Positions 1 through 64,000 of a stretch of 64,000 nucleotides of DNA are shown piece after piece. The notes beneath the pieces are model-generated. The model had not been told where the DNA came from. It was given only the letters and a program-made list of their open reading frames with translations, and made no database searches. The stretch's first letter is position 1. Each line of letters opens with the position of its first letter. Origin of the DNA: Cohnella thermotolerans DSM 17683 (GTDB lineage Bacteria > Bacillota > Bacilli > Paenibacillales > Paenibacillaceae); assembly GCF_000429825.1 (NCBI RefSeq), contig NZ_AUCP01000006.1, positions 87,215-151,214 of the forward strand. Reading direction: 5' to 3'. Both the position numbers and the translations under genes were made by a program.

Positions 1-1004
1 GGACCGGCCCCATTCGCGCGCATTCGTTCGAGCGCCTCGTCGAGCGCGGCTGCCATTCCGTCCGCATCGCCGGCTTCGATCAGCCGGAACAGCCTAGCGC
101 CGGCTTCGGGATCGGGAATCGGAACGCGATATAGAGCCGAGGACGGGCATTGTGGCGCCATGAGGATGCCTTGGGCGATCTCGATGCCTGCGAAGGGCCG
201 GTTGTCGCGAAGATGGGCCGCCTCTCGGTGAAGCGCTTTCAATCGCTCCGGTCCCTGACCCCAGCGGCTGACAAAAAGCCAGACGTCATCGCCTGTTTGA
301 TTCGCAAGCCGGCTGTGAAGATCGGACAGCACCGAGGCAAACCGCTCCGGCTTGCCGACGATAACCGCTCCAATGCCGCCTGAGCCGTCGTCGAAGAGCC
401 GAACTCGGCCAGCTGCTTCCTCTTCCTCCAGGACGAAGGCGGTTCCAGCGTTTCCGTTTCCCTTCTCCGCCAAAACGACGCAGACGTCCGTGTCCTCCTC
501 CATTCCCAGCATGGCCGAGGCACGCCGGCGCAGCTCCGGGTCGTCTTCTCCGCGGACAAGCAAGGCCAACGCCGCGGCGGCGGCTTCCTTCCGCTCCAGC
601 GCCGCATCCTGCTCCTCCGCTCTCTCCCGTTCGAGCTCGATCCGCAGCTTCGCAAGAACGCGATCGAATTCGAAAGTGTCGATCGGCTTGAGCAAATAAT
701 CGGCCGCCTCGTGCCTCATGACGCTTTGGACGTACTCAAATTCGCCGTACCCGCTCAGCAAAATGAATTTGGCAGGGCAGTCGGCGCGCATCCGCGCCTG
801 CCGGATCAGCTCAATCCCATCCATGACCGGCATGCGGATGTCGGTCACGACCAGATCGGGCCGGCAATCCAAGATCGCTGCGAACGCGTCCTCGCCGTCC
901 CTCGCCTCGCCGCAAACCTCGAACCCTCGGGCCTTCCAATCGACCAGGAGTCTCAGCCCTTCAAGCACCAGCGGTTCATCGTCGACCAGAAATACCTTGT
1001 ACAA
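1..1004 (-). CDS. YesN-type response regulator, 3' end cut by window edge
   Basis: N-terminal part of a two-component response regulator. The receiver domain begins MYKVFLVDDEPLVLEG, with the phospho-acceptor Asp at about residue 55 (VVTDIRMPVMDG) and the conserved Lys in YLLKPID. A coiled, Glu/Arg-rich linker follows. In this family (YesN) an AraC-type helix-turn-helix lies at the C-terminus; here that part would be off the window, so the class is inferred from the receiver and linker. The start is TTG, chosen because an AAAGGAGG ribosome binding site sits 8 nt upstream and the receiver begins exactly there. No kinase partner is visible, so it is probably beyond the left edge. Confidence 0.85.
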   Translation of the reverse strand, partial: MYKVFLVDDEPLVLEGLRLLVDWKARGFEVCGEARDGEDAFAAILDCRPDLVVTDIRMPVMDGIELIRQARMRADCPAKFILLSGYGEFEYVQSVMRHEAADYLLKPIDTFEFDRVLAKLRIELERERAEEQDAALERKEAAAAALALLVRGEDDPELRRRASAMLGMEEDTDVCVVLAEKGNGNAGTAFVLEEEEAAGRVRLFDDGSGGIGAVIVGKPERFASVLSDLHSRLANQTGDDVWLFVSRWGQGPERLKALHREAAHLRDNRPFAGIEIAQGILMAPQCPSSALYRVPIPDPEAGARLFRLIEAGDADGMAAALDEALERMRANGAG

Positions 1005-1078
1005 GCTTCCGCCTCCTTTCCTTTTCTCCCCGACGTCCCATTCGGATATCTCTGATTGCGTTTACATATTTGGGTTCG

Positions 1079-1107
1079 AGTATAGGCAAGGAAAACATTT
1101 TCGTCAA
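1079..1107 (-). promoter_or_regulatory. Sigma-A-type promoter of the first response regulator
   Basis: On the minus strand TTGACG (1102-1107) and TATACT (1079-1084) are separated by exactly 17 bp, about 75 nt upstream of the TTG start of the response regulator. The boxes match the sigma-A consensus at five of six positions each. Confidence 0.7.
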
Positions 1108-1187
1108 CGAGCCGGCTCTTTAATCCGCGTTCGATGGTGACTGAGGAATGCGCAAACCTCGATTGAGCAGCGGGGATAAGCAATGAA

Positions 1188-1224
1188 AAGAGCCTCATCC
1201 TCCACAAGGGAGCATGAGGCTCTT
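1188..1224 (-). terminator. Intrinsic terminator of the alpha-galactosidase gene
   Basis: Perfect 11-bp stem AAGAGCCTCAT / ATGAGGCTCTT with a 15-nt loop, followed on the minus strand by a short T-rich stretch. It lies about 20 nt after the alpha-galactosidase stop codon. Confidence 0.8.
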
Positions 1225-1242
1225 GCGCCGTCTATGCCTCCA

Positions 1243-3342
1243 TTAGCGCTTGACTTTCAATTCGATCAAGCGCGCGGTTTTCTTCCGCGGGAGCGTGACC
1301 TTCAACTGTCCGGAAGAGGCGTGCCAGACGACGCGGCTGTCGCTTTCGCTCGGGTAGGCGATGCGAACCTCCGCGTCCGCGCCGGCCAGCTGCGGGATCG
1401 GCAAGACCGCTTCCGCGGATGGTCCGCCGAGCCGCCAAACGGCGACGTAAGCGCGGTCTCCGTGGCGAAGCCCGAAGCTGATCCAGTCGTCCTGCGCCGT
1501 CGGCAGGCCGAGCGGCCAGAAGGGCAGCGACTGGGCGATGTCCCCGCGAATCGTCTTGTAGTAGTCCAGCGCCTCCTTGACCAGCGCCCGCCGCCGCGGG
1601 CTGAGCTCGGCCAGATGGCCGCTCTGGTGAATGCGAAGCAGCATGGCGTTCACCATGTTGAAGACGACTTCCTCGTCGTCGCCTTCGCGCAGCGGATACG
1701 ACCAGATCGCCGATTGCTCCGGCGTCAGCGCCGACGGCGAGCTCGCGGCGATCGCCGCGTACTTGACGTAATCCTCCTGGTCGCTGGTGGACTGAATGCT
1801 GTGCCGGCTCAGCATCGCATAGTCCATCCGCATGCCGCCGCTGGAGCAGTTCTCGATGACGAGATCCGGATATTTGGCGAAAATCGAGTCGAGCCAAGCG
1901 AGATACGCGCGGTTGTGCTGCAGCAGACCGTCCCCGAAGCTGTCGGCGTTCGTCTCGGTGCCGATGCCCGCGTTGATGTTGTAGTCCATCTTGATATAGC
2001 CTACGCCGTAGTCTTCGACCAATCGGCGAATGACCTCGTTCGCGTGCGCGACGACTTCCGGGTTCCGGTAATCGAGCTGGTAGCGGCTGCGGTCTTTGAC
2101 CCGCTTCCCATGGCGCATAAAGAACCAGCCGTCGTTCGTCTCGGCAAGCTTCGGGCTCCGGATGCCCATGACCTCGAGCTCCAGCCAGAGGCCGGGAATC
2201 ATGCCCTTGCCGCGGATGTAGTCCAGCACATATTTAATGCCTTCCGGGAACCGTTCGGAAGAAGGCAGCCATTCGCCGACCCCGTCCCACCATTCTCCGG
2301 AGGCGTACCAGCCGGCGTCGATGCAGAAGTATTCGCAGCCGATCTCCGCCGCCGCGTCGATAAGCGGGATTAGCTTCGCGGTCGTCGGGCTGCCCCACAG
2401 GCAATTCATATAATCGTTGAAAATGACCCGAAGCAGCCGGTTGTCGTCGTTCGGGCGGCGTATGGCGCGGCGGTACGTCGTGAGCTGGGCGATCGCCTGC
2501 TCGAAGCCGCCTTTGACCGCGCCTACGGCCGCCGGAACGGTCGCAAACTCCTCGCCCGGACGAAGCTGCTTCCACCAGTGGTTGTCATGCTCCGTCGGAC
2601 CGCTGACGAGCAGCGTAAGGAAATTGAACTGATCGATGATTTCCCAATGCCAGGAGCCGTTGTGCTCGATTTGCCAGACGAGCGCCGTTCCCGCTTCCTT
2701 GTTTTCCAGCACCGCCATCGGAATATGCTCCGCGGCCGACCAGGAGCCGGTGTTGCTGCAGGAGATCCGCTTGGAGCTGCGGTCGGTCATATGCGACAAG
2801 CCCAGCTCGGGCAGCGTGTACGTCCGCCATTGCAGCTCGCTTTGCCAGCCGGAGTGCGGAATCGACACGGCGATCTTCGCGTCGCGGTCGAGCTCGCCTT
2901 CCTTGTCCAGCCCGGTCAGCGCGAAGGTGGAGACGTATTCGACGCCGACCGGCTCGCTTCCCGCGTTCTTGAGAACGGTCCAGCAGCGAACGACGGACAC
3001 GCCTTCGTAGAACTGGATATGCGAAGTCGACTCCAGCTTCGTCTCCGGGTCGACGAGCGCAATCTCCAGCTTGCGGCCGATCTCGTTGCGGGAATCGTTG
3101 TGCGACTTGTATCGCATGCGCAAGCCCGGGAACGTGGCCCGGTGCGTTCGCCCGTGATACTCCGCCCGATCCTCGCCCGTTAACTGCAGCTCCAGAAGGC
3201 GGAAGCCCTCCTCCTGCTTCTCGGCCACCAGCTCGGGCCGGAACGGCTCCGGCCCGAAGTGCAGCAAGCGGACGTCTAGCGAATCGGTCACTTTCAAAAC
3301 GAGATGCAGGCCGTTCTCCGTAATCTCGATCCATTTGCTCAT
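1243..3342 (-). CDS. GH36-family alpha-galactosidase
   Basis: Predicted 699-aa cytoplasmic glycosidase (no signal peptide) that removes terminal alpha-galactosyl residues. An N-terminal beta-rich domain is followed by a (beta/alpha)8 barrel. The barrel carries GCEYFCIDAGW, the nucleophile Asp in the KMDYN motif, and the acid/base region ENCSSGGMRMD, all characteristic of clan GH-D/GH36. The usual family length is about 700-740 aa. I start at ATG 3342 (MSKWIEITENG), which has GGAGGG about 10 nt upstream; the open frame continues 38 codons further upstream without a site and into a terminator. It lies downstream of a sugar-binding protein gene on the same strand, with a terminator between them, so readthrough may link the two. 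Substrate (raffinose, melibiose, galactosyl-glycerols) cannot be read from the sequence. Confidence 0.9.
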   Translation of the reverse strand: MSKWIEITENGLHLVLKVTDSLDVRLLHFGPEPFRPELVAEKQEEGFRLLELQLTGEDRAEYHGRTHRATFPGLRMRYKSHNDSRNEIGRKLEIALVDPETKLESTSHIQFYEGVSVVRCWTVLKNAGSEPVGVEYVSTFALTGLDKEGELDRDAKIAVSIPHSGWQSELQWRTYTLPELGLSHMTDRSSKRISCSNTGSWSAAEHIPMAVLENKEAGTALVWQIEHNGSWHWEIIDQFNFLTLLVSGPTEHDNHWWKQLRPGEEFATVPAAVGAVKGGFEQAIAQLTTYRRAIRRPNDDNRLLRVIFNDYMNCLWGSPTTAKLIPLIDAAAEIGCEYFCIDAGWYASGEWWDGVGEWLPSSERFPEGIKYVLDYIRGKGMIPGLWLELEVMGIRSPKLAETNDGWFFMRHGKRVKDRSRYQLDYRNPEVVAHANEVIRRLVEDYGVGYIKMDYNINAGIGTETNADSFGDGLLQHNRAYLAWLDSIFAKYPDLVIENCSSGGMRMDYAMLSRHSIQSTSDQEDYVKYAAIAASSPSALTPEQSAIWSYPLREGDDEEVVFNMVNAMLLRIHQSGHLAELSPRRRALVKEALDYYKTIRGDIAQSLPFWPLGLPTAQDDWISFGLRHGDRAYVAVWRLGGPSAEAVLPIPQLAGADAEVRIAYPSESDSRVVWHASSGQLKVTLPRKKTARLIELKVKR

Positions 3343-3422
3343 CGCAACAGCACCCTCCGTCGATCCAATTGAGCGCGACGCCGCAATATAACCCGATCGT
3401 TGCGTTGCACGCCTAAACGCAA

Positions 3423-3448
3423 ACTCAGCGCCTTTCAAGGCGCTGAGT
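3423..3448 (-). terminator. Stem-loop/terminator after the sugar-binding protein gene
   Basis: Near-perfect inverted repeat ACTCAGCGCCTT / AAGGCGCTGAGT followed on the minus strand by TTTGCGTTTA. It lies between the binding protein stop (3475) and the alpha-galactosidase start (3342) and probably reduces, rather than abolishes, transcription into the glycosidase gene. Confidence 0.7.
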
Positions 3449-3474
3449 CCAACCAAGCGTATTCCTTATTCCCT

Positions 3475-4806
3475 TTATTGGGCCGAGCCCAATTGCTGCC
3501 AGGCTTGCTCGATTTGGGAGATCGCGTCGTCCTTCTTCAGGTTGCCGCCGATGTAAGCCTGCATGATCTCGCCGAACTTCTGATGGAACGTGTCAAGCGA
3601 GTAGTTGATGGACAGATCGCCGGATTTCTCCGTCTTGAGGATCTCATTCATTTGCTTCGGCATGTCAAGGTTCGGCAGCGGAGCGTCCTTGATCGGAGGA
3701 ATCACCTTCGCGATGTTGGAGAACCACTGCTTGCCGTAGTCGGACGTGTACAGCCAGTTGAAGAACGCGATCACTTCCTTGACGTTCTTCGAGTCCTTGT
3801 TGATGCGCAGCGCTTGGTCGGCGCCGGTGATGATTTGGGACTGTTCCGGCTTGTCGCTGACCGGGTAGCCCATGATGCCGATCTGAATATCCGGGTTGAT
3901 CTTCTTGATCGCTTCTTCGTCCCAAGCCCCCTTGCCGGTCATGATCGCGGCTTTGCCGGAAGCGAAGTCGCTCACTTCAGCGTTGCTGTCGCGTTCAAGC
4001 GGCTTGTCCGTGCCGTGCTTGACGGTCGTGTCGATGAAGTTGAAGAAGTTGTTGTAGAGAATCGGATGGTCTTTGAACGTCGTTTTGCCGGCGATGAAGT
4101 CGGCCACGAGCGTCTTGGCGTCGGTTCCTGCATCCGTCGCCGCCGCGTCGACGAAGTGCTGGAAGATGTGCTTCCATACCCACCACTCTTTGTACGCGTT
4201 CGCGAACGGCGTAATGCCTTTCGCTTCGAGCTTGGCGATGGCGTCGTCCAATTGCGCCGTCGTCTTCGGCACCTCGGTGATGCCCGCTTCTTCGAACAGC
4301 TTCTTGTTGTAGATCAGGGCGAACAGGTTGCCCTTGACCGGAAGGCCGAGCACCTTGCCGTCGGAAGACGTCATGTTGGAGCGGACGGCGTCGGTCATCG
4401 CGGCCGCCAGCGGTTCGTTCGTCAGGTCCGCGCTGTATTCGGCGAACGTGTCGATGTCGCCGCCGGCCGTCGTCTGGAACACGTCCGGTATGTTGCCCGA
4501 CGCGATGCGGGATTTCAGGACCGTGTTATAGTCCGACTGCATGATCTCCAGGTTGATCGTGACGTTCGGCTTCACCTTTTTGTATTCGGCGATGTAAGCG
4601 TTGAACGCATCGGTGTATTCCGGAGAAGCGGTAAACATATTGATCGTGACCGGTTTGGAAGAATCGGCGCCGCCCGAAGCCGATGCGGATGCGGCCGGAG
4701 ATTCGCCGCCTGCCGCGTTGTTGTTGTCGCTGCTGCTGCCGCAAGCCGCCAACGCGCCGGCCATCAGGACCATACTGGCCGAAAGTGCCGTAACTCTCTT
4801 TAACAT
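3475..4806 (-). CDS. Sugar ABC transporter extracellular solute-binding lipoprotein (family 1)
   Basis: 443-aa lipoprotein that captures an oligosaccharide outside the cell and delivers it to ABC permeases. The N-terminus MLKRVTALSASMVLMAGALAACGSS has a short basic region, a hydrophobic segment and a lipobox LAAC, followed by an Asn/Ala/Ser-rich linker. The mature part shows the SBP_bac_1 features of this family (for example PEYTDAFNAYIAEYKKVKP and GKGAWDEEAI). Start taken at ATG 4806 with a GGGGG site upstream rather than the in-frame GTG at 4824. The same-strand YesN/YesM genes lie just upstream, and the divergent permeases at 8570-10287 are its likely partners; no ATPase is present, as is normal where a shared MsmX-type ATPase is used. 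Confidence 0.92.
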   Translation of the reverse strand: MLKRVTALSASMVLMAGALAACGSSSDNNNAAGGESPAASASASGGADSSKPVTINMFTASPEYTDAFNAYIAEYKKVKPNVTINLEIMQSDYNTVLKSRIASGNIPDVFQTTAGGDIDTFAEYSADLTNEPLAAAMTDAVRSNMTSSDGKVLGLPVKGNLFALIYNKKLFEEAGITEVPKTTAQLDDAIAKLEAKGITPFANAYKEWWVWKHIFQHFVDAAATDAGTDAKTLVADFIAGKTTFKDHPILYNNFFNFIDTTVKHGTDKPLERDSNAEVSDFASGKAAIMTGKGAWDEEAIKKINPDIQIGIMGYPVSDKPEQSQIITGADQALRINKDSKNVKEVIAFFNWLYTSDYGKQWFSNIAKVIPPIKDAPLPNLDMPKQMNEILKTEKSGDLSINYSLDTFHQKFGEIMQAYIGGNLKKDDAISQIEQAWQQLGSAQ

Positions 4807-4935
4807 AGATTCGCCCCCACTCACAGGTGTTGATTTTGGATTTCGTAGCCTATTCTAAAGAAATCGGTTGTCGATAAAAATGTAGATAAGTGACCACTTG
4901 AGGGTAAAAAAGTGTAGTCCTCGTCCAGTTCACTT

Positions 4936-6576
4936 TTATCCATCCGATCGCTTCATCCGGTATTCGGAGGGCGAGATCGAGAAATAATTCCGGAACGCCT
5001 TGCTGAAGTAATTTTTGTCCTTGTAGCCGAGCATCTCGGAGATTTCCTGAATTTTGAGGTCCGATTCGCCCAGCAGCTCCTTCGCCTTTTCCATCCGGAT
5101 TTTCTGCACGTATTCATGAATGCCGCAGCCGTACTGCTGCTTGAACAGCTTCATCAAATATTCCCGGCTCAGAAAATATTTCTCCGTGAACATCGAAATT
5201 TTGATGTCCTCGAAATAATGCTGGTCGATGTAATCTTTGATTTCGCTGATGTCGAACGAACGATCGGTGCTCGCGGCGCTGCGGATCTGGTAAGCGTAAT
5301 AATCGGCGATCCGGCACAGAAGCGCCTCGTACTCGTCGAACCGGACGAAGTCGGACCCGATGCCGATCGCCTTCAAGCCCTCTGCGCCGCCCGTCGCCAG
5401 TTTATGCGAAGGAACGCCGAATTCCAGCGCCATATCGCCGAGGAGAATGAGGAACTCGTGCAAGATGCGGCTGGCGTCCTTCAAGCTGAAGCTGTCCAGG
5501 CTGCGAATTTTCTTCGTAAAATCGAGCACGATGCTTCGCACCTGATTCGCGTTGCCGGCCTCGATCGCGCTGCGAATCAGAGGAAGGCGGCTGGCGATCG
5601 TCGGGCTCTCCTTCGCGCTCGAGGGATCGGGCCGCCGGTCGGACACCGCCACGTCCCGCAGCTTTAGCAGATCGATCTCGTTTGCGGCCGTCTCCGCATA
5701 TTCGTAGGAAGCCGCCAGCTTCGACACGTCGGGGTCGGACGTTCCGACGCCCGCTACGGAGATAATCCCGAACAGGTCCTTCAAGGCGCCGACGACCTTC
5801 TTCACGAAATGAATCGACCTTAGCGCAATGTCTTCCGGATAGCCGCCGGAGATCGTCTGAATGACGACGACTTCCCGCTCCCGCTTGGGATGGGCAAAGC
5901 CGAAGCTCTTGAAGCCCTCCTCCGCAAATTCGTTAATGACGTTGGACACGGCAAAAAGAAGAAGGTCCGTCTCCCCGTTGAAGCGCGCTTCCGTCACCTG
6001 CTCCAGGTTGAGCATCCGCACGACTGCGGCGCCGAACCGCTTGCCCGGATCGTCCGCGCCGATGAGCCGGAGGAACGCCTCGTTATTTTTAACCTTGAAA
6101 TTGCGTTCGATCATCGAGAGATAAATATTTTCCTTGAGCTTCGGCACCGACATATTGAGCGTTATGTTGCGGTTGATGAACTCGCTCTCGCTTTCCTTCC
6201 GGGCCCGCAGCACGTCGATCGCCTTGCGGAGCGCTTGGTTCAGGTCCTGCCGGTTCACCGGCTTCAGCAAGTAATCGACGACCTTGGAGCGAATGGCCTG
6301 TCTCGTATATTCAAAATCGTTATAGCCGCTGATGACGATCGTAAACAGATTCGGATAATCTCTCTCCACATGCTGAAGAAACGCCATCCCGTCCATCTCG
6401 GGCATCTTCATGTCCACGAGCACGAGATCGGGTTTGCGCTCTTGCAGCAGCGCCAGGCCGGTTCTCCCGTCCCCGGCTTCCATCACTTCTTCCACACCGA
6501 GACCTTCCCAGTCTCCCAATATGCGAATCGCCTCGCGCGACGGTTCTTCGTCGTCGATAATCAGAACTTTATACAT
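4936..6576 (-). CDS. YesN-type response regulator with AraC-type DNA-binding domain
   Basis: 546-aa cytoplasmic regulator. The receiver domain (MYKVLIIDDEEPSREA) has phospho-acceptor Asp55 in VLVDMKMPEMDG and the Lys of YLLKPVN. A long middle region follows, and the C-terminal ~100 residues form an AraC/XylS double helix-turn-helix (SREYLMKLFKQQYG... IQEISEMLGYKDKNYFSKAFRNYFSISPSEYR). It overlaps the upstream kinase gene by 8 nt, which implies translational coupling. The start has GGGGAGG upstream. Its probable target is the neighbouring ABC importer (3475-4806 and 8570-10287). Confidence 0.95.
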   Translation of the reverse strand: MYKVLIIDDEEPSREAIRILGDWEGLGVEEVMEAGDGRTGLALLQERKPDLVLVDMKMPEMDGMAFLQHVERDYPNLFTIVISGYNDFEYTRQAIRSKVVDYLLKPVNRQDLNQALRKAIDVLRARKESESEFINRNITLNMSVPKLKENIYLSMIERNFKVKNNEAFLRLIGADDPGKRFGAAVVRMLNLEQVTEARFNGETDLLLFAVSNVINEFAEEGFKSFGFAHPKREREVVVIQTISGGYPEDIALRSIHFVKKVVGALKDLFGIISVAGVGTSDPDVSKLAASYEYAETAANEIDLLKLRDVAVSDRRPDPSSAKESPTIASRLPLIRSAIEAGNANQVRSIVLDFTKKIRSLDSFSLKDASRILHEFLILLGDMALEFGVPSHKLATGGAEGLKAIGIGSDFVRFDEYEALLCRIADYYAYQIRSAASTDRSFDISEIKDYIDQHYFEDIKISMFTEKYFLSREYLMKLFKQQYGCGIHEYVQKIRMEKAKELLGESDLKIQEISEMLGYKDKNYFSKAFRNYFSISPSEYRMKRSDG

Positions 6577-8386
6577 GGCTGCCTCCCCGCGGAATCATCA
6601 TGCGCATCTCCGTTCCGGTCTCGTCCGTCGATATCGCAAGCCCCGCCTCTTCTCCGAAAATGAGTTGGAGTCTCGCGTTCAAGTTTTTGAGACCGATATT
6701 GTCCCCCTCGCGATCCTCCCATTCCGTCCGGAACGATTGCAGAATCTCCTTCAGCTTCTCCGGAGGAATGCCCGGCCCGTCGTCCTTCACGGAGATGACC
6801 GCGTGCGCCGGTTCGAGGTGGATGCCGATGACGATCGTGATCGTGCTGGAGACTTTCTCCAGCGCATGCTTGATGGAGTTCTCCACCAGCGACTGGATGG
6901 ACAACTTGGGGATGGCGAGGTCCATCAGCGATTCGTCGAAATCGTAGACGACCTGCAGCCGGTTCCCGAATCGGGCTTTTTGCAGCGCCAAATATCGTTC
7001 GATATGTTTTATTTCTTCTTTAGCATGCACGATGTCTTTGCCGCTTATGCAATATCTTAGCGTCAGTGCCAGCGCGTCCACCATGTCGGCAATATCGTCC
7101 ATTCCGTTCTTGAGCGCCTTCGTCGAAATGGCCTGAAGCGCGTTGTAGAGGAAGTGGGGATTGATCTCCGCCTCCAGCGCCTTCAGAATGGCGCTTTTCT
7201 CGACCAGCTTCATTTTGTAGCGCTCGTTGATCAGCTCGTTCGTCCGCTTGACCATCAAGTTGAAATGCTTGGACAAATACGCGATCTCGTCCCTCCCCTT
7301 CACCTCGGTCTCCGCGTCGAACATCCCCTTGCTGAAGCGGCTCATCTGGAGCGACAGCCGCTTGAGCGGCCGCGTGATGGCGTTCGAGGTCAACGTCACG
7401 AGCACAACGGACAGCGCCAGAAAGCCCAACCCGATGAGGATGCTGATCCGGCGGGCCGTCTGGGCCGTGCGGTTGATCTCGCTGTACGGAATCGGTTTGA
7501 CGAGCTTCCAGCCGTCTCCTTCGCTTACGTTGTACACAACCAAATACCGCTTATCCCCTTCCGTCCAAGAGAAACGGTCGCGTCCCCCGCCCTGATCGAG
7601 CCGGTCGAAAAAGCCGGAAGAACGGACGTTCCGGTAAAAATTCACATCGTCCAAATGGAAAGGCACATTGTTCGAATCGAGGAAGAGCAGATGCTCCCCC
7701 TTGTTGAACGGGATGTCCCGGATGATGTCGTTTTTGCCGCTGTCGTTAAAATAAAAGCTCAGCACCGCCCTCGGCCTGCGGTCGGCGAGGGAGCGCAGCA
7801 CCCGGTGATACGCCATGAAGCTGTCGCCCGTCCCGGTCGGATACCCCGTCTCCGTCGGAAAAACGAGCGACTGGATCGAGCGGTTCTTGTCGCTCTCCAT
7901 CGCCTGCTTGTACCACGACTGCTGCGGAATGGTCGCGTCGGTTCCCGCCCGCACCGTCGCGTTATAGCGCTCGCGCGCGATGTAGATGTATTTGTGCTCG
8001 TCGACCAGATACAAGTAAATTTGCTCCAAATCGTGGCGCGAGTAGTACAAACTTCTCAGATAGTCTTCCAAATACAAGCGCGAAGCGTAATCGGTCTCGA
8101 CGTGGTTGATGGCGTTGATGATGTCGTCGTATTTGATTTGCGGCAGCGACAGCTGCTCGATCTCCGCGAAGTAGTTCTCGAAGTTCTTGTTGACAAGCAT
8201 CAGGTTGTTCGAGTTGCTGGCGATGCTATGATCGACCGATTCCTTCTCGATGATCATGTAGGAAATGACCGTGAGCGACGCCACCACCAGAATGATAATG
8301 GACGTGAAGAGTAAAATAAGTTTGTTTACCAGCCTGCGGGTCGCGAAGTTCCCCAGCTTCCGCACCGTTTTCCGGAACCAGTCCAT
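6569..8386 (-). CDS. YesM-type sensor histidine kinase
   Basis: 605-aa membrane kinase. A first transmembrane segment near residues 20-47 and a second near 315-340 enclose an extracellular sensing domain of the Cache type. Then come a HAMP linker (NAITRPLKRLSLQMSRFSKG), the His_kinase box with the phospho-acceptor His in EINPHFLYNALQ, and an HATPase_c domain (LVENSIKHALEK, DDGPGIPPE). It presumably senses sugar or binding-protein status outside the cell and phosphorylates the co-transcribed response regulator. It is divergently oriented to the permease genes at 8570. Confidence 0.95.
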   Translation of the reverse strand: MDWFRKTVRKLGNFATRRLVNKLILLFTSIIILVVASLTVISYMIIEKESVDHSIASNSNNLMLVNKNFENYFAEIEQLSLPQIKYDDIINAINHVETDYASRLYLEDYLRSLYYSRHDLEQIYLYLVDEHKYIYIARERYNATVRAGTDATIPQQSWYKQAMESDKNRSIQSLVFPTETGYPTGTGDSFMAYHRVLRSLADRRPRAVLSFYFNDSGKNDIIRDIPFNKGEHLLFLDSNNVPFHLDDVNFYRNVRSSGFFDRLDQGGGRDRFSWTEGDKRYLVVYNVSEGDGWKLVKPIPYSEINRTAQTARRISILIGLGFLALSVVLVTLTSNAITRPLKRLSLQMSRFSKGMFDAETEVKGRDEIAYLSKHFNLMVKRTNELINERYKMKLVEKSAILKALEAEINPHFLYNALQAISTKALKNGMDDIADMVDALALTLRYCISGKDIVHAKEEIKHIERYLALQKARFGNRLQVVYDFDESLMDLAIPKLSIQSLVENSIKHALEKVSSTITIVIGIHLEPAHAVISVKDDGPGIPPEKLKEILQSFRTEWEDREGDNIGLKNLNARLQLIFGEEAGLAISTDETGTEMRMMIPRGGSHV

Positions 8387-8454
8387 CCGTTCTCTCTTGC
8401 CCCCTTGCGCGGGTACAGTTCACCTTATTACCCTTAACTGTTTACTTAAATCCA

Positions 8455-8483
8455 TTTTTTCGGCCGAAATCGGTGTTTATAAT
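8455..8483 (+). promoter_or_regulatory. Probable promoter of the divergent permease operon
   Basis: A perfect -10 hexamer TATAAT at 8478-8483 lies about 87 nt before the permease start. The -35 position 17 bp upstream is T-rich (TTTTTT) and poor, which suits an activator-dependent promoter such as one used by the adjacent AraC-type regulator. A short inverted repeat, GCCGC/GCGGC, follows near 8517-8532. Confidence 0.45.
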
Positions 8484-8569
8484 GCAATATAGCCTAAACG
8501 CCTTGGGGATGTACAGCCGCCCCAAAGCGGCTTGCGAAAGTGAAGCGACATAAAAAAGAGGTGTGGGGT

Positions 8570-9457
8570 ATGAACAATTTGCGCAGAAGGCTGGGCGCCA
8601 GGGTGGAATTCGGGCTGTTCACGTTGCCGGTCCTCATTTGCGTCCTGGTGGCTTTCTATATTCCGTTCGTCCTGACCGTCCGGTATTCCCTGACGAAGTG
8701 GAACGGGATCTCCAAGCATCCCAAATTTATCGGATTGGACAACTTCAAGCAAATTTTCATGGGCGACGCCAACTTCAGCCATGCGGCGTGGTTCACGGTC
8801 AAATACGCCGTGCTGTATATCGTCCTGATCAACGTGCTGGCCATCGTGCTCGCCGTTATTCTGGACATGAAGCTCAAGTCGAAAACGTTCCTGCGGGCCG
8901 CGTTCTTCATTCCGTACATTTTGAGCCTGGTCATCGTAGGGTTCATCTGGAAGTTCATCTTCATGCAAGGCTTCGAGTCGCTCGGCAACAGCACGGGCTG
9001 GAGCTTCTTCGGCTGGAGCTGGCTAGGGAAGCCGGGTCTGGCGTTCATCTCGGTGCTCTTCGTCTCGATCTGGCAGTCCATCGGCTTCTATCTCGTCATC
9101 TATATCGCCGGCCTGCAATCGGTGCCGGACGATCTGAAGGAAGCGGCCGTCATGGACGGAGCCGGACCGTTCCGGCGATTCTTCAGCGTGACGCTCCCGC
9201 TGCTCGCGCCTTCTGTCACGATCGCCGTCTTCATGGCGCTGACGAACTCGATCAAAGTGTTCGACGTCATTCTGTCGCTGACCGGCGGCGGACCCGGCGG
9301 CACGACTTTCAGCGTCGCCTACGACGTTTACCGCGATACGTTCCAGAACAACCTGTACGGTTACGGGACGGCCAAGGCGCTCATTCTGTTCGTCGCCGTC
9401 CTGATTATCACCATTCTTCAATTGACTATCTTCAAACGCAGGGAGGTTGAGGGCTAA
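8570..9457 (+). CDS. Sugar ABC transporter permease (MalF/UgpA type)
   Basis: 295-aa inner-membrane permease with about six transmembrane segments. It carries the EAA loop DDLKEAAVMDGAGPFRRFFSVTLPLL, which contacts the ATPase. Start chosen at ATG 8570 (MNNLRRRLG) because AAGAGGTG precedes it; the upstream in-frame GTG at 8540 has no site. It is the first gene of a two-permease operon divergent from the YesM/YesN pair and pairs with the binding protein at 3475-4806. Confidence 0.93.
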   Translation: MNNLRRRLGARVEFGLFTLPVLICVLVAFYIPFVLTVRYSLTKWNGISKHPKFIGLDNFKQIFMGDANFSHAAWFTVKYAVLYIVLINVLAIVLAVILDMKLKSKTFLRAAFFIPYILSLVIVGFIWKFIFMQGFESLGNSTGWSFFGWSWLGKPGLAFISVLFVSIWQSIGFYLVIYIAGLQSVPDDLKEAAVMDGAGPFRRFFSVTLPLLAPSVTIAVFMALTNSIKVFDVILSLTGGGPGGTTFSVAYDVYRDTFQNNLYGYGTAKALILFVAVLIITILQLTIFKRREVEG

Positions 9458-10287
9458 TGCGCGCCAACAAAGCCGGGATGGTCGTTCTGGAGATCGTGTT
9501 GATCCTGCTCGCCCTCCTGTTCCTGTATCCGTTGTTCCTGGCCATTTTCAACTCCTTCAAGAGCTTCCAGGAGGTCATGACCGACGTCATCGCCTTGCCG
9601 AAGCACTGGACGTTCGACAATTACTCGTACGTTTGGAAGTACATCAACTATCCGCGGCTGTTCCTGAACAACACGGTCATTACCGTTCTCGGTCTCGCGG
9701 GCATCATCCTCGTGTCCTCGATTGCGGCTTACAAGCTGTCGAGAACGAAGTCCCGCGCCAGCGCGATCGTTTACTTTATCTGCATCATGCCGATGCTCAT
9801 TCCGTTCCAGTCCATCATGCTGACCGTGCTCAAGACGGCGCGCTTCCTGCACCTGTCCGACAGCACCTGGGGACTCGGCCTGCTGTACTGGGGCTTCGGC
9901 GCCCCGCTCGCCGTGTTCATCTATCACGGCTTCGTCAAGGGCATTCCGAAGGAGATCGACGAGAGCGCGATGATCGACGGCGCTTCCGGCTTCCGGCTGT
10001 TCTTCACCGTCATCTTCCCGCTGCTGAAGTCGGTTACGACGACGATCGTCATCATCGACGTCATGTGGATCTGGAACGACTTCCTGCTCCCGCTGCTCAT
10101 GGTCAACGGCTCGCCGACGACCAAGACGCTGACGCTCGCGGCTTACACCTTCGTCGGCCAGTACACGTCCGACTGGCAATACGCGATGACCGCCATGGTC
10201 ATGGCCGTGCTGCCTTCGATCATCGTGTTCATCTTCCTGCAGAAGTACATCGTCAAAGGCGTCGTCGCCGGGGCCGTCAAAGGCTGA
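9457..10287 (+). CDS. Sugar ABC transporter permease (MalG/UgpE type)
   Basis: 276-aa inner-membrane permease with about six transmembrane segments and the MalG-type EAA loop KEIDESAMIDGASGFRLFFTVIFPLLKS. It ends with the family-typical VKGVVAGAVKG. Its ATG overlaps the stop of the first permease (TAATG at 9455-9459), so the two subunits are translationally coupled. It forms the heterodimeric channel with the preceding protein. Confidence 0.94.
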   Translation: MRANKAGMVVLEIVLILLALLFLYPLFLAIFNSFKSFQEVMTDVIALPKHWTFDNYSYVWKYINYPRLFLNNTVITVLGLAGIILVSSIAAYKLSRTKSRASAIVYFICIMPMLIPFQSIMLTVLKTARFLHLSDSTWGLGLLYWGFGAPLAVFIYHGFVKGIPKEIDESAMIDGASGFRLFFTVIFPLLKSVTTTIVIIDVMWIWNDFLLPLLMVNGSPTTKTLTLAAYTFVGQYTSDWQYAMTAMVMAVLPSIIVFIFLQKYIVKGVVAGAVKG

Positions 10288-10305
10288 GCGCGATTGCAGA
10301 GCCAG

Positions 10306-10348
10306 AAGCTTCCGTTCCCGCTGCGGGTTCGGAAGCTTGTTTTTTGTT
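10306..10348 (+). terminator. Intrinsic terminator of the permease operon
   Basis: Stem AAGCTTCCG / CGGAAGCTT with an inner CCCG / CGGG extension, followed by GTTTTTTGTTT. It lies about 20 nt after the permease stop codon. Confidence 0.9.
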
Positions 10349-10671
10349 TAGCCGCGCCGCGGTGCGCCGCTTGGGTCGCTGTAAGCCTGGGAGAAGAGCC
10401 CCGCGCATATAGAGGGCCACCGCCAAAGCCGGAAAAACGGAAAGCCGGAATATATCCTTAGCGGATTATAGTGTTGAGCGTCTCTCTTCTCCAAAGGCGG
10501 CTATCATCCGGCGGCCGCTCGCTATCATGAAGGGGATCATACGGTTCCTCCGCCCTTCCGCTCCTTGATTCGATGCAAATCTTTTCCTCATTCTCGCTCC
10601 AAAAACGTTAACCTGTATGATATAATTCAGTTAACATATATTGTTTGCTTCAGGAAAGGAACGAGACGGCG
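10349..10671. other. Intergenic region with a -10 box before the DUF1284 gene
   Basis: About 320 bp without a convincing ORF. It contains an imperfect repeat of AAAGCCGGAA near 10423-10450 and GC-rich short repeats near 10495-10530. A perfect -10 hexamer TATAAT at 10621-10626 lies 45 nt before the DUF1284 start, with no good -35. Nothing else recognisable. Confidence 0.5.
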
Positions 10672-11112
10672 ATGAACATCCGGCTTCGCGGGCACCATCT
10701 TCTCTGTCTTCTCGGCTACAGAGGCAAAGGCTATTCCGACGGCTTCTGCGCCAACATGACCGACGTCTACGAGACGTTAAGGAAGCGTCCGGACACAACG
10801 ATCGACATCGTCGAAGGGCCGGACGACATCTGCCGGGCCTTCCCCGCCGATCAACCGTCGCATTGCGAAAATACGAGCGTCTACCGCAAAGACCAAGCGA
10901 TCCTCGAACGATTGGGGCTGCGTACGGGCCGATCGCTCCGTTGGAAGACGATCTGCGAGAAAGTCTCCGCCTCCGTCGCCCCCGGCGATATCGCGCATTT
11001 GTGCGCCGATTGCCGCTGGCAGCCGCTCGGCCTGTGCAGCGAAGGCGTCGGCCATATGCGCCAAGACCCCGCCCGCAGGCTTCGGGAGCTGCCGGGGAAC
11101 GTCCGCCCCTAA
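10672..11112 (+). CDS. DUF1284 domain-containing protein
   Basis: 146-aa small cytoplasmic protein of unknown function. It opens with MNIRLRGHHLLCLLGYRGKGYS, the signature of DUF1284. Several conserved-looking Cys (the HLLC motif, CANM, DICRAF, CADCRWQPLGLC) could bind a metal or Fe-S cluster; that is inference. Start ATG 10672 has AGGAAAGGA about 11 nt upstream. It appears to be monocistronic; the next gene starts 333 nt later. Confidence 0.8.
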   Translation: MNIRLRGHHLLCLLGYRGKGYSDGFCANMTDVYETLRKRPDTTIDIVEGPDDICRAFPADQPSHCENTSVYRKDQAILERLGLRTGRSLRWKTICEKVSASVAPGDIAHLCADCRWQPLGLCSEGVGHMRQDPARRLRELPGNVRP

Positions 11113-11392
11113 GCGATTGAACGCTCATTCGTCTTGCTCGTCGGCTGGAGAGCCACCGAGTTCTTACGCCCACGTGAGTCTCACGCAGAAAGCTAGATTG
11201 TAGAAGGCCGCGTTCGCGCCGGGGATGGACTCCTTCCCCGGCCGCCCCCCTTGCATCCAACCCCGAACCAACGCCGCATGATTCCTGTCTTGACACTTGT
11301 GCAACAAGGGGCCTCCCCGCCTATGAATCTATTATTCCGCACAATCGTCATTTTGGACTAATACCTGGTCCTTATCCTCCCGGCGCGGCTCT
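11113..11392. other. Intergenic region with a hairpin but no gene
   Basis: A GC-rich hairpin GCCGGGG (11218-11224) / CCCCGGC (11236-11242) could end the DUF1284 transcript, though no T-run follows. A TTGACA at 11292-11297 has no matching -10 box. No ORF with a ribosome binding site is visible. Confidence 0.4.
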
Positions 11393-11420
11393 TTGTCCCC
11401 CGCGTTATTTGCGGTATGAT
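11393..11420 (+). promoter_or_regulatory. Probable promoter of lipL
   Basis: TTGTCC (11393-11398), a 16-bp spacer, then TATGAT (11415-11420), about 25 nt upstream of the lipL start codon and just before its ribosome binding site. The short leader is compatible with this promoter. Confidence 0.45.
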
Positions 11421-11445
11421 AAGCGTATGGAAGGAGCCAGCCATC

Positions 11446-12297
11446 ATGGGGGAACATGCGTCGTCCGATTTGAACGATCTGTTGATTCTGGACCGGACTA
11501 GGGACTGGACGGAAACCGACGCGCTCTATCCGTTCGCGCTGGACGAGCTGCTCTGCCGGCGAACGGGCGAAGGAGGACCCGCCGTCTGCCACCTGTGGCG
11601 GCATCCGCGAGCCTTCGTCATGGGATCGCGGGACAGCCGCCTGCCCGGTGCGGCCGCGGCCAAGCGGTGGCTGGAATCGGCGGGCTACGACGTCGTCGTC
11701 CGCAATTCCGGCGGCGCGGCCGTTCCGCTGGACCTGGGCGTCGTCAATTTGTCGCTCGTGCTGCCGCAGGACAAAGTAGGCGATTTCGGCTTCCGCCGGG
11801 ATTTCGAGCGAATGTACGAGCTCATTCGCGAAGCGCTCGCCGGAACGGGCCGGTCTATCGAGAAAGGCGAAGTGCAGGGCGCGTACTGCCCGGGCGACTT
11901 CGATCTGAGCGTCGGCGGGCTGAAGTTCTGCGGCATCGCCCAGCGGCGGCAGACGAAGGCCTGCATCGTCCAGGCGTTCGTCGTCGCCGAAGGGTCCGGA
12001 CGCAGCCGCGCCCGTCTCGTCCGCGAGTTCTACGAACGGGCTGCGGGCGAAGAGACGGACGCTTCGAAGTACCCGCAGGTGACGGAAGACAGCATGGCGA
12101 GCCTCGCCGAATGCGTCGGAATCGGGCTCGGGGCGGCGGAGATTTTCGCCGAAGAGGTTAAGCGGGTCGTACGCGCCCGCCAGACCGAGGAAGGATTGGC
12201 CGCTGCCGCAGCGAAGCTCCGGCTGCCGCAGCCGGAAGAAGTGCGGGAGTTGGCTCGGAAGATGAGAGCCCATTATTTCAACGAACTGGAGGTCTGA
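11446..12297 (+). CDS. lipL: LipL-type octanoyl-[GcvH]:protein N-octanoyltransferase
   Basis: 283-aa member of the biotin/lipoate protein ligase fold family. It shows the lipoyl-binding [11 protein letters not shown] motif and the catalytic Cys148 in [24 protein letters not shown]. The position corresponds to Cys150 of B. subtilis LipL, which moves octanoyl groups from GcvH to E2 subunits of 2-oxoacid dehydrogenases by amidotransfer. A lipoate ligase is less likely because of this Cys motif. Start ATG 11446 has AAGGAG upstream. It is followed after 2 nt by pepT, so the two are probably co-transcribed without an obvious functional link. Confidence 0.85.
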
Positions 12298-12299
12298 CC

Positions 12300-13532
12300 G
12301 TGAGAGACGAGCTTCTGAGAAGGTTTACGACCTATGTGAAGGTCGATACGCAATCCGACGAGAACAGCGAGACGTGTCCGTCCACGCCCGGACAACTGAC
12401 GCTCGGCCGGATGCTGACGGAAGAACTGAAGAGCATCGGCATGCAGGAGGTGACGATGGACGACAACGGCTACGTCATGGCCACGCTGCCGGCCAATACG
12501 GACAAGGAGGTGCCGACCATCGGCTTCCTCGCCCATATGGATACGGCGACCGATTTTACCGGGGCGGGCGTCAACCCTCAAGTGGTGGAGAATTACGACG
12601 GACAGGACATCGTCTTGAACGAGGAGCAACGCATCGTCCTGTCTCCGCGGGATTTCCCCGAGCTGGCCAAATACAAAGGCCATACGCTCGTGACGACGGA
12701 CGGCACGACGCTGCTCGGCGCCGACAACAAAGCGGGCGTGGCCGAGATCATGACGGCGATGGCCCATCTGATCCGGCACCCGGAGATCGAACATGGCAAA
12801 ATCCGAGTCGCCTTCACGCCGGACGAGGAGATCGGCCGCGGGCCGCACCGGTTCGACGTGGCCGCCTTCGGAGCCAAGTTCGCCTATACGGTGGACGGAG
12901 GGCCGCTCGGCGAGCTGGAATACGAGAGCTTCAACGCTGCGGTCGCGCGAATCAAGGTCCTGGGCAAGAACGTCCATCCCGGCACCGCCAAGGGCAAGAT
13001 GGTCAACTCCGCCAAGATCGCCATGGAATTGCATTCGAAGCTGCCCGCGCAGGAGGCGCCCGAGTTCACCGAGGGCTACGAGGGCTTCTATCACTTGCAA
13101 TGGATTCGGGGCGACGTCGAAGAGACGAGCCTGAGCTATCTCATTCGCGACTTCGACAAGAACCGGTTCCAAGCGCGCAAGGACGAGCTGGTCCGCATTG
13201 CGGAGGAACTGAAGGCGAAGTACGGGGAAGAGAGAATCGTCCTGGAGATCCGGGATCAATACTTCAATATGCGGGAGAAAATCGAGGAAGTCCCCGAAGT
13301 CGTGGAGCTCGCGCGGACAGCGATGCGGAACCTCGGGATCGAGCCGGTCGTTCGCCCGATCCGGGGCGGAACCGACGGTTCTCAGCTGAGCTACATGGGG
13401 CTGCCGACGCCGAATCTGTTCACCGGCGGGGAGAATTATCACGGCCGTTACGAATACGCGTCGCTGGACGTCATGGAGCTGGCGACGAAAGTCATCGTCG
13501 AGATCGCCAAGTTGGCCGTCCGGCAGGCCTAA
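12300..13532 (+). CDS. pepT: Peptidase T (tripeptide aminopeptidase)
   Basis: 410-aa cytoplasmic M20-family metallopeptidase that removes the N-terminal residue from tripeptides. Zinc-site motifs are visible: [11 protein letters not shown] (His79, Asp81), [26 protein letters not shown] and the C-terminal [12 protein letters not shown]. Length matches the family (about 405-410 aa). The start is GTG, with GGAGG at the 3' end of lipL positioned for it; the two genes are separated by 2 nt. Confidence 0.95.
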
Positions 13533-13556
13533 GGACCGTCGCATGGCCAGAATCCG

Positions 13557-13606
13557 AACCTCCGGCTGTTCGTTCGCACTCGCGAATGGGCGTCCGGGGG
13601 TTTTTT
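13557..13606 (+). terminator. Intrinsic terminator of lipL-pepT
   Basis: Arms AACCTCCGG (13557-13565) and CCGGGGGTT (13594-13602), with one G-T pair, plus a run of six T at 13601-13606. Confidence 0.75.
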
Positions 13607-13692
13607 GATTTTTCAGAATCCGCAAGTTCTGAATGATCTCCGCAGAGCTCCTTCGTTGTCGGAAGACGCCGAAGGCGTTTTTGCTCGCACGG

Positions 13693-14016
13693 TCAGACGC
13701 CGGTTTCCGACTCGGGCCAATACCGGTAGCGCTCCAGATCGAGCCGGCCTTGTCCGTCCGTCTCGACGCCCTCCTGCCGCAAATAATGCTCCTGCATATA
13801 GCGGGACTCCCCGTCCGTCAGGGCGATCTCTCCCTTGGCGTTCACCACGCGATGCCACGGCAAACGGTGCTTCCCGCTGAGCGAATGCAAGATCCGCACC
13901 ACCTGCCGCGCCCCTCTCGGACTTCCCGCGCAAGCCGCGATTTGCCCGTAGGTCATGACCCGTCCTTCGGGAATGCTTTTCACAATATCGACGACTTTCG
14001 AAGTAAATGGTTGCAT
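13693..14016 (-). CDS. Alkyltransferase-like (ATL) protein, MGMT family without catalytic Cys
   Basis: 107-aa DNA-binding protein of the methylated-DNA-cysteine methyltransferase fold. It has the helix-turn-helix region MTYGQIAACAGSPRGARQV, but the active-site PCHRV motif reads PWHRV, so it cannot accept alkyl groups itself. ATL proteins with this Cys-to-Trp change bind O6-alkylguanine and hand the lesion to nucleotide excision repair; that role is taken from the family. AAGGAG lies 6 nt before the ATG. Its 5' end overlaps the decayed Uma2-type gene on the same strand. Confidence 0.88.
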   Translation of the reverse strand: MQPFTSKVVDIVKSIPEGRVMTYGQIAACAGSPRGARQVVRILHSLSGKHRLPWHRVVNAKGEIALTDGESRYMQEHYLRQEGVETDGQGRLDLERYRYWPESETGV

Positions 14017-14378
14017 AGGAAGCTCCTTCTTACATCAAACCTCGTAGCTTCATTGTTGCACCGGCTCGCTTCAACAACGCGAATGGCGGATAGAAGAGCT
14101 GTTGCGCCCAAACGAAGTCTGTCGCTGCTGTAACCCGAAAAAAGCTCCGCTGAGTCCAGCGGCGCGAACAGCGTCTTGCCTTCTTGCGCGCAAGCGCTGT
14201 GGAAAGCCAAGTGGAATCGGGCCAACAGCTCTTGATGCGTCACCTTCGGCGAAGACAGGAAGTCGTACCGCACGCCATCGATAATTTCGTACCGCTCGTC
14301 GATCAGGTATCTTGCCGATTGCTCTTTGATTTTCTCGCCGGATCTCGGTGTCTTGGTCTTGGACTTCGTCTCGTTCAT
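13980..14378 (-). pseudogene. Truncated Uma2 (DUF820)-family gene
   Basis: Only the first ~75 residues resemble the Uma2 family of PD-(D/E)XK nuclease-like proteins (ARYLIDERYEIIDGVRYDF, SPKVTHQELLARFHLAF, APLD). After APLD the frame turns into Ser/Arg-rich sequence that does not look like the family and runs into the ATL gene; intact members are about 180-200 aa and contain further catalytic residues. The start at ATG 14378 has AGAGGTG upstream. Interpreted as a deletion plus frameshift remnant. Such families are often multi-copy and decay freely. Confidence 0.6.
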
Positions 14379-14454
14379 GGTCCGCACACCTCTTCTCGGA
14401 CAATCGCAGGCAGACTGCGGGGTTTGTCTCCATGATACCACAACAACGCAAAAA

Positions 14455-14485
14455 CGGCGCCTGCATGCGCGCATGCAGAACGCCG
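14455..14485 (-). terminator. Intrinsic terminator of the pyrimidine catabolism operon
   Basis: Long stem built on the palindrome CTGCATGC-GCATGCAG with flanking GGCG/CGCC, followed on the minus strand by GTTTTTGCG. It lies 15 nt after the stop of the 75-aa gene. Confidence 0.85.
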
Positions 14486-14499
14486 GTTCGACTTCGCGG

Positions 14500-14727
14500 C
14501 TATTGCGCCTTCGCTTCCGACTGCTGAACCAGAACTAGGTAAGAGACATACTTCCTCGCCTCCGCAGTCAGCAGCAGCACCTTCCTCCGGGCTTCCGGCT
14601 CGCTCTTCCGGACGAAGAGAACGTCCGCTCCGTCCAGCCGCTCGTACACCCCCGCGATCGAGAACCCTTGGCCGATCAGCTCGTCGATCGTCCGCTTCTC
14701 CTCGGCGTACTCGTCAAAGGCGGACAT
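14500..14727 (-). CDS. Small hypothetical protein in the dihydropyrimidine operon
   Basis: 75-aa protein, not recognised. It is charged, with a predicted alpha/beta pattern (MSAFDEYAEEKRTIDELIGQ ... SYLVLVQQSEAKAQ), no signal peptide and no membrane segment. Its ATG overlaps the hydA stop codon (TGATG), so translation is coupled to the dihydropyrimidinase. It is the last gene before a strong terminator. Position suggests an accessory role in pyrimidine/hydantoin metabolism, but no function can be assigned. Confidence 0.75.
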   Translation of the reverse strand: MSAFDEYAEEKRTIDELIGQGFSIAGVYERLDGADVLFVRKSEPEARRKVLLLTAEARKYVSYLVLVQQSEAKAQ

Positions 14728-16154
14728 CAGCGCGCACCTCCGATCGGCAGCTTCTTGACCGCAGCCTGCTCCGCCTGCCCGAACCGCTTGCGGTGCAAAT
14801 AGCGGCCGCCGCCGGCCCGGCCGACGAACGCCTTGTCGCGGATGACGAATTCGCCCCGCACGAGCACCGACACCGGCTCCCCGACAACCTCCATTCCCTC
14901 GAACGCATTGTAGTCGACATTCATATGATGCGTCTCGGCCGAGATCGTCCGCTTGACCTTCGGGTCGAAAATGACGATGTCCGCGTCGCTGCCGATGGCG
15001 ATCGTGCCCTTCTGCGGGAACAAGCCGAACAACTTCGCGCTGGACGTCGAGACGATGTCGACGAACTTGTTGATGGAGATGCGGCCCTTCTCGACGCCCT
15101 CGGAATACAGCAAGGTGAAGCGATCCTCGATCGTCGGCCCGCCGTTCGGAATTTTCGAGAAGTCGCCGAGTCCGAGCTCCTTCTGCCCCTTGAAGTTGAA
15201 GGAACATTGATCGGAGCCGATCGTCTGAAGCTGGCCGTTCCACAACGCGTCCCACAGCGCTTGCTGATGGGATTTCTCGCGCAGCGGCGGGGACCAGACG
15301 TATTTGGCGCCTTCGAAATCGGGCTTCTCCAGATAGGAGACGTCCAGCGTCAAATATTGCGGGCACGTCTCGCCGTACACCTTCAGCCCTCTCCGGCGGG
15401 CTTCGGCGATTTTGTTCACGGCCTCGGCGCACGTCACATGCACGACGTACAGCTGGGAGTCCGCCATGCCGGTGAGCTCCGCCGCCCGTCCGGTCGCCTC
15501 GCCTTCCAGCTCGGGAGGCCGCGTAAGCGCGTGGTGGATCGGATCGGTGTTGCCTTCCTCCAGCGCCTTGGCGACCAGATAGTCGATGACGTCGCCGTTC
15601 TCGGCGTGCACCATGACCAGCGCGCCGTGCTCTTTGGCGAGCAGCAGCGTCCGGTACAGCGTGCCGTCGTCCGCCTGGAACACGTTCTTGTACGCCATGA
15701 ACACTTTAAGCGACGTAATGCCTTCCTTCTCGATCATGAGCGGCAGCTCGCGCAGGACGTCGTCGTTCACTTCCGAGACCATCAAGTGGAACCCGTAGTC
15801 GACGACGGCTTTGTCCTTCGCCTTCGCATGCCAGTGCGCGACCGCGTCCGCCAGCGGCTTGCCCTTGTTCGTCAGGCAGAAGTCGATGACCGTCGTCGTG
15901 CCGCCGTATGCGGCCGCAATCGTGCCGGTCTCGAAATCGTCGGCCGTTACGGTGCCGCCGAACGGCATGTCGAGGTGCGTGTGGGGATCGATGCCCCCGG
16001 GAAACACATAGCAGCCCGAAGCGTCGACGATCTCCGCGCCTTCCGATTCGAGGTCGACGCCGATCATGACGACGATGCCGTCGTCGATGAGCACGTCTCC
16101 GAAGAAAGTGTCCGCCGCCGTGACGATCGTACCGTTCTTGATGATCTTTTTCAT
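14727..16154 (-). CDS. hydA: Dihydropyrimidinase / D-hydantoinase
   Basis: 475-aa cytoplasmic metal-dependent amidohydrolase. It opens the ring of dihydrouracil/dihydrothymine to N-carbamoyl-beta-amino acids. Visible motifs are GGIDPHTHLDMPFGG (metal ligands), the Lys to be carboxylated in SLKVFMAYK, VHAENGD and VHVTCAEA. Length agrees with the family (about 460-480 aa). It follows preA after 3 nt, so it is the second step of the reductive pyrimidine pathway encoded in order. The third enzyme (beta-ureidopropionase/amidase) is not in this window. Confidence 0.93.
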   Translation of the reverse strand: MKKIIKNGTIVTAADTFFGDVLIDDGIVVMIGVDLESEGAEIVDASGCYVFPGGIDPHTHLDMPFGGTVTADDFETGTIAAAYGGTTTVIDFCLTNKGKPLADAVAHWHAKAKDKAVVDYGFHLMVSEVNDDVLRELPLMIEKEGITSLKVFMAYKNVFQADDGTLYRTLLLAKEHGALVMVHAENGDVIDYLVAKALEEGNTDPIHHALTRPPELEGEATGRAAELTGMADSQLYVVHVTCAEAVNKIAEARRRGLKVYGETCPQYLTLDVSYLEKPDFEGAKYVWSPPLREKSHQQALWDALWNGQLQTIGSDQCSFNFKGQKELGLGDFSKIPNGGPTIEDRFTLLYSEGVEKGRISINKFVDIVSTSSAKLFGLFPQKGTIAIGSDADIVIFDPKVKRTISAETHHMNVDYNAFEGMEVVGEPVSVLVRGEFVIRDKAFVGRAGGGRYLHRKRFGQAEQAAVKKLPIGGAR

Positions 16155-16157
16155 GTC

Positions 16158-17441
16158 CTACACAACCCCCATTTCCGCTTCGTTTAAGGCCGCCAGCGCC
16201 TTCTGGCGCTGGTTCCAGCTCATCGGGGCGAGCCCCTCGTCGATCTCGACCATGTCGATCGCGCCGTCCACCGGGCAGACGATCGAGCACAGGTTGCAGC
16301 CGACGCAGTCTTCCTCGCGGACGACGAGAATTTCCTTGCCTTCGGCGTTCGTCTTCCGCTCGATGCACTGATGCGACGTGTCCTCGCAGGCGATGTGGCA
16401 TTTGTTGCAGTTGATGCAAGTCTCGGTGTTGATCCGGGCGACGACCTTGTAATTCAGATCGAGATCGCCCCAGGTCGAATACTTCTCGACCGACCGGCCG
16501 ACCAGCTCCGCGACCGACGCGAGCCCCATCTCGTCCAGGTAGTTGTTCAGCCCGTCGATCATCTCTTCGACGATGCGAAAGCCGTGATGCATGGCGGCGG
16601 TGCAGATCTGCACGCCCGTCGCGCCCATCAGCATGAATTCGACCGCGTCCTGCCAGCTGGAGATGCCGCCGATGCCCGAGACCGGCACGCCGACCTCCGG
16701 ATGTCTCGCGCACTCGGCCACCATGTTCAACGCGATCGGCTTGACGGCCGGCCCGCAGTAGCCGCCGTGCGCGCCCTTGCCGGCGACGTGGGGGATCGTG
16801 TTCCACGAATAGATGTCGACGCCCGCGAGCGAATTGATCGTGTTGATCAGGCTGATCGCGTCCGCCCCGCCTTTGACCGCGTGCCGGGCGACGACCGTAA
16901 TGTCCGTAATGTTCGGGGTCAGCTTCACGATGACGGGCGTTGTCGCCGCTTCCTTGACCCAATACGTCTGCATCTCGACGAGATCGGGCTGCTGCCCGGA
17001 AGCCGCGCCCATGCCGCGCTCCGCCATCCCGTGCGGGCACCCGAAGTTCAGCTCCAGCCCGTCGACGCCGATCGCCTCCACCCGCTTGACGATCTCGTGC
17101 CACTTCTCCCGCTTCGGCTCCACCATGAGCGACGCGACGACGGCATGGTTCGGGAACCGCTTCTTCGTCTCGTAAATTTCCTTCAGGTTCACTTCGAGCG
17201 GCCGGTCGGTGATCAGCTCGATATTGTTGAAGCCGGCGACCCGCCGGCCGCCGAAGTGGACGGCCGCGAAGCGCGAAGACGTATTGATGATCGGATCGCC
17301 GAGCGTCTTCCACACCGCTCCGCCCCATCCGGCTTCGAACGCTCGCTGAACCTGATAGCCCGTGTTCGTCGGCGGCGCGGACGCCAGCCAGAACGGATTC
17401 GGCGACCGGATGCCCGCCAGATTGATGCCGAGGTCTGCCAT
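16158..17441 (-). CDS. preA: NAD-dependent dihydropyrimidine dehydrogenase, subunit PreA
   Basis: 427-aa catalytic subunit that reduces uracil/thymine to the dihydropyrimidine. A TIM-barrel FMN domain of the dihydroorotate dehydrogenase type (MADLGINLAGIRSPNPFWLASAPPT, LELNFGCPHG) is followed by two C-terminal 4Fe-4S clusters (CINCNKCHIAC and CVGCNLCSIVCP). The open frame runs further upstream, but the protein starts at ATG 17441, which has GAGG at suitable spacing; homology begins with MADLG. It lies 20 nt downstream of preT and forms a complex with it. Confidence 0.94.
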   Translation of the reverse strand: MADLGINLAGIRSPNPFWLASAPPTNTGYQVQRAFEAGWGGAVWKTLGDPIINTSSRFAAVHFGGRRVAGFNNIELITDRPLEVNLKEIYETKKRFPNHAVVASLMVEPKREKWHEIVKRVEAIGVDGLELNFGCPHGMAERGMGAASGQQPDLVEMQTYWVKEAATTPVIVKLTPNITDITVVARHAVKGGADAISLINTINSLAGVDIYSWNTIPHVAGKGAHGGYCGPAVKPIALNMVAECARHPEVGVPVSGIGGISSWQDAVEFMLMGATGVQICTAAMHHGFRIVEEMIDGLNNYLDEMGLASVAELVGRSVEKYSTWGDLDLNYKVVARINTETCINCNKCHIACEDTSHQCIERKTNAEGKEILVVREEDCVGCNLCSIVCPVDGAIDMVEIDEGLAPMSWNQRQKALAALNEAEMGVV

Positions 17442-17461
17442 CGTAACCATCCTCTCTTTCT

Positions 17462-18844
17462 TCAAATGGCGATCGTCTGCTGCGTTACGGAGAAATGCCG
17501 GCTGATCGCATGGGCGGCTTCCTTGCCTTGCTGGGCGGCGGAGACGACCATCGCCTCGCCCTGCCCGCCGCCGAAGACGATGTCTCCGGCCGCGTACACC
17601 TTCGGATGGGACGTGCGGCGGGTGGCCGGATCGATCTTGACGACGCCCCGTTCGTGCTCGAGCCCGAACGCCTCGATCAGCCCCGTATGCCGCGTCTGGC
17701 CGATCGCGACGATGACGGCGTCGACCGGCAGAAGAAACTCGGAGTCTTCGATCGGAACCGGCAGCCTGCGGCCGTCCCGTCCGGCTTCCGGCGACAAAGC
17801 CATCTTCACGCACTCCAGATGGGTCACCTTGCCGGATTTGTCCCCGATAATCCGGACCGGAGCCGTCAGCCAGCTGAATTCGACGCCCTCCTGCTTGGCG
17901 AACTCGTACTCGAATTCGTAAGCCGTCATCTCCTCGCGGGTGCGGCGGTAGACCATCTTCACATTCCCGGCGCCAAGCCGCACCGAGCACGTTGCGGCGT
18001 CGATCGCCGTATTCCCGGCGCCGATCACGGCGACGCGGGCCCCTTCCAGCTTCACGTCCGGCGCCGCCGTCTTCGTCGCCTCGACGAACCGGATGGCGTC
18101 GTACACGCCTTCGAGGTCCTCGCCTTCGATGCCGAGCTTCGGCACGTAGCCCATGCCCGCCGCCAGCACGACGGCGTCGTACTGCTCGAGCAGCTCCGAC
18201 GGCGGCACGTCCGCTCCGACCTTGACGCCGGTCTTGATCGTCACGCCCAGCTTCTCGACCTGCTCGACTTCCCAGAGCGAGATCGGCTGCGGCAGGCGGA
18301 ACGATACGATGCCGTACGTGTCGAGTCCTCCGGCCAGCTCCCTCGCTTCGTAGACGACGACCTCGAACCCGTCGCGGGCCAACTCGCGGGCTGCGGACAA
18401 CCCGGCGGGCCCCCCGCCGACGACCGCGACCTTCTTCCCGTTGGGCGTCCCGGCCTGGAACAACGGCTTGCCGCTCTTGATCGCCCAGTCCGTCGCATAG
18501 CGCTGCAGCAGGCCGATTCGAATGGGCTCGGAGGCGTCGTTCAGCACGCAGGCGCCTTCGCACAGCTCCTCCGTCGGGCAAACGCGGGCGCAGCTGGCGC
18601 CGACGGGATTCGAATCCATGATCGTCGTCGCCGAGCCCTTCAGGTTGCCCGTCGCGATCCGTTTGATGAACGAAGGAATATTGATGCCGGTCGGACAAGC
18701 CTTGATGCAAGGGGCGTCATAGCAATACAAGCAGCGGTTGGCTTCTTCCACCGCGGACTTGACCGTCAATCCCGGCTCGGCCTCCGCGAAGTTCGCGGCG
18801 AACCGTTCCGCGGATAACGTCGTTAACGAAGCTGCTTTTCCCAT
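17462..18844 (-). CDS. preT: NAD(P)-binding dihydropyrimidine dehydrogenase, subunit PreT
   Basis: 460-aa electron-transfer subunit resembling the glutamate synthase small chain. The N-terminal Cys-rich Fe-S region (CLYCYDAPCIKACP, CARVCPTEELCEGAC) is followed by an FAD-binding GGGPAGLSAARELA and an NAD(P)-binding VIGAGNTAIDAA. It passes electrons between NAD(P)H and PreA. Start ATG with GGAGGGATAACCG upstream. It is the first gene of the preT-preA-hydA-75aa operon, divergent from a PucR-type regulator 134 bp away. Confidence 0.93.
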   Translation of the reverse strand: MGKAASLTTLSAERFAANFAEAEPGLTVKSAVEEANRCLYCYDAPCIKACPTGINIPSFIKRIATGNLKGSATTIMDSNPVGASCARVCPTEELCEGACVLNDASEPIRIGLLQRYATDWAIKSGKPLFQAGTPNGKKVAVVGGGPAGLSAARELARDGFEVVVYEARELAGGLDTYGIVSFRLPQPISLWEVEQVEKLGVTIKTGVKVGADVPPSELLEQYDAVVLAAGMGYVPKLGIEGEDLEGVYDAIRFVEATKTAAPDVKLEGARVAVIGAGNTAIDAATCSVRLGAGNVKMVYRRTREEMTAYEFEYEFAKQEGVEFSWLTAPVRIIGDKSGKVTHLECVKMALSPEAGRDGRRLPVPIEDSEFLLPVDAVIVAIGQTRHTGLIEAFGLEHERGVVKIDPATRRTSHPKVYAAGDIVFGGGQGEAMVVSAAQQGKEAAHAISRHFSVTQQTIAI

Positions 18845-18978
18845 CGGTTATCCCTCCATGTCATCGACAAAATGTTCTGAAAATACAATCTCTTTTATGG
18901 TAAGATGATGAACATCGGGCGGCATTCGACGCTATGGACCGCCGCACAACGATTGTTTGCGAAAGCGGGGATACACGC

Positions 18979-20658
18979 ATGGATTCGGAAGAACGCTTTC
19001 TGACGGTTCGCGAAGCGCTGCAGCGCCCCTCGTTCCGCAACGCCCAGACGGTCGCGGGCGAGGACGGCCTGAGCCGCCGCGTCAGATGGGTCCACATTCT
19101 CGAGACGTTCAGCTTCGAGGCGCTCATTCACGGGGATGAGATGATCCTGACCACCGGAATGGCCTTCAAGCTGGAGACCCGCTCCTCCGTCGCCTTCATG
19201 GAAAAACTGATCAAACAAAACGCCGCCTGCCTGTGCATCGAGCTCGGCCAATATTTCGATTCCGTGCCCGACGAGCTCAAGGAGCTGGCCGAACGCCACC
19301 GGTTCCCGCTCATCGTCTTCCCGAGCACGGTCCGGTTCGTCGATATTACGCAAGATTTGCATTCCCTGATCATTAACCGGCATCATCGGATGCTGCAGGA
19401 GCTGGAGAGCATCTCACGCGAATTCTCCCGGCTGGCGCTGACCTCGCAAGCGACCGCGAACGTCCTCAAGCTGCTGCACCGGAGCGCGCAAGCCCAGGTC
19501 ATCTATCGCCCGCTCGAAGGCAAGCCGGTCTTCATGCCGAACCCTTCCCCGGGCGAGCAGAACGCGATGCTGGAGCAGCTCGGCAGCTTCTGGGAAGAGA
19601 CGGACGAGCTCAAAGTGAGCGGCGCCCCCTATTTGCGCGAGATCGAAGGAGCCACGTGGATCGTGAAGCCGGTCGGAGCGCTGGAGCAAATCTGGGCTTA
19701 TCTGATTCTCGTCTGCCGCCATCAGCCCCGAGAGTTCGACTTCCTGCTTCTCGATTCCGCCTCGCTGTCGATCGCCCAGGAGCTGCTTCGCACCCGCTAC
19801 ATGGAAGAGCGCAAGCAGTTCGCGGAGAATATCTGGGTGGACGAGCTGCTGAGCGGCCGGGCCGACGACGACCAGCAGCTCAAGGCGCTCATCGGTCCCG
19901 ACTTCAAAGGCTTGAACGAGCTCCACTTCCGGGTGTGCCTGTTCGAGATCGAAAACTTGTACGAGCTGAACCTCGATCCTTCGGAGAACGAGCTGGAGAC
20001 GATCCGCTTCCACCTGTCCCTGCTGATCCGGTCGGCCTTCGAGAAGTTCTCCTTCCGGCCGCTCATCACGGTCAAGAACAACCGCCTGGCCGTCATTGCG
20101 CTCGACCGGAAGGCCAAAAGCCCGAACAGAGGCCGGCTCCAGCAGGCGCTGGAATCGGTTCTGTCGTTCCAGGCCGACGACAAGCTGAAGGAGCTGAAGC
20201 TGCTGGTCGGCGCGGGCAAGTCGCATCTGCATCTACGAAATGCATATTCCGGCTATCAGGAAGCCATTCAAGCTTTGTCGCTGTACGCCTGTTACAAGAA
20301 ACCGATACTGTTCTACGAAGAACTCGGCGTCTTCCAACTGCTGCTCAACCTCAACGACGGGAAAACGCTGCAAGCCTTCATCCGCAATTATCTCGGCCCG
20401 ATTATCGATTACGACGAAGCCCGCGGCAGCGAGCTGCTCACCACCCTGAAGGTATACCTCGACCACGACGGCTCCAAGCAAATCGCCGCCCAGAAGCTGT
20501 TCATCGTCCGGCAATCCCTGTATTACCGCCTGGAAAAGATCGCCGAGCTGCTGGGCGAAGACTTCATGTCGCCCGAGAACCGCATCTCCATTCAAGTGGC
20601 GCTGCGCGCCTACCAGCTGCTTCATCCCGACAAATTCGAGGAGAAGGCGGAGGGCTAA
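18979..20658 (+). CDS. PucR-family transcriptional regulator
   Basis: 559-aa cytoplasmic regulator. The N-terminal PucR domain (FLTVREALQRPSFRNAQTV... DEMILTTG) precedes a middle GGDEF-like CdaR domain and a C-terminal HTH_30 domain (LLTTLKVYLDHDGSKQIAAQKLFIVRQSLYYRLEKIAELLG). Family members sense purines, pyrimidines or their breakdown products. ATG 18979 chosen: the first convincing methionine before the conserved domain; its site (GCGGGGAT) is weak, and an upstream in-frame ATG at 18934 is possible. It lies between the pyrimidine operon and an ABC importer operon, so it likely controls both. Confidence 0.9.
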   Translation: MDSEERFLTVREALQRPSFRNAQTVAGEDGLSRRVRWVHILETFSFEALIHGDEMILTTGMAFKLETRSSVAFMEKLIKQNAACLCIELGQYFDSVPDELKELAERHRFPLIVFPSTVRFVDITQDLHSLIINRHHRMLQELESISREFSRLALTSQATANVLKLLHRSAQAQVIYRPLEGKPVFMPNPSPGEQNAMLEQLGSFWEETDELKVSGAPYLREIEGATWIVKPVGALEQIWAYLILVCRHQPREFDFLLLDSASLSIAQELLRTRYMEERKQFAENIWVDELLSGRADDDQQLKALIGPDFKGLNELHFRVCLFEIENLYELNLDPSENELETIRFHLSLLIRSAFEKFSFRPLITVKNNRLAVIALDRKAKSPNRGRLQQALESVLSFQADDKLKELKLLVGAGKSHLHLRNAYSGYQEAIQALSLYACYKKPILFYEELGVFQLLLNLNDGKTLQAFIRNYLGPIIDYDEARGSELLTTLKVYLDHDGSKQIAAQKLFIVRQSLYYRLEKIAELLGEDFMSPENRISIQVALRAYQLLHPDKFEEKAEG

Positions 20659-20734
20659 GCCCGAATCCCGCGAGTCCGCCTTCGGAGCGGACGGCTTCGC
20701 TCCGAAGCCATCCGCCATCCGCGGCCATTCGGGC
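20659..20734. terminator. Nested stem-loops between convergent genes
   Basis: Inner stem TTCGGAGCG (20681-20689) / CGCTCCGAA (20698-20706) and outer stem GCCCGAAT (20659-20666) / ATTCGGGC (20727-20734). It fills the gap between the convergent pucR and binding-protein genes. No T-run, so it may act as a bidirectional RNA-stabilising or weak termination structure. Confidence 0.5.
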
Positions 20735-20736
20735 GT

Positions 20737-21855
20737 CTATTTCATCGCCATCTCCACAATTTCGTTCGTGTAGGCTTTCGTCGGATCGGCCGCCGTCTTG
20801 ATGACGCCGAATTGAAGGGCGATGTCGGCCGTCTGCTTGAAGGCCGCTTCGTCGATATAGCCGATCTTCGACTTGTCGAAGCCTTCCGGGGCGACCAGCT
20901 TGGCGACTTCCTGCATCATCGTCAGCTGATGCTCCTTCGTCGTGCTTCCGTCTTCGACGCTCTTCATGACGATATCCGTCGCGGCGGCCGGATCGGCGAT
21001 CGCGTCTTGCCAGCCTTTGAGGGACGCCCTCACGAACTTGACAGCCGTCTCTTTGTTTTTATCCAGCCAACCCTTGTTCGCGAACAGGTTGTCTTCCAGC
21101 ATGGCGACGCCTTCGGCGTTCATGTCGATGACGTTCATATCCTCCGCCTTCACGCCGGATTCCAGCGCGACGTGATATTCGTTGTACGTCATCGCGGAAG
21201 CCGCGTCCAGCTCGCCGGAGAGGAATTGGTCCATCGTGAAGCCTTGCTTCGTGAACTTGAGGTCTTTGTTCGGGTCGAGCTTATACTTGTCGAACAGCGC
21301 CAGCAGCTCGTACTCGTTGCCGCCCATCCAGTTGCCGACCTTCTTGCCCTTCAGATCGGCCGGGCCGTTAATGCCTGCGGACTTCTTGGAGACGAGCACC
21401 AGGCCGCTCTTCTGATAAATTTGCGAGATTTCGACCAGCGGCAGGCCCTGCTCCTGATGCGCCAAAAGGCTCGCGACCCAGTCGACGCCGATGTCGGCCG
21501 CGCCGTTCGCCACCTGCTGCTCCGGTACGATATCGGGTCCTCCCGGGACGATCTCGACGTCCAGCCCCTCGTCCTTGTAATAGCCTTTGTCCAGCGCGAC
21601 GAAGTACCCCGCGAACTGGGCTTGCGGCACCCACTTGAGCTGCAGCTTCACCTTGACCGGCTCGGCGGACGGCGTCTCGCTCGCGGCTTCCGTGGAAGCC
21701 GGGGCGGCCGAGGACTCGGAAGCCGATCCGGACGGGCTCGGACTCGCCGCCGGCTCGTTGTTGCCTCCGCCTCCGCAAGCCGTCGCCGCCGCGACGAACA
21801 CCAGCATCAGAGCCAATAGCCATACGCTTCTGTAATGCCCTTTTCTCCCGTTCAT
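20737..21855 (-). CDS. NMT1/SsuA-like ABC transporter substrate-binding lipoprotein
   Basis: 372-aa lipoprotein. A signal peptide with lipobox (VAAATACGGG) is followed by a low-complexity Pro/Ser/Ala/Glu linker. The mature domain begins KLQLKWVPQAQFAGYFVALDKGYYKDEGLDV, typical of the NMT1/THI5 and SsuA group that binds thiamine precursors, riboflavin, sulfonates or ureide-like compounds. The genomic setting next to preT-preA-hydA and pucR suggests a pyrimidine or hydantoin, but this is inference. It is the last gene of an ATPase-permease-permease-binding protein operon. Confidence 0.88.
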   Translation of the reverse strand: MNGRKGHYRSVWLLALMLVFVAAATACGGGGNNEPAASPSPSGSASESSAAPASTEAASETPSAEPVKVKLQLKWVPQAQFAGYFVALDKGYYKDEGLDVEIVPGGPDIVPEQQVANGAADIGVDWVASLLAHQEQGLPLVEISQIYQKSGLVLVSKKSAGINGPADLKGKKVGNWMGGNEYELLALFDKYKLDPNKDLKFTKQGFTMDQFLSGELDAASAMTYNEYHVALESGVKAEDMNVIDMNAEGVAMLEDNLFANKGWLDKNKETAVKFVRASLKGWQDAIADPAAATDIVMKSVEDGSTTKEHQLTMMQEVAKLVAPEGFDKSKIGYIDEAAFKQTADIALQFGVIKTAADPTKAYTNEIVEMAMK

Positions 21856-21979
21856 TCGGTTCTCTCCCTTATTTGGATGATGAACACAGCAGGATTTTGT
21901 GGAGTAAAGATTTTATGCGATCGGCAAAGCGGAGGCCGAACGGCCCGCCGTCCTGCCGGCTGTGCTGCCATGGTGCGGC

Positions 21980-22828
21980 TTACGTTCGTTGCGATGGATG
22001 CCAGCGGATGAACGCCTTCTCCAGGCGCTCCACGATCAGATAGAAGAGGACGCCCGCGACCGCCGCCACGACGATGCAGGACCAGCCGAGCGGCATCTGG
22101 GCCACCTTGATCGAATTGGAGAGCAGATAGCCGAGCCCGCGCGACGAGAAGAAAAACTCGCCGACGATCGCCCCGATCATACTGGCCGTCGCGTTGATCT
22201 TGAGCGCGGTGAACACGTAAGGAAGGCTGTTCGCGATGCGCAAATACGTGAACGTCTCGCGCTTCTTCGCCGCGTAGGAAACCATCAGGTCGAGCGCCAG
22301 CGGATCGACGCTGTTCAGCCCCTTGTACGCGTTCATCGCCATCGCGGCCATCGTCGTCGCCGTCACGATGGCAACGCGGGAGCCGATGCCGTCGCCGAAC
22401 CACAGGTTCATGATCGGAGCGAGCGCGACGATCGGAACCGCGTTCAGCGCGGCGGCGAGCGGAATGCCGCCGAAGCCCCAGCGGGGCCACAGCGTGGCGA
22501 CCAGCGCCGCCAGGAAGCCCAGCGCGGAGCCGGCGAGCATGCCGAGCACCGCTTCGCTCATCGTATAGCGCGTATAGGACAGAAGCAGATCGATGTTGCC
22601 GGTCACCGCCTTCCCAATGGCGGAGGGGAGCGGCAGCTGGTAAACCTTAAGCTGAAATAGCGAGTGAAAAACCTTGAACTGCCAGAGCGCCAGAAACAGA
22701 ATACCCGCAGCCATCGGAAGCGCGATCCGGACGGCGGCTGCGCCCGTCCCCCGGCTTCTTCTCGCCGGAGCGCCCGCAGAGCTTGCGACGGCGGGTGCCG
22801 TGAGGCCCGTCAGGGATTCCCCTTCCAT
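21980..22828 (-). CDS. ABC transporter permease (SsuC/RibX type)
   Basis: 282-aa inner-membrane permease with about six transmembrane segments and the conserved loop DPLALDLMVSYAAKKRETFTYLRIANSLPYVFTALK. The frame is open far upstream, but the real start is ATG 22828, preceded by AAAGGAGG and overlapping the stop of the preceding permease gene (TGATG). It pairs with the adjacent permease as a heterodimer. Confidence 0.9.
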   Translation of the reverse strand: MEGESLTGLTAPAVASSAGAPARRSRGTGAAAVRIALPMAAGILFLALWQFKVFHSLFQLKVYQLPLPSAIGKAVTGNIDLLLSYTRYTMSEAVLGMLAGSALGFLAALVATLWPRWGFGGIPLAAALNAVPIVALAPIMNLWFGDGIGSRVAIVTATTMAAMAMNAYKGLNSVDPLALDLMVSYAAKKRETFTYLRIANSLPYVFTALKINATASMIGAIVGEFFFSSRGLGYLLSNSIKVAQMPLGWSCIVVAAVAGVLFYLIVERLEKAFIRWHPSQRT

Positions 22829-23640
22829 CAGCGAGCGCCTCCTTTCGCCCGGAAGTCGGGCTGCCAGGGCGAGACGGCACGTTCGAGCAGGCTGATGATC
22901 CAGTAGCTGAGCACGCCGAGCAGCGCGCCGACGATAACCGTCGCCCAGAACATATAAGCGTGGGAAGATCCGTAATAGAGGTTGCGAAGCATGATGACGC
23001 CGATGCCGTGCTGGGCACCCATCAGCTCGACCAGAATCGCTCCGGTCACCGACAGCGGGGCGGCGATCTTCAAGCCGCCGAACAATCCGGGCAGCGAGGC
23101 GGGAAAGCGCAGCTTCCAATAGACGCTCCACGGCTTGGCCGCGTAGGAATGCATAAGCTCCAGCGCCGAAGGCTGCACGCTGCGGAGCCCCCGAAGCATG
23201 TTGAGGGCGACCGGGAAGAAGGTGATGTAGCCGGAGATGAGAATGCGCGACAGCTTCTCGTCGCGGACGATTCCGTAGATGATCGGCGCCAGCCCCAGAA
23301 TCGGAATCATCTGCGAGGCGATCGCATACGGGAACGCCAACTGCTCGATCCGCTTCGACGCGCTCATCAGCACGGCCAGCGCCGCTCCGGCAGCCGCCCC
23401 GAGAAGGAAGCCCAGCGCGGCGTTGCCGAAGGTGACTCTGCCTTCCTTCAGCAGGGTCGGGGCGTAGTCGCCCATCGTCCGAACGATCTCGTGCACGTAA
23501 GGAAGCTTGGATTGCGCGAGCGGCACGTGCCTCGCTTCAAGCAAATACCAGGAGACGAGCTCCCACAAAGCGAGCAAGGAGACGGCCCACACGAGGACCG
23601 GCAGCGCGCGGCCGCGCGACAGGAAGGTACGCCCTCTCAC
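22828..23640 (-). CDS. ABC transporter permease (SsuC/RibX type)
   Basis: 270-aa inner-membrane permease homologous in layout to the next gene (QPSALELMHSYAAKPWSVYWKLRFPASLPGLFGGLK). GTG start with GAGGGGG upstream, 3 nt after the ATPase stop codon. Two different permeases of this type in one operon are typical of pyrimidine/riboflavin-type importers in Firmicutes. Confidence 0.9.
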   Translation of the reverse strand: MRGRTFLSRGRALPVLVWAVSLLALWELVSWYLLEARHVPLAQSKLPYVHEIVRTMGDYAPTLLKEGRVTFGNAALGFLLGAAAGAALAVLMSASKRIEQLAFPYAIASQMIPILGLAPIIYGIVRDEKLSRILISGYITFFPVALNMLRGLRSVQPSALELMHSYAAKPWSVYWKLRFPASLPGLFGGLKIAAPLSVTGAILVELMGAQHGIGVIMLRNLYYGSSHAYMFWATVIVGALLGVLSYWIISLLERAVSPWQPDFRAKGGAR

Positions 23641-23643
23641 CCG

Positions 23644-24426
<783 letters not shown>

Positions 24427-24480
24427 CTTCGTTCCCCCTCCCAACCCGTTGCGCGCGAGAATCCGGTTTACGAACATAAG

Positions 24481-24510
24481 TTGTGTAATGTTTATGTTAT
24501 TTTACATTAC
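24481..24510 (-). promoter_or_regulatory. AT-rich dyad upstream of the NMT1-type importer operon
   Basis: Inverted repeat GTAATG (24485-24490) / CATTAC (24505-24510) in a strongly AT-rich stretch 60-85 nt upstream of the ATPase start. A related element, TTGTGTAAT followed by ACATTA, occurs again at 24628-24650. Candidate operator, possibly for the neighbouring PucR regulator; not proven. Confidence 0.4.
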
Positions 24511-24965
24511 TCTAATTGATTAATACCCATCTTACACGCAGGAATATCGTTATTCATTAGACATTTCGTCAAATCGGCACCGTCCGTTTCAGTCAAAACG
24601 TCTATTTTCGAGCCTCTTGCGTCTTTTTTGTGTAATATAATATAACATTAACCCTTCGACTTCGCCTCCGGTCCCGCGACTGCGCATCGGTGTTCGAGCT
24701 CTATTGCAGGCTTATCCCCGTACCTCAGATGTTCACCCGCTCGGCCCCCCGTTCGCGCGGGCTCCCTTCGCACGCTTCCGCCGATCGCGGCTCCCCTTTC
24801 GCGGGAATCGCTCTTCCAGTTGCGGCTATCGGGCAGCTTATCCTCATCCCTAATCGCGGAGGATCGTGTCCGTCGCTTTCGCTTAGGACGATCGGCTGAG
24901 CGGAGGGGATAAGCCTACAAATGTCGGGGAAAGCGGAGAGAGGGCCGATCACGTGCATCGGACAA
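24511..24965. other. Long intergenic region with no gene
   Basis: About 450 bp between the importer operon and the ndh terminator. It has the AT-rich element at 24628-24650 and GC-rich sequence with a 12-bp inverted repeat (separate entry). Short ORFs on both strands lack ribosome binding sites and look Arg/Pro/Ser-rich, as expected of chance frames. Confidence 0.5.
24708..24916. repeat. Inverted repeat AGGCTTATCCCC / GGGGATAAGCCT
   Basis: Perfect 12-bp inverted repeat at 24708-24719 and 24905-24916 flanking 185 bp of GC-rich non-coding DNA. A partial copy of the arm (GCTTATCCTCATCCC) is inside, near 24837, and GGGGATAAGC also occurs at 1172-1181. This could be a small dispersed repeat element; only a genome comparison would tell. 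Confidence 0.4.
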
Positions 24966-24994
24966 ATAAAAAAAGAACGCCCGAAGGCGTTCTT
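24966..24994 (-). terminator. Intrinsic terminator of the DUF1641-ndh operon
   Basis: Stem AAGAACGCC / GGCGTTCTT with a 4-nt loop, followed on the minus strand by a run of T. It lies about 40 nt after the ndh stop codon. Confidence 0.92.
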
Positions 24995-25035
24995 CCGCAG
25001 CCGCAGCCGTCCGGCGAAGCCGGAGGCGGCAGGGT

Positions 25036-26217
25036 TTAATAAGCGTATGCGAACAAGCCGTTGATGTGCGACAGGTAGCGGATGTTGCTCGCTTCCTTCA
25101 TGAGCGTCGCCGGCGTGCCTTTGAGTCGGATGTTGTTGCCGCCGATCATGGCGACGCCGTCTTTGCGGCCCAGGCTTCCGAGCGTGCCGGAGAAGACCGG
25201 GTTGAAGGCTTCCATCTTGCCGCCTTTGATCAGGGCAGCCAGGTTGCGGCCGACCGTCTCGCCCATCTGCCAGGCAAGCTGAGCCGTCGGCGGATAAGGA
25301 CGGGCGCCTTCGCTCGGAATGACGACGGCGCAGTCTCCGGCCAGGAACACGTCCGGGTGCGAGGTGGATTGCAGCGTCTCGGTAACGGAAGCGCGGCCGC
25401 GGTTCACTTCGATGCCGCAGTTGGCGACGATCGGATGGCCTTGGACGCCGCCCGTCCAGATGATCGTGTTCGCTTCCAGCACGCGGCCATCCTTCAGCGA
25501 TACCGAGTTCTTGGTCGCTTCCGTAATCGCTACGCCCGTGATGATTTCGACGCCGCGCTTCTCGAGGCTCGTGACCGCGCGCTCGATGAGCTCAGGCGGC
25601 AGAACCGGCAGAATGGCCGGGCCGGCTTCGACGACGTACAGCTTGATGTCGGCGAAGTCGATGCCTTTGGAGCGGCAAACTTCCGGCAGACGGTCGGCGA
25701 ATTCGCCAACCAGCTCGATGCCGGTCAAGCCGCCGCCGCCCACGACGATCGTGGCGTCGGCTTTGTTGCCGGATTGCTTGTACGCATCCAGGCGGTCGTA
25801 GACGTGAGCGCGAATGCGGTTCGCGTCGTCGACGGATTTCAGCGTGAAGCTGTTTTCCTGCAGGCCCGGAATGCCGAAGAACGCCGTCTCGCTGCCGAGG
25901 GCGACGACGAGCGCGTCATAAGTGACGGTAGCGCCGCTGGCGAGCAATACTTTCTTGTCGTTCGGCTTGATCTCGGAGACCGTATCGATGAGAAGATTGA
26001 CGTCTTTGCCCTTGAGCAGCTTCTCAAGCGGCAGCGCGACGGCTTTCTCCTTGATGGTGTCGCCGGCGAGGCGGTGAAGCTCGGTGATGATCTGGTGCGT
26101 CGGGTAACGGTTCACAAGCGTAATCCGGGCTTCGGCCGGGCTCAGGTCTTTGCGCGCCGTGAGAGCCGCCAACAAGCCGCCGTAACCGCCGCCCAGAATC
26201 AGAATATGTTTAGACAT
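25036..26217 (-). CDS. ndh: Type II NADH dehydrogenase (NDH-2)
   Basis: 393-aa membrane-associated flavoprotein that oxidises NADH and reduces menaquinone without pumping protons. The FAD-binding motif ILILGGGYGGLLAAL is at the N-terminus and a second nucleotide-binding motif ATIVVGGGGLTGIELVGEFAD is in the middle; VFLAGDCAVV is the conserved FAD-site region near the C-terminus. Start ATG 26217 has GGAGG with a 6-nt spacer, whereas the ATG two codons earlier touches the site. It lies 35 nt downstream of a DUF1641 gene, the same arrangement as yjlC-ndh of B. subtilis. Confidence 0.93.
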   Translation of the reverse strand: MSKHILILGGGYGGLLAALTARKDLSPAEARITLVNRYPTHQIITELHRLAGDTIKEKAVALPLEKLLKGKDVNLLIDTVSEIKPNDKKVLLASGATVTYDALVVALGSETAFFGIPGLQENSFTLKSVDDANRIRAHVYDRLDAYKQSGNKADATIVVGGGGLTGIELVGEFADRLPEVCRSKGIDFADIKLYVVEAGPAILPVLPPELIERAVTSLEKRGVEIITGVAITEATKNSVSLKDGRVLEANTIIWTGGVQGHPIVANCGIEVNRGRASVTETLQSTSHPDVFLAGDCAVVIPSEGARPYPPTAQLAWQMGETVGRNLAALIKGGKMEAFNPVFSGTLGSLGRKDGVAMIGGNNIRLKGTPATLMKEASNIRYLSHINGLFAYAY

Positions 26218-26252
26218 GTCCATCCTCCGTTCTTATCCGTTGTGAGGTTTGA

Positions 26253-26687
26253 TCAGCGTTGTTGTTTGTTTTCCGCCAAAACGCTCAAGAAAGCTTGCGC
26301 GAAGCGCAGCGTCTTCTGCACTTGCGGATCCTTCAGCATCCGCAGAATGCCGAACAGCCCGATCGTGGTCGTGTCGGCTTGCGCGCGGTCGTTCGCTTCG
26401 ATGGCCGCCGCGGCGATTCCTTTCGCCTTCTCGGCGACCGGCTTGACGAATTCGCCGATGCCGTGCGCAAAGTCGTTGATCAGCACCTTGTCGGTGGCGA
26501 CGGTCTGCGCGAAATCGTACGCCTTGGTCAGGAAAGTGACCATTTCGGCCAGCTTGGGCAGGTTATCCACCAACACGGTAAGGGATTCCTGGACTTCCGG
26601 CTTCAACAATTGATCAAGCACATCTTGCGAATTGCGTTCTACTGGGGCTTCTTGCGTTTCGAGCGCTTCTTGCGAAATTTGCGACAT
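26253..26687 (-). CDS. DUF1641 domain-containing protein (YjlC-like)
   Basis: 144-aa mostly helical cytoplasmic protein with the DUF1641 pattern (DVLDQLLKPEVQESLTVLVDNLPKLAEM ... TTTIGLFGILRMLKDPQVQ). In B. subtilis the comparable gene yjlC is the first gene of the Rex-controlled yjlC-ndh operon. Biochemical function is unknown. GGAGG precedes the ATG. A short leader of about 220 nt separates the probable promoter from the start. Confidence 0.85.
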   Translation of the reverse strand: MSQISQEALETQEAPVERNSQDVLDQLLKPEVQESLTVLVDNLPKLAEMVTFLTKAYDFAQTVATDKVLINDFAHGIGEFVKPVAEKAKGIAAAAIEANDRAQADTTTIGLFGILRMLKDPQVQKTLRFAQAFLSVLAENKQQR

Positions 26688-26911
26688 GCGTGACGTCCTC
26701 CTTTGCAGTCATTTCCTAATCGGTTGCGGTCTCCGTTCCTGACGTGCACGTATCGATCCGGTCCCAGCCTGCGCGAACTTTGTACCATTTTTCACATAAA
26801 AGGCCGTCCCATGACGGCGGTATCCATGCAAAATCGCGTCGAAACAATTCTCAGCTGCTTCCGTCTTCGCTCACCGTGAACAGGCAGGTCGAATCTGAAC
26901 CTTTCTTGTCT

Positions 26912-26940
26912 ATTCTACACCGGATGAAGGCAAACTTAAA
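26912..26940 (-). promoter_or_regulatory. Probable promoter of the DUF1641-ndh operon
   Basis: On the minus strand TTTAAG (26935-26940) and TAGAAT (26912-26917) with a 17-bp spacer. The -10 matches well and the -35 moderately. The rest of the 26688-27122 gap shows no ORF with a ribosome binding site. Confidence 0.45.
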
Positions 26941-26979
26941 ATAAAAATCTTTGCTTTTTCGATCGCTAAGTTCTGTAAA

Positions 26980-26997
26980 TTGTGATTTATGGCACAA
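26980..26997. promoter_or_regulatory. Rex-like operator (TTGTG-N8-CACAA)
   Basis: TTGTG (26980-26984) and CACAA (26993-26997) are spaced exactly as in the Rex consensus TTGTGAA-N4-TTCACAA; the inner bases AA/TT are only partly kept. It lies upstream of the DUF1641-ndh genes, whose B. subtilis counterparts are repressed by Rex in response to NADH. Its position about 75 bp upstream of the proposed start point is farther than ideal. Confidence 0.45.
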
Positions 26998-27122
26998 AAT
27001 CCGACGGAATCGGCTTCATACGGCTATTATGGCGCTTCTGTTGCGCCTCTTATTCCCTCCGGCGGCGGCCGGCGCCGATTTTGCTGCGGACGCGCCAAGC
27101 CGCCGCCGGGGCCGGTCCGCCG

Positions 27123-28298
27123 TCAGGAACGGCGAGCGGCTTTGCCTTCGTTGTAAGCGCGCAGCAGCGTATGCCGGTTCAGGCGGACGCGATGCGCTTC
27201 CGCGAGGCTCCGTTCCAGCAGTTCGGGTTCGACGCCCAGCTCTTCGATCGTCGCCGGTCCCCCGACCTTCCGGAGCAGGCCGCGAATGGCGTCCGCCGAA
27301 GGGACGCGTTCCAGCGCCAGCCGAAGCTTCTCCGCGGCTTCCGCGCTTCCGGCGGCTTCCTCGAACGCGAGCGAATGATACAGGCCGCTGATCTCGGCGC
27401 AGGCGACGCCCACCTTGGCGCCGTGCAGCAACGCGCGCCGGCCCGTCCGCATGAATTCCATCTCCCAATAATGGGACAGGTGGTGTTCGGCGCCCGACGC
27501 GGGATGGGATTGGCCGAAAATGAGCATCGCCAGCCCGGATTCGATCAAAGCCCGGATGAGCAGGCGAATTCCCTCTTCCGTCCGGCTTCCGATCGCTTCC
27601 GCGTTCTCCGCGCAATCGGCCAGCGCCCGCTCCGTAATTGCCGCCACCAATTCGGAGTAGGGCTCGCCGGCCGTCAGTCGGCCGAACGTCCAGTCGAACA
27701 GCGACGTATACTTGCCGAGCATGTCCCCGAACCCGGCGGCCACCATCCGGGGAGGCGCCTGCCGGAGCACGTCGAGGTCGGCGAAAATCGCCAGCGGCCC
27801 GATGGCCTGGACCGTTATTTTCTCCCCTCGAATGACGATGGGCGCGCCTTTGGAATTGAAGCCGTCGACCGACGGGGCGGTCGGCACCGAGACGAACGGA
27901 ATGCCCGCCGTATACGCGGCGTATCGCGAAATATCGTGCAGCGTGCCCGATCCGGCGGCTACGATCACGTCCGCCTTAACCCGCTGAACGTCCAGCAGCA
28001 CCTGGACGATCGACGCTTCGTCCGCGATGACGTCGCCCAGTTTGTCCGGCTTCACCAGCGTCAGCTCCGGCTCCAGTCCAAGAGCCGCCAGATCCTGGAG
28101 CAGCCGGTCGCCGGCCACCTTCACAGTGTTCGTGTCCGCGACGATCAGAGGCTTGCGGAAGCCTTTCTCTTTTATATAAGGCGCCGCCAAGGACAAAGCG
28201 CCCGCCTCGGCCACGATCGGCTCCGGAAACGCCGTCTCGATCCGGACCCCGCGCGCCTCGGCCGCTTCGCGTATTCTTGCCGTCAAATCTGCCGTCAT
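27123..28298 (-). CDS. egsA: sn-glycerol-1-phosphate dehydrogenase (AraM/EgsA family)
   Basis: 391-aa NAD(P)-dependent, metal-dependent enzyme that reduces dihydroxyacetone phosphate to sn-glycerol-1-phosphate. NAD-site AAGSGTLHDISRYAA, APSVDGFNSKGAP, and the metal-binding Asp/His region GDMLGKYTSLFDW and GQSHPASGAEHHLSHYWEM are visible. In B. subtilis AraM supplies glycerol-1-phosphate for heptaprenylglyceryl-phosphate. It is not linked to arabinose genes here. Monocistronic on the minus strand, 435 bp upstream of the DUF1641-ndh operon. Confidence 0.88.
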   Translation of the reverse strand: MTADLTARIREAAEARGVRIETAFPEPIVAEAGALSLAAPYIKEKGFRKPLIVADTNTVKVAGDRLLQDLAALGLEPELTLVKPDKLGDVIADEASIVQVLLDVQRVKADVIVAAGSGTLHDISRYAAYTAGIPFVSVPTAPSVDGFNSKGAPIVIRGEKITVQAIGPLAIFADLDVLRQAPPRMVAAGFGDMLGKYTSLFDWTFGRLTAGEPYSELVAAITERALADCAENAEAIGSRTEEGIRLLIRALIESGLAMLIFGQSHPASGAEHHLSHYWEMEFMRTGRRALLHGAKVGVACAEISGLYHSLAFEEAAGSAEAAEKLRLALERVPSADAIRGLLRKVGGPATIEELGVEPELLERSLAEAHRVRLNRHTLLRAYNEGKAARRS

Positions 28299-28553
28299 GC
28301 TCGGTTCAGCTCCCTCTCCCGTTTTTCGAATCCGCCAACTTCCTTATCATACCGCAAACCTCCCGCCGGACGGAATCCTTCGCGATTCCGCGCACGATTG
28401 CCTGCAGCCTCCGCCCGCCGCCTCCTTTAATCGAAAGTCCCGGTTTCTACTAAGATCTTGAAAAAGCAAACCTGAAATATTAAGTTCCCGCATTGTTGCC
28501 GAGAGACTGGCGATCGATAATGAGGATACATCCGTTAAGAGGGGGATACGAAC

Positions 28554-29927
28554 TTGGATACCAAGTCGAAGAAAGCACTTACAATCGCCGTGGCCGGAGC
28601 TCTGACTTTGAGCCTGGCAGCTTGCGGCAGCAACAACTCCAACAATAGCGGCGACGCGTCGGCAAGCCCGTCGGCTTCCGCCGGCGGCTCGCAACCTGCA
28701 AGCAGCACTCCCAGCGCGGATTCGGGCAAGAAGGTCAAGCTGACCTTCCAGAACATCTATGTGGACCCGAACACGCCGACTTACAAGACGGCGCATCAAA
28801 TCGTCGAGCAATATCAGAAAGAACACCCGAACATCACGATCGAGTTCGACTCGCTGAACACCGACCAGCAAAAGCAAAAACTGAAGACGCAAGCGGCTTC
28901 CAAGGAAATTCCGGACATCACGATGGTGAACCCGGCCGCTCAAATGAAGCCCTTCGTCGACGCCAATCTGTTCGTTCCGCTGAACGACGTGCTCGACAAG
29001 AACGGCCTTCGGGACACGTACCAATCCGGACTTCTCGATTACTACAGCTTCAACGGCAACACTTACGCCCTCCCCGACGGCAACAACATCGAAGTCGTGT
29101 ACTACAACAAGGATCTGTTCCAGCAAGCCGGCATCTCCGCACCGCCGGCGACGTTCGACGAACTGCTCGCCGACGTGAAAGCGCTCAAAGCCAAAGGCAT
29201 CACGCCGATGGCGGTCGGGGAGAAGGATACGTGGACGGGCTCCTTCATCTTCATGAACATCCTGCTCCGCACGAACGGCGGGCCCGGCTTCCTGAAAGAC
29301 GTCGTCGACGGCAAGAAAACGTTCGAGGATCCGGCGTTCATCGAAGCCGTGGAACGCTTCCAGGATCTCATCCAGGCCGGCGCGTTCGAAGAAGGCGCCA
29401 CCGCGGTCGACGCCGACTCGGGCCGCAACCTGTTCACGACGGGCAAAGCCGCCATGTATATGCTGGGCACTTGGGAGACCGGTTCGATCGACGCCTCTCC
29501 GATCGGCGGCAAAGTCGCGGCGTTCCAGTTCCCGACCGTCGACGGCAAGGGCGACATCAACCAGTTCATGCTCGCTCCGGGCACGGGCTACGCGATCGCG
29601 GCCAACAGCGAACATATTCAAGAAGCGAAGGACTTCCTGAACTACTACTGCCTGAACTTCCCGAAAGTGCAATTCGAGCAGAAGAACGCGGTCGGCCTGC
29701 CGCAGAAAGTCGACGGCGACCTGAAGGCGGCCGGCTACTCCGACCTCGCCATTAGCGTCATGGATCTGTTCGGGAAAGTAAGCGGCGGCGACATCTCCTT
29801 CGACAATACGATGAATCCGGCGGTGTCCCAGGCCCACTTGACCAGCTTGCAAAACCTGTTCGTGCAGAAAGTGGATGCGGCTCAAGTCGCCAAAGAACAT
29901 CAAACCGCTTTTGAAGCCAACAAGTAA
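28554..29927 (+). CDS. Sugar ABC transporter extracellular solute-binding lipoprotein
   Basis: 457-aa lipoprotein. N-terminus MDTKSKKALTIAVAGALTL, then lipobox SLAAC and an Asn/Ser/Ala linker. Mature sequence is SBP_bac_1 type (KVKLTFQNIYVDPNTPTYKTAHQIVEQYQKEHPN ...). The start is TTG, with AGAGGGGG about 8 nt upstream, and no ATG/GTG fits the signal peptide. First gene of the operon binding protein-permease-permease-YesM-YesN. Confidence 0.93.
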   Translation: MDTKSKKALTIAVAGALTLSLAACGSNNSNNSGDASASPSASAGGSQPASSTPSADSGKKVKLTFQNIYVDPNTPTYKTAHQIVEQYQKEHPNITIEFDSLNTDQQKQKLKTQAASKEIPDITMVNPAAQMKPFVDANLFVPLNDVLDKNGLRDTYQSGLLDYYSFNGNTYALPDGNNIEVVYYNKDLFQQAGISAPPATFDELLADVKALKAKGITPMAVGEKDTWTGSFIFMNILLRTNGGPGFLKDVVDGKKTFEDPAFIEAVERFQDLIQAGAFEEGATAVDADSGRNLFTTGKAAMYMLGTWETGSIDASPIGGKVAAFQFPTVDGKGDINQFMLAPGTGYAIAANSEHIQEAKDFLNYYCLNFPKVQFEQKNAVGLPQKVDGDLKAAGYSDLAISVMDLFGKVSGGDISFDNTMNPAVSQAHLTSLQNLFVQKVDAAQVAKEHQTAFEANK

Positions 29928-29939
29928 AATCCTGCATGA

Positions 29940-29992
29940 TCGGAAGCCGAGGCGCGAAGGAGCGAGACTCATCTTCGCCTCTCGGCTTCCGA
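29940..29992 (+). terminator. Strong stem-loop between binding-protein and permease genes
   Basis: Arms TCGGAAGCCGAGGCG (29940-29954) and CGCCTCTCGGCTTCCGA (29976-29992), directly after the binding-protein stop and without a T-run. Such structures in sugar-ABC operons protect the upstream mRNA or partly stop transcription, giving excess binding protein over permease. That role is inferred. Confidence 0.65.
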
Positions 29993-30011
29993 AGCAACGG
30001 AGGCGACGACC

Positions 30012-30902
30012 TTGAACGTCCTGAAAGTTCCCAAGCTCGCGATCGGCGTGTTCATCCTGCCGGCTCTCATCTTGTATATCTGCATTGTGTTTATTCCGAT
30101 TCTCGTCTCGTTCTACACGGGCATGCTCGATTGGAACGGCATCGGCGAGACCAAGTTCGTCGGATTCGAGAACTTCCGCAACCTGTTGTTCCACGATCCG
30201 GTCTTCTGGCCGGCCGTGCGCCGAACGCTGCTGTACGCCGTCGCTTCGATGGTCGAGATTCCGTTCTGCCTGATAATGGCCGTCCTGCTCAACCGCTACG
30301 TGCGCAAAGCCAATACGCTTGTCTCGATCTACTTCACTCCGGTCATTCTGTCCGTCGTCATCGTCGGACAGCTGTGGAAGACGATCTACAACCCCACGTC
30401 CATGGGCGGCATGCTGAACGAGGTGCTGACCTCGGTCGGCCTGCAAAGCTGGACGCACACCTGGCTCTCGGAGCCGAAAATCGCGATTTACTGCATCTAT
30501 TTCGTCTCGTTGTGGCAATATTTCGGCTATCATCTGCTCATTCAGTTCACCGGCGTCCAAAACATTCCCAACGAAATTTACGAGGCGGCGAAGATCGACG
30601 GAGCGGACGGCTTCCAGGCGGACCGCTACATTACGTTCCCGATGATCGTGCCGATCTTTAAAATATCGATCGTGCTCGCGTTTATCGGATCGCTGCAGTC
30701 GTTCGACCTGATTATGGTCATGACCGCCGGCGGACCGGCCCACGCGACGGACGTCATCTCCACGCACATGTACAACAGCTCGTTCCTGTCCATGAAGTAC
30801 GGCTACGGAAGCGCCATTGCGACCTTCCTCGTGGCGCTCTGTCTCGTCTTCACGATCTTCATCAATGCGGTCATGAACAAAGTCGAGAAAAGGTTCGGCT
30901 AG
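30012..30902 (+). CDS. Sugar ABC transporter permease (MalF/UgpA type)
   Basis: 296-aa inner-membrane permease with about six transmembrane segments and the EAA loop NEIYEAAKIDGADGFQADRYITFPMI. TTG start with GGAGG 8 nt upstream (MNVLKVPKLAIGVFILPALI). Second gene of the operon, separated from the binding-protein gene by a strong stem-loop. Confidence 0.93.
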   Translation: MNVLKVPKLAIGVFILPALILYICIVFIPILVSFYTGMLDWNGIGETKFVGFENFRNLLFHDPVFWPAVRRTLLYAVASMVEIPFCLIMAVLLNRYVRKANTLVSIYFTPVILSVVIVGQLWKTIYNPTSMGGMLNEVLTSVGLQSWTHTWLSEPKIAIYCIYFVSLWQYFGYHLLIQFTGVQNIPNEIYEAAKIDGADGFQADRYITFPMIVPIFKISIVLAFIGSLQSFDLIMVMTAGGPAHATDVISTHMYNSSFLSMKYGYGSAIATFLVALCLVFTIFINAVMNKVEKRFG

Positions 30903-30915
30903 GGGGAGGCGCACC

Positions 30916-31743
30916 ATGAAGTTTAATCTCGTCAAAGGACTTGTCTTCCTGCTGATCGCCGTCCTGGTCGTCACCCAGCTGTATCCGCTCTTCTGGCTGC
31001 TGGCCTATTCGCTGAAGACGAACGAGGAAATCCTCGGGGGGCAATTCTTCGCTCTACCGGCGCACTGGAGATGGGAAAACTACCAGGAAGCCTACCATAA
31101 CGGGCATTATCTGAAGTATCTGGGCAACAGCGTCTTCGTCACGGCGGTTACGATGATCTGCGTCATTCTGCTGAGCTCGATGGTCGCCTATGCGATCTCC
31201 CGCTTCAAGATCCGCTTCGGACCAGCCGTTATGCTCGTCTTCCTCGTCGGCATGATGATTCCGATGCAGGCGACGTTGCTGCCGCTCATGAAAATTTTCA
31301 AATTCATCGACATTCTGAATACGCACGGGGCGCTCATCCTGCCTTACATCGCGTTCCAGATGCCGATTGCGGTCTTCATCCTGAGCGGATTCATAAAGTC
31401 CATTCCGACCGAGATGGAAGAGTCGGCGTTTATCGACGGAGCGAGCGTGTACCGGATCTTCCGTTCGATTATTCTCCCGATCTCCATCCCGCCGGTCATG
31501 ACCGTATGCATTCTGACGTTCATTACGATCTGGAACGAGTACATTATGGCCGCGACGTTCATCTCCTCGGAGAGCTTGAAGACGCTGCCGTTCGGGGTCT
31601 ACTCGTTCGTCAGCCAGTACAGCGTCAACTACGGCGACATCGGGGCCTTCATGGTTATGGGCGCGGCCCCGGTCATTCTGATATACTTCATTCTATCCGA
31701 TAAAATCACCAAAGGGATGGTTGCCGGAGCCGTCAAAGGGTAA
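30916..31743 (+). CDS. Sugar ABC transporter permease (MalG/UgpE type)
   Basis: 275-aa inner-membrane permease with six predicted transmembrane segments. The EAA loop is TEMEESAFIDGASVYRIFRSIILPISIPP, and the C-terminus is TKGMVAGAVKG. Start ATG preceded by GGGGGAGG. It forms the channel with the preceding permease; no ATPase gene is in the operon. Confidence 0.94.
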   Translation: MKFNLVKGLVFLLIAVLVVTQLYPLFWLLAYSLKTNEEILGGQFFALPAHWRWENYQEAYHNGHYLKYLGNSVFVTAVTMICVILLSSMVAYAISRFKIRFGPAVMLVFLVGMMIPMQATLLPLMKIFKFIDILNTHGALILPYIAFQMPIAVFILSGFIKSIPTEMEESAFIDGASVYRIFRSIILPISIPPVMTVCILTFITIWNEYIMAATFISSESLKTLPFGVYSFVSQYSVNYGDIGAFMVMGAAPVILIYFILSDKITKGMVAGAVKG

Positions 31744-31821
31744 TTCGGCGACGCCGTCGGAACCGAACAGGCGCCGGTCCGCGAGGGCCGGGAAGGTCTG
31801 CCGCAGAAGGAGAAGGACACC

Positions 31822-33600
31822 GTGGCACGGGGCGAGCATTCCATCAACTCGAGATTGTTCCTGCTGTTCGTATTTTGCATGACCGGCATTCTGCTGCTGA
31901 TCAGCTTCCTCTTCTACAATCGGACCATCGTCCAGTATCACCACAAGCTGGCGGACATTACCCAGAAGAACGTCTCGCAGTCCGGCGCCTTGTTCGATCT
32001 CCTCCTGCGCGGCTACGACAGCTTGTCCAAATCCATCAGCACGAACATGGACATGATCCGGCTTCTCCAGGAGAAGCCGGAAAACCCGGCTATCGACTTC
32101 ATCAACGAGCGCTCGATCACCAATATGATCGGCGCTATTTACTATTCCAGGGAAGATATCATTGCTATCCACGTCATCAGCGCCGGGGGGAAGGTGTTCA
32201 ACTACGGCAACGTCATGAACGTCATCGATCCGGATTACGCGAAATCCGCCTGGTTCGCCAAAATCAAAGAAGCGGCCGGCAAGATGGCGTGGATCGGGGT
32301 GTCGGAACGTTCCATTATCGACAAGGCCGAGACGCAACCGGTATTCGCCTTCGGACGGCTCATTTACGATCTGAACGAACATACGCCCATCGGGATCGTG
32401 CTGATTGAGGTGGAGCCCCAGCCCATCCTGGATGCGATGGACAATTTGAAGCTGGGGAAGAACAGCGAGATTTACCTCCAATCCGATCAAGGCAATATCC
32501 TGGCCTCCTCCGTGAAAGGCGCCAAGGAGATTCCGGAGCCGATGCGCAGCCTGCCCGCCCCCCGAAGCGAGCAGGATATCGTCACCCGGGATTTGAATCG
32601 CCAGCTCATGATCGTCTCCAAGCTTCCCTTCGGCGGGTGGACGATCTGGAGCCGGACGCCGGACACCGATCTTGACGTCGAGCTGGATCAAACCAAGCGC
32701 TTCCTGTTCTTCGCGGTGGCGGCGCTCATCGTCGTCTCCGCGCTGATCGCGTCCCTCGTCTCGCGAACGATCTCCTCGCCGCTCAAACGAATGATTCGCG
32801 AGATGAAGAAAGTGGAAAGCGGCAATTTCGCCGGGCAGCTCAACGTCTCGTCCTACAGGGAGATCAACCAGCTCGCCGCCTCGTTCAACCGGATGGTCCA
32901 GCGCATCTCGGAGCTGATCGAACGGGTGAAAATATCGTCGGTCAGCGAGAAGAACGCGGAGCTTCACGCCTTGCAAAGCCAAGTCAATCCGCATTTTCTG
33001 TACAATACGCTGGACATGATCTACTGGATGCTGGACGAGAAGGGCGAGGATCGGCTCGGCGAAGTCGTGCTGTCCCTGTCCCGCATGTTCCGCTACAGCA
33101 GCCATTGGGAAGCCGGAATGGAAGTAACGCTCCGGGAAGAGCTGGAGCAAATCGGCTATTACCTGACCATTATCTTGAACCGGCTGGACGGCCGCCTGAC
33201 GGTCGACATCGATATCGACGAGCGGTGGATGGCGTTCCGCCTTCCGAAGATGACGCTTCAGCCGATTATTGAAAACGCCGTCAAACACGGCCTGGAGCCG
33301 CTGGATCGGCCGGGAACGCTGAACGTATTCGCGGAAGCCCGCGAGCGGTACTGGACGCTGACCATTCAAGACAACGGGATGGGAATGTCGGCGGCCGAAC
33401 GGAACGACCTCATAGAATCGATGCAGGGCCGGCGGCCCGGCGGCAAAACCCGCGGCGGCATCGGCATGCAGAACCTGCAGAGCCGGCTGCAGTACATGTA
33501 CGGAGAAGCCTACGGCCTCCGGGTGGAGAGCGAGCCCGGCCGCGGAACGACGGTCGTCCTGACGTTCCCGCTCCCCAAGGAAGGAGATGCCCCCGAATGA
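31822..33600 (+). CDS. YesM-type sensor histidine kinase
   Basis: 592-aa membrane kinase. The first transmembrane segment lies near residues 14-33 and the second near 290-315, with an extracellular Cache-like sensor between them. Then a HAMP domain (SSPLKRMIREMKKVESGNF), phospho-acceptor His in SQVNPHFLYNTLDMIYW, and HATPase_c (IIENAVKHGLEP, QDNGMGMS). GTG start with AAGGAG upstream. It overlaps the response regulator gene by 4 nt and lies directly behind the importer genes, so it very likely controls that importer. Confidence 0.94.
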   Translation: MARGEHSINSRLFLLFVFCMTGILLLISFLFYNRTIVQYHHKLADITQKNVSQSGALFDLLLRGYDSLSKSISTNMDMIRLLQEKPENPAIDFINERSITNMIGAIYYSREDIIAIHVISAGGKVFNYGNVMNVIDPDYAKSAWFAKIKEAAGKMAWIGVSERSIIDKAETQPVFAFGRLIYDLNEHTPIGIVLIEVEPQPILDAMDNLKLGKNSEIYLQSDQGNILASSVKGAKEIPEPMRSLPAPRSEQDIVTRDLNRQLMIVSKLPFGGWTIWSRTPDTDLDVELDQTKRFLFFAVAALIVVSALIASLVSRTISSPLKRMIREMKKVESGNFAGQLNVSSYREINQLAASFNRMVQRISELIERVKISSVSEKNAELHALQSQVNPHFLYNTLDMIYWMLDEKGEDRLGEVVLSLSRMFRYSSHWEAGMEVTLREELEQIGYYLTIILNRLDGRLTVDIDIDERWMAFRLPKMTLQPIIENAVKHGLEPLDRPGTLNVFAEARERYWTLTIQDNGMGMSAAERNDLIESMQGRRPGGKTRGGIGMQNLQSRLQYMYGEAYGLRVESEPGRGTTVVLTFPLPKEGDAPE

Positions 33601-34763
33601 ACATTCTGATCGTGGACGACGAAAGCGTAATTCGCGAAGGCGTGAAAAGAACGATCGAGCGCAGCGGTTCCGGCCACAAGGTGTTCGTGGCTTCGTCGGC
33701 GGACGAAGCCGCCGAGGCCTTGGATCGCCATTCGGTCGACATCGTGCTGACGGACATTCTCATGCCGGGGATGGACGGCCTCGAATTCATGAAAGTATCC
33801 CGCGGCAAATACCCGAACGTCCGCTGGGTGGTCATCTCCGCTCACTCCGAATTCGCTTACGCCCAGAAGGCGGTTCAGCTCGGCGCACGAGACTACATCC
33901 TGAAGCCGATCGGCAAAAAGAACCTGATGGAGCTCATCGCCGCGTTGTCCGGGGAGATCGAGAAGGAACGGCTGCACTCCAGGGAGGAAGAGTTCATCCG
34001 AACGAGCCTCAAATATTTGCGCGAAGCCGTGTTCCAGCGGCTTGCGGCGGGGCTCGACATCGGCAAGCTGGATTTGAGCCCGTTCATGGAAGCGCACCCC
34101 CGGTTCCGGCTCCTTATGGTGACGATGGACGCCGGCAGCAAGAACGTCCATCTGGAGCATTTCATTATCGACAACGTGCTGACCGAACTGATCGGCCTTC
34201 ACGGGTCGGGCTTAGCCGTCAGCCTCGACCGCCTGAGCCTGCTCGGTCTCGTGACGTTGCGCGAAGGCGTTGCGATGGAGACGCTGCTCGGCGAAGTCAA
34301 ACGCCACTTGAAGCATTATTTGAAAATTCCTTTCCAGGTTCATCATTCCGAAGAGCTGACCGACTTCAAAAAGGTGCCAAGGATCGTCGCCCAGTTCCGC
34401 CAGGCTCCGGCTTCCGGCACGTACGTCTCGTTCGACGGCGGCAGCGACCGGGCGATCGAGGTGGCGCTCCATTTCATCGACAGCCACTACAACGAGGATT
34501 TGTCCCTGGAGAAGGTCGCCTCCATCGTCTTCCTGAACCCGATCTACTTCAGCCAGCTGTTCAAGCAGAAGACCGGGCAGGGCTATAAGGAATACGTCAT
34601 TTCCTTGCGCATGGAGCATGCCAAACGGCTGCTCGCCAATCCCGACCTGAAGCTGGCGGACGTCGCCGAGCGGATCGGCTATCAGGACGTTCGCCACTTT
34701 ACCCAGGTATTCCGCAAGAAATTCGAGATGACCCCGACCGAATACCGTTCGCGGCCGCTTTGA
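33597..34763 (+). CDS. YesN-type response regulator with AraC-type DNA-binding domain
   Basis: 388-aa regulator, shorter than the 546-aa one at 4936. Receiver MNILIVDDESVIREG with phospho-acceptor Asp53 (VLTDILMPGMDG) and Lys in YILKPIG; C-terminal AraC helix-turn-helix (EKVASIVFLNPIYFSQLFKQKTG ... LADVAERIGYQDVRHFTQVFRKKFEMTPTEYR). ATG overlaps the kinase stop (ATGA). Last gene of the importer/two-component operon. Confidence 0.94.
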   Translation: MNILIVDDESVIREGVKRTIERSGSGHKVFVASSADEAAEALDRHSVDIVLTDILMPGMDGLEFMKVSRGKYPNVRWVVISAHSEFAYAQKAVQLGARDYILKPIGKKNLMELIAALSGEIEKERLHSREEEFIRTSLKYLREAVFQRLAAGLDIGKLDLSPFMEAHPRFRLLMVTMDAGSKNVHLEHFIIDNVLTELIGLHGSGLAVSLDRLSLLGLVTLREGVAMETLLGEVKRHLKHYLKIPFQVHHSEELTDFKKVPRIVAQFRQAPASGTYVSFDGGSDRAIEVALHFIDSHYNEDLSLEKVASIVFLNPIYFSQLFKQKTGQGYKEYVISLRMEHAKRLLANPDLKLADVAERIGYQDVRHFTQVFRKKFEMTPTEYRSRPL

Positions 34764-34857
34764 ACCGGTACGGTCCGGAAATCGCCGAACGTGATATAAT
34801 GGGGAGGCAGTGCAATTACGGACAAGCGCTGTCCGAGCAGGAAAAGAGGCGTGAACG

Positions 34858-35376
34858 ATGGAACTCGCGACATTTGCGGGCGGCTGCTTCTGGTGCATGG
34901 TGACGCCTTTCGAGAAGCTGCCGGGCATTCACGGCATCGTCTCCGGTTATATGGGCGGAACGATCGCCAATCCGACATACGAGCAAGTGAAGAAAGGGGA
35001 CACGGGACATCTGGAAGTCGTCCAGATCGCCTTCGATCCCAGCCTTTTCCCCTACGAGCGATTGCTCGAGCTGTATTGGGTCCAGATCGATCCGACCGAC
35101 GACGGCGGGCAATTCCACGACCGGGGCTCCCAGTACCGGACCGCGATTTTCTACCACAACGAGCGCCAGCGCGAGCTGGCTGAGGCTTCCCGGGACGCGC
35201 TGGCCGCGAGCGGGCGCTTCGGCAAGCCGATCGTAACCGCCATCCGGCCAGCCGGGACGTTCTACCCGGCGGAAGACTACCATCAGGACTACCATAAGAA
35301 AAACCCGAAGCACTACAAGGAAGACCGGGAGAAATCCGGGCGGGACGCCTTCATCGCGCGGCATTGGCGGAACTGA
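34858..35376 (+). CDS. msrA: Peptide-methionine (S)-S-oxide reductase MsrA
   Basis: 172-aa cytoplasmic repair enzyme that reduces the S-epimer of methionine sulfoxide. The active-site motif GGCFWC has catalytic Cys10; the family regions SGYMGG, GHLEVVQIAFDP, DDGGQFHDRGSQYRTAIFY and EDYHQDYH are all present. No resolving C-terminal Cys is visible beyond the motif itself. A -10 box TATAAT at 34795-34800 with a poor -35 suggests its own promoter; the distance from the upstream regulator is 94 nt. Confidence 0.95.
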   Translation: MELATFAGGCFWCMVTPFEKLPGIHGIVSGYMGGTIANPTYEQVKKGDTGHLEVVQIAFDPSLFPYERLLELYWVQIDPTDDGGQFHDRGSQYRTAIFYHNERQRELAEASRDALAASGRFGKPIVTAIRPAGTFYPAEDYHQDYHKKNPKHYKEDREKSGRDAFIARHWRN

Positions 35377-35502
35377 AATCTGTTATTTCGAGAGATTATG
35401 ACCTACATTTGGAAGAATTAAGATCGACTCAGTTTCATAGTTTCATAGGCAGCGTTGTGCTATACTGCCCTCAGTTACCGCATTAAACAACAGGAGGACC
35501 GT

Positions 35503-36033
35503 ATGAGCACAACGCAAATTTGGAAGAAAACGATCATCGCACTCTCTTGCCTCACCGTCTTCGCCGGAGCCGATCTTGCTTTCTTGCCGGGCGCCGGACA
35601 AGCCTCGGCGGCGACGGTGCAAGCCGAATCGACGGCGAGCCAGAAAGCGGACAAAATTATCGCGTTTGCCCAATCCTTGAAAGGAAAGGTCACCTATAAA
35701 TTCGGCGTCAACAATCCGAGCAAGCTCATCTTCGATTGCTCTTCGTTCACGAAGTACGTGTTCGGCAAGTACGGCGTCAGCCTGAAATGGGGCACCAAGT
35801 ATCAGAGCCAGGCGGGCACTTACGTCGCGAAGAAGAACCTGAAGAAGGGCGACCTGATCTTCTTCAGCTCCCCGAGCGGAACGTCCAAGAAAATTACGCA
35901 CGTGGGCATCTATATGGGCAACGGCAAGTTCATTCACAATACGATCGGCAAGTCGTTCAACGGCATCGCCATCGGCGATTTGAACGCCAGCAACTATCAG
36001 AAGCGGTACGTGACGGCGCGCCGGGTGCTGTAG
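35503..36033 (+). CDS. Secreted NlpC/P60-family cell-wall peptidase
   Basis: 176-aa exported enzyme expected to cleave gamma-D-glutamyl-diamino acid bonds in peptidoglycan. The signal peptide (about residues 1-37, WKKTIIALSCLTVFAGADLAF ... QASAA) has an AXA-type site. The catalytic domain shows Cys in IFDCSSFTKYVFGKYG, His in KKITHVGIYMGNGKFIHN, and a second His in that segment. There is no LysM or SH3 domain. Start ATG 35503 has GGAGG upstream. A TATACT box at 35461-35466 may be its -10 sequence. Confidence 0.9.
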   Translation: MSTTQIWKKTIIALSCLTVFAGADLAFLPGAGQASAATVQAESTASQKADKIIAFAQSLKGKVTYKFGVNNPSKLIFDCSSFTKYVFGKYGVSLKWGTKYQSQAGTYVAKKNLKKGDLIFFSSPSGTSKKITHVGIYMGNGKFIHNTIGKSFNGIAIGDLNASNYQKRYVTARRVL

Positions 36034-36109
36034 AAACGGCCTGGGAAGCGCTTCCGCATTCGTGAGGCTTCACGCCCGGACAAGCCTCCGTACGAACGTC
36101 GGCGGCAAA

Positions 36110-36144
36110 CGGCGCCCGCCTATCCTTGCGGTAGGCGGGCGCCG
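36110..36144. terminator. Bidirectional terminator between NlpC/P60 and ThrE genes
   Basis: Perfect 13-bp stem CGGCGCCCGCCTA / TAGGCGGGCGCCG with a 9-nt loop, followed on the plus strand by ATTATTATTG and on the minus strand by TTTGCCG. It serves the convergent genes at 35503-36033 and 36173-37374. Confidence 0.8.
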
Positions 36145-36172
36145 ATTATTATTGCGGCATGGGGTGCGCCGG

Positions 36173-36598
36173 CTACAGCCTCGTCCGCCGGATCGCCTGG
36201 TTGATGACCTCCGAGAAGACGAGCCCGAAGGCGATGGCGCCCGATAGCGTGAACGCTTCGAACGCCCGCTGCACCGCCATGTCGTAATGATTTTCCACCA
36301 CGTTGCGCATCGCTTCGAACGCGATTCCTCCGGGGACGAGCGGCACGATGCCCGAAACGCTGAACACAATGATCGGCGTCTTGCACACCTTGGCCAGCAA
36401 TTGGCTGATGACCGTAACCGCGAAAGCGGCGGTCAGCGTTGCCAGAATCGGATCGGCCGGAAGCTGCAGGAGCGAAGAATAAATCATCCAGCCGAGCATG
36501 CCGACTAGACCGCAATAGCCAAGATGCCGGCCGGGGACGTTGAAGAGCAAGGCGAAGCCGGCGGAAGCGACGAAGCTTGTGGCGATCTGCTCGATCAT
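36173..36598 (-). CDS. Threonine/serine exporter, small subunit (ThrE_2/DUF3815)
   Basis: 141-aa membrane protein with about four hydrophobic segments (SAGFALLFNVPGRHLGYCGLVGMLGWMIYS ... IIVFSVSGIVPLVPGG). It matches the YjjB/ThrE_2 half of the bacterial threonine/serine exporter family. The ATG at 36598 overlaps the stop of the larger subunit (ATGA). Together the two proteins correspond to one fused ThrE. Substrate is inferred from the family. Confidence 0.88.
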   Translation of the reverse strand: MIEQIATSFVASAGFALLFNVPGRHLGYCGLVGMLGWMIYSSLLQLPADPILATLTAAFAVTVISQLLAKVCKTPIIVFSVSGIVPLVPGGIAFEAMRNVVENHYDMAVQRAFEAFTLSGAIAFGLVFSEVINQAIRRTRL

Positions 36599-37374
36599 CC
36601 TCCGATCGCCTCCCCGCCGAGGAACGACAGCACGAACGCGATTCCGGCCCCGATCGCGAAGGCTGTAAGGAACGCCTCGGCTCCCTTCGACAGCCCGGAT
36701 ACGAAATGGCCGGCCATCAGGTCCCGCACGGCGTTCGTGATGAGCACCCCCGGCACAAGCGGCATGATCGAGCCGATCACGATCTTGTCCAGACTTTGCC
36801 CGAGCCCGGTTCGAACCAGGAAGCTGGCCAGCAAACCGACCGTCATCGCCGCCGTAAATTCGGAGAACAGCTTGATGGAGACGTAGCGCGGAACGTACAG
36901 CATCGCCAAATAACCTGCGCCTCCGCAGATCATGCCCGGCACGAAGTCCGCCCAGCCGCCGTCGAACATGATGAGGAAGCACCCGCTCGCCAAAGCCGCT
37001 ACAAGCAGCCGTACCCAGGTTGGGTAGCCTTCCGTGGACACGTCGACCTTATACAGCCGCTCGTAAGCCTCCTCGACCGTCAGCTCCCCCCGGCCGATTC
37101 GCCGCGAGATGTCGTTGGCCATGACGACTTTGCGCAGATCGGTGGAACGATCGGAGATCCGCATCAGGCTCGTCGAGGCATCCATTCCTCCCAGCGAGAA
37201 AATAATCCCCGTCGGAGTAACAAAGCTATGCGCGTTCGGCACCCCGTACGCGGCCGCGATCCGGTTCATCGTATCTTCCACCCGGTACGTCTCGGCTCCG
37301 TTCTCCAGCATGATTTTCCCGGCCAGCATGCAGACCTTGGCGATCTGTCCGGCGTTTGGCGCAGACTGCTGCAC
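36595..37374 (-). CDS. Threonine/serine exporter, large subunit (ThrE/DUF1212)
   Basis: 259-aa protein with a cytoplasmic N-terminal hydrolase-like part (AGKIMLENGAETYRVEDTMNRIAAAYG, FVTPTGIIFS) and about five membrane segments from residue ~125. It matches the YjjP/ThrE domain. GTG start with AAGGAG 8 nt upstream. Coupled to the ThrE_2 gene by a 4-nt overlap. Confidence 0.9.
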   Translation of the reverse strand: MQQSAPNAGQIAKVCMLAGKIMLENGAETYRVEDTMNRIAAAYGVPNAHSFVTPTGIIFSLGGMDASTSLMRISDRSTDLRKVVMANDISRRIGRGELTVEEAYERLYKVDVSTEGYPTWVRLLVAALASGCFLIMFDGGWADFVPGMICGGAGYLAMLYVPRYVSIKLFSEFTAAMTVGLLASFLVRTGLGQSLDKIVIGSIMPLVPGVLITNAVRDLMAGHFVSGLSKGAEAFLTAFAIGAGIAFVLSFLGGEAIGG

Positions 37375-37470
37375 GATCCAGTCTCCTTCGATGTCGAATG
37401 TCTCTTTCGTTCATTCTAACAAAAACCGCATCCGTTCCTCAAAGCATTAGTCTTCCAGCTATAAACGCCA

Positions 37471-37509
37471 AATGGCGGCGCAAGGGGAGCCCCCCTTTGC
37501 ACCGCCATT
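37471..37509. terminator. Bidirectional terminator after the ArsR gene
   Basis: Long stem AATGGCGGCGCAAGGGG / CCCCTTTGCACCGCCATT with few mismatches. It is followed on the plus strand by TTTTTCC and lies 14 nt after the arsR-type gene stop on the minus strand. Confidence 0.7.
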
Positions 37510-37522
37510 TTTCCAATTCCCC

Positions 37523-37903
37523 CTATTCCGTCCGGCTCTCGCGTTGCTCGGCGATGGCCGACAAGCCCGGCTCGCCGCCTTCTTCGTCCGATTCCACGTA
37601 CCGCTTGAGCGCGGCCAGCTTGTTCTCCCAGAAGCGCTCGTAATAGGCCAGCCACCGCTTCAACTCCTGCAGCGGCTCCGCCTCCATCCGGTAGCGCGTC
37701 TCCCGGCCGACCTTCCTCTCCTTGACGAGCCCCGCGTCCGCCAATATGCGCAGATGCTTGGACACCGCCGTCCGCGTCATCGGATAATGCCTGCTGATCG
37801 CAGTGACCGGCATTTCCCCCTCGCTAAGCAGCCTGAGCAGGCTGCGACGCGTCGGATCGGCGATCGCCTGGAAGACGTCGTGCTTCGCAGGTTCGGCAGC
37901 CAT
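37523..37903 (-). CDS. ArsR-family transcriptional repressor
   Basis: 126-aa winged-helix regulator (HDVFQAIADPTRRSLLRLLSEGEMPVTAIS ... MTRTAVSKHLRILADAGLVKERKVGRETRYRM). No metal-binding Cys pair is visible, so it belongs to the SdpR/AHSA1-associated group rather than metal-sensing ArsR. The start lies 3 nt after the stop of the SRPBCC gene. Two dyads of ACGnAACC-N4-GGTTTCG in the operon promoter (38438-38487) are its likely operators, giving autoregulation. Confidence 0.92.
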   Translation of the reverse strand: MAAEPAKHDVFQAIADPTRRSLLRLLSEGEMPVTAISRHYPMTRTAVSKHLRILADAGLVKERKVGRETRYRMEAEPLQELKRWLAYYERFWENKLAALKRYVESDEEGGEPGLSAIAEQRESRTE

Positions 37904-37906
37904 CGC

Positions 37907-38326
37907 TCAAGACTCGATATACTTGGCCAGCTTCTGCCCGATGCCGGTCCAGCCCTGGGCCATATTCTCGCGCACCGCCGGATGGGGCTGGCCGAATTCG
38001 GTCAATTTCTCCGGGTCCCATCCGTCGTGAATCAGCGTAAACTCCGTCTTGCCGTCCAGCTCCCTCAGCTCGAACGTCAGCGTCCAATCCTTGCCCCAGC
38101 GGAAGGAGACGCGATGCGGAGAGTCGATCTCGGTCACTTTGCAGGGAGAATGGCCGAACGGTCCGGCGTCCAGGTGGAACTCGTGGCCGACGACCGGTTT
38201 AAAATCGTTGGGCATAAACCAGGCGGCGATCCCTTCCGCCGTGGAGACGGCCTTCCACACTTTGTCGATCGGCGCGTTCAGCACCTGCGTCTGCCGGATG
38301 GCAGGCAGTACGTTCGGATTGCTCAT
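37907..38326 (-). CDS. SRPBCC (AHSA1-like) domain protein
   Basis: 139-aa small-molecule-binding fold protein (IRQTQVLNAPIDKVWKAVSTAEGIAAWFM ... FRWGKDWTLTFELREL ... TLIHDGWD), typical of AHSA1/START-like proteins encoded with ArsR repressors. ATG 38326 chosen for its GGAGG; the frame extends upstream to 38443 without a site and into the promoter. First gene of a two-gene operon with the ArsR gene. Ligand unknown. Confidence 0.9.
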   Translation of the reverse strand: MSNPNVLPAIRQTQVLNAPIDKVWKAVSTAEGIAAWFMPNDFKPVVGHEFHLDAGPFGHSPCKVTEIDSPHRVSFRWGKDWTLTFELRELDGKTEFTLIHDGWDPEKLTEFGQPHPAVRENMAQGWTGIGQKLAKYIES

Positions 38327-38437
38327 CAATAAAAAGCCTCCTCTTCTGTTGCAGCGAAGGGAAAGGAGTTTAGCCTCCAGCCGATCGGGCTCGAAGGTCC
38401 GATCCCGGACACGGAATTTCTTCCGCCGCCGCATTTT

Positions 38438-38492
38438 ACGCAACCATTCGGTTTCGCTTATGATTATACGAAACCAAATGGTTTCGTGTCAA
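38438..38492 (-). promoter_or_regulatory. Consensus promoter with two ArsR-type operators
   Basis: On the minus strand a perfect TTGACA (38487-38492) and perfect TATAAT (38463-38468) are 18 bp apart. The spacer is occupied by the dyad ACGAAACC-AAAT-GGTTTCGT (38468-38487, plus-strand reading). A second, near-identical dyad ACGCAACC-ATTC-GGTTTCGC (38438-38457) covers the expected start site, 30 bp away. Repressor bound here would block RNA polymerase directly. Confidence 0.85.
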
Positions 38493-38511
38493 AGGCATTT
38501 TTCCGGGAGTT

Positions 38512-39777
38512 TCAGGAATTCCGAAGCCGCATCGTTTTGGAAGCGGCCCATTTCTTGAACGGGTTGCCCAACGTTCCCCGCATGAACATCCAGCTGAACA
38601 ACGGAGCGCTGCCGGTGACGAGCATCAGCACGTTCAGAACGAGCGGCGCGCGGCTGAAATGAACCGTCGCGATGAACGCAGCCATGCCGGCGATTCGGCC
38701 CGCGTTGAGCGCGAGCTCGCGGACGACGACGTATTCGACCCGTTGCCTAGCGCTGCTCTCATTTTTGCCGATCAAATCGAACACCGTCGACGTCATCGGA
38801 ATCGCATACAGCGGGAATGAGAGCGAAGTGACGACGCCGAAGACGAGCATGGTGGAATAACGGATGCCGAAGAAAAACGGAACGATGACCGCCGTCATCG
38901 CGGCCGCTCCCGCCAGCATGCCCGCGGACCGCCACGACGGCTTGAGCCAGCGCCCGACCGCAAAGAAGCCGACGAAGGAGACGGCGGACGAGATGAGTGT
39001 GTAGTTGCCGAGACGCAGCTCGCTGCCGGTCTGGATGTAGACGAGCAGGCTGATCATGAGGCCGAAGACGCTCTCGCGAACGCCCTGCACGATGAGCGCG
39101 CCGAGCACCGGCCGCCATGGCGTATGGGGCAGCCGCCAGATCCGGACGGGAAGGCCCCATTCGTACTCGCCTTCGGTCCGCCGATTGCGAAGGAGAAACG
39201 TGGCGAGAACGCCCACGACAAAGATGCCGAGCGAAATCATGAAGATGATTCGGTACCCTTGTTCCGCCGGCATGCGCGAGATGAGAAAGCCCGAGCACCA
39301 CGGGGCGATCATGCCCGCGAGCGCGCCGATGACGCCCGCCAGTCCATTGTAACGGTCCCGATTGTCCGCGTCCGTCACTTCGAAGTAAATGACGTTGAAC
39401 GCGAGCCAGAACAAGCCGTTCGCCGTCCCCTGCACGATGCCGAGCAGCCATATATACGGGATGCATCGGGTGCCGAGCAGCAGGACAAGGGCGTAGAAAA
39501 CGGCGGAAGCGCCGATTCCGAGCCGCAGAACGAGCCGTTTGCGCCCGCGCTTCACCGCGTAGCCCCCGATCCAGAACGTGAGCGCCATGCATACGTGGGC
39601 GATCAGCGTAAACCAGCCGAGCAAGGCGAAGTTTTTGCTGGCTTTCCAGATGTACACGCCGAGGAAGGTGCCGGACAAGGCGCCGGCGGTAATAAAGAGT
39701 CCGTTGACCACGAGCAGCAACCGGGTCTGCCCATCGAGCCGCCCATGCGAAGGGGCGGGCGGATGATGTTCCAGCAT
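38512..39777 (-). CDS. MFS transporter
   Basis: 421-aa integral membrane protein with about twelve hydrophobic segments, beginning RLLLVVNGLFITAGALSGTFLGVYIWKASKNFALLGWFTLIAHVCMALTFW. Loop motif YAVKRGRKRLVLRLG is the MFS motif A equivalent. Related to YxiO/VtpJ-like MFS proteins of Firmicutes; the substrate cannot be told. Start ATG 39777 has AGAGGT upstream; the open frame reaches 39888. No terminator separates it clearly from the DUF523 gene upstream. Confidence 0.85.
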   Translation of the reverse strand: MLEHHPPAPSHGRLDGQTRLLLVVNGLFITAGALSGTFLGVYIWKASKNFALLGWFTLIAHVCMALTFWIGGYAVKRGRKRLVLRLGIGASAVFYALVLLLGTRCIPYIWLLGIVQGTANGLFWLAFNVIYFEVTDADNRDRYNGLAGVIGALAGMIAPWCSGFLISRMPAEQGYRIIFMISLGIFVVGVLATFLLRNRRTEGEYEWGLPVRIWRLPHTPWRPVLGALIVQGVRESVFGLMISLLVYIQTGSELRLGNYTLISSAVSFVGFFAVGRWLKPSWRSAGMLAGAAAMTAVIVPFFFGIRYSTMLVFGVVTSLSFPLYAIPMTSTVFDLIGKNESSARQRVEYVVVRELALNAGRIAGMAAFIATVHFSRAPLVLNVLMLVTGSAPLFSWMFMRGTLGNPFKKWAASKTMRLRNS

Positions 39778-39930
39778 AAGCGATAAACCTCTCGGGGCGA
39801 TTTGGAATGGAAGACCGTCATAACCTCCCCTCAATGGACCGAACGCATTCATATTTTCGGATTTCTTAATTGAAATGTTCTTCGACAAGCTGAGAGCGAC
39901 GGCTGGACAACCTTATGCCCGACCAGGCGC

Positions 39931-40395
39931 TCAACCGTCGATAAGCGCCAGTTCGCGCTCGACCTCGTCGAGCTGATCCTCCCCGTATACTTTAAAGCCG
40001 TTGCGCCGCAATAGCGCCGTCGTTCGCCCCTCGCCCGGAATTTTGTTGTCCGTGAACGTTCCGTCGTAAATATAAAGCGTCCCGCACGACGGACTGTCCT
40101 GCTTAAGAATCGCAAGGGCCACATCGTGCTTCAGGGCCAACTCAAGCGTCGCCCTCGCTCCCTTCTCGAACTCCGCGGTCACGTCGGCTCCGGAGCCGGT
40201 CACAACCCGATCCCCTTGAATTTGGGCGTCCGGCCTCGGCGTCGGCAGCCCTCCGGTCACCTCCGGGCAAATCGAGACGAGACGGCCTTCCTCGTACCAC
40301 TTGAGGAAGCGCGCGTCGAGACAGGGGACGTCCCCGTTATCGTAGCGAACCTTATGGCCCAGCAGGCAGGCGCTGACCAATATTTTTCTCTTCAT
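39931..40395 (-). CDS. DUF523 domain-containing protein
   Basis: 154-aa cytoplasmic protein with the DUF523 hallmark pattern: ILVSACLLGHKVRYDNG near the N-terminus, CPEVTGGLPTPRPDAQI, and LKQDSPSCGTLYIYDGTF. The three Cys-containing motifs are conserved in the family and may bind a metal or Fe-S cluster. Function unknown. Very good ribosome binding site (AAGGAGG). Confidence 0.88.
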   Translation of the reverse strand: MKRKILVSACLLGHKVRYDNGDVPCLDARFLKWYEEGRLVSICPEVTGGLPTPRPDAQIQGDRVVTGSGADVTAEFEKGARATLELALKHDVALAILKQDSPSCGTLYIYDGTFTDNKIPGEGRTTALLRRNGFKVYGEDQLDEVERELALIDG

Positions 40396-40587
40396 CCGAC
40401 TCTACCTCCTTAATTGAACGAATTTTCTTATAATTAATGTACGTTAGGACGGACTTTAATTCAATCGGATTAAACGGATTTATTTTTGGAATAGTTCCAT
40501 AGTTGCTATACATTGGTTAGAAACATTGGATATACTGAAGGTGATGAAGCATAAAATAGACAAGCTGCAGGAAGAGGAGGAGCCATC

Positions 40588-41187
40588 ATGAGCACCCTGA
40601 AGGAAGAAGTCGCGCAAGTCCGCCAAGCCGCATACCCGATCGATCCGGCCGTCCTGAACCGCTGGTCGCCCCGCTCCTTCCTGGAGAAGGAAGTTCCCGA
40701 GAACACGCTGCTCAGCGTACTGGAAGCCGCCCACTGGGCTCCGTCAGCGTTCAACGCTCAGCCGTGGCGTTTCATCGTCGCCCGCACCCGCGAGCAACGG
40801 GAGAAATTTTTTCCCTTCATCGGCGAATTCAACCGTTCCTGGTGCGAGAAAGCGCCGGTTCTCGTCCTGATCGTGTCGAAGACGGTCACGGACAAGGGCG
40901 AGTTTCCTTCTCACGCCTTCGATACCGGAGCGGCATGGGGATTCCTCGCCTTGGAAGCCGCTAAGCAAGGCCTCGCCACCCACGCAATGACCGGCTTCGA
41001 CTTCGCCAAAGCGCGCGAAATTCTTGAAATCCCCGAGGATCATGCGATCCAGGCGCTTGTCGCCATCGGCTACCAAGGTGCGAAGGAAAATTTGCCGGAA
41101 GGCATCCGGGCCCGCGAAGTTCCGTCCCAGAGAGTTCCGGTCAAGGATGTGCTCTACGAAGGATCGTTCGGGAAGTCGTTTAAATAA
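40588..41187 (+). CDS. Nitroreductase-family FMN oxidoreductase
   Basis: 199-aa flavoprotein. The N-terminal NRWSPRSFLEKEVPENTL and HWAPSAFNAQPWRFIV are FMN-binding family motifs; the C-terminal HAIQALVAIGYQG matches the usual end of the fold. It likely reduces nitro- or quinone-type compounds with NAD(P)H. GAGGAGG lies before the ATG. A TATACT box at 40531-40536 may belong to its promoter; the -35 is poor. The MhqR-like MarR gene lies 1.5 kb away but its operator is not repeated here. Confidence 0.9.
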   Translation: MSTLKEEVAQVRQAAYPIDPAVLNRWSPRSFLEKEVPENTLLSVLEAAHWAPSAFNAQPWRFIVARTREQREKFFPFIGEFNRSWCEKAPVLVLIVSKTVTDKGEFPSHAFDTGAAWGFLALEAAKQGLATHAMTGFDFAKAREILEIPEDHAIQALVAIGYQGAKENLPEGIRAREVPSQRVPVKDVLYEGSFGKSFK

Positions 41188-41203
41188 GCCTGGCGCTCCG
41201 AAG

Positions 41204-41250
41204 AAGCCCGCTGGTCCCCATGAAGGAGGACGGCGGGTTCTTTGCTTTTT
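41204..41250 (+). terminator. Probable terminator of the nitroreductase gene
   Basis: Stem AGAAGCCCGC / GCGGGTTCT with one bulged base, followed by TTTGCTTTTT. The following stretch to 41372 has no recognised gene. Confidence 0.45.
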
Positions 41251-41372
41251 GGGCGGAGCATCCGGTGTGCGGCTTTGCGGGCCAAGCTTGGGCGAGAGGG
41301 CAAGCCGCCGCAGCCGACGAACGACCGGTTGAAGACGCTAGCCGCCTCGCTGACCTTGAGCGTGTCTTTTGT

Positions 41373-42464
41373 TCAGGAAGAGGAAGACACGGCAGTTGGA
41401 ACGTTAGCCGGCCGCCGATGGCTTGCGCTCGTAAAATTGGAGCGTCGCGCTCCAGTTCCATTGCTCGTAAGAAAAGGAAACGGGCGCTCGGCCTCATGGC
41501 TCGTCCATTGGGACGGCTCGGCGGCGCGGGACGCGACGATCCGGTCCGCCCCCTTCCAGTCGAAGGCTTGATCGACGAACCCCGCAGGCGTATAGAGGGC
41601 CGGCTTCCCGAGCGGAACGGACGCGACCTCGAGCCTTTTGTTCGTCGTCGCTTCCCTTCCTTCGCCGGCGATATAAGCCAACCGATTCCCCTTCTCCGAC
41701 CATTCGAACCATTGCTCGTTATTCGCCATGACATCCAGCTTCTGAAACGTCGCCCCGTCCGCGGACAAGACGCATAACGTATTGGCATCCGCCGACAGCG
41801 AGGCCGTAGGCGTTGCGAAGAAAGCCATCCAGCGGCCGTCCTCCGACCACTTGAACGCGCTCGTTCCTACGGCAAAGAAGCTTGCCGACTGCCGGGGCAA
41901 CGCATACAACGCTTGCGGCTGCTCCGCTCCCAGCGGAATTCTCCGGATCAGCACCTGCGACCAATCCCCTCCCGGCAGCAGCTCGGCCCGGGTAGAAGCC
42001 ACGAACCCCGAACCGTCCGGCCACCAGGCGAATCCCGAGATGTTCTTGGCCGCTTCAGCGGGCCTGTCCGGCTTCTCCGCGTCGATCCATTCCAGCCCCT
42101 CCTCCGTTAGATAAGCCAACCGATTCCGGTCCGGCGCCCACTGGAAGCCGCCGGCCAACTTCGCCGAGACAAGCCGCCCTTCCGCTTCGTCCAATCGGCG
42201 GACCCAGAGCTCCCGTTCCTGCTCCCTTCTCGTATATGCGATCCACCGCCCGTCGCGGGACCAACGCGGGTTGCGTACGAATTCCCCCCGGGTAAGCCGC
42301 TTCTCTTCCTTGCCCTGCTTGACCCACAAATCGCCGCTCCTCACGAACGCAGCCACCGGAGAACCGTCCGCAGGTTCCGCCCGGACGCTCGCCGAAGGGA
42401 TCGTCGCCGAGAGCGATGCGACGACCGCTCCCGCGACGATCGCCCATTTTCGCAAAATAAGCAT
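41373..42464 (-). CDS. TolB-like beta-propeller protein, apparently frameshifted near its C-terminus
   Basis: 363-aa exported protein. A signal peptide (about residues 1-29) precedes repeated WD40/TolB-like blades (RNPRWSRDGRWIAYTRREQERELWVRRLD; GGFQWAPDRNRLAYLTEEG; AFKWSEDGRWMAFF; WFEWSEKGNRLAYIAGEG). It may bind other envelope proteins; function not assigned. After residue ~325 the frame becomes Ser/Arg-rich, whereas another frame from about 41480 reads SYEQWNWSATLQFYERKP and ends at TAA (41404-41406). I read this as a one-base frameshift around 41471-41486. Start ATG has GAGGGGG upstream. Confidence 0.7.
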   Translation of the reverse strand: MLILRKWAIVAGAVVASLSATIPSASVRAEPADGSPVAAFVRSGDLWVKQGKEEKRLTRGEFVRNPRWSRDGRWIAYTRREQERELWVRRLDEAEGRLVSAKLAGGFQWAPDRNRLAYLTEEGLEWIDAEKPDRPAEAAKNISGFAWWPDGSGFVASTRAELLPGGDWSQVLIRRIPLGAEQPQALYALPRQSASFFAVGTSAFKWSEDGRWMAFFATPTASLSADANTLCVLSADGATFQKLDVMANNEQWFEWSEKGNRLAYIAGEGREATTNKRLEVASVPLGKPALYTPAGFVDQAFDWKGADRIVASRAAEPSQWTSHEAERPFPFLTSNGTGARRSNFTSASHRRPANVPTAVSSSS

Positions 42465-42567
42465 GGTTATCCCCCTCGCCTTCCTGAATCTCTGCTATAC
42501 CATTTCCATTCGGCGCCGGAAGCATGCTCGGCAGCGTGCGGGAGGCGGGACTCGGACGCACGGATCG

Positions 42568-42609
42568 TTGACATTCGGCCGCCGAACCCATATCTTTAAT
42601 TTAAGATAT
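42568..42609 (+). promoter_or_regulatory. Promoter and MarR-type operator of the MhqR-like gene
   Basis: TTGACA (42568-42573), 17-bp spacer, TATCTT (42591-42596). The -10 box lies inside the 20-bp near-palindrome ATATCTTTAATTTAAGATAT (42590-42609), which resembles the TATCTCGAATTCGAGATA operators of the MhqR/OhrR group. Autorepression is expected. Confidence 0.75.
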
Positions 42610-42646
42610 ATCGAGGCGTTTTTCGCCCGGAAAGGTGATCCCCGCT

Positions 42647-43090
42647 ATGCCGACCAACGATCAGGAACGTTCGCTTCAGCTTTATATCGCGTTATCCCGA
42701 GCCAGCCAATGGGTCAACGCCCACGCGGACAGGGATATCAAGCGGTTCGGCATGAACCGCACCGAATTCGGGGTGCTTGAGCTGCTCTATCACAAAGGTT
42801 CGCAGCCGATTCAGCAGATCGGCAGCAAAGTGCTGATGAGCAGCGGCAACATTACGTACGTCGTCGACAAGCTGGAGCGGAAACGGTTCGTCGTGCGCAA
42901 AACGTCCACCGAAGACCGCCGCTCCGTCTACGCCGAGATCACGGACGAAGGAAGAGCCTTCATCGAGGAAGTTTTCCCCGGCCATGCGGACGTCATCGAG
43001 CAAGCCGTCGGCGGTTTGACTGCGGAAGAGCAGCTTCTGGCGGCCCGGCTGCTGAAGAAGCTCGGCAAATACGCCCAGGAGACTTACTGA
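42647..43090 (+). CDS. MarR-family regulator, MhqR-like
   Basis: 147-aa winged-helix repressor (RTEFGVLELLYHKGSQPIQQIGSKVLMSSGNITYVVDKLERKRFVVRKTSTEDRRSVYAEIT). The sequence around LELLYHKG...ITYVVDKLE is close to the MhqR/YkvE group, which responds to quinones and related electrophiles. ATG 42647 chosen because AAAGGTGAT is well placed; the upstream GTG touches that site. A sharp operator lies on its own promoter. Confidence 0.88.
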   Translation: MPTNDQERSLQLYIALSRASQWVNAHADRDIKRFGMNRTEFGVLELLYHKGSQPIQQIGSKVLMSSGNITYVVDKLERKRFVVRKTSTEDRRSVYAEITDEGRAFIEEVFPGHADVIEQAVGGLTAEEQLLAARLLKKLGKYAQETY

Positions 43091-43122
43091 GCGCACGCGC
43101 CGGCGCGAGTGGAATCCTTCCT

Positions 43123-43149
43123 CCCGCGAAAATCGCGGGTTCTTTTTTT
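43123..43149 (+). terminator. Intrinsic terminator of the MhqR-like gene
   Basis: Stem CCCGCGA / TCGCGGG with a 3-nt loop followed by TTCTTTTTTT. Confidence 0.92.
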
Positions 43150-43221
43150 CCCGCCGCACCTCCTCCTGGGCTCTCGCATACGATTACATCAACTTGGTTT
43201 CATGCCAAAGGAGAGATTCGC

Positions 43222-43530
43222 ATGAGCTTGCCATACCGGGCCGAGCCCCAAACGCTGTACCGGGCGACCGACGAATGGGTCCGCTCGCTTCGGTCCTATC
43301 ACGACCATTTGCATGCCGTTTGCGGCCAATGCCTCCATCGGCCCGTTCGGGTCGAGACGGTGGACGGGGACGTCTTCGAAGGCACCATCGTTCACTGCGA
43401 CCGGGGCATCGTCTATTTGATGCAGCCGGCGGAACAGGCGGTACGCGCGCCGTTTTTCTTCCCGGGACCGAATCCGAACTTCATCCTGCCCTTGGTTCTG
43501 TTCAATTTGTTGGCCATTACGCTCATTTAA
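43222..43530 (+). CDS. Small hypothetical protein, possible Sm-like fold
   Basis: 102-aa protein, family not recognised. The central RPVRVETVDGDVFEGTIVHCDRGIVYLMQP resembles the strand pattern of Sm/Lsm-like or ribosome-maturation folds. The C-terminus FFFPGPNPNFILPLVLFNLLAITLI is hydrophobic and could be a membrane anchor. Good site AAAGGAG before the ATG. It is followed by another small gene, probably in the same transcript. Confidence 0.7.
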   Translation: MSLPYRAEPQTLYRATDEWVRSLRSYHDHLHAVCGQCLHRPVRVETVDGDVFEGTIVHCDRGIVYLMQPAEQAVRAPFFFPGPNPNFILPLVLFNLLAITLI

Positions 43531-43574
43531 ACATACGCCCAGCAGCGTCTCGGCGACTAAAGGAGTGATTGTCC

Positions 43575-43868
43575 TTGGCTTTTATGCCCCCTCTGGGACC
43601 GCAAGGGTTTCAGCAGCGGCCGCCTGCCTCCCCGCCGCCTTCGTCTCCGCCGCCCCGGCCTTTGACTTCGGTTCTTGCCGTCGATCCCGGCGCCATTCGC
43701 GGCTGCCTGTTCCGGTTCACGTTCATCTGGCCGCGGTTCGGCAACGGCTTCTGGTTTTACCCCACTTTCGTGGGACGGACCTCGGTCGCGGGATTTCGCT
43801 GGACCGGCCGATTCTGGATCTATTCCGGACTGGATTTGAGGCGCATCGAGACGTTCTCTTGCTTCTAA
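43575..43868 (+). CDS. Small aromatic-rich hypothetical protein
   Basis: 97-aa protein, not recognised. The first third is Pro/Ser/Gln-rich (PPASPPPSSPPPRPL); the rest is rich in Phe, Trp, Arg and Gly (FTFIWPRFGNGFWFYPTFVGRTSVAGFRW) and ends in FSCF. The look is that of a surface, coat or membrane-associated protein; no signal peptide. TTG start at 43575 chosen because AAGGAG is 9 nt upstream; TTG at 43569 or ATG at 43584 are alternatives. It follows the 102-aa gene by 44 nt. Confidence 0.65.
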   Translation: MAFMPPLGPQGFQQRPPASPPPSSPPPRPLTSVLAVDPGAIRGCLFRFTFIWPRFGNGFWFYPTFVGRTSVAGFRWTGRFWIYSGLDLRRIETFSCF

Positions 43869-43971
43869 GCCGGGCAAAACGCTTTGGCGGCCTTGGACGG
43901 CGAAGAAGCTTTGCGGAGATCATCGGCAATGAACAAGCGTGAAACTTATCTATTCTGCATGATGAACGGAA

Positions 43972-44000
43972 GGGGCTGTCTTTCGGACGAGGGCAGCCCC
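43972..44000 (-). terminator. Candidate terminator of perR
   Basis: Stem GGGGCTG / CAGCCCC with a 15-nt loop, about 30 nt after the perR stop on the minus strand. The T-run is poor. Confidence 0.5.
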
Positions 44001-44030
44001 GCTCCCGCGCTTTCCTCGCGCACCGACCTC

Positions 44031-44450
44031 CTATTCGGCGGCGCACCGCGGACATGTCCCGAACAGCTCGATCCGGCAGCCTTCCACGAGATAACCGCCC
44101 CTCCGCTTCGGAATCTCCCGCGCGGCCTGCCAATAATCCCCCGCATCGATATCGTGAATTTCCCCGCAGCGTTTGCACGTAAAATGGCAGTGGTCCTTGC
44201 TGGCGAATTCATACCGATGGCTGCGCTGGTCGTCCGTGATCTCGGCGATCAGGCCCAAATCCTTCAGCGCTTTCAGCGTGTTGTAGACGGTCGCTTGGCT
44301 CATGTAGGGGAAAAGCTTCTGCATCCTCGCATAAATTTGATCCGCCGTCGGATGGGACAACTCCAGGAGAAGCTTCAGCACCTCTACACGCTGCGGAGTA
44401 ATTCTGAGCCCGTGCCCTTTCATAACGCCGACAAGCTCGTCGATACTCAT
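44031..44450 (-). CDS. perR: PerR-type peroxide-responsive Fur-family repressor
   Basis: 139-aa metalloregulator. Helix-turn-helix region HPTADQIYARMQKLFPYMSQATVYNTLKAL; His33 corresponds to the peroxide-sensing His37 of B. subtilis PerR. Metal region DHCHFTCKRCGEIHDID, with zinc-site pairs CKRC and CPRC near the C-terminus. PerR rather than Fur is supported by the divergent catalase gene and by the Per box between them. Start ATG 44450 (MSIDELVG) has AAGGGGAAGG upstream; an earlier in-frame ATG at 44489 has none. Confidence 0.9.
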   Translation of the reverse strand: MSIDELVGVMKGHGLRITPQRVEVLKLLLELSHPTADQIYARMQKLFPYMSQATVYNTLKALKDLGLIAEITDDQRSHRYEFASKDHCHFTCKRCGEIHDIDAGDYWQAAREIPKRRGGYLVEGCRIELFGTCPRCAAE

Positions 44451-44506
44451 AAGCCTTCCCCTTTCCGCATAACCATAATGGGACGCCATCGTGAAATCGC
44501 TTCACT

Positions 44507-44521
44507 TTATAATTATTATTA
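44507..44521. promoter_or_regulatory. Per box between perR and catalase
   Basis: TTATAATTATTATTA matches the PerR consensus TTATAATNATTATAA at 14 of 15 positions (counting N), and a second overlapping register ending at 44524 also matches well. It lies immediately upstream of the catalase -35 box and about 57 nt upstream of the perR start, so it can control both directions. Confidence 0.88.
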
Positions 44522-44528
44522 TAAAATA

Positions 44529-44557
44529 TTGACTGTAATGAAGTAACGGCTTAAAGT
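44529..44557 (+). promoter_or_regulatory. Probable catalase promoter
   Basis: TTGACT (44529-44534), 17-bp spacer, TAAAGT (44552-44557), 87 nt upstream of the catalase start and directly adjoining the Per box. Confidence 0.55.
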
Positions 44558-44643
44558 AAAAATGTACCCATTTATTTCTATTCCACAAGCTGTTAGCGGG
44601 GTAATGGAAGAAGACCATTTCGAAATCGAAGGGAGAAGAATTC

Positions 44644-46110
44644 ATGGACAGACTGACGACCAATCAGGGCGTGCCGATCGGGGACAATCAGAACTCGAGG
44701 ACGGCAGGCCAGCGCGGACCGACGTTATTGGAGGATTATCAACTGTTGGAAAAGCTGGCCCATTTCGACCGCGAGCGGGTGCCGGAACGCGTCGTGCATG
44801 CCAGGGGGGCGGGGGCTCACGGCGTTTTCAAGCTGACCAACAGCATGAAGCGGTATACGAAGGCGGCCTTCCTTCAGGATGAAGGCACGGAGACGCCCGT
44901 CTTCGTCCGGTTCTCGACCGTCGTTCACGGCCAGCACTCCCCGGAGACGCTTCGCGACCCGCGCGGCTTCGCGGTCAAGTTCTACACGACGGAAGGCAAT
45001 TACGACCTCGTCGGCAACAATCTCCCGGTCTTCTTCATCCGCGATGCCATGAAGTTTCCCGATATGGTCCACGCCTTAAAGCCCGACCCGCGCAACAACA
45101 TCCAGCATCCCGACCGTTACTGGGACTTCATGTCCCTCACGCCGGAGTCGACCAACATGCTGCTGCACCTGTTCTCGGACGAAGGGATTCCCGCGAGCTA
45201 CCGGCATATGAGAGGCTCCAGCGTCCACGCGTTCAAATGGATCAACGCCTACGGCAACACCGTATACGTCAAGCTGCGCTGGGTGCCGAAGCAGGGGCTG
45301 AAGAACCTCTCGGCCCAGGAAGCGTCCGCCGTTCAGGCCGTCGACTTCAACCACGCCAGCCGCGACCTGTACGAAGCCATCGAACGCGGCGACTATCCGC
45401 AATGGGATCTGTTCGTCCAAATTCTCGATCCGGCCGATATCGACAGCTTCGACTTCGACCCGCTTGATGCGACGAAGGATTGGTTCGAGGACGTGATCCC
45501 CTATCAGCTTGTCGGGACGATGACGTTGAACCGCAATCCCGCCAACGTGTTCGCGGAGACGGAATCGGTCGGCTTCAACCCCGGCGTCGTCGTTCCCGGC
45601 ATCGAGCCGTCGGAAGACAAGCTGCTTCAAGGCCGCCTCTTCTCCTATTCGGATACGCAGCGCTACCGGATCGGAACGAACTATTTGCAGCTGCCGATCA
45701 ATTGCCCGTTCGCCCAGGTGGCCAACAACCAGCGCGACGGTTCGATGCCGTTCAAGCAGCAGAGCGGCCATATCAATTACGAGCCCAACCGTTATCAGGA
45801 TACGCCGAAGGAAGATCCGGCCTTCACGGAAGCGTCCGCTCCGTTGTACGGCGCGGCGGGAAGGCAGAAGATCGCCAAGACGAACGACTTCGGGCAGGCG
45901 GGGCAAGTTTGGAACCGTTACTCCGACGAGGAGAAGGCCGCCGTCTTGAACAATCTGGCGGCCGATCTGGCGCAGGCGGCGGAGCCGACTCAACTGCGCG
46001 CGGTTTGCAACTTCTATCGGGCGGATGCCGAGTTGGGGCAACAGCTCGCGGATCGTCTGAAGATCGATATTACGCCTTACATCAGTCATGCGGCGGTTCC
46101 GAACAATTAA
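44644..46110 (+). CDS. Catalase (monofunctional heme type)
   Basis: 488-aa cytoplasmic heme enzyme that dismutates hydrogen peroxide. Active-site His region ERVVHARGAGAHGVF, conserved RDPRGFAVKFYTTEGNYDLVGNN and the heme-ligand Tyr region RLFSYSDTQRYRIG are all present. The segment FSTVVHGQHSPETLRDPRG resembles the KatX-like group more than B. subtilis KatA, so I give no symbol. Start ATG with GGGAGAAG upstream. Divergent from perR with a Per box between, so it is expected to be peroxide-inducible. Confidence 0.96.
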   Translation: MDRLTTNQGVPIGDNQNSRTAGQRGPTLLEDYQLLEKLAHFDRERVPERVVHARGAGAHGVFKLTNSMKRYTKAAFLQDEGTETPVFVRFSTVVHGQHSPETLRDPRGFAVKFYTTEGNYDLVGNNLPVFFIRDAMKFPDMVHALKPDPRNNIQHPDRYWDFMSLTPESTNMLLHLFSDEGIPASYRHMRGSSVHAFKWINAYGNTVYVKLRWVPKQGLKNLSAQEASAVQAVDFNHASRDLYEAIERGDYPQWDLFVQILDPADIDSFDFDPLDATKDWFEDVIPYQLVGTMTLNRNPANVFAETESVGFNPGVVVPGIEPSEDKLLQGRLFSYSDTQRYRIGTNYLQLPINCPFAQVANNQRDGSMPFKQQSGHINYEPNRYQDTPKEDPAFTEASAPLYGAAGRQKIAKTNDFGQAGQVWNRYSDEEKAAVLNNLAADLAQAAEPTQLRAVCNFYRADAELGQQLADRLKIDITPYISHAAVPNN

Positions 46111-46130
46111 GTCGGTCCTTTTCTCAGTCC

Positions 46131-46161
46131 GAAGCCCCGGCCTTGTCAAGGTCGGGGCTTC
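46131..46161. terminator. Stem-loop between catalase and the convergent gene
   Basis: Stem GAAGCCCCGGCCTT / AAGGTCGGGGCTTC with a 3-nt loop and one G-T pair. No clear T-run on either strand; it probably still ends both convergent transcripts. Confidence 0.6.
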
Positions 46162-46179
46162 GCGTGCGGACCGGACGGG

Positions 46180-46689
46180 TTATTGCGGCGCCGGGATGCA
46201 GCCGTAACGGACTTCAAAGGTCGCCCCCAACGGCACAAGTTCGTAAAGATACCGGTGGATCAGTTCCTTCTCCACTGGAGTCAGAGCGTTCGTCGTGCTG
46301 ACGTCCAAATAGATCGTCCCCGTCCACGGATTGTACTCGTTGAAGGCGATCCGGCCTTCCGAGAACATCTCGTTCATGACGCCTACGATCCCCTGCAGGT
46401 CCAGGCTCCGGGTCATCGCCGCCCGGTACACGCTGTCGGGGATCTCTTCCGCCTGGGGAACCTTCTCCTCCTGAATCCTCGAATACTCTTTGATTTTGAA
46501 GCACACATACGGAACCAGATCGGTCGCGGCGAACCGCTTAAGCGCGATCCGGTCCGCATCGTCCAGTCGAAGCTGATCGTCCCAAGCATAGATCGTCGCC
46601 ATGTGCTTGCCGAGAGAATGGATGCGAACGTAACGAAGATGCGGAAAGCGCTTCCTGATCAAGCTTTCAGATAACAGCCGGGTTCCCAT
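46180..46689 (-). CDS. Hypothetical protein
   Basis: 169-aa soluble protein, not recognised. Sequence is of mixed alpha/beta character (FPHLRYVRIHSLGKHMATIYAWDDQLRLDDADRIALKRFAATDLVPYVCFKIKEY), with normal amino acid composition and no signal or membrane segment. The first ~40 residues could be a small DNA- or RNA-binding element, but no motif is convincing. Start ATG 46689 has GGGGTGAT upstream; the frame extends to 46743 without a site. Confidence 0.7.
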   Translation of the reverse strand: MGTRLLSESLIRKRFPHLRYVRIHSLGKHMATIYAWDDQLRLDDADRIALKRFAATDLVPYVCFKIKEYSRIQEEKVPQAEEIPDSVYRAAMTRSLDLQGIVGVMNEMFSEGRIAFNEYNPWTGTIYLDVSTTNALTPVEKELIHRYLYELVPLGATFEVRYGCIPAPQ

Positions 46690-46979
46690 AAAGATCACCC
46701 CATATCTTGAAAATAGAGCCGGAATGATTGCGCTTACATTCATCGTTTTCGATATGCCGCGTCTTTATTACTTATATGCCGCCAGCTTGCCGGGCAACCC
46801 TTCTTCGGAAAATTTCGGCTCCTAACCTCCGCCTCCCCTCCGATCGGCTTCGCAATGGCCATCATGAAATTGTCTTCATTATAACACTTCGGTTTCCATT
46901 TATGATGCACCTCCCGACCCAAGCCGCCGCGCAGCATGTCGAACAACCGGTTCGGCATACGCTGTTGGGAGAGCTTGCT

Positions 46980-47299
46980 TCGTTCGCCGGGAGCATGGTC
47001 ATCCCGACCGCCATGCGCAAGACGTTCCACCTGCGCAGGAAAACACGGTCCCGGGCGGCCTCCGGCGTCCGTGCATGCCTCCCGCCTCCGAATCCGGAGA
47101 CCTCTCCGCCGCGTAAAGTCCGGGAATCGCCTCACCGGAGGAACCGAGAACCCGCCCGGACAAGTCGGTTAGCGATCCGCCCAAGGTTTGCGGCCGCTGC
47201 CGGACCTGCCAGCCCGGCTCCGATCATGATGACATCGAATTCCAGGGATCGATCCCTCCTTCGAGGGCTGAGTATTCGGAAAGCTTTTCCGATTCTCAT
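46980..47299 (-). pseudogene. Remnant of an FAD-binding dehydrogenase gene
   Basis: The first part reads FDVIMIGAGLAGPAAAANLG, the FAD-binding start of a KsdD/fumarate-reductase-type flavoprotein. About 30 codons later, in a different frame, TDLSGRVLGSSGEAIPGLYAA and GGMHG match the C-terminal end of the same family (normally about 500-560 aa). Some 400 internal codons are missing, so it is the product of an internal deletion with further small damage. The junction lies near 47185-47205. A GGAG site still precedes the ATG at 47299, 5 nt after the glpD stop. Confidence 0.75.
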
Positions 47300-47304
47300 T
47301 TCGG

Positions 47305-49005
47305 TTACTCCTGCCGTGCGCCTGCCGCCTCTTCCAGATATTGTTCGAGCCGGTCGGCGCAATAAGCGGACTCCTCTTCCGTCCAGTCCAGCCAGTCGGC
47401 CATCGCTTCGATCACCGGAGTCTTCCAAGTCCGCACGGCCGCGATGTCGAAAAACAACCAGCCCGTCCGGCGGATGAAAAAATCCTCCGGTTGGACGGTC
47501 ATCTCGTGCTCCATGGCGTAACGCAGCCGAGCCGCGACTTCGGCGGACAGACCGTGACGTTCAGCCCATTGCCGCGTTCGCGAATCGATCGCAAGCGAGA
47601 ACAAGGCATCGACGTTCGAGCCGTAAAATCGGGCCAAAGCCTCAGCGTCTTTGGGGCTTAGGCCGATCCGGGCCCCTTCCTTCGTTTTGTGGGCCACGAA
47701 ACTTCCGTATGACGAGGAGCCGCCTACGTCTCCCCCGGAGATCGGAATGCCTCTCGTGCGGCACGGTCCCGCCGATCTTCCCGCCCGGTTGCCTTCGGCG
47801 GCAAGCCGCTTGACCACGTCGTCGACGACGGCCTCGGCCATCTTGCGGTAACCTGTCAGTTTGCCGCCCGCTATCGAGATCAGTCCCGAAGGCGAGTGAA
47901 AAATCTCGTCCCGGCGTGAAATTTCCGACGGATTCTTGCCCTCCTGTTGAATCAGAGGGCGCAACCCCGCCCAGCTCGACTCCACATCCGCTTCCGTCAG
48001 CTTGAGATCCGGGAACATGAAATTCGCCGCTTGCAGCAGGTAATCGCGATCCTCCGCGGTCGCCAGCGGATGCGCGATGTCGCCTTTGTAATTCGTGTCG
48101 GTCGTGCCCACATAGGTCTTGCCTGCCCTCGGAATGGAGAATATCATCCGGCCGTCCGGCGTATCGAAATACACGGCTTGGCGAAGCGGAAACCGACGCT
48201 GGTCAAAAACGAGATGCACCCCCTTGGTCAGCCGCAACGTCTTGCCTGTCTTGGACTTGTCGAACTCGCGGACGGAATCGACCCATGGGCCGGTCGCGTT
48301 GACGACTTTCGCGGCCCGGATCGCGTATTCTGCGCCGCCCGCCGTGTCCCGTACGAGCGCGCCCGTCAGCTTGCCGGAAGCGTCATAAGCGAAAGACTCT
48401 ACCTTGGCATAGTTCACGGCAAGCGCCCCCAGTTCTCTCGCCTTCTTCATGACTTCAATCGTGAGCCGCGCGTCGTCCGTCCGGTACTCCACGTAGTAAC
48501 CTCCGCCTTTAAGCCCTTTCCTCTTGAGCAGAGGCTCCCTGCGGAGAGTCTCTTCAACGCTCAGCATGGACCGGCGCTCGGCCTTCTTTACGCCCGCAAG
48601 GAAATCGTACAGCCGAAGGCCGATGGAAGTCGTGAATTTCCCGAATGTGCCGTCTTCGTACAGAGGGAGCAGCATCCATTCGGGCGTCGTCACATGAGGC
48701 CCGTTCTCGTATACGATTGCCCGTTCCTTGCCGACTTCGGCGACGACCCCGATTTCGAACTGCTTCAAGTATCGCAGCCCCCCGTGCACAAGCTTCGTCG
48801 AACGGCTCGAGGTTCCAGCCGCGAAATCCTGCATCTCGACGAGGCCGGTGCGCAAGCCGCGGCTTGCCGCGTCCAAAGCGATGCCCGCTCCCGTAATGCC
48901 TCCCCCGATTACGAGCAGGTCGAGCGGTTGATCACGCATATTCTCCAGGATGGCAACGCGTTCCCGGGCGGAGAATGTGCCGGTAAACGGTACGGATTGG
49001 GACAT
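47305..49005 (-). CDS. glpD: Aerobic glycerol-3-phosphate dehydrogenase
   Basis: 566-aa membrane-associated flavoenzyme that oxidises glycerol-3-phosphate to dihydroxyacetone phosphate and reduces menaquinone. FAD site DLLVIGGGITGAGIALDAASRGL, and GGLRYLKQFEIGVVAEVGKER, VNATGPWVD and GGKLTGYRKMAE of the family are visible. ATG 49005 chosen with GGGAGGAAA upstream; a TTG two codons earlier is less well placed. A terminator hairpin in the leader (49066-49128) suggests control by the GlpP antiterminator encoded just upstream in the same direction. Confidence 0.95.
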   Translation of the reverse strand: MSQSVPFTGTFSARERVAILENMRDQPLDLLVIGGGITGAGIALDAASRGLRTGLVEMQDFAAGTSSRSTKLVHGGLRYLKQFEIGVVAEVGKERAIVYENGPHVTTPEWMLLPLYEDGTFGKFTTSIGLRLYDFLAGVKKAERRSMLSVEETLRREPLLKRKGLKGGGYYVEYRTDDARLTIEVMKKARELGALAVNYAKVESFAYDASGKLTGALVRDTAGGAEYAIRAAKVVNATGPWVDSVREFDKSKTGKTLRLTKGVHLVFDQRRFPLRQAVYFDTPDGRMIFSIPRAGKTYVGTTDTNYKGDIAHPLATAEDRDYLLQAANFMFPDLKLTEADVESSWAGLRPLIQQEGKNPSEISRRDEIFHSPSGLISIAGGKLTGYRKMAEAVVDDVVKRLAAEGNRAGRSAGPCRTRGIPISGGDVGGSSSYGSFVAHKTKEGARIGLSPKDAEALARFYGSNVDALFSLAIDSRTRQWAERHGLSAEVAARLRYAMEHEMTVQPEDFFIRRTGWLFFDIAAVRTWKTPVIEAMADWLDWTEEESAYCADRLEQYLEEAAGARQE

Positions 49006-49065
49006 GGCCAATTTCCTCCCTGATGATTGATTGGACTATAAAAAAATCCGATCGGTTCGCGGAAG

Positions 49066-49128
49066 CAAAAAGAGAAACCTCGAACGGGTTCCGGGGCGAA
49101 CGCTCCGGAACCTCATGCGAGGTTTCTC
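49066..49128 (-). promoter_or_regulatory. Leader terminator before glpD, likely GlpP target
   Basis: Perfect arms GAGAAACCTCG / CGAGGTTTCTC (49072-49082 and 49118-49128) enclosing a second stem GGTTCCGG / CCGGAACC, with TTTTTGC after it on the minus strand. It sits between glpK and glpD, 61 nt before the glpD start. The layout is that of the B. subtilis glpD leader, where GlpP with glycerol-3-phosphate prevents termination. Confidence 0.85.
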
Positions 49129-49156
49129 CAAGATCTCCAACCGATATGAACTTGTA

Positions 49157-50683
<1,527 letters not shown>

Positions 50684-51238
50684 CTATCCCCCGAGCCCCC
50701 ACAGCTCCCGCCTGGAGGTCGTAATCGCCGTGGCCCCGGCCCCGAGCGCCGCGCCAACGTCCTCCGCCGACCGAATGAGTCCCCCGGCAATGATGGGAAT
50801 GCCCGTTCTTTCCTTCACCTCGCCGATCAGATGAGGAATGACGCCCGGCAGCACCTCGATAAAATCCGGGCGGGTCTTCTCGAACAACGAATAGCTCTTC
50901 TCCAGCGCGCCCGAGTCGATCAGGAACAGCCGCTGCACGGCGATGAGCTTGTTCTGTTTTGTCTTCTGAATGACGCTGGCCCGGGTCGAGATGAGCCCCG
51001 CCGGCCGAACTTTCTGGCAAAGAAATTCGGCCGCGTATTCGTCGTTCTTCAGCCCGTCGATGAGGTCGGCGTGGAGCAGCACCTTTTTGCCGTGGCGTTC
51101 CGCCAGTTCCACAAGCGGACGAAGCTGTCCCAGGTGACCGCCGAGCAGCACCAAATAAACAAAAGGGGCAGCGAGTACCCCTTCGAGTTCCTTTGCCGTT
51201 CTTACCGCCGGCAATACGGTCTGGTTCCGAAAAGGCAT
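50684..51238 (-). CDS. glpP: Glycerol-3-phosphate-responsive antiterminator GlpP
   Basis: 184-aa RNA-binding antiterminator with a TIM-barrel-like fold. Recognisable sections are LPAVRTAKELEGVLA, VFLLGGHLGQL-type segment (VYLVLLGGHLGQLRPLV), KKVLLHADLIDGLKNDEYA, and PDFIEVLPGVIPHLIGEVKERT. It allows readthrough of glp leader terminators in the presence of glycerol-3-phosphate. Its ribosome binding site GGAGG overlaps the stop codon of the upstream lacI-type gene, and only 9 nt separate the two reading frames, so it belongs to the beta-galactoside operon. Confidence 0.93.
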   Translation of the reverse strand: MPFRNQTVLPAVRTAKELEGVLAAPFVYLVLLGGHLGQLRPLVELAERHGKKVLLHADLIDGLKNDEYAAEFLCQKVRPAGLISTRASVIQKTKQNKLIAVQRLFLIDSGALEKSYSLFEKTRPDFIEVLPGVIPHLIGEVKERTGIPIIAGGLIRSAEDVGAALGAGATAITTSRRELWGLGG

Positions 51239-51247
51239 ATCAACCCT

Positions 51248-54318
<3,071 letters not shown>

Positions 54319-54336
54319 GCTGTCTGCTCCCTGTCG

Positions 54337-55158
54337 TTATTCTTTGACCGCGGTGCCGAGCACCCCGGAGATGAAATGCCGCTGCAGCAGCAGGAAAAAT
54401 ACGATGATCGGGCCAGTGGCGATCGTGACGCCCGCCATGACCTGGCCGTAATCGATACGCGACAAGCCGAACAAGCTCGACAACGCCACCGGCAGCGTGT
54501 ACATCGACTTGGAGGACGCCGCGATCAGCGGCCACAAGAAGCTGTTCCACTGGTACATGAACAGGAAGATCGCCGTGGCGGCCAGCGCCGGCTTCACCGA
54601 CGGAAGAATGATGCTGGTGAACAGCTTCCATTCCCCCACGCCGTCGATCCTGCCCGCTTCCATCATGGCGTCCGGAACGGCCTGCATGTTTTGCCTCATG
54701 AGAAATATCGCGAACGGATACGCCAGGTTTGGCAAAATGAGCGCCTGATACGAGTTCAACCAGCCCCAGGCGGCCATCATCTTGAACAGCGGAATGACGA
54801 GCGCGTGGAACGGCACCATCATCGACAGCAGGAAAGCGGAGAACAGCGCGTCGCGCCCTTTGAACTTGAATTTGGCGAACGCGTAACCGGCCATCGTGCA
54901 AATCATAAGACTTAGCGCAGTGTAGATCGTAACGACAATGAGCGAATTCGAGACGACCCGTCCGATGTCGATCGCTTTGTCGAGATTAGAGATATTGTCC
55001 CATAGCTTGGCTCCCGGCTTCAATATCGGCGGCTTAGCGAATACTTTCCCGCTCTCGTTCGTCGCCGAAACCGCCGCCCAATAGAACGGGAACAAGGACA
55101 CGATCGCGCCTAACGCCAGCAGCAGGTAGACAAGTACGTTCGTGCGCAGCGTTCTCAT
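54337..55158 (-). CDS. Sugar ABC transporter permease (MalG/UgpE type)
   Basis: 273-aa permease, about six transmembrane segments, EAA loop DAMMEAGRIDGVGEWKLFTSIILPSVKPAL, C-terminus FISGVLGTAVKE. The start is ATG 55158, which overlaps the stop of the other permease (ATGA) and has GGAGG 7 nt upstream; the open frame begins earlier. Third gene of the beta-galactoside operon. Confidence 0.93.
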   Translation of the reverse strand: MRTLRTNVLVYLLLALGAIVSLFPFYWAAVSATNESGKVFAKPPILKPGAKLWDNISNLDKAIDIGRVVSNSLIVVTIYTALSLMICTMAGYAFAKFKFKGRDALFSAFLLSMMVPFHALVIPLFKMMAAWGWLNSYQALILPNLAYPFAIFLMRQNMQAVPDAMMEAGRIDGVGEWKLFTSIILPSVKPALAATAIFLFMYQWNSFLWPLIAASSKSMYTLPVALSSLFGLSRIDYGQVMAGVTIATGPIIVFFLLLQRHFISGVLGTAVKE

Positions 55159-56006
55159 GCTTTTTCCTCCGTCCATTTAAATTGGATGAACGAGACGACG
55201 GCAATCAGAACGACGATCACATATGCCAGCGTCGAAGCGTATCCAAAATCGAAATAACGGAAGCCCGTCTGATACAGGTACATCCCGATCGTCAGCGTGG
55301 CGTCGCTGGGCCCGCCCTTCGTCAGCGTATAGGGCTCGTCAAAAAGCTGCAGCGTTCCGATCGTCGAGAGAATCGCCGTAAAGAGGATTACGGGCTTTAA
55401 CTGCGGAATGGTAACGGCAAAAAATTGCTTGAACCGGCCGGCTCCGTCCAGACTCGCTGCCTCGTACAGGGATTCGGGAATATTTTGCATGGCGGCCAGG
55501 AAGATGACCATGTTGTAGCCGGTCCACCGCCAGGTCATCGCCAGAATCAACGCGGCCTTCGCCCATATCGGATCGGACAGCCACGGAATCGCCTTGATGC
55601 CCAAAGCGCCGAGGAACTGGTTGATCAGCCCGTCCTCCATGAGCATGATGGAGAAAATGATCGAGTACGCGACGAGCGACGTCACGGCCGGCATGAAGAA
55701 GGACACGCGAAAAAGGCCTTTCCAGCGTTTGATCGAGTTCAGCATCGAAGCGAGCACGATCGCCCCGAACAGCATGATCGGAACTTGGACAACGAGAAGA
55801 ACAAATGTATTTTTTAGCGCCGTAAAGAAGATATCGTCGCTGAATAATCGACGGTAGTTGTCCAGACCGGCGAAGGTCATCTCCCCGCCCTGTGACGTCT
55901 GGAAGCTGAGAAGAAAAGAATATAAAATCGGATAAACCATAAAAATGGCGAACAGAACGATCGCGGGGGTCAAGAATAGGTATGGGATATAGCTCTTGGT
56001 TCTCAC
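55155..56006 (-). CDS. Sugar ABC transporter permease (MalF/UgpA type)
   Basis: 283-aa permease with about six transmembrane segments and EAA loop ESLYEAASLDGAGRFKQFFAVTIPQLKPV. GTG start with AAGGAGG 8 nt upstream. It lies between the binding-protein gene and the second permease, and is coupled to the latter by a 4-nt overlap. Confidence 0.93.
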   Translation of the reverse strand: MRTKSYIPYLFLTPAIVLFAIFMVYPILYSFLLSFQTSQGGEMTFAGLDNYRRLFSDDIFFTALKNTFVLLVVQVPIMLFGAIVLASMLNSIKRWKGLFRVSFFMPAVTSLVAYSIIFSIMLMEDGLINQFLGALGIKAIPWLSDPIWAKAALILAMTWRWTGYNMVIFLAAMQNIPESLYEAASLDGAGRFKQFFAVTIPQLKPVILFTAILSTIGTLQLFDEPYTLTKGGPSDATLTIGMYLYQTGFRYFDFGYASTLAYVIVVLIAVVSFIQFKWTEEKA

Positions 56007-56099
56007 CTTAGGCTCCTCCTTGCAGCTGGCTCGGTGATGGAAACAGGAAGAGATTTAGGATCCTCTCCTAAATCTCGTTCCTGTCGTGCCGCGATCCGA

Positions 56100-57419
56100 T
56101 TAGTAGTTGTTTACGTTGCGCTTCGTCCGGCTCTTGAGACTGTCTGCAGCAGACTTCAAGGCTTCCTTGGCGGATTGGCCCATGAACACGTGAGCTTGCG
56201 CCTTGACCGCTTCGTCCATGGCGATCGCATAGTCCTTGGTGTAGTAAGGCGTCGGAATGCTCTTCATTTCGTCCGCGAACAGCTTCCAGATCTTCTGTCC
56301 GCCGAAGAAGGCGACGTCGGATTGGAAGATCGGCTGCGAGTACGTGGAGAGCAGAGACGGGAACAACCCGTGTTTTTCCATGGCCATTTGCTGAACCTCA
56401 GGCGTCGTGGCGAAATATTTCGCAAACTCGAATGCTTCGTCGGGATGCTTCGTCGCGGAGGGAATCATCCAGCTCGAGCCGCCTAGGTTCGCCGCTCGGT
56501 TGCCGCCCTTCTCGAACGCCGGAAGCTGGATGACGCCCCATTTGCCGTTCGTGTCTTTCGCCTGATCGATAATAGTGCCGTAATACCAAGCGCCGAACGG
56601 AACGGTGGCCACGGAGCCGTCGACCGTAGCGGATACGGTTCCATCCCAGCCGTTGACGTCTTTCACGAGATCGGCGTCCCCAAGCTTCTTGAGGGTATCG
56701 AGCGCTTGAACGGCCTTCGGGTTGTTAAAGTCGATATTGCCGTCTTTGTCGAAGTAGAATACGCCGAGCTCATTGAGCATCATGCGGAAATTGGCGTCAT
56801 CCTTGAATTTGTCGGCCGGCAGCAGGTATGCGCCGGTTTTTTCCTTGATCGTCTTGCCCGCGGCGATGAAGTCGTCCCACGTCTCGATGCTTTCCGCTTT
56901 AACGCCGGCTTTGTCGAAAATGTCCCTGCGGTAGAACAGACCAGTCGGGCCCGCGTCGAACGGCAGTGCGTAATAAGAGCCGTCTTTGGAAGTCAGCTGC
57001 TGTTTGAACGCCGGAAAGTCCTTGCCGTCAAAGCCTTTATCGCTCAAATTCAGAAAACCTTTTGGGAACGCATCCAAATATCCCTGAATGCGGTCATCCT
57101 CGACAAGCACGATATCTGGAAGCCCTTGGCCGCCAGCCGCAAGACCCGTGGACAGTTTGTCGTATACGTCCAGGCGGCCCATGTCCTCGACTTTAAGCTC
57201 GACGTTAGGGTGGTCTTTCTTATACAATTCCATTGCGTCGTTCAAGGCGCCGACATTGACGTTCCATGCCCATGCCGACAAGGTCACCTTGTTCTCGTCC
57301 GCCGCTCCGCTTCCGGAATCGGAAGATGGAGCGGCATTGTTGTCATTCGAGTTGCCGCACGCTCCCAAGACAACGGATGTGGCCAGCAGCAGGCCGATAC
57401 CTTTGGAAAGCTTGTTCAT
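56100..57419 (-). CDS. Sugar ABC transporter extracellular solute-binding lipoprotein
   Basis: 439-aa lipoprotein, family 1. N-terminus MNKLSKGIGLLLATSVVLGACGNSND with lipobox LGAC, followed by an Asn/Ser/Ala linker and mature region KVTLSAWAWNVNVGALNDAMELYKKDHPNVEL. Start ATG 57419 with GAGGGGG upstream; the open frame extends to 57473. First gene of the beta-galactoside operon. A cre-like site and a long inverted repeat lie upstream. Confidence 0.93.
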   Translation of the reverse strand: MNKLSKGIGLLLATSVVLGACGNSNDNNAAPSSDSGSGAADENKVTLSAWAWNVNVGALNDAMELYKKDHPNVELKVEDMGRLDVYDKLSTGLAAGGQGLPDIVLVEDDRIQGYLDAFPKGFLNLSDKGFDGKDFPAFKQQLTSKDGSYYALPFDAGPTGLFYRRDIFDKAGVKAESIETWDDFIAAGKTIKEKTGAYLLPADKFKDDANFRMMLNELGVFYFDKDGNIDFNNPKAVQALDTLKKLGDADLVKDVNGWDGTVSATVDGSVATVPFGAWYYGTIIDQAKDTNGKWGVIQLPAFEKGGNRAANLGGSSWMIPSATKHPDEAFEFAKYFATTPEVQQMAMEKHGLFPSLLSTYSQPIFQSDVAFFGGQKIWKLFADEMKSIPTPYYTKDYAIAMDEAVKAQAHVFMGQSAKEALKSAADSLKSRTKRNVNNY

Positions 57420-57451
57420 TTCGTGTTTCCCCCTCATTTTTGAAAATTGGA

Positions 57452-57466
57452 TTGAAAACGCATCCA
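57452..57466. promoter_or_regulatory. CcpA-type cre site before the beta-galactoside operon
   Basis: TTGAAAACGCATCCA matches the cre consensus WTGNAANCGNWNNCW at every defined position. It lies 33 nt upstream of the binding-protein start, consistent with catabolite repression by a preferred sugar. Confidence 0.65.
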
Positions 57467-57485
57467 CAACCATCCTTATCCTAGC

Positions 57486-57527
57486 TAAATATTAAGTAAA
57501 AATCAATACTTTTTTAGTTAATATTTA
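57486..57527. promoter_or_regulatory. 10-bp inverted repeat, candidate operator of the LacI regulator
   Basis: Perfect arms TAAATATTAA (57486-57495) and TTAATATTTA (57518-57527), 22 bp apart, in the AT-rich promoter region of the beta-galactoside operon. A possible -35/-10 pair, TTGATT and TAGGAT, lies between and beyond the arms on the minus strand. LacI-type operators are usually closer palindromes, so assignment is tentative. Confidence 0.4.
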
Positions 57528-57586
57528 CCCAAGGATAGACGTCTCTTTTTTCGCGATGTTTGAGGTAGATTTCGGCCGCCGCCAAG

Positions 57587-57615
57587 TTAACTCCGAAGCT
57601 TGCCGCTTTTATGAT
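57587..57615 (+). promoter_or_regulatory. Promoter of the YjbR-type gene
   Basis: TTAACT (57587-57592), 17-bp spacer, TATGAT (57610-57615), 44 nt before the start codon. Confidence 0.6.
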
Positions 57616-57658
57616 AGAATCGGTCTAACGACGCGCAAGAGGAAGGAAGACGAACGCC

Positions 57659-58024
57659 ATGAACCATCAGCAATTGATCGACGCGGGGTTGAGCTATCCG
57701 GGAACCAGTCTCCGGTATCCGTTCGATCCGGAAATGCCGGTGCTGTACGTGGGGAACCGAATGTTCGCCCTGTTGGGCGTCAGGGAGGACGGGGAGAGCG
57801 TCAATCTGAAGACGTCGCCGGAGGAAGCGTGGCTGCAGCGCGAGACGTACCCCGGAGCCGTGCTTCCCGGCTATCACATGAACAAGCGGCACTGGAACAC
57901 CGTTCTGCTGAACGGAAGCGTGCCGGACGAAACGATCCTGCAGATGCTGGAGGATTCGTACCGGCTTGTGCTGGACAACCTTCCGAAAGCGGTGAGGGAG
58001 TCTCTGGCCTGGCGGGCCCCCTAG
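57659..58024 (+). CDS. MmcQ/YjbR-family protein
   Basis: 121-aa small protein with the YjbR fold (MNHQQLIDAGLSYPGTSLRYPFDPEMPVLYVGNRMFALLGV ... NLKTSPEEAWLQRETYPGAVLPGYHMNKRHWNTVLL). Family members bind DNA non-specifically or have unknown roles. ATG with AAGGAAG upstream. Monocistronic, with its own promoter and terminator. Confidence 0.9.
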   Translation: MNHQQLIDAGLSYPGTSLRYPFDPEMPVLYVGNRMFALLGVREDGESVNLKTSPEEAWLQRETYPGAVLPGYHMNKRHWNTVLLNGSVPDETILQMLEDSYRLVLDNLPKAVRESLAWRAP

Positions 58025-58044
58025 CCGCCTGGATACTCGTACGA

Positions 58045-58067
58045 GCGCCCGTGGAGGGCGCCTTTTT
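58045..58067 (+). terminator. Intrinsic terminator of the YjbR-type gene
   Basis: Stem GCGCCC / GGGCGC with a 5-nt loop, followed by CTTTTT. Confidence 0.8.
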
Positions 58068-58079
58068 CCGCAACGAGTC

Positions 58080-58118
58080 TTGACAAATGACCCTCTATAT
58101 TCGTTGTACATACAAAAT
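58080..58118 (+). promoter_or_regulatory. Promoter and operator of the MarR-MFS pair
   Basis: A perfect -35 TTGACA (58080-58085) is followed by the operator TTGTACATACAAAAT (58104-58118), whose core TTGTA-CA-TACAA is a perfect dyad and covers the expected -10 position. The same 15-mer occurs in reverse before the MFS gene. Confidence 0.7.
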
Positions 58119-58138
58119 CGTAAGAGGAGGTGCCCGCC

Positions 58139-58564
58139 TTGGACGATGGCTTCCTGCAGACGTGCCTGTTTTTTACCGCCAACCGATTGGGACGCGCCAT
58201 CACCAAGATGGCCGAAGAAGAATTCGCGCCCACCGGGCTCAGTCCCATGTACGGCTATCTGATCCGTCTGGTCGCCGGTGCGCCGGGCATTTCCCAGAAG
58301 GAACTGGCTGAGAAGCTGTCCATTACGCCCTCCACGCTCACTCGATTCGTCGATAAGCTGGAAGCCAAACGGCTGGTCGAACGGAAAGGGCAAGGCAAGA
58401 CGGTGCTCGTGTACCCGACGAAGAAAGCGGAGGAACTGTTGGAATCGATCCGCCAAGCCTCCCGAAATCTGCACGATCGGTACGAGGCTCTCTTGGGCGC
58501 AGACGCGGCCAAGCGATTGACGGAGGACTTGAACGCTTCCAGCGCGCTGCTGGAGCGGCATTAA
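58139..58564 (+). CDS. MarR-family transcriptional regulator
   Basis: 141-aa winged-helix repressor (GYLIRLVAGAPGISQKELAEKLSITPSTLTRFVDKLEAKRLVERKGQGKTVLVYPT). TTG start at 58139 fits GGAGG with an 8-nt spacer; the GTG at 58130 overlaps that site. Identical inverted operators before it and before the next gene point to control of both. It is followed after 61 nt by an MFS gene, a common regulator-exporter pairing. Confidence 0.88.
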   Translation: MDDGFLQTCLFFTANRLGRAITKMAEEEFAPTGLSPMYGYLIRLVAGAPGISQKELAEKLSITPSTLTRFVDKLEAKRLVERKGQGKTVLVYPTKKAEELLESIRQASRNLHDRYEALLGADAAKRLTEDLNASSALLERH

Positions 58565-58580
58565 TTTTTTGCGGATTTAT

Positions 58581-58595
58581 ATTTTGTATGTACAA
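58581..58595 (+). promoter_or_regulatory. Second MarR operator, before the MFS gene
   Basis: ATTTTGTATGTACAA is the exact reverse complement of the 15-mer at 58104-58118 and contains the dyad TTGTA-TG-TACAA. It lies 30 nt upstream of the MFS start, in the short gap after the marR-type gene. Confidence 0.75.
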
Positions 58596-58625
58596 ACAAA
58601 ATAAAACGAACGGAGTGAGGGATCC

Positions 58626-59897
58626 TTGGAAGCCGACAAAAGAAGAGCGAAATTTCATTACGGGTGGGTTGTTCTGGCCGTTACCTTCGTCACCTTGCTC
58701 GTCTCGGCGGGTATCCGGTCCATGCCCAGCCTTTTTATGCTTCCGTTCGAAAAGGATTTCGGCTGGAGCCGCGGGGGAATCTCCAGCGTCGTCTCGATCG
58801 GGATCTTCCTATACGGGCTGGCGGGTCCCTTCTCCGCCGCGGTGCTCCTGAAGTTCGGCATTCGCCGGGTGACGGTCGCTTCCTTGGGGACACTGGCAGC
58901 CGGCCTGACCGCCACGCCTTGGATGCAAGCTCTCTGGCAGTTCGAGATCCTGTGGGGCGTCGTATCCGGACTCGCCACGGGAATGATGGCGAACGTCCTC
59001 GGCGTTACGGTTGCGAATCAATGGTTCGTCAAGCGGAAAGGACTTGTGGTCGGCGTTCTGACCGCCAGCGCGGCAACGGGGCAGCTGCTGTTCCTTCCCA
59101 TGCTGGCCGGGATTACGGTTCAGTCCGGCTGGAGAACCTCCGTTTACACGGCTGTCGCCGTCATCGTCGCGCTCATGGTTCTCGTTGCCGTCTTCATGCG
59201 GAATCATCCCTATGAGATCGGAGCCGCTCCATACGGTTCGGAGGAGAAGACCAAGCCGGCGGCGTTCCAAGGAGACATCTTCGCGGCGCCGCTTCTCGCG
59301 CTGGGCGAAGGCTTGAAGAACAAGACGTTCTGGCTGCTCGCCGGCACCTTCTTCTTCTGCGGCTTTTCGACGAACGGCCTGATCGGCACGCATCTCATTC
59401 CCGCCTGCGGCGACTATGGCATCATGGAAGTGACGGCGGCCAGCCTGCTCGCCTTCATGGGCATCTTCGACCTGTTCGGCACGACGTTCTCGGGCTGGCT
59501 GTCCGACCGCTTCGACAGCCGCTGGCTCCTGTTCTGGTACTACGGCCTTCGCGGTCTGTCGCTGCTCTACCTGCCTTACGCGCTCGGCTCCGGCCCGCTC
59601 AACCTGATCGTCTTCAGCGTCTTCTACGGGCTCGATTGGATCGCGACCGTGCCGCCGACCGTCAAGCTGGCGACCCAGGAATTCGGCAAGGAGAAATCCG
59701 GGATGATCTTCGGCTGGGTCGTCGTCGCCCACCAGATCGGCGCCTCCGTCGCCGCCTACTCGGCGGGAGCCATGAGACAATGGCTCGGTTCCTATACGGT
59801 TCCGTTCATGGCCGCCGGCATCGTCTGCCTGTTCGCTTCGCTGATGGCGATTCGCATCTCCAAGACCGGAGCGGCGCTTCGGCGAGCCGAAGCCTGA
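58626..59897 (+). CDS. MFS transporter
   Basis: 423-aa integral membrane protein with about twelve transmembrane segments (YGWVVLAVTFVTLLVSAGIRSMPSLFMLPFEKDFGWSRGGISSVVSIGIFLYGLAGPFSAAVL). It resembles the monocarboxylate/OFA-type MFS group; substrate unknown. TTG start with GAGTGAGG upstream. Probably controlled by the MarR protein encoded just before it. Confidence 0.88.
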   Translation: MEADKRRAKFHYGWVVLAVTFVTLLVSAGIRSMPSLFMLPFEKDFGWSRGGISSVVSIGIFLYGLAGPFSAAVLLKFGIRRVTVASLGTLAAGLTATPWMQALWQFEILWGVVSGLATGMMANVLGVTVANQWFVKRKGLVVGVLTASAATGQLLFLPMLAGITVQSGWRTSVYTAVAVIVALMVLVAVFMRNHPYEIGAAPYGSEEKTKPAAFQGDIFAAPLLALGEGLKNKTFWLLAGTFFFCGFSTNGLIGTHLIPACGDYGIMEVTAASLLAFMGIFDLFGTTFSGWLSDRFDSRWLLFWYYGLRGLSLLYLPYALGSGPLNLIVFSVFYGLDWIATVPPTVKLATQEFGKEKSGMIFGWVVVAHQIGASVAAYSAGAMRQWLGSYTVPFMAAGIVCLFASLMAIRISKTGAALRRAEA

Positions 59898-59912
59898 CGC
59901 CGCATTCCGCGC

Positions 59913-60986
59913 TCACCCGGCTTCCCGTCCCGCCCGGATTTGCTTGCTGCGGAGCTGCCCGCAGGCGGCGTCGATATCGGCGCCGTGCTCCAGGCGGACG
60001 CTACAGCTGACGCCCTGCTTCTTGAGCGTATCGAAGAACGTCCGGATCGATTCCGGTTCGCTTCTCTGGTATTGGCTATGTTCGTCCACCGGATTATAGG
60101 GAATCAGGTTGACGTTGACGAGCGGACGCCGCCGGTCGCCGATCAGCTCGGCCAGCTCCAGCGCATGCTCCTTCCGGTCGTTGACGTCTTTGAGCAGAAT
60201 GTACTCCAAGGTCAATCTGCGGTTCGTGCGCTCCAGGTAATAATCGATGGCCGCCATCAGCTTCTCGATCGGTATGGCCCGGTTGATCTTCATGATGCGC
60301 GTGCGAAGCTCGTTGTTCGGCGCGTGCAGAGATACGGCCAGGTTCACCTGCAGGTCGCTGTCCGCGAACTCGCGGATTTTATCCGCAAGACCGCTGGTGG
60401 ACACGGTAATGTGGCGGGGCCCGATGGCCAGCCCTTTGGACTCCTTGATGACCCGGATGAAATCCGCCATGTTGCCGTAATTGTCGAAAGGTTCGCCGAT
60501 GCCCATCACGACGGCGTGGCTCACCTTCTCGCCGCGGCCCGCCCGATCCAAATGAAGCTGAACTTGCATAATCTGCTCCGTGATCTCGCCGGCGGACAAA
60601 TCCCGGCTCTTCGCGAGGAGGCCGCTCGCGCAGAAGCTGCAGCCGATGTTGCAGCCCACTTGCGTCGTCACGCACACGGACAATCCGAATTTGTGCCGCA
60701 TCAGCACCGTTTCGATCAGGTTGCCGTCCTTCAGCCGGAACAGAAACTTGATCGTCCCGTCCGCAGACTCCTGCCGCGTATGCTCGCTCAGCGTGGAGAT
60801 CGCGAAATGCTCGGCCAACGCCTCCCGGCAGGATGCATGCACGCCGATCATGTCCTCGAACGCCGTCGCCCGCTTCCGGTACAGCCAGTCCCATACTTGC
60901 AGCGCCCGCGACTTCTTGTGGCCGCACTCTTCCAGCCAGGCGGTCAGCTTATCTAAAGTCAATCCGTAAATGGATTCCCGTTCCAT
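59913..60986 (-). CDS. rlmN: 23S rRNA (adenine-C2)-methyltransferase RlmN
   Basis: 357-aa radical SAM enzyme methylating A2503 of 23S rRNA (and A37 of some tRNAs). The SAM-cluster motif [11 protein letters not shown] (CxxxCxxC), GMGEPFDNY-type segment ([13 protein letters not shown]), and the C-terminal Cys in [21 protein letters not shown], required for the two-step chemistry, are present. The open frame runs much further upstream, but ATG 60986 has ACGAGGA at correct spacing and homology starts there. Confidence 0.95.
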
Positions 60987-61141
60987 TTCCATTCCTCGTT
61001 TCACTAGCAAACTTAACGTTCTTCTCTTTTGCGATTCGCTTCTTATTGTCCCAGAGTTAACGTGATTTAACAAGTTCCGGGGGGCCTCCCCTTCCGTCCT
61101 TCCTGAACGGGACGCCCGAGAATCCCGACAAAAGCGCAAAG

Positions 61142-61163
61142 AAACCGCTGCGCGCCGCGGTTT
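61142..61163 (-). terminator. Intrinsic terminator of the glycerate kinase gene
   Basis: Stem AAACCGC / GCGGTTT, followed on the minus strand by CTTTGCGCTTTTG, 20 nt after the kinase stop. Confidence 0.7.
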
Positions 61164-61183
61164 GTGCTTTTCTCCGCTTCTGT

Positions 61184-62314
61184 TTATCTCGCCGTCCAAA
61201 GCCGGACAACCCGCTCCGCGCAATCCGCGAGAAGCCCGTAAGCACCCCGCATCGCCTCTTCCAGCGCCATCGGCCCGTTCACGATGGAGAACGCGCTGAC
61301 GACGCCGTGCCGGTACATCGACTCGACGCCCCGTCCGAGCGCCCCCGAGAGGAGGATGACGGGAATGCCTGCTTTCTCGGCCGCCTGGGCTACGCCGAAC
61401 GGCGTTTTCCCCATCTCCGTCTGGTCGTCGCTCTGCCCTTCGCCGGTCAGGACCAGATCGGCCCCGAGCAATTTTTCTTCCAGCCGACTGGCCTCGATCA
61501 CCAACCGCACTCCCTTCTGCAGCGTACCGTTCAGAAAGGCGACAACGGCCGCGCCCAGACCTCCCGCCGCTCCCGCTCCCGCCAGATCGCGAACCGGCCG
61601 GTGCAATTGCCTTTCGATCACCTCAGAGAAACGGTACAGATTGCGGTCTAACGCGGCGACCATGTCGGGGTCCGCGCCTTTCTGCGGCCCGAACACCGCG
61701 CTTGCCCCTCTCGGTCCGCATAACGGATTGTCCACATCGCAGGCGGCGGTGAAGACGCTCTCTTCAATCCGGGCATCGAAGCCGCTCAGGTCGAGGCGAT
61801 GAAGACGGTCGAGGCTCCCTCCGCCGAGCGGCAGCTCCCTGCCGTCCCGATCCAGCAACCTGGCCCCCAGCGCCTGGATCATGCCGGCCCCGCCGTCATT
61901 CGTTGCGCTTCCGCCCAAACAAACAATAAAGCGGCGGCAGCCTTGGTCCAGGGCGTCCCGGATCAACTCGCCCGTACCGTAAGTCGAGGCGATCAGCGGA
62001 TTGCGGCGTGAAGCCGGGATCCGATAAAGCCCCGACGCTTCGGCCACTTCGATGACGGCCGTCGCTTCGTCCTGCAAAATGCCGTATTTCGCCTCAATCA
62101 GTTCCCCAAGCGGGTTATGAACGGTCGCGCTGCGAATCCGGCCGTTCATCGCGCCGACCAGGCTTTGCACGGTGCCTTCGCCTCCGTCCGCCATCGGCAC
62201 CCGAACGATCTCGGCGTCCGGAAGGACCCTTCGTATTCCTTCCTCCATGGCCCGGCAAGCCTCGGTCGCGGTCAGACTTCCCTTGTAGGAATCGGGGGCA
62301 AGCACGATTCTCAT
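61184..62314 (-). CDS. Glycerate kinase (GarK/GlxK family)
   Basis: 376-aa cytoplasmic kinase phosphorylating D-glycerate. Typical start [29 protein letters not shown], then [34 protein letters not shown] and [38 protein letters not shown] lies before the ATG. It stands alone, downstream of no other sugar-acid genes in the window. Confidence 0.93.
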
Positions 62315-62444
62315 CTTGTTCCTCCTTCGAGAACAATACAGAAATTAATTAATTTGATGGAAAATAGAGGAGATAGCAAAATATTGTAGAATTCCATTTT
62401 TTATCGAAATGCAGCCGCTAGTTCGGTCATTAATGGGGGGGACT

Positions 62445-63665
62445 ATGAAGTACTCGCGTTTTCCATTCACAATGCGATGGATAGCCATCGCATGTTTATT
62501 TGCCGTTTTCCTGCTGCCGAGGCTGGCCCACGCCGCGAATGACACGTCGGTCATTCGGGACTGGAAGGTGCAGTGGATTCCGGAGCAAGCCGTATCGGAA
62601 GCGGTCCCCTCCTCGACGAGACCGTGGATCGAGTCCGGCGCGGACCGTCCCTTCACGGTTCTCCCCGAAGGCATGCGGGGAATGTGGGTCCGCTTCACCG
62701 TCCCGCCCACCTCCGGCTGGCAGCGGCCGGGTCTGCTCGTCGATCGGCTGTACGGGCTCGATCTGTCCGTGTACGAAGACAACAAGCTGCTGTATGATTC
62801 GAAACGCGATTTTATATTTGATTTGAACAAGCTGCTGGTGCCGATCGACCAATACGCCGTGCCTAAGGAAATTTATGTTCGGATCCTTTCCTCAACCGAA
62901 CGCGTCGGGTTCATTAGCAGCGTCCATATAGGCAACTTTGAAGCTTTGTCGAAGCGGTTTCTGTTGAAGGATATGCCCGACCTGCTGCTTGGAACCTCGA
63001 TTGTTTTATTATCGCTTATGATGCTGCTCTGCTCCGGCTTCTTGCATCGGACACAAAGGAGCTCCTGGATATCGCTTTGTCTGATCGCACTGACGATGGG
63101 AACGATCATTATCGCGTATTCGCCTCTGCCTTATCTTTATTTTCGGCCATTCGGCAAATTTCTTCTATTGCTCTTTGATCTGTCGCTGTTCATTATGGTT
63201 CCGGCGATCAATTATTACGTCGATCAGGTCTTTGAAGGTCAGTTCCGTCTTTTTACGAAGTTCCGGCATTGGCAGGCAGGCTACTGCCTCCTCTGCATGA
63301 TCTGCCTTATTGTTTATTTAGCAGCCGGCAACCGTTTTTACAGCGTTTATTATGTATTGACTACCGCCATTTTAGGGGCGTTTATTCTCGTGCAACTTGT
63401 CTTCATTATCCTCTTATCCGTCCTCTATGCCAAGAAGGGCAACAAGAATGCGGTGCTTTTATCGTGCGGCATTATATTTCTCGCGCTTATGGGGACGGTC
63501 GACTTGATCTTATATTTCTTGACCGGCAAGAGATATGTGCTCTATCTATGGAAATTCGGCATTATCGGCATGATGATGACGCTTGTCTTGATCCTCGCAA
63601 GACGAATTTCGGCCGATTATGGGAAGCTCTTAAACTATTCCAAGGAGCTGGAGTTGTATAATTAG
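62445..63665 (+). CDS. 7TM-DISM-type sensor protein truncated by an IS element
   Basis: 406-aa remnant. An N-terminal signal/anchor segment precedes an extracellular 7TMR-DISM sensing domain (FTVLPEGMRGMWVRFTVPPTS ... LLVDRLYGLDLSVYEDNKLLYD) and seven predicted transmembrane segments from about residue 185. It ends at KLLNYSKELELYN, where intact family members continue into a kinase, GGDEF or similar output domain. The TAG stop coincides with the end of the IS (63663-63667). GC content is lower than in neighbouring genes, especially after 62950. ATG 62445 has GGGGGG upstream. Without its output domain it is probably not functional. Confidence 0.75.
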   Translation: MKYSRFPFTMRWIAIACLFAVFLLPRLAHAANDTSVIRDWKVQWIPEQAVSEAVPSSTRPWIESGADRPFTVLPEGMRGMWVRFTVPPTSGWQRPGLLVDRLYGLDLSVYEDNKLLYDSKRDFIFDLNKLLVPIDQYAVPKEIYVRILSSTERVGFISSVHIGNFEALSKRFLLKDMPDLLLGTSIVLLSLMMLLCSGFLHRTQRSSWISLCLIALTMGTIIIAYSPLPYLYFRPFGKFLLLLFDLSLFIMVPAINYYVDQVFEGQFRLFTKFRHWQAGYCLLCMICLIVYLAAGNRFYSVYYVLTTAILGAFILVQLVFIILLSVLYAKKGNKNAVLLSCGIIFLALMGTVDLILYFLTGKRYVLYLWKFGIIGMMMTLVLILARRISADYGKLLNYSKELELYN

Positions 63666-64000
63666 GGCTTGCTGAACAAGATCAATTTAAGCTGCTCCCA
63701 ACGCATGAGCCTAGACCGTGATTTTCTTTGCGGTTTTCATGCAAAAAATCGGACGGAACGCAATGAATCTGAAAAAAGAGAAAAAAAGAACCCGCAGTCG
63801 CCGTTCCAGGTTCATAACCAGAAACTGGATAGCGATGACAGTTAAACTTGTATGAGCACCGCGGGAGCAAATTCGGCCCAAACCCAACTTGCGTTTGCCT
63901 TCGCCGAACTTTCCTTCGATCGCATTGCGCTGTGCAGCGTCTTGCTTCTCTTGCTTTCGATCATCGGCGTCACGTTGTTCTTTGGATGGCCTGCCAAGCT
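63666..64000 (-). mobile_element. End of an IS5-like insertion sequence, cut by the window edge
   Basis: Starts within 63664-63668, where the sensor gene abruptly stops, with the presumed terminal repeat GGCTTGCTGAACAAG, and contains the C-terminus of a DDE transposase on the minus strand. The other end and the target duplication are outside the window. Confidence 0.7.
63711..64000 (-). CDS. IS5-like DDE transposase, C-terminal part
   Basis: Incomplete at its 5' end (window edge). The translated end reads QRNAIEGKFGEGKRKLGLGR ... TVIAIQFLVMNLERRLR, with the final Glu of the DDE triad in NAIEGKFG. This pattern is typical of the IS5/IS1478-like group. The last ~35 residues are hydrophobic and basic and end at TAG (63711-63713). 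Family assignment rests on this short stretch. Confidence 0.7.
   Translation of the reverse strand, partial: LGRPSKEQRDADDRKQEKQDAAQRNAIEGKFGEGKRKLGLGRICSRGAHTSLTVIAIQFLVMNLERRLRVLFFSFFRFIAFRPIFCMKTAKKITV

What the first reader, a model, noticed from the sequence alone, without database searches (positions are those of the whole stretch)
47305..57419. Beta-galactoside importer/GH42 operon continues into glpP-glpK-glpD: possible galactosyl-glycerol utilisation system
All genes from the binding protein (57419) to glpD (47305) are on one strand. The lacI-type and glpP genes are 9 nt apart and the glpP ribosome binding site overlaps the lacI stop codon. There is no glpF in the cluster. Known biochemistry: GH42 cuts beta-galactosides, GlpK/GlpD use glycerol, and GlpP responds to glycerol-3-phosphate. 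Inference: the imported substrate contains both galactose and glycerol, such as beta-galactosyl-glycerol from plant galactolipids, so internal glycerol needs no facilitator.
Basis: partly seen in the sequence, partly recalled or inferred. Interest (0 to 1): 0.85.

Follow-up and report, generated by a model that had tools for sequence, protein, structure and literature searches.

The report
Galactose–glycerol import and digestion operon
Eight neighbouring bacterial genes, kept in the same order in several related species, likely let the cell take in a sugar joined to glycerol (predicted to be the head of plant leaf lipids) and would burn the glycerol half as well as the sugar, which would make a food source proposed in 1979 open to direct test.

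Summary
In detail: SBP, two permeases, GH42, LacI-type regulator, glpP, glpK and glpD lie on one strand, lacI and glpP 9 nt apart. It is not unique. Of 13 Paenibacillales genomes with this GH42 (7 of 392 and 11 of 394 scanned, 5 shared), 11 have glpD and 9 glpK beside it; 6 keep the full order. In 3, another transporter and regulator took over, yet GH42-glpK-glpD stayed together. Outside the order, 9 of 9 loci carry galK instead and no glp. A palindrome recurs before importer operons, before stand-alone lacI-glpPKD, and in 4 of 4 loci fetched later. The GH42-glycerol link is thus conserved. Best reading: a glycerol-bearing galactoside, likeliest galactosylglycerol; no call tests the substrate. 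Against it: two GH42 genomes lack glp, 11 of 80 glpP loci keep lacI-glpPKD without this GH42, in 6 of 8 genomes the linked glpK is the only one, and the GH42 clade has replaced both residues that bind galactose O6.

The parts
57491..57522 (-). Two operator-like sites (57522-57512 ATTAACTAAAA and 57501-57491 TTTTACTTAAT), each 9 of 11 to the family palindrome TTTTASTAAAA, the second inside a promoter-like spacer (TTGATT 57506-57501, TAGGAT 57483-57478)
   Evidence: two sites at 9 of 11, expected 0.14 in shuffles; relatives carry 10 or 11 of 11; the promoter-like pair is read by eye and is not in the scan's list
56100..57419 (-). Lipoprotein substrate-binding protein (ORF opens at 57473; the likely start is 57419 behind a GGGGG site)
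   Evidence: nearest solved structures 6q5g/6h0h, E about 1e-29
56050..56076 (-). Hairpin between SBP and first permease gene, possibly setting SBP excess
   Evidence: 20 terminator-like sites found in the region, 15.9 expected, so weak
55155..56006 (-). ABC permease 1 (MalF/UgpA-like)
   Evidence: below all NCBIfam cut-offs
54337..55176 (-). ABC permease 2 (MalG/UgpE-like)
   Evidence: below all NCBIfam cut-offs
52366..54318 (-). GH42 glycoside hydrolase; catalytic E142/E305 kept, H313 and C356 replace the usual Trp/His pair
   Evidence: model mean pLDDT 88.2
51248..52369 (-). LacI-type repressor (EbgR-like, below that model's cut-off); likely start 52312
   Evidence: close relatives (E<=1e-90) in 16 of 392 order genomes, this one included
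50684..51238 (-). glpP, glycerol-3-phosphate responsive antiterminator
   Evidence: PF04309 205 bits
49157..50665 (-). glpK, glycerol kinase
   Evidence: over cut-off for TIGR01311
49163..49192 (-). Promoter-like site for glpD at the end of glpK
   Evidence: 10 of 12 matches (9 promoter-like sites found in the region, 4.4 expected)
49066..49129 (-). glpD leader: GGAGAAAC...GTTTCTC hairpin followed by a T run, predicted GlpP-controlled terminator
   Evidence: z -6.0; GGAGAAAC leader in 11 of 14 loci examined
47305..49011 (-). glpD, glycerol-3-phosphate dehydrogenase
   Evidence: below the NCBIfam cut-offs; Pfam DAO and DAO_C over theirs

Best explanation
This conserved eight-gene cluster likely works as one galactoside-and-glycerol operon: its ABC importer is predicted to take up a beta-galactoside of glycerol (most likely galactosylglycerol, the head group of plant galactolipids), the GH42 enzyme would cut it inside the cell, and GlpK and GlpD would burn the glycerol half. 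The galactose half would go to the Leloir genes held elsewhere in the genome (galK-galE-galT on contig C15). Without substrate the LacI-type protein likely represses the promoter before the binding-protein gene. Once glycerol is phosphorylated, GlpP bound to glycerol-3-phosphate is predicted to open the leader terminator before glpD, so the second half of the pathway is switched on by its own product. Shown here: gene order, its conservation, the palindrome, the leader hairpin, the exchange of galactose genes for glycerol genes between lineages. Inferred: repression, co-transcription, substrate, enzyme activity.
For: (1) Conservation: 13 Paenibacillales genomes with this GH42; 6 with all eight genes in order, 2 with GH42-LacI-glpD, 3 with GH42-glpK-glpD behind another ABC transporter and a two-component system, 2 without glp. 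(2) In the 3 rearranged loci regulator and transporter changed but GH42, glpK and glpD stayed neighbours; in G320 GH42 and glpK overlap by ATGA, in G831 and G837 glpK starts within about 50 nt of the GH42 stop, depending on the start codon. (3) Outside the order the same hydrolase sits with galK in 9 of 9, galE and galT in 8 of 9, GH36 alpha-galactosidase in 7 of 9, and glp in 0 of 9, so the core is a galactoside system. (4) Palindrome TTTTASTAAAA at 10 or more of 11: 6 of 7 importer promoters, 5 of 5 testable outside the order, 10 of 11 stand-alone lacI-glpPKD, 4 of 4 loci fetched later; exact sites number only 2-8 per genome in 8 genomes. (5) The SBP's nearest solved relative, Bal6GBP (6H0H), binds beta-1,6-galactobiose (PMC8106489 passages). 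(6) In another GH42 (BiBga42A), Trp-326 stacks on the +1 sugar ring (PMC10688820 passages); this clade has His there in 120 of 120 listed proteins, which would suit a small non-ring aglycone such as glycerol.
Against: Two GH42 loci (G106, G877) lack glp. Eleven of 80 glpP loci have lacI-glpPKD without this GH42 or importer in view. In 6 of 8 genomes with lacI-glpPKD the linked glpK is the only GlpK at E<=1e-100, so the set is often housekeeping rather than dedicated. The window's own operator sites are only 9 of 11. The His/Cys changes are shared by relatives whose loci have no glp, so they predate the glycerol link, and the lost pair normally binds galactose O6. The three loci with a swapped transporter form one group nested in the cassette group, so the glycerol link may have arisen once. 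I ran no count of glp neighbours for other GH42 clades as a control. No call tests substrate, binding or transcription.
Confidence: 0.55

Rival explanations
1. An ordinary beta-galactoside (lactose or galactan oligosaccharide) operon settled upstream of the housekeeping glpPKD genes, and the adjacency has been inherited without a shared substrate.
For: In 6 of 8 genomes the linked glpK is the only one; glpPKD of this type occurs widely without GH42; two GH42 loci have no glp; glpD has its own promoter-like site and leader; the same importer and GH42 clade serves galactose clusters elsewhere.
Against: Retention across genera at about 66-84% protein identity; GH42, glpK and glpD kept as neighbours when transporter and regulator were replaced; the repressor's palindrome kept before stand-alone lacI-glpPKD in 10 of 11; this genome keeps a second full glp set.
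Confidence: 0.27
2. The same logic with another glycoside: the imported compound carries glycerol but the sugar is not plain galactose, for example alpha-galactosyl-1,6-galactosylglycerol (digalactolipid head), an arabinopyranosyl- or a glucosyl-glycerol.
For: Both residues that bind galactose O6 in BiBga42A (Trp-326, His-369; PMC10688820 passages) are His and Cys in 120 of 120 listed clade members, while 5 of 5 solved GH42 chains shown have Trp and His. GH36 alpha-galactosidase shares the cluster in 7 of 9 loci outside the order, as a digalactosyl head would need.
Against: The residues aligned to those on the O4, O2 and O3 side and both catalytic glutamates are kept, and galK/galE partners outside the order point to galactose.
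Confidence: 0.13
3. The substrate is a bacterial glycolipid or teichoic acid fragment recycled by the cell, not a plant compound.
For: Glycosyl-glycerols also occur in Gram-positive membranes and walls (recalled, no call).
Against: The GH42 is patchy (7 of 392 genomes), unlike a housekeeping recycling route, and its partners outside the order are galactoside genes.
Confidence: 0.05

Closest known systems
E. coli lac operon as a galactosylglycerol system (Egel 1979, 1988, as cited in PMC8333865)
   Same: beta-galactosidase also degrades galactosylglycerols from galactolipids, proposed as a reason to keep lac (passages seen); repressor, importer and beta-galactosidase in one system (recalled)
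   Different: No glycerol genes in lac (recalled); here GH42 and an ABC importer with glpP-glpK-glpD in the same gene row
Galactoside clusters in other Bacilli (SBP-permeases-GH36-galK-galE-galT-GH42-LacI)
   Same: Related SBP (48-70%, in view in 7 of 9 loci), permeases (57-76%), GH42 (56-67%), LacI (43-59%, 8 of 9) and the same palindrome in 5 of 5 testable
   Different: Galactose catabolism genes in place of glycerol genes
Synechocystis slr1670 beside glpK, glucosylglycerol re-assimilation (PMC5002435)
   Same: A glucosylglycerol hydrolase gene directly upstream of glpK (passages)
   Different: Other hydrolase family (GHL5), an osmolyte made by the cell itself; no importer or LacI in the passages seen; glpK inactivation had no effect on glycerol production there
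Bifidobacterium animalis GH42 plus Bal6GBP importer
   Same: GH42 with a selective galactoside-binding ABC importer (PMC8106489 passages); nearest solved SBP relative
   Different: Binds beta-1,6-galactobiose; no glycerol genes mentioned in the passages seen
B. subtilis glpP/glpFK/glpD regulon
   Same: GlpP and a conditional terminator before glpD (PMC9604022 passages)
   Different: No glpF here, and glpPKD follows a LacI-type galactoside block
Sulfoquinovosyl-glycerol import (SmoF)
   Same: Binding protein for a glycosyl-glycerol; listed among solved relatives of the SBP
   Different: Weak match (E 1e-13) and another sugar; the rest of that pathway is recalled only

Membership tests
GH42 glycoside hydrolase | GH42 catalytic and trimerisation domains | tested here: met
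   PF02449 394 bits, PF08532 149 bits
GH42 glycoside hydrolase | Acid/base and nucleophile glutamates | tested here: met
   E142 and E305, 120 of 120 listed proteins, the window's own included
Canonical GH42 beta-galactosidase | Trp and His that bind galactose O6 | tested here: not met
   H313 and C356 in 120 of 120; Trp and His in 5 of 5 solved chains shown (roles from PMC10688820 passages)
Canonical GH42 beta-galactosidase | Hydrolysis of beta-galactosides | not testable with these tools
   no assay
Carbohydrate ABC importer | Lipoprotein SBP plus two inner-membrane permeases | tested here: met
   none of the eight cluster genes is an ATPase
LacI-type local repressor | LacI HTH plus sugar-binding domain | tested here: met
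   PF00356, PF13377
LacI-type local repressor | Palindromic operator at the promoter | tested here: inconclusive
   relatives 10-11 of 11; window only two sites at 9 of 11
GlpP antitermination regulon | GlpP protein and terminator-like leader before glpD | tested here: met
   PF04309; leader hairpin z -6.0, GGAGAAAC leader in 11 of 14 loci; antitermination itself untested
B. subtilis-type glpPFKD operon | glpF in the cluster | tested here: not met
   glpF on C58 instead
Galactosylglycerol utilisation system | Uptake and growth on galactosylglycerol | not testable with these tools
   gene partnership only

The most novel reading that the evidence does not exclude
A dedicated galactolipid-head operon: one repressor, importer and GH42 core exchanged its galactose-catabolism genes for glycerol-catabolism genes, placed glycerol kinase and glycerol-3-phosphate dehydrogenase under a galactoside repressor plus GlpP feed-forward, and uses a GH42 clade whose O6/+1 site is rebuilt for galactosyl- (or digalactosyl-) glycerol.
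Probability: 0.42. Interest if true: 0.76.

Novelty: new variant of a known kind. Interest (0 to 1): 0.62.

Why it matters
Galactolipids are main components of chloroplast membranes (PMC8333865 passage), and galactosylglycerol was proposed in 1979 as the real food behind the lac operon, yet I saw no described bacterial operon that joins a galactosidase to glycerol catabolism (listings only; an open-licence library, most subscription papers missing). If right, this gives named genes, a repressor site and simple growth tests for that idea. It also gives a clean case of a sugar operon changing what it feeds by exchanging its downstream module, and a GH42 clade with an unusual active site.

Tried and rejected
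Rejected: (a) adjacency unique to this genome: refuted. (b) No glpF as evidence for internal glycerol: 79 of 80 related glpP loci show none. (c) A palindrome hit near the HK-RR-ABC transporter of G410 first looked like a second regulon member; it lies inside the response-regulator gene, where the codons of a YFSKSFKK stretch also found in G320 spell it, so I dropped it. (d) The surface double esterase beside LacI relatives in 7 genomes as a galactolipase completing this pathway: no match at E<=1e-60 in 16 of 16 genomes searched, the 13 GH42 genomes among them. That call held no genome known to match, so it is weak by itself. (e) Other exact palindromes: 12 further sites in six genomes were looked at, none clearly in this regulon; the 8 sites of G219 and the 7 others of G106 were not looked at. 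(f) Paper searches for a GH42-glycerol operon found nothing on point (listings only). (g) SBP fold prediction and fold searches were not run. The AlphaFold model of GH42 is weakest at 274-276, 310-318 and 352-354, the altered loops among them, so I drew no pocket geometry from it.

Limits: G790's glpK and glpD are in pieces in a fragmented assembly and were counted as present. Operator shuffles were mononucleotide. The palindrome was read, which showed the 7 importer promoters plus G410 and G368 (the same loci as L048 and L037) and G233; those are not independent tests, the rest are (8 of 9 stand-alone lacI loci, 6 of 6 esterase loci, 5 of 5 outside the order, 4 of 4 fetched later). Of the nine loci outside the order, five were scanned before the SBP; the other four (SBP start cut off or not in the stretch) were scanned before GH42 and gave 0 of 4. 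Four of the eleven stand-alone lacI loci have a distant GH42 (28-32%) on the other strand 2-5 kb beyond glpD.
Full report
Observation. The eight genes lie on the minus strand as described. lacI and glpP are 9 nt apart and GGAGGTGA overlaps the lacI stop. No glpF is in the cluster. The genome's one glpF-type gene sits on contig C58 in a second set glpF-glpP2-glpK2-glpD2. No promoter-like or terminator-like site was found between lacI and glpP; a terminator-like site at 51184-51162 lies inside glpP, and such sites are near chance frequency in the region (20 found, 15.9 expected). glpD is set off by its own promoter-like site and a strong hairpin-plus-T leader.

Conservation. Related loci come from genome contigs (the best 80 loci with a close glpP) and from whole-genome scans. 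In the 80 loci, three named species carry the full order: Paenibacillus prosopidis, Cohnella luojiensis, P. alkalitolerans. The GH42 at E<=1e-180 is found in 7 of 392 order genomes and 11 of 394 family genomes, 13 different genomes. Annotation of their surroundings: SBP-permease-permease-GH42-LacI-glpP-glpK-glpD in G000 (this genome), G029, G049, G210, G790, G848; the same block with glpD only in G219 and G876; two-component system, another SBP and permeases, then GH42-glpK-glpD in G320, G831, G837; no glp in G106 and G877. So glpD is adjacent in 11 of 13 and glpK in 9 of 13. In the stretches held (about 13 to 20 kb), galK/galE/galT turn up in 0 of 13 and no glpF hit was seen. A further genome, G400, has the importer, LacI and glpD but no GH42. 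In G320 GH42 and glpK overlap by ATGA; in G831 and G837 glpK starts within about 50 nt of the GH42 stop, depending on the start codon.

The other side of the exchange. In 398 genomes of the class the GH42 is found in 10, nine of them outside the order. Around those nine: galK 9 of 9, galE 8 of 9, galT 8 of 9, GH36 7 of 9, glp genes 0 of 9; two of the nine (G606, G418) showed no SBP or permease in the stretch held, and G702 showed no LacI. In the GH42 tree the seven order genomes fall in one group of 18 rows (support 100/100). The simplest history, an inference, is that a galactoside cluster gave up its galactose module and gained glycerol genes once, and that a later change of transporter and regulator kept GH42, glpK and glpD together.

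Regulation. A palindrome TTTTASTAAAA was read from upstream sequences and then counted. At 10 or more of 11 matches it is before the SBP in 6 of 7 Paenibacillales loci (the window has two sites at 9 of 11, expected 0.14), before the SBP in 5 of 5 testable loci outside the order, before stand-alone lacI-glpPKD in 10 of 11, and before a surface esterase gene in 7 of 7. Four loci fetched later all have it. The three loci with GH42-glpK-glpD and no LacI do not. Exact sites are rare, 2 to 8 per genome in 8 genomes. The window's LacI has Thr where the 19 other proteins listed have Ile, Leu or Met at one position of the recognition helix, which fits its drifted sites but is only suggestive. The glpD leader with GGAGAAAC is in 11 of 14 loci examined and missing from the three loci with GH42-glpK-glpD and no adjacent glpP, though G837 keeps a similar hairpin. 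GlpP bound to glycerol-3-phosphate disrupts such a terminator in B. subtilis (PMC9604022, passages).

Enzyme. GH42 domains and both catalytic glutamates are present. In BiBga42A galactose O6 is held by Trp-326 and His-369 and O4 by Arg-121 and Glu-366, and Trp-326 also stacks on the +1 sugar (PMC10688820, passages); the A4 enzyme's numbering is Trp320, His363 (PMC7602713, passages). By alignment these two are H313 and C356 here, in 120 of 120 of the listed proteins, which are the top 120 of 2140 hits, the window's own included. Five of five solved GH42 chains shown have Trp and His. A histidine that recognises the C6-OH is also the residue changed in a GH42 arabinopyranosidase (PMC8106489, passages). 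So this is a GH42 clade with an altered O6 pocket and no stacking Trp at +1. That would fit a small acyclic aglycone, and perhaps a substituted C6, but it also means plain beta-galactosidase activity should not be assumed.

Absence of glpF is a trait of this glpP type: 79 of 80 loci show none. In 6 of 8 genomes with lacI-glpPKD the linked glpK is the only one found at E<=1e-100; only G000 and G049 have another. Eleven of the 80 glpP loci have lacI-glpPKD without this GH42, although four of the eleven have a distant GH42 (28-32%) on the other strand 2-5 kb beyond glpD, against one distant GH42 in the other 66 loci without the cassette (these species may be close kin, so this is a hint only). 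Two GH42 genomes have no glp. The esterase linked to LacI in seven other genomes was not found in the 16 genomes tested (no positive control in that call), so it probably does not complete this pathway.

Verdict. That this GH42 cassette is functionally tied to glycerol catabolism is well supported by conserved and rearranged neighbourhoods (my estimate 0.75-0.8). That the compound is galactosylglycerol is the most economical reading and untested (about 0.55). The idea that lac serves galactosylglycerol is old (Egel 1979, cited in PMC8333865, passages), and a glycosylglycerol hydrolase gene next to glpK is known in Synechocystis (PMC5002435, passages); the combination here I saw nowhere in the listings, which cover open-licence papers only.

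Noticed in passing
An exact copy of the same palindrome lies before the esterase gene in 7 of 7.
   Followed up: partly
L043 16027-18081, L045 13830-15788, L051 17768-19822, L052 18845-20524: Four of the eleven stand-alone lacI-glpPKD loci carry a distant GH42 (28-32% to the window's) on the other strand 2-5 kb beyond glpD; it may replace the lost one.
   Followed up: partly
L203 about 6017-6150 (G000 contig C2): An exact TTTTAGTAAAA lies between a distant LacI gene (29%) and an SBP-permease operon elsewhere in this genome; it may belong to that local regulator.
   Followed up: no
L143 about 10824-10890 (G106): A hairpin like the GlpP-type leader (GGGGAGAAACC...GGTTTCTC plus T run) follows lacI although no glp gene is there; the next gene looks by eye like a GerA-type spore germination protein (no call).
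   Followed up: no
window 59913-61223, minus strand: RlmN-type radical SAM rRNA methyltransferase (over the TIGR00048 cut-off, below all Cfr cut-offs); its longest ORF overlaps the glycerate kinase gene 61184-62314.
   Followed up: partly
window 44031-46110: A Fur/PerR-like regulator ORF (by eye) and a catalase gene lie on opposite strands beyond the glp genes.
   Followed up: no
window 1720-2478, minus strand: A melibiase-like (PF02065) match in the window, besides a strong one on contig C6 and a weak one on C53.
   Followed up: no
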